From positions 1-34,567 of the forward strand of contig VBEG01000080.1 of NCBI GenBank assembly GCA_005882115.1: DNA of 34,567 nucleotides, in the 5' to 3' direction. Origin of the DNA: Chloroflexota bacterium (lineage in GTDB: Bacteria > Chloroflexota > Dormibacteria > Dormibacterales > Dormibacteraceae). Shown here piece by piece: positions 1 to 34,567 of the stretch. Positions within the stretch are counted from its first letter, which is position 1. Each line of letters begins with the position of its first letter. A program made the position numbers and the translations under genes. The notes beneath the pieces were generated by a model, which did not search any database, had not been told where the DNA came from, and saw only the letters and a program-made list of their open reading frames with translations.

Positions 1-2
1 TC

Positions 3-506
3 CTCAACGGCTACCGGCTGAAAGAGCGCGTGCCGGACAACATAGGCTCGTTCACGGTGTCGCTTGGCGTGCCCGAGGTTCTGCGCGCGGGCACCGACGC
101 GACCGTCGTCACCTACGGTGCCTGCTGCGCGATCGCGCTCGACGCCGCGCAAACTCTCGATGAGCTGGGCGTGTCGTGCGAGGTCATCGACGTCCAGACG
201 CTCAACCCGTTCGATGTGACTCACATGCTCGCGCGCTCGATCGAGAAGACGCACGCGCTGATCTGTGTGGACGAAGACGTGCCGGGCGGCGCGTCGGCGT
301 TCATGCTGCAGCAGATCCTCGAGGCGCAGAACGGTTGGTGGCACCTCGATGCGGCGCCGCGGACACTGGCAGCTTCGCCGAACCGGCCCGCTTACGGGCC
401 TGACGGGGACTACTTCACGAAGCCCAACCGGGAAAGCATCGTCGCCACGGTCTACGGGGTCGTGCGCGAACGTCAGCCGTGGAGGTTGCCGGCACTGGAC
501 GGGTGA
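3..506 (+). CDS. 2-oxoacid dehydrogenase E1 component, beta (C-terminal part)
   Basis: The reading frame is already open at base 3 and ends at TGA 504-506, so only the C-terminal part is in the window (the first in-frame GTG at 30 is internal). The protein shows the end of a transketolase-like pyrimidine domain and the transketolase C-terminal domain ([32 protein letters not shown]), then a tail with [17 protein letters not shown]. These are typical of E1-beta halves of pyruvate/branched-chain 2-oxoacid dehydrogenases or of fused alpha-beta E1 chains. E1 decarboxylates the 2-oxoacid with thiamine diphosphate and passes the acyl group to E2 lipoate. The substrate cannot be told from this fragment. 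Confidence 0.85.
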
Positions 507-546
507 CCGGAATCCCGCGGCTGCCGGCAGTGGCGGCAACCTTCGG

Positions 547-2238
547 TTAGGTGAGATCTCCTGGTAGGTACTCCATCACGGCCAGGGCGGGTGCCGCGCT
601 CAGGAGGCTGAAGCCCTCGAGCAGGTAACCGAACCAGCCCGCGGCCGGCGCCGGCTCGGCGAGGGGCGGAATCACTCGCCGCGGTCTGCGTACCTCTCGC
701 ATCGGAACCTTGTCCGACAGCCCCGCCAGCGCCCTCGCCTTGGCGAGGCCCGCGTCGAGGCCGCCAAGCTCGTCGACCAGCTTGCGCTCGAGGGCCTGTC
801 GCCCGCTCCACACCTTGCCCTGCGCGATCGGCGCGAGCTCATCCGAGGTCATCTTCCGCGCGCTTTCGACCAGGCGCAGGAACGCGTTGTAGATGCGCGT
901 GATGTCCGCGCGGACGATGCTCCGCTCCTCATCCGTGAACGGACGCTCGTCGCTCTCGAGCAGCACACGATCGCCGCGGGCAATCGTCTCCCGGCTGAAA
1001 AGCAGCTTCTCCCACATCGAGCCCGTGACGATCTTTCCGCTCAGCACACCGATGGAGCCAGTGATTGTTCCCGGGCGGGCGACGATCCAGGATCCTGGCA
1101 TCGAGACCCAGTAACCGCCAGAGGCGGCGACCGGCCCCATGACGACGACGATCGGCTTGCGCTGCCCGACCACGGCGAGCGCATGGCGCATCGCCTCCGA
1201 CGCTGTCGACGACCCGCCGCGAGAGTTGACGTACAGGACGACGGCGGCGGCTCGCTTGTCCGCCGCAACCTGGCGCGCCACCTGGACGACGCTCAGGTCG
1301 CCCGCGCGATCGTCGCCCACCAGGGGCACCTCGAATGGCGGCTTGATCGGCAGATGCCCGGACCGGCCGTCGATGATGGTGCCTTCGATCCGCATCAGCG
1401 CGACGTACTTGCGCAGGCGAAGGGTCGGCGGAGGGGTTCGCATCTTGCGGCTCGCGCGCTCCCAGGTCCCGATACTGACAGGTGCTCCGGCGCCACGGGC
1501 CAGATGCGCCGGCAGCCCTTCCTCGCCGACGACCCGGTCGACGGCGCGCTTCTCGACGGCGACGTCGTCGCCGTAGGGCGAGCAGTCGATCAGCTCCTTC
1601 GCACCCGCGCTGTCGAGCAGCCTCGACTCGGCGATCGCCGTGAGCAGCTCCTCGTGCTGCGACTCGAGCAGCCAGCTGATCTGTTCGCGCAGCTCGTCGG
1701 ACATGCTCGACTTGGTAAGCGGGTCGGCCGCCGACTTGTAGGGCGAGACCTGGACGAAATCCGCCCCCAGGCCGAGTCGCGCGAGCCCGTCGGCGAGAAA
1801 CAGGCTCGTGCTCGAGAAACCCAACGCGCGGACGCTGCCGGTCGGCATCAGGAGGATCTCGTCGCAGGCGCACGCGAGGTAATAGGCGCCGGTGCCGTAC
1901 GAGGGCGCCCAGGCGACCACCCGCTTGCCCGCCTTGCGGAGCCGGCCGACGAGCTCGCGGAGATCTTGCAGGGTGGCCATCGACATGCCCGCCGATCGGA
2001 GATGCAGAACAACCCCTTTGATCCGCGCGTCGCGCGCCATCGCGTCGAAGCGCTCGCCCAGCTCTTTGACGCTGAGTCGCGGCCGGGATACGAAACGCTG
2101 CCACAGCGGGGGTGGCGGATCAGGCAGCGCCGGCAGGTTCTCTTCGAGCACGAAGAGGACGAAGTCCGGCGGCCTACCGATCGAGCGGCGGATGCTCGAG
2201 ACAAGCCACCACAGGTACCGCAACGGATACAGGAGCAC
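547..2238 (-). CDS. sppA: Signal peptide peptidase SppA, two-domain type
   Basis: A 563-residue membrane-associated serine protease of the S49 family, which degrades leftover signal peptides. Two tandem S49-like domains are visible. The N-terminal one carries the general-base lysine in SPYKSAADP (K168). The C-terminal one carries the nucleophile serine in GPVAASGGYW (S373). This split Ser/Lys dyad matches the E. coli 67 kDa SppA architecture and length. A short hydrophobic N-terminus (about residues 1-16) could anchor it. The start is GTG at 2238, preceded by a GAGG purine stretch. It follows the isocitrate lyase-like gene by 32 bases on the same strand, so co-transcription is possible although the functions look unrelated. 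Confidence 0.9.
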   Translation of the reverse strand: MLLYPLRYLWWLVSSIRRSIGRPPDFVLFVLEENLPALPDPPPPLWQRFVSRPRLSVKELGERFDAMARDARIKGVVLHLRSAGMSMATLQDLRELVGRLRKAGKRVVAWAPSYGTGAYYLACACDEILLMPTGSVRALGFSSTSLFLADGLARLGLGADFVQVSPYKSAADPLTKSSMSDELREQISWLLESQHEELLTAIAESRLLDSAGAKELIDCSPYGDDVAVEKRAVDRVVGEEGLPAHLARGAGAPVSIGTWERASRKMRTPPPTLRLRKYVALMRIEGTIIDGRSGHLPIKPPFEVPLVGDDRAGDLSVVQVARQVAADKRAAAVVLYVNSRGGSSTASEAMRHALAVVGQRKPIVVVMGPVAASGGYWVSMPGSWIVARPGTITGSIGVLSGKIVTGSMWEKLLFSRETIARGDRVLLESDERPFTDEERSIVRADITRIYNAFLRLVESARKMTSDELAPIAQGKVWSGRQALERKLVDELGGLDAGLAKARALAGLSDKVPMREVRRPRRVIPPLAEPAPAAGWFGYLLEGFSLLSAAPALAVMEYLPGDLT

Positions 2239-2270
2239 CCTCGCCCTCTCAGGCGAAGTTTACTGGCTAC

Positions 2271-3398
2271 CTAAACGACCTTCGAAATCTCCAGGCGCTC
2301 GTCTATCTCGCGGCTCAAGCGCGACGCGCCGTACTCCTGCCCGACGTGGTGGTGATACGGAACCCCGGTGAAGAGGTGGTGCGACCTCGTCGGGATCGTG
2401 GCGCCATCCGCCCACTCCTTTCGCTGCAAATCCATGTAACCCTCTTCTTTGTCGTGCTTCAGGCCTTCGAGGAGGACCGACATCCCATGGCCGGCAGCGT
2501 GCTGCAGCGCGAGCGTGATGAAGATGAAGCCGATGCCCAGCAGGCCCAGCTCGTCCCAGGTGATCGGGTTCTTCTCGTTGAACCACTTGAACGAGGACGA
2601 GTAGTTGAAAGCAAACCTCGCCTTGGGGAAGCGCTTGCGGATCTCGGTGCAGAAGGTCTCTGTCGGCCCGCGCTCGGCGGTCGGAAACTCGCACCACAGC
2701 AGGTCGGGCACGCCGCTGTCCAGGTAGCGAAGCCCGCGATCGATTGCCAGCTCCAGCCCGCGCTTGGACTCGGGAGCCTCTGTTGCGGACACGCCGTCGG
2801 TGCGCGCGATGATGATGAAGTCGGGGTGGCCGAGGTCGTCGGCAACGCTGCGCATCATCTTCAGCTTGCCGACGAATTCGTCCGCGGCGATGAGCGCCTT
2901 GCCCGCGATATGGCCGCAGCGCTTGGGCATCACCTGGTCCTCGAGGTGAGCGGCCGCGACGCCCGCGTTGAGGTACAGCTCGACCGTGCGCTGGACGTTG
3001 AAGAGGTTCCCGTATCCCGCGTCCATGTCGACCACCACGGGCGGGATCTCGAGGTGGGTGGGCGGGACCTTCTTGTCGGGGTCGCCCATCGCCATGGTCA
3101 GCTGGAACTTGCGGAGCGCGCTCACGCTTCGGCGCGCGCCGTCCGCGATCTCGACCGACGAGTAGAGGTCCATGTCCGTGGTGCCCAGGTGGCCGATCGC
3201 GAAGGAGTAGCCGCTGAAGTAGACGGCGTCGAAGCCGTGATACATGACGAGCTGGGCGCCCATGGGGTCGTACACCCCGGGGGCGAAGACGTAGGGCTTG
3301 GAAGCCAGCATCCCGCGCAACCGCCTGCTCGGCGATTCGTTGCGCGACGCGGGAACCTTGAAGCCGGCCGGAAGCAGTGGAGTCGAGACGAGATCCAT
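2271..3398 (-). CDS. aceA: Isocitrate lyase family protein
   Basis: A 375-residue TIM-barrel enzyme of the isocitrate lyase / PEP mutase superfamily. The catalytic signature is PKRCGHIAGK; metal-binding acidic residues occur in DMDAGYG and HLEDQ, and there is an ICL-like substrate segment FNYSSSFKW. The reaction expected is cleavage of isocitrate to glyoxylate and succinate (glyoxylate shunt). The length is between methylisocitrate lyases (about 300) and E. coli AceA (434), close to the short ICLs of haloarchaea and Chloroflexi. Methylisocitrate lyase is the main alternative, since KRCGH also occurs there. The start ATG 3398 has an ideal AGGAGG six bases upstream (3405-3410), which overlaps the stop codon of a tiny upstream reading frame. 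A LysR gene lies upstream on the same strand. No malate synthase is visible in the window. Confidence 0.8.
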   Translation of the reverse strand: MDLVSTPLLPAGFKVPASRNESPSRRLRGMLASKPYVFAPGVYDPMGAQLVMYHGFDAVYFSGYSFAIGHLGTTDMDLYSSVEIADGARRSVSALRKFQLTMAMGDPDKKVPPTHLEIPPVVVDMDAGYGNLFNVQRTVELYLNAGVAAAHLEDQVMPKRCGHIAGKALIAADEFVGKLKMMRSVADDLGHPDFIIIARTDGVSATEAPESKRGLELAIDRGLRYLDSGVPDLLWCEFPTAERGPTETFCTEIRKRFPKARFAFNYSSSFKWFNEKNPITWDELGLLGIGFIFITLALQHAAGHGMSVLLEGLKHDKEEGYMDLQRKEWADGATIPTRSHHLFTGVPYHHHVGQEYGASRLSREIDERLEISKVV

Positions 3399-3408
3399 CT
3401 AGGGCCTC

Positions 3409-3498
3409 CTACTCGTTTTCGTGATCGCAGTTGCAGGGTTCCGGGCATTCGCACTCGTGCTCGGTCTCCTGTTCCTGCGATAGGTTTTCCTGATCCAT
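3409..3498 (-). CDS. 29-residue acidic Cys-rich leader peptide or microprotein (candidate)
   Basis: A tiny frame from ATG 3498 to TAG 3409-3411, directly before the isocitrate lyase-like gene. The peptide is very acidic (E/D-rich) with four cysteines spaced CxC-x3-CxC (C16, C18, C22, C24; core CECPEPCNC) and histidines at 14 and 26. It has no Shine-Dalgarno, but a TAGTTT box lies 7 bases before the ATG with TTGGAC 18 bases further up, which would give a leaderless or one-base-leader mRNA. Its stop TAG forms the first bases of TAGGAGG, the lyase ribosome site, so translation of the two genes could be coupled. It could be a regulatory leader, a metal-binding microprotein, or a chance frame. The composition and placement favour a real frame; the function is unknown. 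Confidence 0.5.
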   Translation of the reverse strand: MDQENLSQEQETEHECECPEPCNCDHENE

Positions 3499-3505
3499 AG
3501 CTAAG

Positions 3506-3535
3506 AAACTATCAACGAATCCGATATACGTCCAA
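3506..3535 (-). promoter_or_regulatory. Predicted promoter of the mini-peptide / lyase unit
   Basis: On the minus strand TTGGAC (3530-3535) is followed after 18 bases by TAGTTT (3506-3511), 7 bases before ATG 3498. Spacing fits a housekeeping sigma-factor promoter with transcription starting at or next to the ATG. The same TAnnnT-to-start distance is seen at other starts in this window (8998, 11375, 28143). Confidence 0.45.
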
Positions 3536-3544
3536 TCAATTGAT
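3535..3544. promoter_or_regulatory. Perfect 10-bp palindrome ATCAATTGAT, candidate regulator activation site
   Basis: A perfect inverted repeat abutting the predicted -35 box. If the start of transcription is near 3499, it covers about -36 to -45, where LysR-type regulators place their activation half-site. Confidence 0.35.
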
Positions 3545-3556
3545 CTGATCGGTCCT

Positions 3557-3571
3557 ATCGGAACAACCGAT
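3557..3571. promoter_or_regulatory. Candidate LysR operator (T-N11-A palindrome)
   Basis: ATCGG-N5-CCGAT is a perfect interrupted palindrome with the LysR-box form T-N11-A (T3558, A3570). Its centre (3564) is about 65 bases upstream of the inferred transcription start near 3499, the classical position of a LysR recognition site. It lies between the end of the LysR gene and the lyase unit. Confidence 0.45.
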
Positions 3572-3596
3572 GTAGAAAGAACGCATGTCGCGCGTT

Positions 3597-4517
3597 CTAT
3601 TTGGTCCCGAGCAGCTCCAGGAACGCGGCCACGATGCCTTCCGGCTTGCCGGCGTCCCGGCGGCGGTAGGCGACGATCGTGTTCTGCATCGGGGGCGCGT
3701 CCAGCATTTTCACGGTTCGCAGCGTCTTGCCCGCAAGCTCGCGAGCTACAGCCGTGCCCGGAAGAAGTGCGACGCCAAGGTCGCGCTCGACCATCTTTTT
3801 GGCCGCCTCGATGGAGTCGAGCTCCATCAAGCCGCGGAGGCTCACTCCGGCCGAAAGAAACGCTCCCTGCGTGATCTCGTAGTAGCTGGACGTGCGGTCG
3901 AACATGATCAGCTTCTCCGCGGCCACCTGGGCCATCGTCACGTTGGAGAGCTGGGTGAACGGATGATCTGGCGCGCACACCAGGACCAGGTCCTCGGTGT
4001 GGAAGGCGCGCAGCTCCAGGTCTGGGTGCCGGATGGCACGCCCAAGGCCGATCTGGACTTCGTCGCGCAGGACCAGCTCGACCACGTCTTCCGAATGACC
4101 TGTGCGCACGGACACCTCGACTCGAGGGTGTGCGGCCACGAACCGCTCCAGCAGGTCCGGGAGCACGTAGGTGCTGACCGCCGGCGCGGCCGCGATCATC
4201 AGGTGGCCCGCGGAGGCGGTCATCACCTGCTCCAGCGCGTCCCGGCCGTCGACAAGGGCGCGCAACGCGCGCTCGGCGAAAGGGATCCAGGCGCGGCCGG
4301 CGTCGGTCAGGCGCATGCCGTGTGGCGTGCGCAGGAACAGGGGCGTGCCGAGCTCGCGCTCGAGGCCCTGAAGGCGTGCGGTCAGCGTCGGCTGGGTGAT
4401 GAAGAGGGCCTCGGCGGCCCGGCTGACGCTGCCCCGCCGGGCGACCTCGAGGAAGCCCTCGACCTGGACGAGCTGGATGCCACTTGGCTTCCCGTTACGG
4501 GATTCTTCTATGGCCAC
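3597..4517 (-). CDS. LysR family transcriptional regulator
   Basis: A 306-residue LysR-type regulator. An N-terminal winged helix-turn-helix spans about residues 15-73 (FLEVARRGSVSRAAEALF, TQPTLTARLQGLE), then a linker helix and a two-lobed periplasmic-binding-like effector domain (about 100-300). The usual LysR length is 290-310. It lies upstream of, and in the same direction as, the isocitrate lyase-like gene, with 98 bases to the Cys-rich mini-frame holding palindromes of LysR-box type. It is therefore a natural candidate to control the glyoxylate-shunt-type enzyme. The effector is not known. The first about 12 residues are unlike the family, so a downstream start is possible. Confidence 0.92.
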   Translation of the reverse strand: MAIEESRNGKPSGIQLVQVEGFLEVARRGSVSRAAEALFITQPTLTARLQGLERELGTPLFLRTPHGMRLTDAGRAWIPFAERALRALVDGRDALEQVMTASAGHLMIAAAPAVSTYVLPDLLERFVAAHPRVEVSVRTGHSEDVVELVLRDEVQIGLGRAIRHPDLELRAFHTEDLVLVCAPDHPFTQLSNVTMAQVAAEKLIMFDRTSSYYEITQGAFLSAGVSLRGLMELDSIEAAKKMVERDLGVALLPGTAVARELAGKTLRTVKMLDAPPMQNTIVAYRRRDAGKPEGIVAAFLELLGTK

Positions 4518-4555
4518 GGCAGGACGCTACAAATTCTATCTATGGCGACCCCAAC

Positions 4556-4573
4556 CCCGACCTCCTGGTCGGG
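4556..4573 (-). terminator. Hairpin between small membrane gene and LysR gene
   Basis: CCCGACC-TCCT-GGTCGGG forms a 7-bp perfect stem with a 4-base loop, 23 bases after the stop of the small minus-strand membrane gene. It has no run of T after it, so it may slow or end transcription with factors, or protect an mRNA end. Confidence 0.4.
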
Positions 4574-4597
4574 ACTTACTCACGAATGGGGAAGAGT
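4570..4597 (-). repeat. Copy 1 (diverged) of the 3'-end repeat family
   Basis: On the minus strand the sequence directly following the TA of the stop codon reads ACTCTTCCCCATTCG, then GTAAGTCCCG. It matches the copies at 13051-13080, 17133-17160 and 22458-22486, with about 20 of 25 aligned bases equal to the tRNA-linked copy. The stem is degraded here, leaving ACTC/GAGT pairing. Confidence 0.45.
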
Positions 4598-4794
4598 TAG
4601 CTCCGGTTCCCTCGCAGCAGGACGCGGGCCGCCGCCACGGCGACGATCCACACCGGTGCCATCGTGATCACGAACGGCCGGATGGTGTCGCTGTTGGAGT
4701 GCGAGACTCGGTCGAAAGCCTCGAAGACCGCGACGGTTCCGTACAGCAGCAACAGGCCGCCGAGGGCAAGGAGCGCCAAAAGCTTCCAGTTCAT
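4597..4794 (-). CDS. Small two-helix membrane protein, unknown function
   Basis: A 65-residue protein with two predicted membrane helices (about residues 4-25 and 42-60) joined by a short polar loop (FDRVSHSNSDTIRP), ending in the basic RVLLRGNRS. The family is not recognised. It starts 42 bases from the divergent LLM oxidoreductase gene. No clear Shine-Dalgarno is seen. The membrane pattern and its own downstream hairpin support a real gene, but its role is unknown. Confidence 0.6.
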   Translation of the reverse strand: MNWKLLALLALGGLLLLYGTVAVFEAFDRVSHSNSDTIRPFVITMAPVWIVAVAAARVLLRGNRS

Positions 4795-4836
4795 GTCGAA
4801 CGGAATGGTAGACCGGCGGCTTGGATTCTCCTAGAC

Positions 4837-5793
4837 ATGGCTGTTTTCTTCGGCTTTCACATGCCCAACTTCACGTTTCCCGGAGTCCCCGCCGACAAGC
4901 TCTTCGACCGCGTGGTCGAAAACGCAAAGGCCGCCGAGAAGGCAGGCTTCGATCTCGTCACGGTGATGGACCACTTCTATCAGATACGGGGCGTCGGTCC
5001 CGAGACCGAGCCGATGCTCGAGGCCTACACGACACTGGCGGGCATCGCCGCGCACACGACGAAGATCAAGGTCGGCACCCTTGTCACCGGCGTGACCTAC
5101 CGCAACCCCGCGTTGCTGGTCAAGGAAGTCACCACGCTGGACGTGATCTCTAAGGGTCGCGCGATCCTCGGCATCGGCGCCGCGTGGAACGAGGACGAGC
5201 ATGTCGGCTATGGCATCGAGTACCCGCCCATCGGCCGGCGACTGGACCGTCTCGATGAAGCCCTGACCATCGCCAAGCTGATGTTCACCGAGGAGCGGCC
5301 TTCGTTCGAGGGCAAGTTCTACCGGATCGAGCGTGCGCTCAACGTGCCGCGGCCGATCCAGCCTGGTGGACCCAAGATCCTGGTCGGCGGCGGCGGCGAG
5401 AAGCGAACGCTGCGGCTGCTTGCGCGGCACGGCGACATCGGGCATTGGTTTGGCGGACCCATCGACGACTTGAAGCGCAAGAAGCAGATTTTCGAGGAGC
5501 ACTGCGAGGTGGTCGGGCGCGACCCGTCGACGGTGTTGCTGACTGTCGGTGTCGGCCTCATCCTGGTCGAGAACGAGAAGGACGCCAAGGCGATCCTCGA
5601 CCAGGTGCCGCCCGAGCGCAGGCCGATGGTCATGGCGGCCCGCGTTCCGCAGGCGGCCGAGTTTCTCGGCCCCTACCTCGACGCCGGGTTTGGCGGCTTC
5701 ACGCTGAGCAACCCGGCGCTGCCCACCGTCGATGCGATCGGGCTGGCCGGCGAGCTGATCAAGACCGTGCGCGGGAGCTCGGTCGCGGCTTAA
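4837..5793 (+). CDS. LLM class (probably F420-dependent) oxidoreductase
   Basis: A 318-residue luciferase-like TIM-barrel flavin/F420 oxidoreductase. Features include the N-terminal FGFHMPNFTFPG, the VMDHFYQ segment after helix 1, KVGTLVTGVTYRNPALLVKEVTTLDVISKGR, GIGAAWNEDEH, and the phosphate-binding-type PKILVGGGGEKRTLRL. These are standard LLM landmarks, and the length is usual for F420-dependent members; the substrate is unknown. ATG 4837 was chosen because homology starts exactly there, although the frame is open further upstream. The 3' end overlaps the convergent cyclase gene by 35 bases. Confidence 0.88.
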   Translation: MAVFFGFHMPNFTFPGVPADKLFDRVVENAKAAEKAGFDLVTVMDHFYQIRGVGPETEPMLEAYTTLAGIAAHTTKIKVGTLVTGVTYRNPALLVKEVTTLDVISKGRAILGIGAAWNEDEHVGYGIEYPPIGRRLDRLDEALTIAKLMFTEERPSFEGKFYRIERALNVPRPIQPGGPKILVGGGGEKRTLRLLARHGDIGHWFGGPIDDLKRKKQIFEEHCEVVGRDPSTVLLTVGVGLILVENEKDAKAILDQVPPERRPMVMAARVPQAAEFLGPYLDAGFGGFTLSNPALPTVDAIGLAGELIKTVRGSSVAA

Positions 5794-8700
5794 GAACTTC
5801 CTGGATCTGCTCGGCCGCGAGAAAGCGCGCCGCCCGCTCCCGCGCTAGGCCTGCGGCCACGTTGTTGATCACTGTCCCTGCGTCAGCGAAGGCGCGCTCA
5901 GCTCCCGTGTCGTCGCCGCTCTGATACAGGGCTCGCGCGAGACCTGCGCGAGATTGCCACCGCTGCGGAGGACTGCCGAGCCGATCGGCCTGCTCGACCG
6001 CAAGACGCAGCTCTGGAATCGCTTCTTTAGGCTTACCTGAGGCGACCAGGGCGTGACCAAGCAACGTCCGTCCGACGATCTCGTATTTCACGCGACGAAC
6101 CGGTTCACTGAGCTCGATCGTCTTTCGCGCCCACTCGACAGCCTCGATCGGGTGACCTGTCGCAAGCTCCAGCTCTGCTCGTGCCGCAGCCAGCCGGCAA
6201 GCGACCAGCCAACGGGCCCACCCCTTTGTGTTGACGGAGTCGTCCCATTGAATGCGCCACGCTGCCTGGGCGGTTGCGATGTCCCCTTGCAAGAGCGCGG
6301 TCTGCACGAGATCAGCCATTGCCATTGCCTTTGGCATGGTGAATCCGACCATTCCCGTCGTCGCCTCCACCGAGTCCTCGGTGCGACGCCGTGCTTCGTC
6401 CAGGTCGAAGATGTCGCGCAGGGGCAATGTCGAGTAGTTCTGGATGATCCGGATCGGTCGACCCAGTCTCTGCGCCAGCTGCAGCGTCTGATCAAACAGC
6501 GCGAGCCCTTCTTCGTAACGGCCCGTCGACGTGAGCACCATCGCCCTCAGCGAGGCGCTTCTGAGGCGGGCTTCCAGGCTTTGCGGGTCGGCCTCTGCCT
6601 CGGTCACCGAAGCCATCAAGGCGCCGGCGTCGGCCAGACGCCCCATCCAGTACAGCTGCTCGCCGAACATGTGCTGATGGTTGACGCGATCCCATGACCT
6701 CGTGCCTGGGACCCAGATCTGGAGAGCCTTCTCGCCCAGCTCGGCCCCTCGGTCGAGGTCACCAGGTTCACCCCTCATCGCGAGCCCCTGGCTCAGGCGA
6801 CCGGTCGCGACCGCGATGAGCTCCTGATCGCCCAGCTTCTGCGCGAGCTCGAGTGCCTCCTGGGCGCCGGCGATTGTTTCGGCGGCCTGTTCCGTCCACT
6901 CGGTTCCCCAGATCCATCCCAGCAGCCCCTCGACCCGATCCCGACCGCTCAGCTCCGGCAACAGTTCGCCGAGGTCGTCCACCGCGCCCTGGTAGTCGTC
7001 GAGCGTCACGCGGCCGATCCCGCGAGCAAGCCGGATCTGTCGCCGCCGGGCGTCATTGGGCGCCAGCTCGAGCGCGGCGTCGAACAGGGAGATCGCTTCG
7101 GCCAGCGCCCAGCCATTGAGCGCCTGATCGGCGGCGAGCAGGAGGTAATCGATGGCCTTGTCGGGGTCGCCGGCTTCCCTCCAGTGATGCGCGAGAAACG
7201 CGGCCAGGTCCTTGGTTTGGCCGGCGGCGGATTCGACGTAGCGGGCGACCGCTGCGTGGCGCTCCCGGCGGAGGGAGCGAGGGATGGTCGCGTAGGCAAC
7301 CTCTCGGATGAGGATGTGCTTGAACTGGTACTCCACGTCACCGCGGACACGGCTCGAAGGAACACGCCGAATGAAGTCCCGCACCTCGAGCGCGGAAAGG
7401 GCATCGTCGAGGTCGCCATGGCCACCAAAATCGACCAGCACGCCGCGCCAAAACGCGCGGCCGACCACGGAAGCGTCCAGGATGACCGCGCGAGCCGCGC
7501 TCGGTAGGGCGTCGAGGCGTGCGGCTATGGCGGCCCTGACTGTTGTCGGGAGGTCGGAGCCTAATGATTGCCCCTCGATGAATGCCGCGGTCAGTTCCTC
7601 GACGAACAGAGGATTTCCCTCGGCGGCCTCGGCTATTCGCTCGATGGTCTCTCTGGAGAGGTCAAGGTTTGCAAGCAGCGGCTCCGCGAGCGCGGCGGCG
7701 TCAGCGTTGGACAGGGGCTCCAGGCGGATCGTCGTATGCGGGAAGAGTCCGCTTCCCCAACCGGATCGGTGATCGAGGAACTCGGGCCTGGCGAGACCGA
7801 CCATCATGATCGGTACGTCTCGGGCATGAGTCGCCAGATATTCGATGAGGTCCAGAAGGCCCGCATCCGCCCAATGCAGGTCTTCGAAGATGAGTAGCGC
7901 CGGCCGATCCGCGGCAAAACTCTCGAGCAGCCTTCGAGCGGCAAAGAAGAGGTAGTCACGGTCGAGGGCTGGCTCGTCGATGCCGAGGCCGGTGAGCAGC
8001 GAGATGTAGCGGGTGGTCTCGTCCACCTCATTTGCCGGCAGATGCTTCGTGATGAGCGCAGAGAGTTTCGCTCGCGCGGAGTCCGCCGGATCGTTCTCGT
8101 AGATCTCTGCAATGATCCGCAGCATCTGCGTAAACGCCCCATATGCCGCGCGCTCGCCGTACGGGAGGCAGCGCCCGCGCATCACCGCTGCGCCAGCCGC
8201 GTGGACGCGACCAGAGAACTCACGCTGCAGCCGCGATTTACCGATGCCTGGAGGGCCCAACACCGTGACGAGATGCGGATGTCGGTCGCTGGTGGCGCCT
8301 TCCCAGATCGAGGCCAGGAGCGTGAGCTCGCGATCGCGTCCGACCATCTCGATGTCGGGTCGAGGCCGAGCGACGGAACCCGCCGCGATGGTCAGCCACG
8401 CGCGAAGCGGTTCCTCCTTGCCTTTGGCTTCGACCGCGCTGACAGGTCGGTACGTGATCGCGCTTCTCGTGAGCCGGTACGTCTCCTCGCCCACCACGAG
8501 AGTGCCCGCCCCGGCTGTGGTCTGCAGCCTCGAGGCGGTGTTGACGACGTCGCCCATGGCCAGCGCTTCTCGGGTCGGAGAACCCGAGGTGACCGTGACC
8601 ACCGCCTCGCCGCTGTTCACCGCGGCGCGCGCTTCGAGTTTCAGAGCTGCAACCGCGTCGAGGATCGCGAGGCCCGCGCGCACGGCGCGCTCTGCATCGT

Positions 8701-8998
8701 CACCATGCGACACCGGAGCACCGAACACCGCCATCACGGCGTCGCCGATGAACTTCTCCATGGTCCCGCCAAAATGGTCGATCCGCTCTTGGGCGGCGCT
8801 CTGATAGGCGCGCAGCGTGTCCCGCACATCCTCGGGATCGGCGCGGTCCGACCTGCGCGTGAAGTCGACCAGGTCGACGAAGAGCACGGAGACGAGCTTG
8901 CGTTCCTGTTTTACAGGCTCCGCGCCGAGCGGCGCGCCGCAGGCGAGACAGAAGCGGGCCCGTTCCGGGTTCTCCTCTCCGCAGCGTCCGCAGCGCAC
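5759..8998 (-). CDS. Class III adenylate/guanylate cyclase with AAA ATPase and TPR region
   Basis: A 1079-residue multidomain regulator. Residues 3-20 form a zinc ribbon (CGRC ... CLAC). A class III cyclase domain (about 33-205) keeps both metal aspartates (D42, D86), the lysine K82 in EKFIGDAVMAVFG, and N153/R157 of VVNTASR, so it looks active. An AAA-type ATPase follows, with Walker A GPPGIGKS (about 248-255) and Walker B LLIFEDLHWAD (about 368-378). The C-terminal half is helical repeat (TPR-like), as in bacterial LuxR/MalT-like ATPases. It probably makes cAMP in answer to a nucleotide- or partner-dependent signal. The start GTG 8998 has TAGACT six bases upstream, suggesting a leaderless mRNA. 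A second cyclase of this type begins at 34099. Confidence 0.92.
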   Translation of the reverse strand: MRCGRCGEENPERARFCLACGAPLGAEPVKQERKLVSVLFVDLVDFTRRSDRADPEDVRDTLRAYQSAAQERIDHFGGTMEKFIGDAVMAVFGAPVSHGDDAERAVRAGLAILDAVAALKLEARAAVNSGEAVVTVTSGSPTREALAMGDVVNTASRLQTTAGAGTLVVGEETYRLTRSAITYRPVSAVEAKGKEEPLRAWLTIAAGSVARPRPDIEMVGRDRELTLLASIWEGATSDRHPHLVTVLGPPGIGKSRLQREFSGRVHAAGAAVMRGRCLPYGERAAYGAFTQMLRIIAEIYENDPADSARAKLSALITKHLPANEVDETTRYISLLTGLGIDEPALDRDYLFFAARRLLESFAADRPALLIFEDLHWADAGLLDLIEYLATHARDVPIMMVGLARPEFLDHRSGWGSGLFPHTTIRLEPLSNADAAALAEPLLANLDLSRETIERIAEAAEGNPLFVEELTAAFIEGQSLGSDLPTTVRAAIAARLDALPSAARAVILDASVVGRAFWRGVLVDFGGHGDLDDALSALEVRDFIRRVPSSRVRGDVEYQFKHILIREVAYATIPRSLRRERHAAVARYVESAAGQTKDLAAFLAHHWREAGDPDKAIDYLLLAADQALNGWALAEAISLFDAALELAPNDARRRQIRLARGIGRVTLDDYQGAVDDLGELLPELSGRDRVEGLLGWIWGTEWTEQAAETIAGAQEALELAQKLGDQELIAVATGRLSQGLAMRGEPGDLDRGAELGEKALQIWVPGTRSWDRVNHQHMFGEQLYWMGRLADAGALMASVTEAEADPQSLEARLRSASLRAMVLTSTGRYEEGLALFDQTLQLAQRLGRPIRIIQNYSTLPLRDIFDLDEARRRTEDSVEATTGMVGFTMPKAMAMADLVQTALLQGDIATAQAAWRIQWDDSVNTKGWARWLVACRLAAARAELELATGHPIEAVEWARKTIELSEPVRRVKYEIVGRTLLGHALVASGKPKEAIPELRLAVEQADRLGSPPQRWQSRAGLARALYQSGDDTGAERAFADAGTVINNVAAGLARERAARFLAAEQIQEVLKPRPSSRARS

Positions 8999-9082
8999 TA
9001 CCGGAGTCTAAGCAGTCGACGCAAGCTCATCATGTCCCCGTCCCCACCGGGGAGCGGGCTCGGGAGGGGGCTCAAGCCGGCG

Positions 9083-9712
9083 CTAGTCCTTGTAGGTCTT
9101 TTCGCCCGCACGCACGTCGACCTGGAGGTGGTTCTCCGGAGGCGCGAGTGGGCAAGCCCAGCGTGGGCTGTACGCGCACGACGCGTTGTAGGCGAAGTTG
9201 AAGTCGAGAACGACCTCGGATGACCCAGGCTTGATCTCGAGCACCAGCCCGTCGGTGTCCTTGGCGGTGTCGAAAAGGTACCGGCCTCCGCCATACGTCT
9301 CGCGGCCCGATGTGCGGTCGCGGAAGGGGACGAATAGGCCTCCCGCGTACTGGACCAGGCTGAGCACGGTCAGCCTGCACTCCTGGCCCGCCAGCGTGAA
9401 GACGAGCCGGCCCACGCGCCGATACCTAACCGCTCCGTCCTCGCCGCCGGTATCGATCACCAACTCGGTGTCGTCGCCAGGTTCCACGTGCGCCGTCACG
9501 CGACAGGCGGGGTCAGTGTCGAAGTAGCGCAGGCCGGTGAACGAGTCGCGCTCCTCGGGCTCGATCGGCGATTGCGGATGTGTGCGAAAGAGCTCGTCGC
9601 GAGCGCCGCGAAATCGCATCACGGCGTCAGGACCGGTGATGCGGTACAGATCGCCGACCCGCCTGCGCCAGTCGACCAGGTCGAGGTACGGCTGGGGGTC
9701 AGTGCCCGTCAA
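9083..9712 (-). CDS. DUF1684 domain protein
   Basis: A 209-residue protein matching the DUF1684 family, recognised by RDELFRTHPQSPI, FTGLRYFDTDP, GGRYLFDT, the C-terminal LDFNFAYNASCAYSPRWACPLAPPEN and a final VRAGEKTY. The conserved Cys/His-poor Cx(n)C-rich end is intact. The biochemical function of the family is not known to me. The start is TTG 9712, inside the end of the upstream DUF5671 gene (14-base overlap), so the two are probably translated from one mRNA. Confidence 0.85.
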   Translation of the reverse strand: MTGTDPQPYLDLVDWRRRVGDLYRITGPDAVMRFRGARDELFRTHPQSPIEPEERDSFTGLRYFDTDPACRVTAHVEPGDDTELVIDTGGEDGAVRYRRVGRLVFTLAGQECRLTVLSLVQYAGGLFVPFRDRTSGRETYGGGRYLFDTAKDTDGLVLEIKPGSSEVVLDFNFAYNASCAYSPRWACPLAPPENHLQVDVRAGEKTYKD

Positions 9713-11348
9713 CTGCCTGTTCGGTCGGGGTCAGCTTGTAGCTAGCTTGGGGTGGCAGGGACGCGAGCGCGGAATGCACGTCATCTTCTGTCGCGTCCGT
9801 GACGATCAGGGTGTAGCGCCAGCCGTGGGGTTCCAGTGCCTCAGTCGCCTGGGCGGGCTCGGTCGCGGCTGGAGCCGCAATGACCGCGACCTTCGCAATG
9901 GCGGGGGCGGTGGCGGGCTTGGGTGGACGAGCCGCTGCGTCGCCCCGCAGGACGATCCAGTGATAGACGCCTACGCCTACGGCGACGACGATCAGCGCGA
10001 GGTATTGCGCGAAATCGAGGTTCGCCGGGTCGTCCAGGCGCGGATGGGCGCTGAACGTCTGCTGCAGGACCGCGTTGACTATGCCCACGCCTCCGGCGAG
10101 CACCGCGAGGACGCTGCCGAGCAACGCGGCCCACACATAGAGCTTGCGGCTCAGCGACTGGCGGTCGGCCGCCCACGGTGAGTGGCGCCAGTGGGCGACC
10201 CATACCGCTGCGCCAACGATCAGCAGCGTGACGGAAAGGCTGAGTGGGTCCTTCCAATCTGGCGCGGCGACCCCGATGATCGGCGCCTCCGCCAGCTTCG
10301 CGAGCGTCGCCAACAGGCCGAATGCTCCGTACGCCCAGGCGGCGAGCGAGATGAGCGAGGCGAGGTTGGTGTACAGGCGCCGGATGGCCGCCTGCCGATC
10401 AGCCTCCTGCGTCCCGGCGTCGCGCGCCAGCCGCCGCCTGATCAGGACCCACGCGATTCCGTAGACGAGAAGAAGCGATCCAGGATTGGCGAGCTCGGCC
10501 ATCAGGTTGGTCCCCGCGTTCCCTGGGTTGCTCACGCCCAGACCGCGCGCCAGGGCGTAGTAGAGGATCTGGGTTGCGCCGTACAACGCTGAGCCGATAC
10601 AGAACGCGACGACGATGAATCCCTCAAGCGCGCGCAGCGTGGAGTGGCGGTCCTCGCTGATGTGCTTGATCGCGATGACTCGCGCGTGGACACCCCAAAG
10701 GACCAGGCCACCGACGGCCATTCCCGCAGGTCCAGCCAGGGAGTAGAAGCGTTCGCTCGAGTCGAGCGCGAGCCTCGTCCAGGCGATCTGTAGCAACGAG
10801 GCGGTGCCGCCCAGCAACGTGAGCAGGCCGACGAGGAGCGCGATGTACATGTACCAGCGACGGAGGGTCGACGACCTGCCCTCCTCGCCCGCGGTTGTCC
10901 GGTCGCGCCACGCGATGAAGAAGTGGAAGCCCCAGACGGCCGCGAAAACCAGGGCGGCCCACCCGATCTGGGACGCGGAGAGGGTGTTGAGTGGCAGATC
11001 GTCGAGGACCGGCTGCAGCAGCTGCACGACCAGCGCGGTCACCGCGATCATCGCCGCGATCGAGCCAACCAGGCAGGCCCAGTAGAGGTAGAGACGGCGG
11101 AGAGCGGAGGCGCGCTCGTACGGATCGCGCGACGCAAAGCGCTGGGCAAACCAGAAATGGATGCCCCAGACGGGGAGCGCGACGACAGTCATCGCGGTGA
11201 AGATCGCGAGCTGGCCGCGGCTCGTCTCGGCGGTCGGATCGTTGAGGGCGAACAGCAGGATGGTGCCGCCAAGAAGGACGAGACCGGTCGCCAAAACCAC
11301 GAGCGCCGCGGCGCTCACGAGGTAGAGGTAGAGGCGCCTCAGAATCAT
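9699..11348 (-). CDS. DUF5671-type polytopic membrane protein with six repeats
   Basis: A 549-residue integral membrane protein. About six repeats of roughly 75-80 residues start with a basic-aromatic signature: LRRLYLYLVS (about 3), LRRLYLYWAC (about 84), LRRWYMYIAL (about 162), a degenerate LRALEGFIVV (about 238), IRRLYTNLAS and SRKLYVWAAL. Each is followed by two to three hydrophobic helices. This is the DUF5671 pattern. A soluble tail of about 60 residues follows. The function is unknown; the positively charged repeat starts suggest cytoplasmic loops. It is divergent from the Trm112-like gene with only 26 bases between starts. Confidence 0.8.
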   Translation of the reverse strand: MILRRLYLYLVSAAALVVLATGLVLLGGTILLFALNDPTAETSRGQLAIFTAMTVVALPVWGIHFWFAQRFASRDPYERASALRRLYLYWACLVGSIAAMIAVTALVVQLLQPVLDDLPLNTLSASQIGWAALVFAAVWGFHFFIAWRDRTTAGEEGRSSTLRRWYMYIALLVGLLTLLGGTASLLQIAWTRLALDSSERFYSLAGPAGMAVGGLVLWGVHARVIAIKHISEDRHSTLRALEGFIVVAFCIGSALYGATQILYYALARGLGVSNPGNAGTNLMAELANPGSLLLVYGIAWVLIRRRLARDAGTQEADRQAAIRRLYTNLASLISLAAWAYGAFGLLATLAKLAEAPIIGVAAPDWKDPLSLSVTLLIVGAAVWVAHWRHSPWAADRQSLSRKLYVWAALLGSVLAVLAGGVGIVNAVLQQTFSAHPRLDDPANLDFAQYLALIVVAVGVGVYHWIVLRGDAAARPPKPATAPAIAKVAVIAAPAATEPAQATEALEPHGWRYTLIVTDATEDDVHSALASLPPQASYKLTPTEQAVDGH

Positions 11349-11374
11349 CGGCGCAACGGTACTACCATGCGCGG

Positions 11375-11548
11375 GTGATCTCTCAAGAACTGCTTGAAAT
11401 CCTGGCCTGCCCGAAGTGCCATACCAAGGTGGAGCTCAGGGAGCCGGATCAGCTCCGATGCCCCCACTGCAAGGTGCTCTATCCGATCGTGGACGGGATC
11501 CCCGTGATGCTCATCGAAGAGGCAAAGCCCGAGTCGGACGCCGGCTAG
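11375..11548 (+). CDS. Trm112/YcaR-like small zinc-ribbon protein
   Basis: A 57-residue protein from GTG 11375 to TAG 11546-11548. It has CxxC at residues 12-15 (ACPKC), a second CPHC at 29-32, and YPIVDGIPVML, the hallmark of the Trm112/YcaR (UPF0434) family. Trm112 proteins activate methyltransferases by binding them; the bacterial partner is usually not known. The ATG at 11367 is out of frame. TACCAT sits six bases before GTG, so the mRNA may be leaderless. It ends directly against the stop of the convergent protease gene. Confidence 0.85.
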   Translation: MISQELLEILACPKCHTKVELREPDQLRCPHCKVLYPIVDGIPVMLIEEAKPESDAG

Positions 11549-12733
11549 TTACGCCGCGCAGTTATAGCGGCTGGTGTCTTTCAGGGAGGGGTTGGCTTCG
11601 GCGTCGCGGATGTCCGGCGCGATCTCGTCGTCGGTGAGCGCGTAAGCCTGGTTCGGATCGCTCGCCGACGTCGCGAAGACCATCCCCAGGACGCGGCCGT
11701 CGAGGTCGATCAGCGGCCCACCCGAGTTGCCCGGGTGCACGCTGGCCTGCAAGACGTAGATCTGCCTCGTGACGAAGTTCGCGTTGTAGATGTCGCGGCC
11801 CTGGGCCGAGATCGATCCGTCGACCACGGCCGGCACCGTTGATCTGCGCGCGCCGCCGGGATAGCCGATCACCGCGCCCTGCGTGCCCCGCTGAGCGGGG
11901 CCAAACGTGACGCCCGTGACCGTGTAACCCGGCACGTGGAGAACCGCGACATCGCGCCCGGGGTCGAAGAAGATGACATCAGCGCGCATCGTCGTCCCGT
12001 CCGGCTTGGTGATCGAGTGAGACGCCGTGCCGGAGACCACGTGCGCGTTGGTCACGACGTAGCCGTCGCCGACCGGAAAGCCGCTGCCGGTGACGATGCC
12101 GCCGCAGCCCACACTCGAGACTTTGACGACGACGTCCGCGGTGTGCTTCACACCGGGCGTGTCGACCGATGCGGGGATGGGCAACGCGCTGGGCAGGCCG
12201 CTTGGCTCTAGGCCGGCGAACACGGGAGGGAACTGCACGCCGGCGAGGACCTGGGCGACGCTCGCGAGAAACGCCGGCGGACGTGGCGCGATCGTGTCCA
12301 GACCGCGGAGTAATACCGAGCGTTGGATCTGCTGCGCGATCTCCGGGCTCGGGCCTCGCGAGAAGCTGAGGCCGAGGAACCAGCACATGATCAACACCGC
12401 AAATGCGGACAGCGCCGCACCGGCGACCGAGTCGGTCGACGTGTGGACGCCGGTGCGCAGGATGTTGCGCCGGATCGGCTCGCCGACCGCGAAGCCGATG
12501 CTCGAGCCGAGACTTCCTCCGATCACGAGCACAAGCACCGCCCCCAACGGACGCGCGCTCGAGTTGTTGATCTGCAGGTAATCGAGGACAAATCTGGCCG
12601 ACGAGGCGCCGAGAAGGACGCCGACCAGCAGGCCGAAGTACTGGGCCAGCGAGAGCCAGAAGCCGCGCCGGTATCCGTTCGCGAGCCCGACCAGGGCGGC
12701 GATGAGAATGAGGACGTCGATGAGGTTGAACAC
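11549..12733 (-). CDS. MarP-like membrane serine protease (CvpA + trypsin-like domain)
   Basis: 394 residues. An N-terminal CvpA-like four-helix membrane domain (about 1-125, MFNLIDVLILIAALVGLANG start) is followed by a secreted chymotrypsin-fold protease. The catalytic triad is visible: H231 (TNAHVV), D261 (PGRDVAVLHV) and S337 (HPGNSGGPL). Two cysteines, C210 and C392, match the spacing of the disulfide in mycobacterial MarP (Rv3671c), a periplasmic protease needed for acid resistance. Length and domain order match MarP closely. Substrates are probably envelope proteins. It is a single gene, with its start 69 bases from the small plus-strand membrane frame. Confidence 0.9.
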   Translation of the reverse strand: MFNLIDVLILIAALVGLANGYRRGFWLSLAQYFGLLVGVLLGASSARFVLDYLQINNSSARPLGAVLVLVIGGSLGSSIGFAVGEPIRRNILRTGVHTSTDSVAGAALSAFAVLIMCWFLGLSFSRGPSPEIAQQIQRSVLLRGLDTIAPRPPAFLASVAQVLAGVQFPPVFAGLEPSGLPSALPIPASVDTPGVKHTADVVVKVSSVGCGGIVTGSGFPVGDGYVVTNAHVVSGTASHSITKPDGTTMRADVIFFDPGRDVAVLHVPGYTVTGVTFGPAQRGTQGAVIGYPGGARRSTVPAVVDGSISAQGRDIYNANFVTRQIYVLQASVHPGNSGGPLIDLDGRVLGMVFATSASDPNQAYALTDDEIAPDIRDAEANPSLKDTSRYNCAA

Positions 12734-12802
12734 GGGCTCTGTTTGGTAACACCCTACCGGGACTAACCGCTCGAAGATTCACGCTCGGAGATAATTACGT
12801 CC

Positions 12803-12982
12803 GTGGTCTACCTTGCCGGGGAGTGGGTGCCCGCCTGGCTGTGGATGAGCATGACCTTCCTTGTCGCGACCCTGGGCGTGTGTGGCCTCGGTTGGTGGGT
12901 GCTGCGTGGAGACGCTCGCAATCGGGCCGCGGAAGAGCTCGTCGACGAGACCCAAGCCGAGGCTGAGGTAGTCAAGCACTAA
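12803..12982 (+). CDS. 59-residue single-helix membrane protein
   Basis: The frame runs from GTG 12803 to TAA 12980-12982. One hydrophobic helix (about 11-34, WLWMSMTFLVATLGVCGLGWWVL truncated here to its key Trp/Leu pattern) is followed by an acidic cytoplasm-type tail (ARNRAAEELVDET). It is convergent with ctaD and lies at the edge of the oxidase cluster, so it might be a small oxidase accessory subunit, but I recognise no family. A weak GGAG is 12 bases before the start. Codon use resembles the neighbours. Confidence 0.5.
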   Translation: MVYLAGEWVPAWLWMSMTFLVATLGVCGLGWWVLRGDARNRAAEELVDETQAEAEVVKH

Positions 12983-13050
12983 GCCACTCCGTCGGCCCCA
13001 TCCCCGGCTTTTTGCCTCACGGCATCTTCGACTCCGCGGGGGCCCTGAGG

Positions 13051-13080
13051 CCGGGTACTTCCCCGCAAGCGGGGCAGAGT
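13051..13080 (-). terminator. 3'-end hairpin after ctaD (repeat copy 2)
   Basis: On the minus strand, following TA of the ctaD stop TAA, the sequence is ACTCTGCCCCGCTTGCGGGG then AAGTACCCGG. CCCCGC-TT-GCGGGG (13061-13074) is a perfect 6-bp stem. 28 of 30 bases equal the copy after tRNA-Val, on the opposite strand. There is no T run. Confidence 0.6.
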
Positions 13081-14729
13081 TAGGCCGGCACCGGCTCGTG
13101 CTCCGCCAGCTCGCCGGCTTCACGCAGGTCGCGTACGGGCATGAAGCTCCGCACCGGCGGCACCCGTTCAAAGTTGTAGGGCGGTGGGGGAGACGTCGTC
13201 GCCCACTCGAGCGTGTTCCCTTGCCATGGGTCGTTGCCCGCGATCTCGCCTTGGGTCCAGCTGTGGATCACATTGATCAGGAACAGCAGGATGGAGATCG
13301 CGATCAGGAACGACGAGATCGTGATGATCATGTTGGTGGCTGCCCATGCCTCGTTCGAGTAGGTCCAGATCCGCCGCGGCATTCCCTCGAGCCCCAGCGT
13401 GTGCATGATCAAGAACGTGCCGTTGAAGCCGATGAAGACGGTCCAGAAGTTCCACTCGCCCAACCTCCGGTTGAGCAGCCGGCCGGTGATCTTGGGGAAC
13501 CAGTAGTAGATCCCCGCCAGGATCGCGAACACGCTTCCACCGAACAGCACGTAGTGGAGGTGGGCGACGACGAAGTACGACTGGTGCAGCTGGGTGTCCA
13601 CCGGCACTGACGCGAGGTAGATGCCGGTGATGCCGCCGATCAGAAACGTGGCCAGGAAGCCGAAGACGAACTTGATCGGGACCGTGAAGTCGATCGAGCC
13701 CCACCACATGGTGGCGATCCAGTTGAAGAACTTGATGCCGGTCGGGACCGCGATCAGCATCGTCATCAGCATGAAGAAGCCCTCGACGTAGGTGTTCATG
13801 CCGACAGTGAACATGTGGTGCGCCCACACGGTCATGGACAGGAAGACGATGCCGAAGAGCGCCGCGACCATCGACATGTAACCGAAGATCGGCTTGCGCG
13901 CGAACACCGGAACGATCTCAGAGATCAGCCCGAACGCCGGGAGGATCATCACGTAGACCTCCGGGTGGCCGAAGAACCAGAACAGGTGCTGATACAGCAC
14001 CGGCCTGCCCGCGGTCGTGAAGAACTGGGTGCCGAGCTGGCGGTCGAACTCGACCAGGATCATCGCGGCGGCAAGCGGCGCGCCCACGATGAGGAGGAGG
14101 ATCGAGGTCGAGATCTGGGCCCAGACGAAGAGCGGCAGGCGCGAGAACCGCATCCCCGGCGCTCGGAGGGCGACGATCGTGGTCAGGAAGTTGGTCGACG
14201 CCATGATCCCGCTGATCGCCCAGACGATGATGCTCATCGCCCAGAAGTCGACGCCGAGACTGTGCCCCTGGAACGCCTTCTCGGTCAGCGGCGCGTAGCC
14301 GGTCCATCCGGCGTTCAGCCCACCGCCCGTGAGGAAGCCGCAGTAGTACAGGATGATCGACACCGGGATGAGCCAGAAGCCGAGCAGGTTGACGCGCGGA
14401 AACGCCATGTCGCGCGCGCCGATCATGATCGGCACCATGTAGTTCGCGATCCCGGTGACGAAGATCGTGACGAAGAAAAAGATCATCGTCACGCCGTGCG
14501 CCGAGATGAGCTGGTTGTAGGTCTCGGCGTCGACGATCCGGAGGTTGGGCTGCGACAGCTGCAGCCGGATGATCAGCGCGAAGATCCCTCCGATGACGAA
14601 GCTGATCAGCGATGTGACCATGTACATGATCCCGATCAGCTTGTGATCGGTCGTCGTCAGCCAGAGGCTGATCGGCTTGAAGAATGTGTCGTCGTAAGCC
14701 TTCGGCCTGGGTAGGGTTGTGGTGGCCAT
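13080..14729 (-). CDS. ctaD: Cytochrome c oxidase subunit I (aa3 type, A1 family)
   Basis: A 549-residue heme-copper oxidase catalytic subunit with 12 membrane helices. The metal ligands are all present: H78 (heme a), H255/Y259 in FGHPEVY, H304 and H305 (CuB), and H390/H392 in VAHLHYV (hemes a3 and a). E257 of HPEVY marks the D-channel of A1-type oxidases, and K333 in VPTGIKFFNW the K-channel. It reduces oxygen to water and pumps protons. It sits 12 bases after ctaC on the same strand. A 3' hairpin overlaps its stop codon. Confidence 0.98.
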   Translation of the reverse strand: MATTTLPRPKAYDDTFFKPISLWLTTTDHKLIGIMYMVTSLISFVIGGIFALIIRLQLSQPNLRIVDAETYNQLISAHGVTMIFFFVTIFVTGIANYMVPIMIGARDMAFPRVNLLGFWLIPVSIILYYCGFLTGGGLNAGWTGYAPLTEKAFQGHSLGVDFWAMSIIVWAISGIMASTNFLTTIVALRAPGMRFSRLPLFVWAQISTSILLLIVGAPLAAAMILVEFDRQLGTQFFTTAGRPVLYQHLFWFFGHPEVYVMILPAFGLISEIVPVFARKPIFGYMSMVAALFGIVFLSMTVWAHHMFTVGMNTYVEGFFMLMTMLIAVPTGIKFFNWIATMWWGSIDFTVPIKFVFGFLATFLIGGITGIYLASVPVDTQLHQSYFVVAHLHYVLFGGSVFAILAGIYYWFPKITGRLLNRRLGEWNFWTVFIGFNGTFLIMHTLGLEGMPRRIWTYSNEAWAATNMIITISSFLIAISILLFLINVIHSWTQGEIAGNDPWQGNTLEWATTSPPPPYNFERVPPVRSFMPVRDLREAGELAEHEPVPA

Positions 14730-14741
14730 CCGCTTTCTATC

Positions 14742-15542
14742 CTACTTTGAGGGCGACGGAGAAGCTGAAGGTGAAGGCGCCGGTTTCTGCTTCGCCATCC
14801 ATGCGTCGAATTCGGGCTGATCCATGGCCTGGACGATGATCTGCATCGAAGCGTGGCCCGCGCCGCAGAGCTCCGCGCACTCGCCGCGCCACTGGCCCGT
14901 CTGGTCGATCTTCAGCCAGGAGAAGTTGTCGTAGCCGGGCACGGCGTCGGTCTTGCCCGAGACTGCCGGCACCCACCACGAGTGGATGACGTCGGTGGCG
15001 CGGAACTGGAGCTTGACCAACGTGTGCGTGGGCACGACGAACGGCACAACCGGGGCGGCGAGGCTGCCCTCCTGGTGCACCACGACTCCGTTCTCATACT
15101 GATAGTCCCATCCGAACTGGTGGCCGCTGATGATCACGGTCATCTGCGGATTGCTGATCGGCTGGAAGTCCTTCTGGAGCTCGGCGAAGCTGTACGCGGC
15201 GATCGCGAGCACGATGACCAGCGGGGCGATCGTCCACGCGATCTCGAGGCCCGTGTGGCCGTGGACCTGCGGCGGCACGTAGCCGACCGGCTGCGCTGAG
15301 CGCCGGTACCGGATCACCACCCACAGCAGCGCCGCCTCGACACCGACGAACACCACGATCGCCATCAGCGAGATGCCGACGTAGGTGTCGTAGATGTTCT
15401 TTCCGTTCGCCGAAACCGGGTCGGGAAAGATCGGATGCACCCCACCCAGATCGCAGGCGCTGAGCACGAACAGCAGGGCCGCGATGCCGGCGAGTGCAAT
15501 CAGCAGGCGTGCGCCGCGTCCGAGGGGCCCCCGCGAATTCAA
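14742..15542 (-). CDS. ctaC: Cytochrome c oxidase subunit II, lipoprotein
   Basis: About 266 residues from TTG 15542. This start gives a clean lipoprotein signal (RGPLGRGAR, then a hydrophobic stretch ending LSAC, C30). The longer open frame upstream lacks a signal and overlaps the divergent gene's leader. Two membrane helices lie at about 55-78 and 95-120, then a cupredoxin domain with a complete CuA site: H187, C222, C226, H230, M233 (HSWW ... CAELCGAGHASM). It takes electrons from cytochrome c or a copper protein and passes them to CtaD. It ends in a Pro/Ser tail (PSPSASPSPSK) like that of the nearby FKBP. The TTG lies within a strong hairpin. Confidence 0.93.
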   Translation of the reverse strand: MNSRGPLGRGARLLIALAGIAALLFVLSACDLGGVHPIFPDPVSANGKNIYDTYVGISLMAIVVFVGVEAALLWVVIRYRRSAQPVGYVPPQVHGHTGLEIAWTIAPLVIVLAIAAYSFAELQKDFQPISNPQMTVIISGHQFGWDYQYENGVVVHQEGSLAAPVVPFVVPTHTLVKLQFRATDVIHSWWVPAVSGKTDAVPGYDNFSWLKIDQTGQWRGECAELCGAGHASMQIIVQAMDQPEFDAWMAKQKPAPSPSASPSPSK

Positions 15543-15560
15543 GGCGAAGCCTGCGAATTC
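15535..15560 (-). promoter_or_regulatory. Hairpin covering the ctaC start codon
   Basis: Two GAATTC blocks (15535-15540 and 15555-15560) flank AGGC-GAA-GCCT (15542-15552). In the minus-strand mRNA they can pair into one long stem with small bulges, and the TTG start (15540-15542) is inside it. This could limit ctaC translation; it may also just mean the real start is elsewhere. Confidence 0.35.
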
Positions 15561-15652
15561 GTGGGGATTTGCTTCACGAGCTTGAAGTATATCGGCGGCC
15601 CAATTGCAACCCGGCCTCGCCTCACCCGACCCGATAGAATCCGAAATCGATT

Positions 15653-16144
15653 GTGCCCGTAGCCCGCAAGCCTCGCTACGTCGACGTGGCCAACCCGAGC
15701 CTGTCTGTCGAGTGCCCACGCTGCGGCTTGCTGACAGCCCGGTTCATCGACCAGTGCCGGAACTGCGGGTACAAACTGTGGCCGTCGAGCGAGATGGCCT
15801 CCGCTGCGTTCAAAGCGTGGCGAGACGCCGACCCGTCGCGGAAGGACGCATCGCGATTCGACCTTGACGTTCCCGAGGAGCCGGCCGACGTGACGATCGA
15901 CTACGCCGCCCGCGCCCATGAGCTCGGCATCCACCTGTTTCCCAACAGCAACTACCCGTTCATCATCTGCGTCGGCGCTCTGTTCCTGGCGCTGGGCGCG
16001 ATTCCGTTTTCGGGCACCATCCGCGTCGTGCTGGCGGTGATCGGCGGGCTGATCTTCCTATATGGCATCGTGGGGTGGGTGCTCGTCGAAGACGTGCGTA
16101 TGTTCCCCGCAGAAACGCCTTCCACGCACGAGGCACCCCACTGA
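15653..16144 (+). CDS. Zinc-ribbon two-helix membrane protein, probable oxidase accessory subunit
   Basis: 163 residues from GTG 15653. A zinc ribbon at about 21-38 (CPRC ... CRNC) is followed by a charged segment and two membrane helices (about 100-122 and 124-146), ending GWVLVEDVRMFPAE. The second half resembles actinobacterial/Chloroflexota cytochrome oxidase subunit IV in size and helix pattern. An N-terminal zinc ribbon on such a subunit is unusual. TGATG couples it to ctaE (stop 16142-16144, ATG 16144), strong support for a joint role in the oxidase. Confidence 0.75.
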   Translation: MPVARKPRYVDVANPSLSVECPRCGLLTARFIDQCRNCGYKLWPSSEMASAAFKAWRDADPSRKDASRFDLDVPEEPADVTIDYAARAHELGIHLFPNSNYPFIICVGALFLALGAIPFSGTIRVVLAVIGGLIFLYGIVGWVLVEDVRMFPAETPSTHEAPH

Positions 16145-16770
16145 TGGCGGTCGCCGCGCTTCGCCGCGAGCCGACTCCCGAGTACCCGGCGATCAAGCCG
16201 GGGATGATGGGGATGTACATCTTCCTGGCGTCCGAGGTGATGTTCTTCGGCAGCCTGTTCGCGACGTACTTCTACCTGGTGGGCTCGCATCCAGTTTGGC
16301 CGCCGATCCCGCCGGCGGACCGCCCCGAGTACTACGTCAACTGGTGGCCGATCCCGGCCATCAACACCGTGATCCTGCTCTCGAGCGGTGTGACGTGCCA
16401 CTTCGCGCTCGAGGGCCTGGCGCACGACAACCGCAGGCGGTGGTTCGTGCTTCTGGTCACGACGATCGTGTTGGGGTTCGCGTTCGAGGCCGGGCAGCTG
16501 TACGAGTTCATCAACGCGTTCAGCCGCGGGCTGACGCTGACCGCGAACACGTTCGCCAGCGCCTTCTTCGCGATGACCGGTTTCCACGGCGCGCACGTGC
16601 TCGGCGGCCTGATCCTGCTCACGCTGGTGCTCTACCGCTCGGCGCGGGGGCAGTTCTCTTCGCGGAATCACGTAGGCCCGGCCGCCGTTACCCTCTACTG
16701 GCACTTCGTCGACGTGGTGTGGATCTTCCTGTTCGGAATTCTTTATCTGGGAGTGACCGCCTTCAAATGA
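16144..16770 (+). CDS. ctaE: Cytochrome c oxidase subunit III
   Basis: A 208-residue five-helix subunit III. Recognisable segments are GMYIFLASEVMFFGSLFATYFYL, the periplasmic NWWPIPAINT, TGFHGAHVLGG and the C-terminal TLYWHFVDVVWIFLFGILYL. It stabilises subunit I and helps sustain proton uptake. ATG 16144 overlaps the stop of the zinc-ribbon gene; its own stop TGA (16768-16770) overlaps the ATG of the cupredoxin gene (ATGA). This is a tightly coupled three-gene unit, divergent from ctaC-ctaD. Confidence 0.97.
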   Translation: MAVAALRREPTPEYPAIKPGMMGMYIFLASEVMFFGSLFATYFYLVGSHPVWPPIPPADRPEYYVNWWPIPAINTVILLSSGVTCHFALEGLAHDNRRRWFVLLVTTIVLGFAFEAGQLYEFINAFSRGLTLTANTFASAFFAMTGFHGAHVLGGLILLTLVLYRSARGQFSSRNHVGPAAVTLYWHFVDVVWIFLFGILYLGVTAFK

Positions 16771-17126
16771 GAGCAGTTGCAGTTGCGCTTGCCACGGTCG
16801 CTCTCCTAACCGCATGCGGCGGCGCAGGCGGGAGTCAGCCCGCAGGGTCCATTGCGGTCAAGATGACCGAGTTCAGCTATAGCCCGGACACCATCAGCGT
16901 CCCGGCCGGCAAGGTCACGTTCTGGCTCGTGAACTCGGGATCAGTGGCGCATGACCTGATCATTCGGGACAGCAACAACAACCGCGTCGCCGCGAGCGAG
17001 CTCATATCGGCGGGCGACTCGCTGGCGTTCACGGTCGACAACCTTGCTGCAGGCCAGTACACATTCTTCTGCGACCAGCCCGGGCACGAGCAGTCCGGGA
17101 TGAAGGGAAAGCTGACCGTTACCTAG
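16767..17126 (+). CDS. Cupredoxin lipoprotein (type 1 copper)
   Basis: 119 residues. A lipoprotein signal (lipobox LTAC, C17) is followed by one plastocyanin-like domain. All four type 1 copper ligands are visible: H62 (VAHDL), C102, H107 and M112 (FFCDQPGHEQSGM). It starts inside the ctaE stop (ATGA overlap). The likely role is an outer-face electron carrier feeding the CuA site of CtaC, in place of or beside cytochrome c; this is inferred from linkage and fold, as no cytochrome c gene is in view. Confidence 0.9.
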   Translation: MRAVAVALATVALLTACGGAGGSQPAGSIAVKMTEFSYSPDTISVPAGKVTFWLVNSGSVAHDLIIRDSNNNRVAASELISAGDSLAFTVDNLAAGQYTFFCDQPGHEQSGMKGKLTVT

Positions 17127-17132
17127 CTGGAA

Positions 17133-17160
17133 AACTCCACCCCATTGATGGGGAAGAGTT
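17133..17160. terminator. Bidirectional terminator between cupredoxin and FKBP genes (repeat copy 3)
   Basis: AACTC-ca-CCCCAT-tg-ATGGGG-aa-GAGTT: two perfect stem blocks (5 and 6 bp) separated by one 2x2 internal loop. It lies 6 bases after each convergent gene's end. On the minus strand it is followed by TTTTCC, so it should end FKBP transcription; it shares the ACTCTTCCCC edge with the other repeat copies. Confidence 0.7.
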
Positions 17161-17166
17161 ATTCCC

Positions 17167-17763
17167 CTACTTCGATGGCGTCGCGCTGGGCGAGGGGGAC
17201 GGTTTGGGCGAGGGCGACGGGCTCGGCCCCGGCTTCAGGCTCAAGAGCTCGATCTCGAACACGAGCGTCGCGTTAGGCGGGATGATGACCGCTCCTGTTG
17301 TCTGGTCCTTCTGCCCCTGCGCGCCATAAGCGAGCGCGGCGGGGATCGTCAGGCATCGCTTGCCGCCAATCTTCTGACTGAGGAGACCTTCGTCCCACCC
17401 GGGGATCACCTGGCCGACGCCGATCTGGAAGGTGAAGGACGTGCGCCCGGCAAACCGGCTCGAATCAAAGGGGTGGCCGTCGGTTAGCCAGCCGGTGTAC
17501 TGGACCTCGGCGTTCTGGCCGCTCTTGGCCGCGGCACCCGTCCCGACCTTGAGGTCAAAGCTCTTCAGGCCATCCGGATAGGTCACGCCCTTGGAGTTAT
17601 AGCAAGTGCCGAAGTCGTCCACACCCGGCGATACGCTCGGCGAGATAGAGGGGTTCGGGCTCTCGTTTGCAATCGGCGGCGAGCCGGCGTACGGATCGGC
17701 GTAGCCGCATGACGACGCGGCGAACGCGGTCACCAAGGAGACGGTGAGGAAGACCCTCCTCAC
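17167..17763 (-). CDS. FKBP-type peptidyl-prolyl isomerase, lipoprotein
   Basis: 198 residues. A lipoprotein signal (AASSC, C19) and a Pro/Ser linker are followed by one FKBP domain (about 65-178) with the active-site run VIPGWDEGLLSQKIGGKRCLTIP shown here only by key parts IPGWDEGL, PAALAYG and IPPNATLVFEIEL. The C-terminal tail is Pro/Ser-rich (SPSPSATPSK), much like CtaC's. It probably helps fold envelope proteins. Its start overlaps the cyclophilin stop by 4 bases, forming a two-foldase operon. Confidence 0.93.
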   Translation of the reverse strand: MRRVFLTVSLVTAFAASSCGYADPYAGSPPIANESPNPSISPSVSPGVDDFGTCYNSKGVTYPDGLKSFDLKVGTGAAAKSGQNAEVQYTGWLTDGHPFDSSRFAGRTSFTFQIGVGQVIPGWDEGLLSQKIGGKRCLTIPAALAYGAQGQKDQTTGAVIIPPNATLVFEIELLSLKPGPSPSPSPKPSPSPSATPSK

Positions 17764-18242
17764 GAGCTGCTGACGTCGAGGGAGCGCATCGCATCGCCGA
17801 CCTGGATCTTGTCGATCACGTCCATCCCCGAGCCGACTTGCCCGAAGCGGTTATAGACGCCGTTCGTGGCCAGGAACGGAGCGTCGCCAAGGGTGATGAA
17901 GAACTGCGACCCGCTGACGCCGGCTGCGCTCGAGGCCATTCCGACCGTGCCGCGAGGCCACTTCGAGGGATTCGACTCATCGGGCAGCTTGTAGTCGGGG
18001 CCGCCTGTGCCGTTGCCCAGCGGATCGCCGCCCTGGACGACGAATCCAGCCACGACGCGGTGGAAGGTCAGGCCGTCGTAGTAGTGGTTCTGTGCCAGGT
18101 AGACGAAGTTGTTGACCGTCTGCGGGGCGACCATGGGATCAACCAGGTCGATCACGAAGTCACCGCGTGAGGTGTGCACGGTCACGCTGTATTTTCTGGC
18201 GGCGTCGATGATGTTCGGCGGAGGGGTGTTTCGCTTTTCCAT
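17760..18242 (-). CDS. Cyclophilin-type peptidyl-prolyl isomerase
   Basis: 160 residues, a compact cyclophilin. The core motifs are TFHRVVAGFVVQGGDP (catalytic R62, Q70 region), GSQFFITLGDAPFL and NRFGQVGSGMDVIDKI. No signal peptide is seen. The related Chloroflexota proteins I know of often carry an N-terminal membrane anchor before the PPPNIID-like segment, which is missing here, so it is either cytoplasmic or annotated too short. It is the first gene of an operon with the lipoprotein FKBP. Confidence 0.93.
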   Translation of the reverse strand: MEKRNTPPPNIIDAARKYSVTVHTSRGDFVIDLVDPMVAPQTVNNFVYLAQNHYYDGLTFHRVVAGFVVQGGDPLGNGTGGPDYKLPDESNPSKWPRGTVGMASSAAGVSGSQFFITLGDAPFLATNGVYNRFGQVGSGMDVIDKIQVGDAMRSLDVSSS

Positions 18243-18297
18243 GGCGGCGGACGTTCCACATTAGAGCAACCACCGGTCTCGGTACGCTTAGCCGATC

Positions 18298-18936
18298 GTG
18301 AGTGACGAGGGGTTTCATCTCGGTGCCGAGGTGCGCTCGAGCGACGGGAAGGATGTGGGCCAGCTCGCGCATGTTCTGGTCGGACCGGATTACGGGCTGC
18401 GGGCGCTGGTGATCAAGGAGTCGGGGCGATTCTCCGGCTACTTGCTCTCGCCGGGATCGCTGCTCGTCAACGACGAGTTCATCGTGCCGAAGGAAGCCGT
18501 GAAGTCCGCCGGCCACAACCGCATCGACCTCGGCCTCAGCGCCGCGGACGTGCGCCGCCTTCCGCCGTACCTTGCCTACCGCGAGAAGCAGGAATCCGTC
18601 GCCCAGGGGCTCGAGGACTCGGCGGCTGCACTCGGGTCAGGGCCTGATTTGCCCAACTGGATGGAACAGATCGCGAACAAGCCGGAGGGTGACCTGGAGA
18701 TCGATGGCGGCGAGAACGTGATGCTCGGCCGGACCGGTAAGCGTCTCGGCACCGTGCAGGACGTGCTGTTCGATGACGACGAGCTGGTCGGCATCGTCCT
18801 CAAACCCGCGGGCTGGTTCAAGAGCGACGTCATCCTGCCGCGACGATTTCTCGACCGAAGCGACGACCTCGCGCTGTTCGCCAACATCGACGAGCACGAC
18901 GTCGAAAACCTGAAACCGTTCCAGCCGGGCGGCTAG
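18298..18936 (+). CDS. Double PRC-barrel domain protein
   Basis: 212 residues from GTG 18298. Two PRC-barrel-like beta domains: residues about 6-70 (LGAEVRSSDGKDVGQLAHVLV ... VKSAGHN; key residues G9, D15, G17) and about 130-200 (VMLGRTGKRLGTVQDVLFDD ... VILPRRFL). A helical linker lies between. PRC-barrels occur in RimM and photosynthetic reaction centre H subunits; in soil bacteria standalone copies are common and of unknown role. It ends 4 bases inside the convergent MFS gene. Confidence 0.8.
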   Translation: MSDEGFHLGAEVRSSDGKDVGQLAHVLVGPDYGLRALVIKESGRFSGYLLSPGSLLVNDEFIVPKEAVKSAGHNRIDLGLSAADVRRLPPYLAYREKQESVAQGLEDSAAALGSGPDLPNWMEQIANKPEGDLEIDGGENVMLGRTGKRLGTVQDVLFDDDELVGIVLKPAGWFKSDVILPRRFLDRSDDLALFANIDEHDVENLKPFQPGG

Positions 18937-20075
18937 CGCGCCGGCTCCCGCGCCGACGTGCCGACGAAGACCGCAAGCAGAACCGCGAGAGCAGCGATCA
19001 CGTAGAGCGACACCGAGACGTCTGACGTAGCGGCCGCCACGCCGCCGCCGATAAGCGGGCCGAGAAAGAACCCGAACGCGACCGAGCTCGCGTTGAACCC
19101 GAACACCGTGCTCTGCGCGTCGTGTGGCGTTTCGAGGCCGATCATGCTGGCGGTCGCCGGGATGACGACCCCGCTGAACAGCCCGCTCAAGCCGATGGCG
19201 ATCACGACCACCGAGGTCCATGGCGAGATCCCGATCAACAGGACCGCAAGGGCCATCAGGCCTGACGCCGCCGCGGCGGTCCGCACGTAGCCCAGGCGCC
19301 GCGTCACGCGTGTGTAACCGACCGCCGCGACGCTGCTCGCGAGTCCCGCCAGGCCGAAGCCGAGACCGCTCACCGCCGACACGCCCGTTGTGATCATCTC
19401 GAGCAGCCGCAGCACGACCAGCTGCTGGGTCGCCGAGGTGCAGATGCTGACCAGGCCCTGCGCGCCGATCAGGACAGTCAGCGCGTGCCTGAGCCCAGGT
19501 TGCTCGTTGAGCAGCGCCAGCGTGCTCACTCGTGGCCCGACTCGAGGAGGGAGGGGGCTCTCGCGCACGATCGCGAGCACGGGGATCAGCGACAGCGCAA
19601 GCAGCACGCCGCCGCCCAGGAAGACGAGGCGGAGGCCCAGGAACTCGGCCGCGAGCCCTCCGACCACCGGCCCGATCGCGCTGCCCAGCGCGACCGCCGA
19701 CGTGACGACTCCGAGCGCCCAACCCACACGCGAGCGCGGAGTCTCCGCGGCGACCAGCGCCGTCGCCGCTGCCACCGTGCCGCTGGTCGCGCCCTGCAGC
19801 AGGCGCAGCACGACGAGCTCGGCGGGGTTTTGCGCGAAGTAGATGATGCCGACCGTGATCGCGCCGCCCAGCATCGAGCGGATCAACATCGGTTTGCGAC
19901 CGTAGCGGTCGCCGAGGATGCCCCAGATCGGGCTGGCGACCGCCATCGCGATTCCGGAAGCGCTCGCCGAGGCGGCCGTCCAGAGGTAGAGGTCCGTGCC
20001 TGTATGCACGCCCAGGTCTTTGTTCAGAAAGATCGAGAGGAAGGGGAAGGCGAAGCTGAAACCAAAGATCGCCAT
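18933..20075 (-). CDS. MFS transporter (drug-exporter-like)
   Basis: 380 residues from ATG 20075, 12-helix major facilitator. The loop 2-3 signature GILGDRYGRKPMLIRSMLGG is shown by GDRYGRKP, and motif C-like VALGSAIGPVVGG lies in helix 5, pointing to an H+-driven exporter. Substrate is unknown. The start is doubtful: the frame is open upstream without ATG, GTG or TTG, and encodes a typical MFS beginning (NWRRNLAALWFAEF). A CTG at 20168, 2 bases after the stop of the dehydrogenase gene, would give a 411-residue protein starting STDPRQ. The true start may thus be CTG. Confidence 0.85.
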   Translation of the reverse strand: MAIFGFSFAFPFLSIFLNKDLGVHTGTDLYLWTAASASASGIAMAVASPIWGILGDRYGRKPMLIRSMLGGAITVGIIYFAQNPAELVVLRLLQGATSGTVAAATALVAAETPRSRVGWALGVVTSAVALGSAIGPVVGGLAAEFLGLRLVFLGGGVLLALSLIPVLAIVRESPLPPRVGPRVSTLALLNEQPGLRHALTVLIGAQGLVSICTSATQQLVVLRLLEMITTGVSAVSGLGFGLAGLASSVAAVGYTRVTRRLGYVRTAAAASGLMALAVLLIGISPWTSVVVIAIGLSGLFSGVVIPATASMIGLETPHDAQSTVFGFNASSVAFGFFLGPLIGGGVAAATSDVSVSLYVIAALAVLLAVFVGTSAREPAR

Positions 20076-20170
20076 GAATTCGGCGAACCACAGCGCGGCG
20101 AGGTTGCGCCGCCAGTTGACTCCCCCCGCGTTGATCGGAGGGGTCGTTTGGCGCGGGTCGGTCGACAGGG

Positions 20171-22333
20171 CTACTGGCTCAGAAGTTCGACGATCCGGTC
20201 GGACGTGATCGGCAGCCGGTCGACGACCGCATCAGGCTTTCGCTTGCGGAGCGCGTCTTCCACCGCATTCGAGATCGCGGCCGGCGCGGGGATCGTTCCG
20301 CTCTCGCCCGCGCCCTTGAAGCCTTCGGGGTTGGCGTCGGTCGGGGTCACAATGTGGACGAGCTCGGGTTCGTCGACCTCGCCCGTGCTCACGATGGTGT
20401 AGTCGAGAAAGCTCGCGGCGCGGAATCCGCCGTCAGCGTCATACGTCGCGGCCTCGTACAGGGCGTAGCCGATCCCATGCGCGTAGCCGCCGTGCATCTG
20501 GCCCTCGACGATGAGCTCGTTGATCGCCTGCCCGGTGTCGTGAGCGATCACATAGCGAAGGATCTCGACCTGGCCAGTGTCGGGATCGACCGCGACCACC
20601 GCGACGTGGCAACTGCTCGAGTAGGCGAGCGGCCGCTTGGGATCGAAGGTCTCGAGCACCTCGAGCCCTTCGCTCGGAATCATTTCGGTGATGGGCACCT
20701 TCTTCGACGGCGCGCCACGCACCGCGATCACGCCGTCTTCGATGATCAAATCCGCGGCGTCGGCCTCGAGCACGTCGCCGGCCCGCTCGAGGAGCCGCTT
20801 GCGAACCGCCGTCGCGGCCTTCGAGGTCGCGTTGCCGACCTGGACCGCGCTGCGGCTGCCCGCGGTCAGCTCCGCGGGCGGCGTGTTCTTCGTGTCCGCA
20901 GCGGTGACGCGGATCTTCTCGAACGGCCAGCCGAGCCGATCCGCCGCGACCTGCGCGGCCATCGTCTGGTGCCCCTGGCCCTGCGGGGTCGAACCGATGT
21001 ACAGGTCGGCCGATCCGTTCTTGTTGACGCGCAGCCTGGCCGGCTCGCCGCCGCCGAACCCGGTCGATTCGACGCAGCACGCGACGCCGAAGCCGACGAG
21101 TCGCCAGTCGTCGATATGCTCGGGAATGTCGCCGAGCTTCTGCAGAGCAAGGTCGAGCAGGCGAGGGTAATCGCCGCTGTCGTAGACGAGCCCCGCTCGG
21201 CCCGCTGGAAAACCGGTGGTGAAGGGGATCTGCTCCGGTTGCACCATGTTGCGGCGCCGCAGCTCAACGGGCGAGATGTTGAGGGCGCGCGCGAGGCGAT
21301 CCATCACGCGCTCGGTCGCGTAGTTGCCGAGCGGCCGCCCGCCGCCGCGGATGAACCCGCTCGGCACCGTGTTCGTGTAGATGAGCTGGGTGTCCATGCT
21401 CATGGCGGGCACGATGTAGGCGGAGAGCATGTGGGACACGATGAGGTCGGGCTGGCCGGCGCCCGATCCGCTGTACGCGCCGAGGTCGTGCAGCAACCGT
21501 CCGCGAATGCCGCGCAGCTTGCCATCGTGATCTGAGGCGATTTCGACCTCGATTACGGACCCATGCCCTTGCGCGGTGGTCGAGCCGTCTTCGCTGCGCG
21601 AAGCGACCCACTGCGCCGGCCGCTTCAGACGCCAGGCCGCGAGCGCCGTCAGAATCTCCTCGGGAAACGCGCTGCCCTTGGCGCCAAATCCGCCGCCGAC
21701 GTCCTCGGCGACGACGCGCACACTCTCTTCCTCGAGGCCGAGCGCGCCCGCGATCGCCTCCCGGACGCCGAAGACGCGGGAGGTGGTCAGGCGGATCTGG
21801 GCGGTCACGCTGCCGGGCCCAAACGCTGCTTTGATGTCGCCGTAGGCCCGCGTCTTCTTGCGCGCGATATTGTCGTCCATATCGGCGTGCACTTTCGGCG
21901 CACCGGTTGCCGTGGCCACGACCACGGTGCCGACGCCGTCGAGCGGTTCGAGCTCCGCCGACACCGACTCGGCCGCGTCCTGGGCCTCATAGGCGGTCTC
22001 CGCCACGACCATCGCGTACGCCTCGCCCACGTAGTTGACCTTGTCGCGATTGAGGATCGGGCGCCCGCGCGCGACCATATCGTCCGGTCCCCAGTCGCTC
22101 AGTCCGTCAGCCGTTTCGGGCAGGTCGTGGGCCGTCCAAACCGCGATGACGCCGGGCATCGCTTTCGCAGCCGAAGTGTCGATGGCCCCGATGTGCGCGT
22201 GGGGGAGGCCGGAGCGGCAAAACGCGATGTGGACGAGACCTTCGAGCTTGATGTCCCCTGCGAAGCGACCGCGACCTGTGATCAGTCGCTCGTCCTCGAC
22301 GCGGCGCATGCGCCGGCCGATGTACGGAGGCAT
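20171..22333 (-). CDS. Xanthine dehydrogenase-family molybdopterin-binding large subunit (atypical)
   Basis: 720 residues of the aldehyde/xanthine/CO dehydrogenase large subunit family. Seen: the N-terminal IGRRMRRVEDERLITGRGRFAGD, DVGGGFGAKG, SGFIRGGGRPLGNYATER (the place of AYRGAGRPE of form II enzymes, so not form I CO dehydrogenase), TPQGQGHQT and the C-terminal GAGESGTIPAPAA with the catalytic glutamate. The family is normally about 760-800 long; here the segment between the end of the first barrel and FGVREAIAGALG is some 35 residues short and lacks the usual Q-x-PMEPR element. No FAD or 2Fe-2S subunit lies beside it. The ATG has AGGAG close by. Confidence 0.85.
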   Translation of the reverse strand: MPPYIGRRMRRVEDERLITGRGRFAGDIKLEGLVHIAFCRSGLPHAHIGAIDTSAAKAMPGVIAVWTAHDLPETADGLSDWGPDDMVARGRPILNRDKVNYVGEAYAMVVAETAYEAQDAAESVSAELEPLDGVGTVVVATATGAPKVHADMDDNIARKKTRAYGDIKAAFGPGSVTAQIRLTTSRVFGVREAIAGALGLEEESVRVVAEDVGGGFGAKGSAFPEEILTALAAWRLKRPAQWVASRSEDGSTTAQGHGSVIEVEIASDHDGKLRGIRGRLLHDLGAYSGSGAGQPDLIVSHMLSAYIVPAMSMDTQLIYTNTVPSGFIRGGGRPLGNYATERVMDRLARALNISPVELRRRNMVQPEQIPFTTGFPAGRAGLVYDSGDYPRLLDLALQKLGDIPEHIDDWRLVGFGVACCVESTGFGGGEPARLRVNKNGSADLYIGSTPQGQGHQTMAAQVAADRLGWPFEKIRVTAADTKNTPPAELTAGSRSAVQVGNATSKAATAVRKRLLERAGDVLEADAADLIIEDGVIAVRGAPSKKVPITEMIPSEGLEVLETFDPKRPLAYSSSCHVAVVAVDPDTGQVEILRYVIAHDTGQAINELIVEGQMHGGYAHGIGYALYEAATYDADGGFRAASFLDYTIVSTGEVDEPELVHIVTPTDANPEGFKGAGESGTIPAPAAISNAVEDALRKRKPDAVVDRLPITSDRIVELLSQ

Positions 22334-22368
22334 CGCTCCTACAATAAGTCGTCCACTCAGCCCAACTC

Positions 22369-22388
22369 TCTGGGCGGCTCTGGGCGGC
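22369..22388 (+). repeat. 10-bp tandem duplication at the 5' end of tRNA-Val
   Basis: TCTGGGCGGC occurs twice head-to-tail (22369-22378, 22379-22388); the second copy includes the tRNA acceptor strand GGGCGGC. The extra copy in the leader could pair with the 3' acceptor strand instead. Confidence 0.7.
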
Positions 22389-22457
22389 TAGCTCAGTTGG
22401 TAGAGCGCCAGCTTGACATGCTGGAGGTCGGGGGTTCGAAACCCTCGCCGCCCACCA
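22382..22457 (+). tRNA. tRNA-Val (anticodon GAC)
   Basis: A full cloverleaf: acceptor GGGCGGC/GCCGCCC, D-stem GCTC/GAGC, anticodon stem CCAGC/GCTGG with loop TTGACAT, T-arm GGGGG-TTCGAAA-CCCTC, discriminator A and encoded CCA. TACAAT at 22340-22345 is a possible -10 box. A hairpin of the 3'-end repeat family begins 3 bases after CCA. Confidence 0.95.
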
Positions 22458-22486
22458 ACTCTTCCCCACTTGCGGGGAAGTACCCG
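22458..22486 (+). terminator. Hairpin after tRNA-Val (repeat copy 4)
   Basis: CTTCCCC (22461-22467), a 6-base loop and GGGGAAG (22474-22480) form a perfect 7-bp stem directly after the tRNA, then TACCCG. There is no T run. It is nearly identical to the sequence after ctaD. Confidence 0.6.
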
Positions 22487-22532
22487 CCGAAGGCCTGCAG
22501 CTCCAACGGCCGCAAGTGCGTGTTGAGCCCAC

Positions 22533-23036
22533 CTAGTCTTTTAGCGCCACCCTCCAAGGAACAGCACGCCGGACGGCGTCCGTTACGGGGCAGTGCCGAT
22601 CCGCCGCGTCTACAAGAGCAGCTAGGTCTGCCGGACCTTTCGCTTCGATGCGCACTCGCGCTGTGGAGCTGAGGGGGCCCGCCGGAACCGACTCGTCGAT
22701 GCCCAGGATCCCGTAGTCGTCCGATTCGCTGTCAACGACGACCTCGACCCGGCGAAGCGTGACACCCGCTCGCGCGGCCTCCATTGCAATCAAGCTCGCT
22801 AGACAGCTCGCCTGCGCCGCGCGAAGAAACCATCCCGGCGATGGCAAGTCACCGCGCCCGCCGATCGACTTCGGCATGTCGGTTGTGAGCTGTGCCCCCT
22901 CCGGTCCCGTCACCGTGACCCGCAGGCCGTCTTCGAGCACGGCGGTGGCCGCGCTGTCGGTGTATTTCGCCTCGCTCCGATGCTCGCCCAGGTACTCGAC
23001 AGCTTGGCTCAATGCATCCCTGATGTCAGTTGTCAT
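22533..23036 (-). CDS. OsmC family protein
   Basis: 167 residues. The OsmC/Ohr fold is recognised by PGWFLRAAQASCLASLIAMEAARAG (first conserved cysteine C78) and HCPVTDAVRRAVP (second, C149), with the central VEVVVDSESD strand. Such proteins reduce organic hydroperoxides with a Cys pair; this looks like the OsmC-like branch rather than Ohr proper. It is the second gene of a likely pair, beginning 4 bases after a small cysteine-rich frame on the same strand. Confidence 0.9.
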   Translation of the reverse strand: MTTDIRDALSQAVEYLGEHRSEAKYTDSAATAVLEDGLRVTVTGPEGAQLTTDMPKSIGGRGDLPSPGWFLRAAQASCLASLIAMEAARAGVTLRRVEVVVDSESDDYGILGIDESVPAGPLSSTARVRIEAKGPADLAALVDAADRHCPVTDAVRRAVPWRVALKD

Positions 23037-23040
23037 AGAG

Positions 23041-23187
23041 CTAGCGTAAGTTCCGGACTTTGTCGAGCTCGGTCAGGCAGACGTTGCTATCGCCTAAGGT
23101 GTGGCAATGCACGCATTTCGGTGCCAGACGCGTGTATCGGCGGCGCATGATAGACCCGCTTGGCGCACAACGCGTGCAACGAGGCAT
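23041..23187 (-). CDS. 48-residue four-cysteine zinc-finger-like microprotein
   Basis: The frame runs from ATG 23187 to TAG 23041-23043. It has CxxC at residues 4-7 (CTRC) and CVHCH at 25-29, a basic stretch between them (RRRYTR), another cysteine (C37) and a charged end (LDKVRNLR). Two CxxC knuckles 17 residues apart suggest one zinc site. The CxxCH is unlikely to bind heme because there is no export signal. It ends 4 bases before the OsmC start, so the two are probably co-transcribed. The family is not recognised; no Shine-Dalgarno seen. Confidence 0.5.
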   Translation of the reverse strand: MPRCTRCAPSGSIMRRRYTRLAPKCVHCHTLGDSNVCLTELDKVRNLR

Positions 23188-23237
23188 CAAGCAGCTGGTA
23201 GCCCAAACGGGACGCTATTCGAACTACCTGGACAAAC

Positions 23238-23670
23238 TCAAGGTTCAGACAGACTGGCCTCCTCCTCTGACACTGGTCGCCCCTCAGCAGCGTCAAGACG
23301 GGCAATTGCCATTCGCGTTGCGGCGGCCTCAGTCGTGATGCCCTCCCGATCAGCCGCCGCATAGATCTCGGCCAGGGTGTCTCCAATACCGCGGTGTCGC
23401 ACCTCGATCGTTTCGCGACTCCAACCCAGAGCTTTCAATCCCCACGCATACAACACGCCGCCCGAGTTGATCACGAAGTCGGGGGCATAGAGGATTCCGA
23501 CCGCGCGCAGACGGTCAGCGTCCTGCGGCTCGGCCAACTGGTTGTTCGCACTTCCGGCAACGATGCGACAACGGAGTCGTGGGATCGTGCCGGCGTTCAG
23601 GGACCCACCGAGAGCGCAGGGCGAGTACACGTCGCACATACTTCCGATCGTCTCCTCCCCGGGACCGGTT
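23238..23670 (-). pseudogene. C-terminal remnant of a Leu/Glu/Phe/Val dehydrogenase
   Basis: The frame encodes the last about 140 residues of a leucine-dehydrogenase-type enzyme: CDVYSPCALGGSLNAGTIP, VAGSANNQLAEP and GILYAPDFVINSGG, with a normal C-terminus. Such enzymes are about 350 long, so the first 200 residues (catalytic lysine and most of the NAD domain) are absent. Above about 23670 the same frame continues into unrelated sequence (to 23738). The gene was cut, most likely by the event that left the recombinase tail beside it. Confidence 0.75.
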
Positions 23671-23721
23671 TGGCATCGATCGCAGCGCGCGCAAACGGCG
23701 CAAGCGCCGCGGCCATGGTCG

Positions 23722-23940
23722 ACGAACCTCGTCGACACCTGGGATCAGGCCCCGCCGGCCAGCAAGCGCGGGCTCCTCGCGCACTTCTTCGAGGAGATCG
23801 ACGTCGAGGGCGGGTGGGTCGTCGGCGGCAAGCTTCGACGGGTCCACGCCGACTTGGCGGAGATCGTCGAGCAATATCGTGGGAGTAGCCCCGGCGGGAT
23901 TCGAACCCGCGATCTCAGCCTTGAAAGGGCCGCGTCCTAG
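23722..23940 (+). pseudogene. C-terminal remnant of a probable serine recombinase
   Basis: The frame encodes LVDTWDQAPPASKRGLLAHF, then FEEIDVEGGWVVGG and a helix (HADLAEIVEQY). It resembles the extreme C-terminus of large serine recombinases, where a W...A...R..LL..FE.I.VE.G.IV pattern is usual. Nothing upstream encodes the catalytic or DNA-binding domains. From about 23884 the frame runs through tRNA-Glu on the opposite strand, giving the well-known false GGIRTRDLS peptide. It is a scar of a mobile element next to a tRNA. Confidence 0.55.
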
Positions 23941-23959
23941 GCCACTAGACGACGGGGCC
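23886..23959 (-). tRNA. tRNA-Glu (anticodon TTC)
   Basis: A complete cloverleaf on the minus strand: acceptor GGCCCCG/CGGGGCT, D-stem GTCT/GGAC, anticodon stem CGGCC/GGCTG with loop CTTTCAA, T-arm GCGGG-TTCGAAT-CCCGC, discriminator A. CCA is not encoded, unlike the other two tRNAs here. Its 3' end faces the recombinase remnant. Confidence 0.93.
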
Positions 23960-24029
23960 TCGCTAGAAGTCTAGGTACTCTAGTCGCTGGCCTTGCCTGC
24001 AAGCCCGTGCGGGCTGCCGACCACAGCAA

Positions 24030-24103
24030 GCGGGCGTAGCACAATGGTAGTGCGCCAGCCTTCCAAGCTGGTTACGTGGGTTCGATTCCCATCGCCCGCT
24101 CCA
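24030..24103 (+). tRNA. tRNA-Gly (anticodon TCC)
   Basis: Acceptor GCGGGCG/CGCCCGC, D-stem GCAC/GTGC, anticodon stem CCAGC/GCTGG with loop CTTCCAA, T-arm GTGGG-TTCGATT-CCCAT, discriminator T and encoded CCA. Confidence 0.95.
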
Positions 24104-24154
24104 ACGCATTTGTACGACCGTAACCGTCGAAACGCCCGCGTTGTTGATGGTGTG

Positions 24155-24313
24155 ATGCATTCAGCAAGTCCCGATATCGAAGCCGCGCTGCGACGCCTGC
24201 TCGTCGGCCTCGAGCGGCCCGCCCACCTCGACGAGTGGCGTCAGCGCGGGCGGCTCGCTGAATCAATGGCCGTGTCAGGCGAAGATCGCGAGGAACTTCC
24301 GAAAGCGGCCTGA
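24155..24313 (+). CDS. Hypothetical 52-residue protein
   Basis: A short frame from ATG 24155 to TGA 24311-24313, predicted largely helical (IEAALRRLLVGLERP, LDEWRQRGRLAESM). No known family, signal or membrane part. It is the only coding candidate between tRNA-Gly and the next gene; weak support. Confidence 0.3.
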   Translation: MHSASPDIEAALRRLLVGLERPAHLDEWRQRGRLAESMAVSGEDREELPKAA

Positions 24314-24334
24314 AGCGTCGAGCGCTAGGCGGTG

Positions 24335-24685
24335 TTAGGGCTTGTGAGGTTTCGCCGGAGGCTGGCCGCCGAGCTCCTCAACTCGAGCGTCCCAGTATCC
24401 GAGTCGCTGCCGGAATCTTTCCGCCTGGGCCACCACGACAGGAACGTTGGTCAGCTCGACCTCGCGGCGGCTGGCGGCCGATTGCTTGGTCATCAGATGA
24501 CGGATGCGAGCCAGCACCTTCTCTTCCATGGCAAGGATGTCGGTGTAGATCTGCCTCCAATACAGAGCCTGCTTGATCGACGCGCCGGCTGGGGAAACCT
24601 CACCGTCCATGGGTTGGCTCCAGTCGCCGCCGCGAATGGCGGCATCAACGTCCGGTCGCCCGGACACGGCTATGTCCTTTTTCAT
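24335..24685 (-). CDS. Helical protein related to the N-terminal domain of the 25668-26234 regulator
   Basis: 116 residues, mainly helical. Residues about 36-107 (ALYWRQIYTDILAMEEKVLA ... RFRQRLGYWDARVEELGG) align along their length with the first domain of the winged-helix protein at 25668-26234 (ARHWMSIYADLLEFKRGILG ... GYEARLDLWYRRLWDLHG), sharing the W..IY.D.L, the middle helix break and the terminal Y/W-rich helix. There is no DNA-binding domain here. It could dimerise with or antagonise the full-length paralogue. The function is unknown. Confidence 0.7.
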   Translation of the reverse strand: MKKDIAVSGRPDVDAAIRGGDWSQPMDGEVSPAGASIKQALYWRQIYTDILAMEEKVLARIRHLMTKQSAASRREVELTNVPVVVAQAERFRQRLGYWDARVEELGGQPPAKPHKP

Positions 24686-24740
24686 TCCTCACAAGTACGA
24701 GGGGTGGCATAAAAAGATCAGCAACATTTTCCGTGATAAC

Positions 24741-24774
24741 AAAAAAAGACCCGGCCCCACGAGGGGACCGGGTC
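24741..24774 (-). terminator. Strong intrinsic terminator of the SnoaL-like gene
   Basis: On the minus strand GACCCGGTCCCC-TCG-TGGGGCCGGGTC (one mismatch in the stem) is followed at once by seven T. It begins 15 bases after the SnoaL-like stop codon. It is the only textbook Rho-independent terminator in the window. Confidence 0.92.
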
Positions 24775-24789
24775 GCATGCGTCGGGGGG

Positions 24790-25221
24790 TTAGACCGTCG
24801 TAGTCGCGGGGATCAGACCGAGCTGCTGCAGCTGGTCGAGCTGGTCGAAGTAGATGCGAGCCTCGGCGATCTTTCCGTTCTCCACGCGGAGAAGCTGGAC
24901 GCCGTAGCCGACCACTTTCTTGTAAGTCGGTGCGATCGTGCCCGTCGGGCTCTCTAGAGGGGCCGTGTGCGTGCCCTCCATGACGATCTCCTGGACGACC
25001 CAGGGACCACTGATGAGCTCGCTGCGAACCTTCATCTTGTTGTCCGGGAACGCCTTAAGCCAGGTCATCGCGAATTTGGTCGCGTCCTTGCCGTTGGTGG
25101 CCTTGAAGCCGCCCGGCGCGTTGAACTTGATGTCGTCAGCGTGAAGGGCATCCAGAGCCTTCTCGTCGTGCGCGTTCATCGCGGCTACGAAGCGGTCGGT
25201 TGTCTCTTTGACTTCAGGCAT
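24790..25221 (-). CDS. SnoaL-like / NTF2-fold protein (ester cyclase-like)
   Basis: 143 residues from ATG 25221, chosen because AGGAGGAG lies 5 bases upstream; an 18-residue longer reading exists but has no ribosome site. NTF2-like features: FVAAMNAHDEKALDALHADD (N-terminal helix pair), a conserved FNAPGGF loop, TWLKAFPDNKMKV, and beta strands with EGTHTAP and GVQLLRVENGKIAEARIYFDQ. This fold includes polyketide cyclases, isomerases and many proteins of unknown use. It has a structured leader of about 105 bases and its own terminator, so it is a single-gene unit, probably well expressed. Confidence 0.85.
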   Translation of the reverse strand: MPEVKETTDRFVAAMNAHDEKALDALHADDIKFNAPGGFKATNGKDATKFAMTWLKAFPDNKMKVRSELISGPWVVQEIVMEGTHTAPLESPTGTIAPTYKKVVGYGVQLLRVENGKIAEARIYFDQLDQLQQLGLIPATTTV

Positions 25222-25240
25222 TGTCTCCTCCTGGGAGTGT

Positions 25241-25312
25241 CCGCGAAGCGGAAGGGCCAAGTGGGCTACTGCCATCGTCGGCCGGCAACCGCGAGGGTCT
25301 CACTGCCCTCGC
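25241..25312 (-). promoter_or_regulatory. Structured 5' leader of the SnoaL-like gene
   Basis: Two hairpins lie between a possible -10 box TATAGT (25334-25339, minus) and the ribosome site: GCGAGGG/CCCTCGC (25291-25312, 7 bp, 8-base loop) and CCGC-GAA-GCGG (25241-25251). No known riboswitch class is recognised. Confidence 0.4.
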
Positions 25313-25370
25313 CTCAGTCCAGGAACAATCGCCACTATACCACGAAATGGTTGCGGCGGCGCGCTAATAT

Positions 25371-25664
25371 TTGGGGATCGAACGCTCCCGACTTCTGTCC
25401 GTCCCTGAGGCTGCTGCCGAGCTACACGCATCGGAGGCTTACGTGCGCCGACTGCTCCTGAGGCAGCGGCTGTACGGAATCAAGGTGGGTCCGGTTTGGG
25501 CAATTTTTTCCGATGACCTGCACGCCTTCGAGCGCACGCGCCGCCCTCCTGGCCGGCCACGCAAGCGAACGGACTCCGCGCCCGACCGCGCATCGAAAGC
25601 ACGCATGGTCACCGAACGCAAACAGGCCGGCACGGACCGTCTCCTCAGAAAGCGAGGGCGCTGA
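25371..25664 (+). CDS. Small helix-turn-helix (excisionase/MerR-like) DNA-binding protein
   Basis: 97 residues. LLSVPEAAAELHASEAYVRRLLLRQRLYGIKVGPVWAIFSDDL is the excisionase-type winged HTH (key positions: VPEAA, S/YVRRLL, GIKVG, W). A basic, disordered tail follows (RRPPGRPRKRT, with an AT-hook-like GRPRK). The TTG 25371 start is weak, because TAATAT directly precedes it; a CTG just downstream is possible. It could be a lone regulator or a leftover of a mobile element. It is convergent with the winged-helix gene, 3 bases apart. Confidence 0.7.
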   Translation: MGIERSRLLSVPEAAAELHASEAYVRRLLLRQRLYGIKVGPVWAIFSDDLHAFERTRRPPGRPRKRTDSAPDRASKARMVTERKQAGTDRLLRKRGR

Positions 25665-25667
25665 GCC

Positions 25668-26234
25668 TCACTCGGCGCGGAAGACGAGCGAGTAGCCCCG
25701 AGCGGGCTTGTTGACCAGGTCAACCGGGATTTCCAGGTCTCTGAGGATCGTGCGGAGGCGGCGCACGTAGTTGCGTACCTCTTCGGGAAACAGGGCCGGT
25801 TCGACCCATGCCTGGTTCAGGATCTGCTGGGCGGTGTAGTACCTGTGCGGATGATCGAGAAGGAACTGAAGCAGCTGGAACTCGCGTTTCGTGAGGGCAG
25901 CCTCGCGGCCCTTGTGCCGGACCATGCGACCGGCCGGATCAAGCCACAAGCCGTGTAGATCCCAGAGCCGGCGGTACCAGAGATCCAGGCGCGCCTCGTA
26001 GCCCCGCATCTGCGCTTCGATGATTTCAAGATCAGCGGCCGCGGCCTTCTGTGCCAGAGGCAGCAGATTGGATAAGTCGCGCTTCACCCGGCCCAGGATG
26101 CCCCGCTTGAACTCGAGCAGGTCGGCGTAGATGCTCATCCAATGACGGGCATCCTCCCAGCGTGTCGTCTCGAGGTCCTCACCCTCGAGCGGCCGCGACG
26201 GGCGTACGGGGTCCTCACCTTCCCCAACCGTCAT
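25668..26234 (-). CDS. Winged-helix regulator with N-terminal helical domain
   Basis: 188 residues. A helical domain (about 20-95) precedes an OmpR/PhoB-type winged helix (about 96-188; LTKREFQLLQFLLDHPHRYY, AQQILNQAWVEPALFPEEVRNYVRRLRTILRD shown by key parts, and NKPARGYSLVF). There is no receiver domain, so it is not a classical response regulator; the N-terminal domain probably does dimerisation or sensing. The same domain occurs alone at 24335-24685. GGCGAGAG before the ATG may serve as ribosome site. Confidence 0.85.
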   Translation of the reverse strand: MTVGEGEDPVRPSRPLEGEDLETTRWEDARHWMSIYADLLEFKRGILGRVKRDLSNLLPLAQKAAAADLEIIEAQMRGYEARLDLWYRRLWDLHGLWLDPAGRMVRHKGREAALTKREFQLLQFLLDHPHRYYTAQQILNQAWVEPALFPEEVRNYVRRLRTILRDLEIPVDLVNKPARGYSLVFRAE

Positions 26235-26318
26235 CTCTCGCCTATTCAGGAAATTCCTATCACGAGGGGAATGGCTGCTTCAAGGTGCAGGGAGGCTTGA
26301 GTACGCGCTCCGACCGCT

Positions 26319-27671
26319 CTAGGTCGTGGAGAGGAAGACGTTCTTCAGCTCGGTGTAGTGGTCGAGCGCGTTCGGTCCGAGCTCGCGTCCGATCCCCGAC
26401 TGCTTGAATCCTCCAAACGGCGTGGTCACACGCACCGAGGTGTTGGAGTTGATCGAGATCGTCCCGGTTTCCAGCGCGCGGGCGACGCGCATCGCGCGTC
26501 CGGCGTTGTTCGTCCAGATCGAGCCCGAGAGTCCGTAGACGGTGTCGTTGGCGATCCGGATCGCGTCGGCCTCGTCGGAAAACGGGATCACCGCGACGAT
26601 CGGTCCGAAGATCTCCTCGCGCGCCGCGCGGTCGGTCGGCCCCACCGGCGATAGCACGGTCGGCGGGAACCAGAAGCCCGCGCCGCTCGGCGCGCTGCCT
26701 CGGATGGCCACCTTCGCCCCGTCCTCCAAATATGTGGCGACCTTGGAGCGGTGGTCGGCGGAGATGAGCGGACCCATCTCTGTCTTCTCGTCCATCGGGT
26801 CGCCGACGCGCAGCTTCTTGATCGCGATCTCCAGCGCCTGCATGAAGCGTTCGACCACCGAGCGCTCGACCAGGATGCGCGAGCGAGCGCAGCAGTCCTG
26901 GCCGGCGTTGCCGAACACCGCGCCCGGCGCGGAAGCCGCGGCCCTGTCGATGTCTGCGTCCGCGAACACGATGTTGGCCGACTTGCCTCCCAGCTCGAGC
27001 GTCACCCGCTTGATCGAGTCCGCAGCCAGCGCGCCGATCCGCCGTCCCACTTCGGTCGACCCGGTGAACGCAACCTTGGCCACGTCGGGGTGCTGCACCA
27101 GGCGCTCGCCGACCGTGCGCCCCGCCCCGACCACGATGTTGAACACCCCCTCCGGAATGCCGGCAAGCAGCGCGAGCCGCTCCAGCTCCAGGGCGGTCAT
27201 CGGCGTCAGGGCCGCGGGTTTCAGGACGACGGTGTTGCCGGCGGCCAGGGCCGGCCCGAGCTTCCACGACGTGATCGCGATCGGGAAGTTCCACGGCACG
27301 ATGAGCGCCACCACGCCGAGCGGCTCGCGGAACGTCATGTCGACGCCGCCCGCGACCGGGATCGTGTTCCCCAGCAGGCGCTCGGGCGCCCCCGCGTAGT
27401 AGTTGAAGACGTCGACGACCATCCCGACCTCGCCACGCGCGTCGCTGATCGGCTTGCCTACGTTGCGGGCCTCGAGCTCGGCGAGCTTGCCGGCGTCGTC
27501 GGCGACGGCGTTGGCGAAGCGGCGCAGCAGCTTGGCGCGGTCGCCAGGGCTGACGGCGCGCCACGCGGGATAGGCGGCTTTGGCGCGGGCGACGGCGCGG
27601 TCGGCGTCCTCGACGCTCGCTTCCGCGACCTCGGCGAGGACCTTCTCGGTGGCCGGCTCGATCACTCTCAT
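26319..27671 (-). CDS. NAD(P)-dependent aldehyde dehydrogenase
   Basis: A 450-residue ALDH superfamily enzyme, slightly shorter than the usual 475-500 because its N-terminus begins near VIEPATEKVLAEV. Active-site parts: N128 (PWNFP), K151 (LKPA), E226 (LELGGKS) and the nucleophile C260 (GNAGQDCCARSR), plus EEIFGPIV and PFGGFKQSGIGRELG. Sequence style is betaine/aminobutyraldehyde-like, but the substrate cannot be named. A single gene. Confidence 0.95.
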   Translation of the reverse strand: MRVIEPATEKVLAEVAEASVEDADRAVARAKAAYPAWRAVSPGDRAKLLRRFANAVADDAGKLAELEARNVGKPISDARGEVGMVVDVFNYYAGAPERLLGNTIPVAGGVDMTFREPLGVVALIVPWNFPIAITSWKLGPALAAGNTVVLKPAALTPMTALELERLALLAGIPEGVFNIVVGAGRTVGERLVQHPDVAKVAFTGSTEVGRRIGALAADSIKRVTLELGGKSANIVFADADIDRAAASAPGAVFGNAGQDCCARSRILVERSVVERFMQALEIAIKKLRVGDPMDEKTEMGPLISADHRSKVATYLEDGAKVAIRGSAPSGAGFWFPPTVLSPVGPTDRAAREEIFGPIVAVIPFSDEADAIRIANDTVYGLSGSIWTNNAGRAMRVARALETGTISINSNTSVRVTTPFGGFKQSGIGRELGPNALDHYTELKNVFLSTT

Positions 27672-27752
27672 GGCGCAGCTAAAGATAGTCCGGCCTCAAA
27701 ACTCTCACCTGAATCCAAGCCTGCTCTGAGGTTCAGCCCAGATGATCGGGGC

Positions 27753-28121
27753 ATGGATAGAACCCGAGTCCTTGTCTTTGCGTCTGTCGTCGCCGCGGCG
27801 ATGGTCTTCGGTGGAATCGTCGGGGCGACGGCATTCGCGGGGGCGACCCTGACGCCGGCAATCGCCGCCCTCACCGCCACGTCGCCGTCGCCGACCCCCA
27901 AGTCCAACGAGTCCGCGACGCACGAAGCCGGGGAGAGCGCCGCCCAGGAAGCGGCCGAAAACAACGGCACGGCCCGCCTTGGCGGCCACGGCGGCCACCC
28001 TTGTGGCGGCCACTCCAACGAAGACGCGGCCCACGAGAAGACCGAGACGGCGGCCCAGGAAGCGGCCGAGAACGCGGCGTGTCCCACGCCACCGCCGAGC
28101 GCGACAGCCACGAACCAATAG
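27753..28121 (+). CDS. Secreted or anchored His/Gly repeat protein
   Basis: 122 residues. An N-terminal hydrophobic segment (about 6-40) acts as signal or anchor, followed by a SPSPTP linker. A 15-residue unit occurs twice: THEAGESAAQEAAEN (56-70) and AHEKTETAAQEAAEN (93-107). Between them lies GGHGGHPCGGH (77-87), a possible metal site; two cysteines (C84, C110) could form a disulfide. It ends in a Pro/Ser/Thr tail. The family is not recognised. Metal (Cu, Zn, Ni) binding outside the membrane is a reasonable guess only. Confidence 0.7.
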   Translation: MDRTRVLVFASVVAAAMVFGGIVGATAFAGATLTPAIAALTATSPSPTPKSNESATHEAGESAAQEAAENNGTARLGGHGGHPCGGHSNEDAAHEKTETAAQEAAENAACPTPPPSATATNQ

Positions 28122-28142
28122 CGCCTCGCTAATCTCGACCAT

Positions 28143-28781
28143 GTGAGCTCGGGCACCCGGGTGTACCTCGAGGTCGGCGGCAAGCGCGTCTTCGCGAGTG
28201 CCGCCGACTGGCCCGGGTGGTGCCGCTCCGGCAAGGACGAGGCATCGGCGCTCAAAGAGCTCGCCGAATACGCGCCTCGCTACGCCAAGGTCGCGAAGCT
28301 GGCGCGGGCAGAGTTTCCCAAAGACCCGACCAACTTCAACGTAATCGAGCGAATGAAGGGCAACGCCACGACCGACTTCGGCGCGCCCGGGGTCCCGGCG
28401 AAGGACGAGTCGAACCCGCTGACCACGCGGGAGACTGAGCGCATGGCATCGCTCGTGGAGGCGTGCTGGAAGTACCTCGACCAGGTGCGAGCCCAGGCGC
28501 CGGCGTCACTCCAGAAGGGACCGCGTGGCGGCGGCCGGGATCGCGACAAGATGTTCGAGCATGTCCTCGCGGCCGAAGTCGAGTACGCGAAGAAGATCGG
28601 CCTGCATGAGAAGCAACCGGCCTGGAATGACCCCGCCGCGATCAAGGGCTTTCGGATCAGCCTCAGCGCTGGCTTTCGCGATTCCTACCGGGAGGAGAAG
28701 TGGCCCGTGCCATACGCGGCGCGGCGCACCGCGTGGCACGCGCTCGACCACGCGTGGGAGATGGAAGACCGCATACCCTAG
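28143..28781 (+). CDS. DinB-like helical protein
   Basis: 212 residues from GTG 28143. The N-terminal VYLEVGGKRVFASAADWPGWCRSGK resembles a HicB-like strand region found before DinB-like domains in actinobacterial proteins; then a helical bundle with histidines at spaced positions (MFEHVLAAE, AWHALDHAWEMEDR). DinB-fold proteins are often metal-dependent thiol transferases. TAATCT lies 7 bases before GTG, so it is perhaps leaderless. It ends 7 bases before the PIG-L gene, which suggests an operon and, loosely, thiol (mycothiol/bacillithiol-type) chemistry. Confidence 0.7.
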   Translation: MSSGTRVYLEVGGKRVFASAADWPGWCRSGKDEASALKELAEYAPRYAKVAKLARAEFPKDPTNFNVIERMKGNATTDFGAPGVPAKDESNPLTTRETERMASLVEACWKYLDQVRAQAPASLQKGPRGGGRDRDKMFEHVLAAEVEYAKKIGLHEKQPAWNDPAAIKGFRISLSAGFRDSYREEKWPVPYAARRTAWHALDHAWEMEDRIP

Positions 28782-28788
28782 TTAGCTC

Positions 28789-29547
28789 ATGGACGGGCAG
28801 AAGGGAGGCCTGCTCCTCGTGATGGCGCATCCCGACGACGAGTCGATGGGCAGCGGCGGCCTCGTCCTGCGCCACACGCGGGCCGGCATTCCCACATATC
28901 TGATCTGTGCGACATACGGCGAAGCCGGGTGGACCGGCAAGCCTGCGGGGGCCAAGAAGGAGGACCTACCCGAGATCCGCGCCAAGGAGCTCGAGGAAGC
29001 CGCGGCCGCGCTGGCGATCGACGGCGTCGAGCTTTGGGACTACCCCGACGGAGGCGTTTCCGCGGCTGACCACCCGCAGATCTCGCAACGCATCACCGAG
29101 CAGATCGTGAAGCTGCGACCACGCGCGGTCGTGGGTTGGGGACCGGACGGCGGTTACGGCCATCCCGACCACATCTGGATTGGCGCTTGCGCCGACGCGG
29201 CGATCGTCGCCCTCGATGAAGCCGAACGACCGGCGCTCTACCACCTCGCGGTCGACCAGCCGCTGGCGGAGTTCTATCGCGAGGCGATGCGACTTGGTGC
29301 CAGCAACGGCGGGCTGGCTCTGCAGCCGCAGGACAGCGTCGACATCGTGATCGAGCTCAACGCTGACGAGGTGATGATGAAGCTGCGCGCCATAGACTGC
29401 CACCAGAGCCAGCTCGAGGACTGGCGGATCGCGATCCGCAGCCATCAGCGGCTGATGCAGCAGGGCTACGGGCGCGAGCCATACATCACGGTGTCATCCA
29501 AGGCCGCGAGCCTCACGGGAGGCGGCCTCCTCGGCGAGTTCGGGTGA
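28789..29547 (+). CDS. PIG-L/LmbE family deacetylase
   Basis: 252 residues. Zinc-binding motifs AHPDDE (H14, D17) and GHPDH (H128) are intact, as is the ICATYGEAGWTG loop. The family removes N-acetyl groups from GlcNAc derivatives (MshB, BshB) or cleaves thiol conjugates (Mca). With a DinB-like gene before it, a low-molecular-weight thiol role is possible but unproved. Its stop overlaps the start of the aminotransferase (GTGA). Confidence 0.9.
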   Translation: MDGQKGGLLLVMAHPDDESMGSGGLVLRHTRAGIPTYLICATYGEAGWTGKPAGAKKEDLPEIRAKELEEAAAALAIDGVELWDYPDGGVSAADHPQISQRITEQIVKLRPRAVVGWGPDGGYGHPDHIWIGACADAAIVALDEAERPALYHLAVDQPLAEFYREAMRLGASNGGLALQPQDSVDIVIELNADEVMMKLRAIDCHQSQLEDWRIAIRSHQRLMQQGYGREPYITVSSKAASLTGGGLLGEFG

Positions 29548-30725
29548 GCGCGTTCTCCCACTCGGTCCGCGGCATGATCGAGTACCTCGAGCCGGTGCTG
29601 TCGTTCATCGGCGACGCGACCTACCAGGGACGCGTGATGCGGCCCGAAGCGTGCGACTTCCGTTTCGGCAACCCGCAAGAGATGCCCCTGCCGCAGATCC
29701 AGCAAGCGCTTACGAAATGGGCCACCCCGCAGGACAAGGATTGGTTCGCCTACAAGTTCAGCGATCCGCAGGCTGTCAAGGTCGCCGTGGAGTCGTTGCG
29801 GGAGCGGGTCGGCATCAATTTCGATCCGCGCGACATCGCGATGACGACGGGAGCCTTCGGCGCGCTCGCCTCCACGTTGCGTGCGGTACTCGATCCCGGC
29901 GACGAGGTCATCTACCTATCACCGCCGTGGTTCTTCTACGTGCCGATGATCCTCGCGTGTGGCGCCAAGCCCGTTCGCGTCGATTTCACGCCGCCGCAGT
30001 TCGAGTTGCCGGTCGACGCGATCGAGTGGCACCTCACGCCGCAGACGCGCGCAATCATCGTCAACTCCCCGCACAATCCGAGCGGTCGCGTCTTCACGCC
30101 CGACGAGCTCGAGCGCCTGGCCGACGTGCTCGAAGCCTCGCATCGGCCCATCTACCTCATCTCCGATGAGTCATACAGCCGCATCCTTTTCGACGGTCGC
30201 GAGTTTCATTCGCCAGTGCGCTACTACGACCGATCGTTTCTCATCTACACGTATGGCAAGACGCTCGTCGCGCCCGGCCAGCGCATCGGATACATCGCGA
30301 TGCCTCCCTCGATGCCGGATCGCGAAGAGCTGCGCGAAGCGGTGCTTGTCGCGCAGCTCGCCAACGGCTATGCGTTTCCCAACGCGCTCATGCAGTACGC
30401 GATGGGCGACCTCGAGCAGGTCAGCGTCGACGTCGCCGCGCTGCAGCGCCGGCGCGATCGAATGGTCAGCGCGTTGACCGAGATGGGCTATGAAGCTGTG
30501 ACACCGGAAGGCACCTTCTACGTGATAATGCGGTCTCCCATGGCCGACGACCTGGTGTTCACGCACCGGCTCGCGGAGGAGAACGTTTTCGTCCTGCCCG
30601 GCCGCATGTTCGAATTACCAGGATGGTTCCGCATCTCGCTCACCGCAAATGACGACATGGTCGACCGCTCGCTCACGGGATTCGAAAGAGCCATCGCGAG
30701 CACGCACCTAAGCAACGTCAGATAG
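29544..30725 (+). CDS. PLP-dependent class I/II aminotransferase
   Basis: 393 residues from GTG 29544 (GTGA overlap with the deacetylase stop). Fold type I: N174/N178 region NSPHNPSG, D208 and Y211 (ISDESYSR), PLP lysine K239 (YTYGKTLVAPGQRIGY) and the substrate-carboxylate arginine in WFRISLTAND. It resembles aspartate/aromatic-type aminotransferases; the first 40 residues are longer than usual. The substrate is unknown. Confidence 0.93.
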   Translation: MSAFSHSVRGMIEYLEPVLSFIGDATYQGRVMRPEACDFRFGNPQEMPLPQIQQALTKWATPQDKDWFAYKFSDPQAVKVAVESLRERVGINFDPRDIAMTTGAFGALASTLRAVLDPGDEVIYLSPPWFFYVPMILACGAKPVRVDFTPPQFELPVDAIEWHLTPQTRAIIVNSPHNPSGRVFTPDELERLADVLEASHRPIYLISDESYSRILFDGREFHSPVRYYDRSFLIYTYGKTLVAPGQRIGYIAMPPSMPDREELREAVLVAQLANGYAFPNALMQYAMGDLEQVSVDVAALQRRRDRMVSALTEMGYEAVTPEGTFYVIMRSPMADDLVFTHRLAEENVFVLPGRMFELPGWFRISLTANDDMVDRSLTGFERAIASTHLSNVR

Positions 30726-30833
30726 CCTGGCGAGGTCTTTGCACTCCTGTAGTCAAATCGCAGCCATCAACGGCTAACCTTTAGCGCCTATTCCGGGCTG
30801 CCGGATCACTCATTTCTTGTCGGGGGTATTTGC

Positions 30834-31241
30834 ATGGACGTACAGGAGGCGGTTGCAGAAGGCACGGCTTCTGCCGACAACGGCGAAATCAAGCGCGACG
30901 GCAAAAAGCAGTTCTCGATGAGTCCGGGCGATATCCTCGAGGGCAGACTCATCTACGACGGGTCGGTGCACGCCGATGGACGCGTCGAAGGCGAGGTCCG
31001 CGTGACCGGCAACATCGACGTCGCCAATGGCGCGACTGTCAAGGCGTTGCTCGAAGGTGCGAACGTGACGCTCAAGGGCGCGGTCGAAGGCCCGGTCACC
31101 GCGCGCGACAAGCTGACCCTGGGACGGAACGCACGGCTGAGCGGCGACATCCAGGTGCGCCGGCTTCAGATCGACGATGGCGCGACGTTGAACGGCAACG
31201 TCCGGATGGGTGAATTTGAGCACCAGGCGTCCGGCCAGTAG
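30834..31241 (+). CDS. Bactofilin family protein 1
   Basis: 135 residues. A short flexible N-terminus is followed by a right-handed beta-helix bactofilin core (about 32-125): repeating GxVxGxVxx steps such as VHADGRVEGEVRVTGNIDVA and LKGAVEGPVTARDKLTLGRN shown by their V/G ladder. Bactofilins polymerise without nucleotide into scaffolds at the membrane. GGGGG lies 8 bases before ATG. The upstream gap of 108 bases holds a small hairpin (AGCC/GGCT near 30762). It overlaps the second bactofilin by 32 bases. Confidence 0.88.
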   Translation: MDVQEAVAEGTASADNGEIKRDGKKQFSMSPGDILEGRLIYDGSVHADGRVEGEVRVTGNIDVANGATVKALLEGANVTLKGAVEGPVTARDKLTLGRNARLSGDIQVRRLQIDDGATLNGNVRMGEFEHQASGQ

Positions 31242-31761
31242 GCTCGCGACCCGGACCCCGGCCGCAAGCGGCAGCAACGGCGAGCGCAACTCGGTAGTCC
31301 TTGGTCCCAACGACCGATTGGTCGGTCAGTTGTTCATCGAGGGTGACCTGCGCGTGTCGGGGACGGTGGATGGCGAGCTGGAAGCAACCGGCGATATTGA
31401 GATCACGGGTCGAGTGAACGGCGCGGTCACCGCGTACAACCGGCTGGTGGTCGGGAGCGGAGGATCGCTGATCGGCAGCGACGTGCGCGTGGCGCGGCTC
31501 ACAGTCGAGGACGGCGCGACCTTGACCGGCAAGATTTCGATGGGCAGCGCGGCCGTCCCATCCCCGAAGGCCGTGGAGCCAGGGCCGGTACCGGTCGTAG
31601 TCGAGGCAACACCCGTAGTGGTCAAACCAGAGCCGGCCAAACCGCAAGCAGCCAAACCGGAGCCGGTCAAACTGCAAGCAGCCAAACCCGAACCGGTCAA
31701 ACCGCAACCCGTCAAACAGCAAACGGTCAAACCGATCCAACAAAAAGGAAAACGCCGCTAG
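31210..31761 (+). CDS. Bactofilin family protein 2 with Lys/Pro-rich repeat tail
   Basis: 183 residues from GTG 31210, inside the end of bactofilin 1. The beta-helix core is at about 30-118 (VGQLFIEGDLRVSGTVDGEL, ITGRVNGAVTAYN, VARLTVEDGATLTGKISMG). A tail of about 55 residues follows with KPEPAKPQAAKPEPVKLQAA-like repeats and a basic end (QKGKRR). Two adjacent bactofilins probably co-polymerise; the basic tail could bind membrane, DNA or peptidoglycan enzymes. Confidence 0.88.
   Translation: MNLSTRRPASRLATRTPAASGSNGERNSVVLGPNDRLVGQLFIEGDLRVSGTVDGELEATGDIEITGRVNGAVTAYNRLVVGSGGSLIGSDVRVARLTVEDGATLTGKISMGSAAVPSPKAVEPGPVPVVVEATPVVVKPEPAKPQAAKPEPVKLQAAKPEPVKPQPVKQQTVKPIQQKGKRR
31620..31740 (+). 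repeat. Imperfect tandem repeats coding the bactofilin tail
   Basis: Units built on GTCAAACCG/GCCAAACCG plus GAGCC or CAAGCAG recur; the clearest period is 30 bases (CCGGAGCCGGTCAAACTGCA-like). They are in frame and code alternating KPEP and KPQ/KLQ steps. Confidence 0.7.
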
Positions 31762-31790
31762 CAAGGCGAGAAGGGCCTGCTGCCTGAGGC

Positions 31791-32138
31791 CTACTTTTTC
31801 TTCGGCTTCTTCGCCGGCATCTTGCGCGTCTCCTCGAGAGCGCGCTTGATCAGCACGGTCGGCGGCTTCGTGCGCCAGTCGCCCGGCACCATCACGTAGC
31901 CGCCCATCTTGTGCCCGGCCATCGGCTCGAAGTCCCGCCCGCCCGACTTCTTGACCTTGGCGATCTCCTCTTCAGGCAGCCGCACGAAGAAGTCCTCGCC
32001 AAAGATGCCGCAGAACATGTTGCCGTTCACAAAGGCGGACATCTGACCGAACATCGGCTTGATCGTGATCGCCGGCTCATCCGGCACGACCCGCGCAAAT
32101 GCAGCCTTCGCGTCCTCGCTGGGCCTGGGCATCTTCAT
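31791..32138 (-). CDS. TfoX N-terminal domain protein
   Basis: 115 residues, TfoX-N fold: a start helix (SEDAKAAFARVVP), then ITIKPMFGQMSAFVNGNMFCGIF shown by MFGQMSAFVNG, FFVRLPEE, and a C-terminal YVMVPGDW followed by a Lys-rich end (AKKPKKK). Standalone TfoX-N proteins are common; unlike Sxy/TfoX of Haemophilus they have no C-terminal domain and no proven competence role. The start ATG 32138 is favoured; a GTG at about 32162 is possible. Confidence 0.85.
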   Translation of the reverse strand: MKMPRPSEDAKAAFARVVPDEPAITIKPMFGQMSAFVNGNMFCGIFGEDFFVRLPEEEIAKVKKSGGRDFEPMAGHKMGGYVMVPGDWRTKPPTVLIKRALEETRKMPAKKPKKK

Positions 32139-32219
32139 CGGACCGCGAGGCGCCGGGCTCACGGCTGGATCGTAGTACGCTTCGTGAGTTCTCTCCGGTA
32201 CGAATTCAGAGGTGTGCCC

Positions 32220-32822
32220 ATGAGCTGGACAGTCGAGGGAACCTACTTCGAGAACTGCAACTGCGACTTTGCCTGCCCCTGCACGATAACGAGCTTTGCG
32301 TCGCCCGGGACGGAGGATCGCTGCCAGGTCGTCCTCGCCTATCACATACAGCGAGGCGAGATCGACGGCGTCGATGTCAGCGGCCACAGCGTCGCGGTCG
32401 TCGGCGACGCGCCGGCCAAGATGCTCGATGGGAACTGGCGGGTCGGTCTGCTCATCGACGACCAGGCCTCTAAGGAGCAGGCAGACAAGCTGGCGGGCGT
32501 CTTCTCCGGGCAGATGGGCGGCCCGATGGCGGCCCTCGCGCCGCTCATCGCCGAGGTGCTCGGCATCGAGCAGCACCCGATCGAATTCCGGGACAACGGC
32601 CACAAGCACCACCTGAAGATCGGGGGCGACATCGCGATCGATGTCGAGGACTACGTGCCTGAGGGATTCACCGAGCCGACGAAGCTTGTCGGTGTCTTCC
32701 ACCCGTCCAATACGACGCTGACGATCGCCAGGCCGACCTCGTCTCGCATCAAGGCCTTCAACATGGAGTTCCATAACGACGGCAAGAGCGCGTTCTCGGC
32801 GCCCTTCCGCTGGTCTGCCTAG
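32220..32822 (+). CDS. DUF1326 domain protein
   Basis: 200 residues. The family hallmark NCNCDFACPC (C13, C15, C19, C21; spacing CxC-x3-CxC) lies at the N-terminus. The beta-rich body has YHIQRGEIDGVDVSG and DNGHKHHLKIGGD. It sits 9 bases before a DUF2182 membrane protein; this pair is found together in many genomes. The clustered cysteines and histidines suggest soft-metal binding; the function is unproved. Confidence 0.9.
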   Translation: MSWTVEGTYFENCNCDFACPCTITSFASPGTEDRCQVVLAYHIQRGEIDGVDVSGHSVAVVGDAPAKMLDGNWRVGLLIDDQASKEQADKLAGVFSGQMGGPMAALAPLIAEVLGIEQHPIEFRDNGHKHHLKIGGDIAIDVEDYVPEGFTEPTKLVGVFHPSNTTLTIARPTSSRIKAFNMEFHNDGKSAFSAPFRWSA

Positions 32823-32831
32823 ACCCTGACT

Positions 32832-33584
32832 GTGCAGCAGCGCGTCGCGCCCCTGGCGAGGCCGGCCAGCGTGGCGCTCGTCGCGGCCTTGCTAGTCTGC
32901 GCTGCCGTCGCTTGGTTGATCACCATCAGCCAGGCAGGCTCGATTGGCATGGGCGGGATGGCCATGCTGTCGGCCGGCCTCTTCCTCGTGACCTGGCTCG
33001 TGATGATGGTCGCGATGATGTTTCCGTCCGTGGCGCCGATGACGCTCACGTTCGCATCGTTCTCGCGGTCGCGCGGCGAGGGATACCTTCCGGCCGCTCT
33101 GTTCGTGCTCGGCTACATCGCCGTGTGGACGGTCTCTGGCCTTGTTCCGCTGGCGGTGCAGCAGGCCGTCACCCAGATCTGGATGACGCCCCCGTCGTGG
33201 CTGCCCCGCGCCGGCGGGGCCGTGATCATCGTCGCCGGGATCTACCAGTTCACGCCCCTCAAGGACACGTGCCTGCGTGCATGCCGGTCACCCCTTGGTT
33301 TCCTCCTCACGCACAACTTCAGCGCGGGTCTTCCCGCGGCGGTTAAGGCGGGCGCGTCCCACGGCATCTACTGCCTGGGCTGCTGCTGGGCGCTGATGGC
33401 GGTGCTCGCCGTGATCGGATTGATGAACATCGCGTGGATGGCGGTGATTGCGGCCGTTTTCTTCATCGAGAAGAACGGCCGCCGCGGCGAGCTGTTGCCA
33501 AGGGCCGTCGGCGTCGCATGTGTCCTCGCGGGCCTGGCGGTCGCGGCCTGGCCGGCCATCCTCGCCGGCCCCGCGCCGATGTAG
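32832..33584 (+). CDS. DUF2182 polytopic membrane protein
   Basis: 250 residues, about seven membrane helices. Family signatures are MVAMMFPSVAPM (Met-rich, residues about 58-70), YQFTPLKDTCLRACRSP, and GIYCLGCCWALM. Met and Cys groups inside the membrane suggest handling of copper or another soft metal. The start is GTG 32832. It pairs with DUF1326 next to it; the soluble partner may bring or sense the metal. Confidence 0.9.
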   Translation: MQQRVAPLARPASVALVAALLVCAAVAWLITISQAGSIGMGGMAMLSAGLFLVTWLVMMVAMMFPSVAPMTLTFASFSRSRGEGYLPAALFVLGYIAVWTVSGLVPLAVQQAVTQIWMTPPSWLPRAGGAVIIVAGIYQFTPLKDTCLRACRSPLGFLLTHNFSAGLPAAVKAGASHGIYCLGCCWALMAVLAVIGLMNIAWMAVIAAVFFIEKNGRRGELLPRAVGVACVLAGLAVAAWPAILAGPAPM

Positions 33585-33617
33585 CCGTGGTCCTGGCTAC
33601 GAGGTCCGGTTGGCCGG

Positions 33618-34079
33618 CTAGCGCTTGCTCCTCTTGCGGATGCGCCTGACCGCGATCGCGTAAGCCTCCGCCAGGAGCGGCTTGAGCTTCTCGAAAGTCT
33701 TCTCGCTCGGGTTGAGGACGCAGACCCAGTGGTTGCGCCCATAGACGGGGTGTGGCATCAGGACATCCAGCGCCGTGAAGTCGTGGGGACCTTCGTCGGG
33801 AAAGAGCGACTGGTACGTCTCCTTGCTGACCCCGATGTTGAATCGAAACACACCGGGACGATTCAGGTCGGAGGCGTCGTCGAAGTCGCCGTAATCCTTG
33901 GTCACGATCGTCGCGAATGGAAACCTGCCGGCACCCTCGAGGTTGCGATCTGGATCGTAGATAAAGAATGTGTCGCCCCACGCGATCTCAGGCGAGCCCG
34001 CCTCGCGCGACCCAACTTCGACGTCGACGCCCTCGAACTGTTCGGCGATGTAGCGACTGATCGAGGCCGCGTCCACCAT
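33618..34079 (-). CDS. DUF6194 family protein
   Basis: 153 residues from ATG 34079 (an upstream in-frame start exists but would overlap the divergent cyclase). Recognised by AWGDTFFIYDPDRN, PFATIVTKDYGDFDDASDLNRPGVFRFNIGV shown by key parts, and HPVYGRNHWVCVLNPS. Family role unknown. Only 19 bases separate it from the divergent cyclase; TAGCCT lies just before its ATG. Confidence 0.85.
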   Translation of the reverse strand: MVDAASISRYIAEQFEGVDVEVGSREAGSPEIAWGDTFFIYDPDRNLEGAGRFPFATIVTKDYGDFDDASDLNRPGVFRFNIGVSKETYQSLFPDEGPHDFTALDVLMPHPVYGRNHWVCVLNPSEKTFEKLKPLLAEAYAIAVRRIRKRSKR

Positions 34080-34098
34080 TGGTAGGCTAGCGATTCCG

Positions 34099-34567
34099 AT
34101 GGCTGTCTCGACCGAAGAACGTCGCATTGTCACCGTCCTGTTCGCCGACATGGCGGGTTCGACTGCGCTTGGCGAGCAGCTCGACCCCGAGGAGATGCGG
34201 AGCGTCCTGGCGCGTTACTACGCGATCGCCCGCGAGTGCGTCGAGACCTACGGCGGGACGGTCGAGAAGTTCATCGGCGACGCGGTGATGGCCGTATTCG
34301 GATTGCCCACCGCGCACGGCGACGATCCCGACCGCGCGGTGGCCGCCGCGCTGAGAATCCGCGACCGCATCCAGGAAGACCTGCTGCTGCGCGACCGGGT
34401 GGCCATCCGGTTCGGCGTCAGTACCGGTGAGGTGGTGGCGAGCCGTGACCAGTCCGCGGGTGACTTCCTGATCACCGGTGACGCGACCAACGTCGCGGCC
34501 AGGCTGCAGCAGGCGGCCGAGCCGTGGGGCATCCTAGCCAGCGACCGCACCGTGCGCGCCGCCAACA
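34099..34567 (+). CDS. Class III adenylate/guanylate cyclase (N-terminal part)
   Basis: The frame is open to the window end (156 residues seen). A class III cyclase domain starts at once: D17 (VLFADMAGST), K57 and D61 (VEKFIGDAVMAVFG), N131 and R135 (DATNVAARLQ), so catalytic residues are complete. It lacks the zinc ribbon of the cyclase at 5759-8998 but is otherwise very similar there, and probably continues into an AAA/TPR region beyond the window. Confidence 0.92.
   Translation, partial: MAVSTEERRIVTVLFADMAGSTALGEQLDPEEMRSVLARYYAIARECVETYGGTVEKFIGDAVMAVFGLPTAHGDDPDRAVAAALRIRDRIQEDLLLRDRVAIRFGVSTGEVVASRDQSAGDFLITGDATNVAARLQQAAEPWGILASDRTVRAAN

Follow-up and report, generated by a model that had tools for sequence, protein, structure and literature searches.

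The 29-residue open reading frame that precedes the isocitrate lyase (ICL) gene in the window, as we term the whole 34,567-nt stretch of DNA analysed, is on comparative evidence a real coding gene, and points to an undescribed family of microproteins tied to the glyoxylate shunt in Chloroflexota and some Actinobacteria. Because its C-terminal tail is kept beside shunt genes in many taxa, we read the product as a tiny shunt-linked protein rather than a local cysteine switch, and assign a probability of roughly 55% to a trans-acting microprotein encoded in the glyoxylate-shunt operon. The shunt enables bacterial growth on acetate and fatty acids, and the family would supply, for bacteria that are mostly uncultured, a candidate partner of the isocitrate branch point that can be tested directly.

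A LysR-type regulator is followed on the minus strand by the 29-codon frame and then by ICL, whose ATG begins at 3398. Pfam agrees with the sequence-only reading, which had named an adjoining LysR gene. The features used below are as follows.

3409-3498, minus strand: microprotein gene, 29 aa plus stop, MDQENLSQEQETEHECECPEPCNCDHENE, translated from 3412-3498 with the stop TAG at 3409-3411 (translation, orthologues, pN/pS).
3409-3453, minus strand: C-terminal module C-x-C-P-x2-C-x2-D-H-E-N-E-stop (pattern match, invariant columns).
2271-3398, minus strand: ICL, PEP mutase/ICL superfamily, 375 aa (PF00463 and PF13714 above cut-off).
3405-3410, minus strand: ICL Shine-Dalgarno AGGAGG, overlapping the microprotein stop (sequence).
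3597-4517, minus strand: LysR-type regulator, upstream on the same strand (PF03466 and PF00126).
3530-3535, minus strand: -35 box TTGGAC (TTGGAC, TTGACT or TTGACG in f1 and f3 loci).
3506-3511, minus strand: -10 box TAGTTT, 7 nt before the ATG (putative leaderless start, from comparison).
3557-3571, minus strand: dyad ATCGG-N5-CCGAT of T-N11-A form, a possible LysR-type regulator site (sequence; binding presumed).
32211-32819: DUF1326 protein, 203 aa, with the stretch CNCDFACPC (Pfam).

At the composition of the window, 0.01 ATG-started frames of up to 40 aa with CxCx3CxC are expected and one is seen; for the C-terminal module, the expected number of chance matches is 0. When 110 genomes of the class were searched, 26 from the genus and family of the window, its own among them, gave matches at E <1e-4, with the microprotein directly before ICL wherever both genes were retrieved. 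Nearly all close relatives with ICL carry the frame before it, and genus members without a full-length ICL are also without the microprotein. In a comparison of 18 loci, pN/pS for the final 16 codons was 0.045 (pS 0.447, pN 0.020), compared with 0.149 for ICL (pS 0.486, pN 0.072), and Asp/Glu swaps were the sole replacements. Recurrence in relatives and purifying selection on the amino acids thus bear out the earlier proposal that the short frame before the lyase is a gene.

Conservation is concentrated in the tail. The N-terminal half is variable and its residues hardly align, while C16, C18, C22, D25 and H26 are invariant even in distant members, and P19 and N28 reach at least 90%. The resulting core, C-x-C-x3-C-x2-D-H, always sits a few residues from the stop codon, even in matches of a profile with no stop requirement, and its Pro, Asp and His, like the Asn that follows, are conserved as strongly as Cys. 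The motif originally described, CxCx3CxC, therefore gives way to CxCx3Cx3H: three tail Cys are kept as claimed, whereas the fourth is confined to family f1, and is missing from some f1 genera.

To assess the range of the family, 84,980 genomes, one per species, were scanned with a DNA pattern for C-x-C-P-x2-C-x2-D-H-[DEG]-N-[DE]-stop that had been verified on known loci. The scan yielded 63 loci. Their contigs bear the labels Chloroflexi, Dormibacterota or Actinobacteria (Thermoleophilia among them), except for one labelled Steroidobacteraceae (L153), which carries a Chloroflexota-like LysR-microprotein-ICL locus and is probably misbinned. Leaving aside two loci cut off by contig ends (L119, L160), a shunt gene (ICL, aceA, ICL2-type lyase or malate synthase) neighbours the microprotein in 60 of 61 informative loci; L126 has none in the stretch examined. 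A profile built from the final 22 residues matched in 42 of 400 Chloroflexota genomes, and ICL was present in 41 of these 42 versus 167 of the 358 without the microprotein (Fisher p = 1e-11, for genomes that are not phylogenetically independent). Most ICL-bearing Chloroflexota in this sample are without the microprotein. Among 396 Actinobacteria genomes the microprotein is rare, with strong matches in two (G455, G572) and a weaker third (G503), also before aceA.

In the ICL tree, microprotein-less lineages (G020/G032, G025/G034 and G023, with a degenerate copy in G029) nest inside one f1 clade, so the microprotein looks ancestral there and dispensable. The G029 locus (L024) keeps a frame at the same place with a GTG start and without any Cys, MDRRFRSSSSQRLLAAEASEARAAGRDA. 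In three genus members (G004, G008, G010) malate synthase is present and ICL was not found; incomplete assemblies and another glyoxylate source are possibilities. The window's own genome has malate synthase, and PrpD was not found in it, so its lyase likely serves the glyoxylate shunt rather than the methylcitrate cycle. A methylisocitrate lyase had been raised by the KRCGH motif, and the same two observations speak against it.

Gene order varies across the family. The microprotein precedes three types of lyase, namely PEP-mutase-type ICL, classical aceA and an ICL2-type lyase of ~770 aa, and it also occurs as microprotein-aceB-aceA (G174), aceA-microprotein-aceB (G572), aceA-aceB-microprotein and ICL-microprotein (G300); in Thermoleophilia it comes after aceB, is led by a Shine-Dalgarno of its own and has a GntR-like gene downstream. 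Such variation is incompatible with a cis leader as the common function, whereas a product acting in trans can explain all of these orders. It weighs heavily on the cysteine-responsive attenuator put forward in the sequence-only reading, by which ribosomes on a leaderless frame would slow at Cys codons under a shortage of cysteine or charged tRNA-Cys, with an effect on ICL translation or transcription. In other taxa the microprotein follows malate synthase, ICL or, once, isocitrate dehydrogenase (IDH), and the Thermoleophilia copies are Shine-Dalgarno-led. The stop/Shine-Dalgarno overlap (TAGGAGG) that had suggested translation-coupled control is genuine in the window and recurs in L002 and L016, but it is not a conserved layout: the gap between the microprotein stop and the ICL start ranges from 4 to 122 nt, and an RNA consensus fold gave no compensatory pair and no covarying structure. 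Coupling as the function of the frame is thus not supported, and we regard the attenuator as improbable. Where the gap measures 45-122 nt, a GGCGTTAGC-like motif occurs ~20-40 nt before the ICL start; the loci with this motif between stop and ICL are L003, L005, L006, L009, L012, L013, L015 and L020.

The regulator is variable as well. A LysR gene adjoins the microprotein in most Chloroflexota loci, on either strand; a GntR-like gene takes the downstream position in Thermoleophilia, and several aceA loci have no LysR. We therefore consider it unlikely that the microprotein is a metal or redox sensor partnering the adjacent transcription regulator instead of an enzyme, even though the frequent LysR neighbour fits that idea and a Cys/His tail would suit sensing: regulator type and position change, and the shunt enzymes are the constant partner. 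Near the microprotein start of L123, L151 and L126, all from Actinobacteria, we noted GGATCCGA, possibly a shared regulator site; as a shared operator it was set aside because the sites are too few to interpret.

Turning to transcription, the microprotein start is probably leaderless in families f1 and f3, because a TANNNT element ends 7 nt, or at a few loci 6 nt, upstream of the start codon at every matched f1/f3 locus, in a search that required the -35 box and not the -10 box. This comparison agrees with the earlier placement of the ATG at the mRNA 5' end, and puts the presumed transcription start close to 3498. The promoter, described there as well formed, emerges from the comparison of f1/f3 loci, whereas a simple sigma-70 scan found none. 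In most of 7 malate synthase loci examined from the same genomes (L244-L250), TA(G/A)ATT likewise precedes the ATG by 7-8 nt, so leaderless starts look usual in the clade. The exact ATCGG-N5-CCGAT dyad is present in L001, L003, L005 and L006 and partly kept in others.

Genus g10 lacks the microprotein, and there ICL has its start codon in that position at the same promoter. Loci L026 and L030 (G025, G034), with the microprotein deleted and an apparently leaderless ICL at the same promoter, amount to a natural deletion experiment. Position can matter, as the g10 arrangement and the Cys-less frame held in place in G029 suggest, and a leaderless mini-frame might load ribosomes in the start region with its peptide irrelevant. 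A tail conserved at the amino-acid level and Shine-Dalgarno-led copies at operon ends make such a translation enhancer very improbable.

Returning to a microprotein acting in trans, we propose that in this clade the LysR regulator would switch on a single leaderless mRNA for microprotein and ICL. The variable, presumably disordered N-terminal part would carry the tail, whose three Cys and His (CxCx3Cx3H) would either bind a metal, for example zinc or iron, or act as a thiol switch; residues of ligand type (C16, C18, C22, H26 and D25) are invariant. The tail would then dock on one of the branch-point enzymes that handle isocitrate and shift the balance of citric acid cycle and shunt. Of the two proposals in the sequence-only reading, a metal-binding microprotein is the better.

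AceK kinase acts at the isocitrate branch point in enterobacteria. That the family, spanning two phyla, directly controls this branch point (ICL, malate synthase or IDH) through a metal- or redox-dependent C-terminal tail, as a peptide counterpart of AceK, is a tentative extension that we hold to be possible at somewhat less than even odds. ICL residues showed no parallel or excess change in microprotein-less lineages versus control lineages, and the lyase is therefore not confirmed as the binding partner. A narrower version, in which the microprotein would inhibit or modulate IDH specifically and so fill the role of AceK, follows branch-point logic and gains from G410, where ICL was not found and the microprotein follows a gene for NADP-IDH (above the cut-off of the curated model). 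The G410 microprotein is a weak profile match (E 2.5e-4), however, and the link stands on this one genome, as IDH was not found beside the microprotein at other loci; we think this version rather unlikely.

Six family members gave no significant match in Pfam and NCBIfam, which illustrates how a gene of ~30-60 codons escapes protein family libraries. A PDB sequence profile search gave no match, and AlphaFold2 returned a low-confidence model of a 42-aa member with no secondary structure (pLDDT 72, pTM 0.22). Our literature search retrieved no relevant paper, either about a microprotein of the shunt or about small Cys-rich proteins together with ICL. Two likenesses fell below significance: a CPxWCxxDH-like stretch in DUF6907 (PF21848; E 1.8, 9.6 bits versus a gathering cut-off of 26), and the CxC...C...H ligand order of the SWIM zinc finger (PF04434; E 0.061, 13.3 bits versus a cut-off of 19.6). 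The DUF1326 protein of the window belongs to an unrelated family; its CxCx3CxC spacing does equal that of the microprotein, as first remarked, but the match is probably coincidental because the fourth microprotein Cys is found only in f1.

Among characterized systems, CP12 is a small protein that regulates Calvin-cycle enzymes and is redox-sensitive (PMC3906501). The resemblance, a small protein with conserved Cys devoted to one pathway, is one of analogy only; the pathway differs, the tail here is CxCx3Cx3H, and partner binding by our microprotein is presumed. In layout, the frame compares with the leaderless Cys-rich upstream frames of mycobacteria; one of these, which has a cluster of cysteine codons, precedes cysA2 and has been proposed to act by attenuation (PMC4633059). 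In the window's class the microprotein frame is likewise short, apparently leaderless and first in its operon, with Cys near the C-terminus, and it is kept in relatives. The differences bear directly on the attenuator discussed above: the window's family has CxCPxPCxC in place of a run or cluster of Cys codons, with usually three separated tail Cys outside f1; the gene that follows is ICL rather than a cysteine gene; operon order varies; and the non-Cys residues of the tail are conserved as strongly as its cysteines.

Follow-up and report, generated by a model that had tools for sequence, protein, structure and literature searches.

The S and R genes and their common hairpin domain

The window (the whole stretch of DNA analysed, 34,567 nucleotides) is contig C48 of a source genome of 3.36 Mb in 147 contigs. 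It carries two minus-strand genes, here called S and R, for which the coordinates given in a first-pass annotation of the sequence were correct. The features discussed below are as follows.

24335–24685, minus strand: S, stand-alone hairpin-domain protein of 116 residues, ATG start (open reading frame; relatives)
24374–24577, minus strand: hairpin domain of S, residues 37–104, helices 37–65 and 70–104 (AlphaFold)
24692–24697, minus strand: predicted -10 hexamer TACTTG, 10 bp past the box (inferred from the site profile)
24708–24725, minus strand: box GTTGCTG-ATCT-TTTTATG upstream of S, predicted R operator (intergenic alignment, fixed spacing)
24748–24774, minus strand: terminator-like 11-bp stem and T run after the SnoaL-like gene, separating it from S
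24790–25221, minus strand: SnoaL-like gene between R and S, alternative ATG at 25275 (PF07366, E 2.3e-23)
25371–25664, plus strand: small HTH_17-like protein, divergent from the SnoaL-like gene and convergent with R (PF12728, E 8.5e-5)
25668–26234, minus strand: R, 188 residues, ATG start, hairpin and OmpR-type winged helix, no receiver (open reading frame, Pfam, AlphaFold)
25680–25946, minus strand: winged helix of R, residues 97–185 (PF00486 at residues 109–183; Foldseek; helix conservation)
within 25680–25946, minus strand: recognition-helix region of R, LFPEEVRNYVRR (conservation of the helix)
25956–26159, minus strand: hairpin domain of R, residues 26–93 (AlphaFold; homology to S)

S and R share one homologous helical-hairpin domain, as the first-pass annotation had proposed from an alignment of the two proteins. 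In a single BLASTP comparison residues 23–107 of S matched residues 13–95 of R with 24% identity and 49% positives (33.1 bits, E 3e-7). When profile A2, built from 15 rows of the S clade only, was aligned by hhalign with the R profile A4 (35 rows), the match had a probability of 98.7 and an E value of 2.5e-16. A stronger value obtained with profile A3 was set aside because A3 contains two R-domain rows. Among 11,110 open reading frames, an HMM built from 16 winged-helix-bearing copies found S at E 5.4e-14 and one built from 17 stand-alone copies found R at E 2.4e-19, with no match of either HMM to reversed-ORF decoys at E ≤ 10. AlphaFold predicted the same fold for both, a hairpin of 29 + 4 + 35 residues (S 37–65/70–104, R 26–54/59–93), with a mean pLDDT of 81 for S, about 91–96 within its helices, and of 86.6 for R. 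The outcome named in the first-pass annotation as counting against the proposal, a lack of profile similarity together with differing folds, thus did not occur. The motifs W-x3-Y, RL-x2-W-x2-R and GE[DN]P are common to the two proteins, and W43, Y47, E54, E75, E77, P82, F91, R94 and W98 are invariant across the S clade. The OmpR-type winged helix is present in R and absent from S, in line with the original description (PF00486, Trans_reg_C, E 1.6e-12, 47.7 bits against a cut-off of 26.2); Foldseek matched it to CadC, AdeR, CovR and PhoB, all at E ≤ 2e-4. The Pfam search of R for the receiver PF00072 gave no match at E ≤ 1, and the model places the two-helix hairpin at the position of the receiver.

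An iterated profile started from the S and R segments collected 87 copies of the domain over 42 loci, with the core L-x-G-E-[DN]-P ... D-A-R-H-W-x3-Y ... R-L-x2-W-x2-R ... L-x-G. In the loci examined the domain occurs either alone or with a winged helix, and with nothing else. When 33 diverse members were scanned, no Pfam or NCBIfam family exceeded its curated cut-off; matches below the cut-off at E ≤ 0.1 involved 17 Pfam and 8 NCBIfam families (best E 0.0014), nearly all of them matched by one member and one Pfam family by three. Judged by sequence, the hairpin domain is thus new to the family libraries searched (Pfam and NCBIfam), which bears out the earlier suggestion of a new domain without a receiver. 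A PDB sequence search with the domain profile returned a designed protein (E 0.2) as its sole match, and Foldseek with S gave no fold match at E ≤ 0.001. VIA-align with S returned many hairpins at Z 8–9 (the seryl-tRNA synthetase arm, EsxA/EsxB, the PadR helical domain and others), from which no family was assigned since these scores are below the level that the tool treats as meaningful for helical folds. WXG100/ESAT-6 proteins carry a W-x-G motif in the turn of their hairpin, whereas the turn of S (residues 66–69) reads TKQS and S has no W-x-G. SARP regulators have an N-terminal winged helix followed by the BTAD helical domain; R has the opposite order, and its helical part consists of a single hairpin of 68 residues.

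The first-pass annotation had placed a single SnoaL-like gene with a structured leader between S and R. Two genes lie there, the SnoaL-like gene and, on the other strand, the HTH_17-like gene, the latter scoring 23.2 bits and thus under the Pfam cut-off of 27. The leader proved not unusually structured (z = -0.52, 54 of 200 shuffles folding at least as stably), and an Rfam search of 22000–28500 found nothing but tRNAs above threshold. The two genes form a divergent pair in all three loci that have them (window 24790–25664, L118 and L136) and are probably an independent module. From the strong terminator-like hairpin past the SnoaL-like gene and the presence of a box of its own ahead of S, it follows that R, the SnoaL-like gene and S are probably not one operon. 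Three tRNA genes lie near S (22382–22454, 23886–23959 and 24030–24100), and the stretch 23238–23738 partially matches the Glu/Leu/Phe/Val dehydrogenase profile; together they possibly mark a rearrangement junction.

Distribution, descent and gene neighbourhoods

The domain was found in 37 of the 400 genomes of a phylum sample, all of them in the window's own class, which record titles name as Ca. Dormibacterota, and in three of its families; in most genomes only 13 candidates were scored, so that absences are soft. The S signature was sought in the species genomes of GTDB r220, where 53 stretches fit the pattern and 45 were confirmed as loci. Of these, 44 come from records labelled Chloroflexi or Ca. 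Dormi(i)bacter(ae)ota; the remaining one, L145, is labelled Acidimicrobiaceae. At L145, S and a truncated R lie on a contig of an Acidimicrobiaceae MAG, by transfer or misbinning. In viral contigs none of 34 pattern stretches encoded a relative of the domain. Close relatives of S (E ≤ 1e-22) were present in 29 of 110 genomes of the class, with up to four copies per genome.

In a tree of 113 domain copies, which has few columns and many open forks, the S clade (51 rows) and the close-R clade (27 rows) had SH-aLRT values of 95 and 99, respectively. This tree needs four changes of architecture, against a mean of about 37 with shuffled labels. The separate clades and the small number of changes argue that S is no recent truncation of R; on the sequence evidence the two are old sister families and not truncation products. 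Response regulators with receiver and winged helix were seen beside or near R at L074:7168-7911, L084:1089-1886, L086:6836-7585 and L088:1459-2073, the first two supported by Pfam and the last two by similarity. Their winged helix resembles that of R, and R may therefore derive from such a protein by a swap of the receiver for the hairpin. Another contig of the window's own genome (C123; L072:7731-15312) carries a distant set within 8 kb, made up of an R-like gene, a damaged or diverged stand-alone copy and an S-like gene. By eye, its neighbours are CheB/CheR-like, LuxR-type and PAS/GAF kinase-like genes; the S-like gene begins 32 bp past a Y-family DNA polymerase-like gene, an order that recurs in L110–L112.

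The free protein is encoded one or two genes from the DNA-binding one. A survey of gene neighbourhoods, as the first-pass annotation had recommended, covered 32 close-S loci (L118–L149), and in 28 of these R or a remnant of it lies near S. Among the 28, which were counted by eye, R is broken or truncated in five (L121, L122, L127, L131, L145) and runs into a sequence gap or the end of a contig in two (L118, L126). Arrangements were measured for 28 pairs, which take in the window, L074, L091 and L092 and exclude three of 31 loci (L118, L122, L126) that yielded no pair under the filters used. They comprise tandem R>S (window, L119, L120, L123, L125 and others), tandem S>R (L091, L092, L140, L133), many divergent pairs (the L137–L149 group, L121, L127, L130, L131) and one convergent pair (L074). 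The pairing recurs in distant subfamilies (L097, L098, L100, L101, L107), and distant stand-alone relatives also adjoin R-type and signalling genes. Among 150 domain copies, drawn from the 37 genomes of the phylum sample and an incomplete list for 13 others, 62 had another copy within 1.5 kb where 0.7 would be expected at random; this count, like those of box and S below, rests on hand-collated coordinates, and genes were called with a simple in-house script and no published gene finder. In the 28 adjacent S-R pairs the distances were correlated (mirror-tree r 0.64, reached by 0 of 2000 free shuffles), a value that also reflects species descent. Partner specificity of S and R was not upheld by the mirror-tree, within-genome partner swaps in two multi-pair genomes ranking the actual pairing 7 of 48.

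A stress-type gene lies within 3 kb of S in 27 of the 32 loci, where the set (YggT-like, ice-binding, GlsB-type, CsbD, LapA, DUF6131, Hsp20) was chosen after the neighbourhoods had been viewed. In 61 genomes, a domain copy lay within 3 kb of 10 of 49 CsbD matches (0.5 expected) and of 7 of 39 ice-binding matches (0.35 expected). The window's own genome has no CsbD and no ice-binding match, and the closest stress-type gene to S in the window is OsmC-like (22533–23036, minus strand, PF02566 E 1.3e-12). S is often the first in a series of genes on one strand that includes CsbD, ice-binding or YggT-like genes. Cassettes of S and CsbD retain S with a broken R (L121, L122, L127, L131) or without R (L124, L128, L129), and S may accordingly act without a local R. 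In the same four broken-R loci and in L145, R is broken or internally deleted beside an intact S; the several copies per genome and the many nearby contig ends suggest recent duplication or transfer there. An OmpR-type response regulator and a histidine-kinase-like gene lie upstream of R-S in L119, L120, L123 and L134.

The 18-bp box upstream of S

Alignment of the R/S intergenic sequences of 14 divergent loci revealed one sharply bounded block ahead of S, with the consensus GTTRCTG-ANNT-TNTTAYG, 10 bp before a predicted -10 element. With up to two mismatches the box has 58 sites in 1.15 Mb of loci, a number that contains duplicates since L073–L112 and L118–L162 share contigs; the class-wide counts below are free of duplicates. 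It lies mostly 134–138 nt ahead of the S domain, about 22 nt ahead of the ATG. A mismatch-free search of 61 genomes found sites in 16 of them. The 40 distinct sites precede S, ice-binding, YggT-like, c89-type, response-regulator, CsbD and a few other genes, and several have no convincing gene downstream. Their profile reads [TA]GTTRCTG-ANNT-TNTTAYG, with A at +29 (37 of the 40 sites) and T at +33 (26 of the 40), positions that would fit A-11 and T-7 of a -10 hexamer. With the -10 hexamer so placed, transcription of S would begin at the first base of its ATG, near 24685, and a leaderless S message of this kind would explain the fixed spacing between box and S. A scan with the sigma-70 consensus gave no promoter-like site.

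Across the 110 genomes of the class, the box together with A at +29 occurred 87 times in 30 genomes, and the backward-read control gave 0 sites. It lies directly upstream (<120 nt) of 35 of 42 S copies. Sites not belonging to S numbered 43 in the 29 genomes with S as against 9 in the 81 genomes without. Both box and S were present in 23 genomes, the box only in 7, S only in 6 and neither in 74 (Fisher 2e-12, a P value that, like others for this co-occurrence, ignores shared descent); all S counts refer to close S, and the six S-only genomes lack the full box pattern. Genomes with a box site and no close S include G028, G036 and G046. The window's own genome has a single convincing box, the one ahead of S; three further sites, each with three mismatches, equal the control in number.

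The box has a 7-4-7 layout and spans about -40 to -23. As direct repeats its two heptads are weakly alike, with an average of 2.65 identical positions out of 7. For binding of the OmpR/PhoB type, direct repeats of about 7 bp would be expected 11 bp apart. Members of this family occupy direct repeats as tandem dimers, and PhoP requires motifs of 7 bp separated by a 4-bp spacer (PMC4832192). The E. coli pho box lies near the -10 element and substitutes for the -35 (PMC4971064). The predicted site would resemble these systems in its 7-4-7 geometry at the -35 position, and R resembles PhoB and PhoP in its PF00486 winged helix, with Foldseek matches to PhoB, AdeR and CadC; R differs from them in having a class-specific helical hairpin instead of a receiver. 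The recognition-helix segment LFPEEVRNYVRR is kept in R of close-S loci and differs in other winged-helix subfamilies. Taken with the 7-4-7 layout, this conservation makes R the best candidate for the protein that binds the box.

A coding origin of the box, as a leader peptide or N-terminal extension with LL(I/N/T)FL ahead of S, was rejected as a general explanation: the box precedes CsbD, YggT-like, ice-binding and response-regulator genes at other spacings and in other frames, the -10-like A stands at a fixed distance, and in the window a stop codon interrupts the LL(I/N/T)FL frame right before the ATG of S. A family of small proteins of 82–84 residues, c89 (M/VQAAFxAxVLxQVAxEIxNIKVEYRG), has the box about 23 nt before its start at L196, L182 and L201 and is a further candidate target.

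A proposed S-R circuit and its alternatives

The presence of the box ahead of S and of cold- and osmotic-stress genes suggests a feedback-controlled S-R stress switch. In the favoured reading, to which we assign a probability of roughly 0.45, S and R would be two halves of a stress circuit of Ca. Dormibacterota. R would act as receptor and effector in one, its hairpin replacing the receiver of an OmpR/PhoB-type regulator. Its winged helices would sit head-to-tail on the 18-bp box and bring RNA polymerase to promoters that have their -10 element 10 bp beyond the box. The most conserved target would be the S gene, upstream of which the box is observed. Since S is a free copy of the hairpin of R, its simplest mode of action would be hairpin pairing, and the two hairpins would most likely form a four-helix bundle. 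Rising S would then limit or reset R as a feedback antagonist, much as SinI does toward SinR. Where genomes have them, ice-binding, YggT-like, CsbD, response-regulator and further hairpin genes may be other targets. A more specific form of the circuit, with a signalling domain used across the class, a leaderless S message, a receiver-less activator reset by homotypic hairpin exchange and an ice-binding/osmotic-stress regulon governed via the box, is put forward tentatively and is less probable. Two observations weigh most against the circuit: S-CsbD cassettes persist where the neighbouring R is broken or absent, and a second convincing box is missing from the window's own genome.

Chance or generic coiled-coil likeness of unrelated hairpins would be another explanation of the similarity between S and R, given that two-helix hairpins are generic, that Foldseek found no PDB match below E 1 and that all VIA-align rows stayed below the meaningful level. 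Reciprocal profile detection (5e-14 and 2e-19, no decoy matches) refutes it, the common motifs argue against it, and we regard it as practically excluded. A rather unlikely alternative casts S as an effector of the stress response. S would then be a small protective protein of helical build, comparable to CsbD, which is co-regulated by R without pairing with it and shares its domain by common descent, for instance for a shared ligand. The frequent first place of S in runs with CsbD, ice-binding and YggT-like genes, the persistence of S-CsbD cassettes where R is broken or absent, and the up to four close S copies in a genome would all fit such a role, and S and CsbD are alike as small helical proteins encoded in the same cassettes. 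However, the homology of S is to a regulator's signalling half and not to CsbD (PF05532 was absent in the Pfam scans), its domain was found alone or with a winged helix only in the loci examined, R or its remnant stays near S through varying arrangements in 28 of 32 loci, and distant stand-alone relatives adjoin R-type and signalling genes too.

The box could also belong to another factor, an alternative sigma or one of the nearby response regulators, with R regulating something else. The response-regulator and kinase-like genes preceding R-S in four loci, the boxes ahead of response-regulator genes and the genomes G028, G036 and G046, with box and without close S, speak for this. Yet an 18-bp 7-4-7 box at about -40 to -23 is the footprint one would expect of an OmpR/PhoB-type dimer and not of a sigma alone, and the distribution of the box tracks S; we consider this explanation improbable. 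Still more improbable, in our view, is that S serves as co-activator or sensor, forming a hetero-oligomer with R or signalling to it, so that S is needed for activation. The same domain, the adjacency and the co-distribution would be expected here as well, and the invariant residues of the S clade point to a specific surface or a site for a ligand, but the best-conserved target of the box is S itself, as would sooner be expected of a feedback loop.

Of the first-pass proposal that S and R are a regulator and its matching partner, the common domain stands and the partnership remains a conditional reading, which has gained adjacency through several arrangements and a box common to S and stress genes; it is now more likely and more specific. 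SinR is a repressor with an N-terminal helix-turn-helix, and it shares a homologous helical domain with SinI. Like SinI, S is a small protein homologous to the helical domain of a nearby DNA-binding regulator; unlike SinR, R has an N-terminal hairpin and a C-terminal OmpR-type winged helix and no SinR-type N-terminal helix-turn-helix. Pfam scans of the window proteins and the domain members gave no sequence match to Sin proteins. In Bacillus subtilis the regulator and its small antagonist are encoded in one operon, and binding of SinI splits the SinR tetramer into a SinI:SinR heterodimer and displaces the DNA (PMC6123443).

All Dormibacterota records found were metagenome-assembled, and our literature search returned nothing on stress-gene regulation in the group and nothing on winged-helix/hairpin proteins, the search on ice-binding, Dormibacterota and CsbD giving unrelated work alone. 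Dormibacterota are an uncultured group that is abundant in soils. For these bacteria, the analysis offers a concrete circuit, made up of an OmpR-type regulator lacking a receiver, the free paralogue of that regulator, the new domain family that unites them, and a promoter box with predicted targets, the parts of which are amenable to in vitro tests via short synthetic genes. If true, the circuit would mean that the SinI/SinR principle arose a second time, independently and with a different DNA-binding fold.
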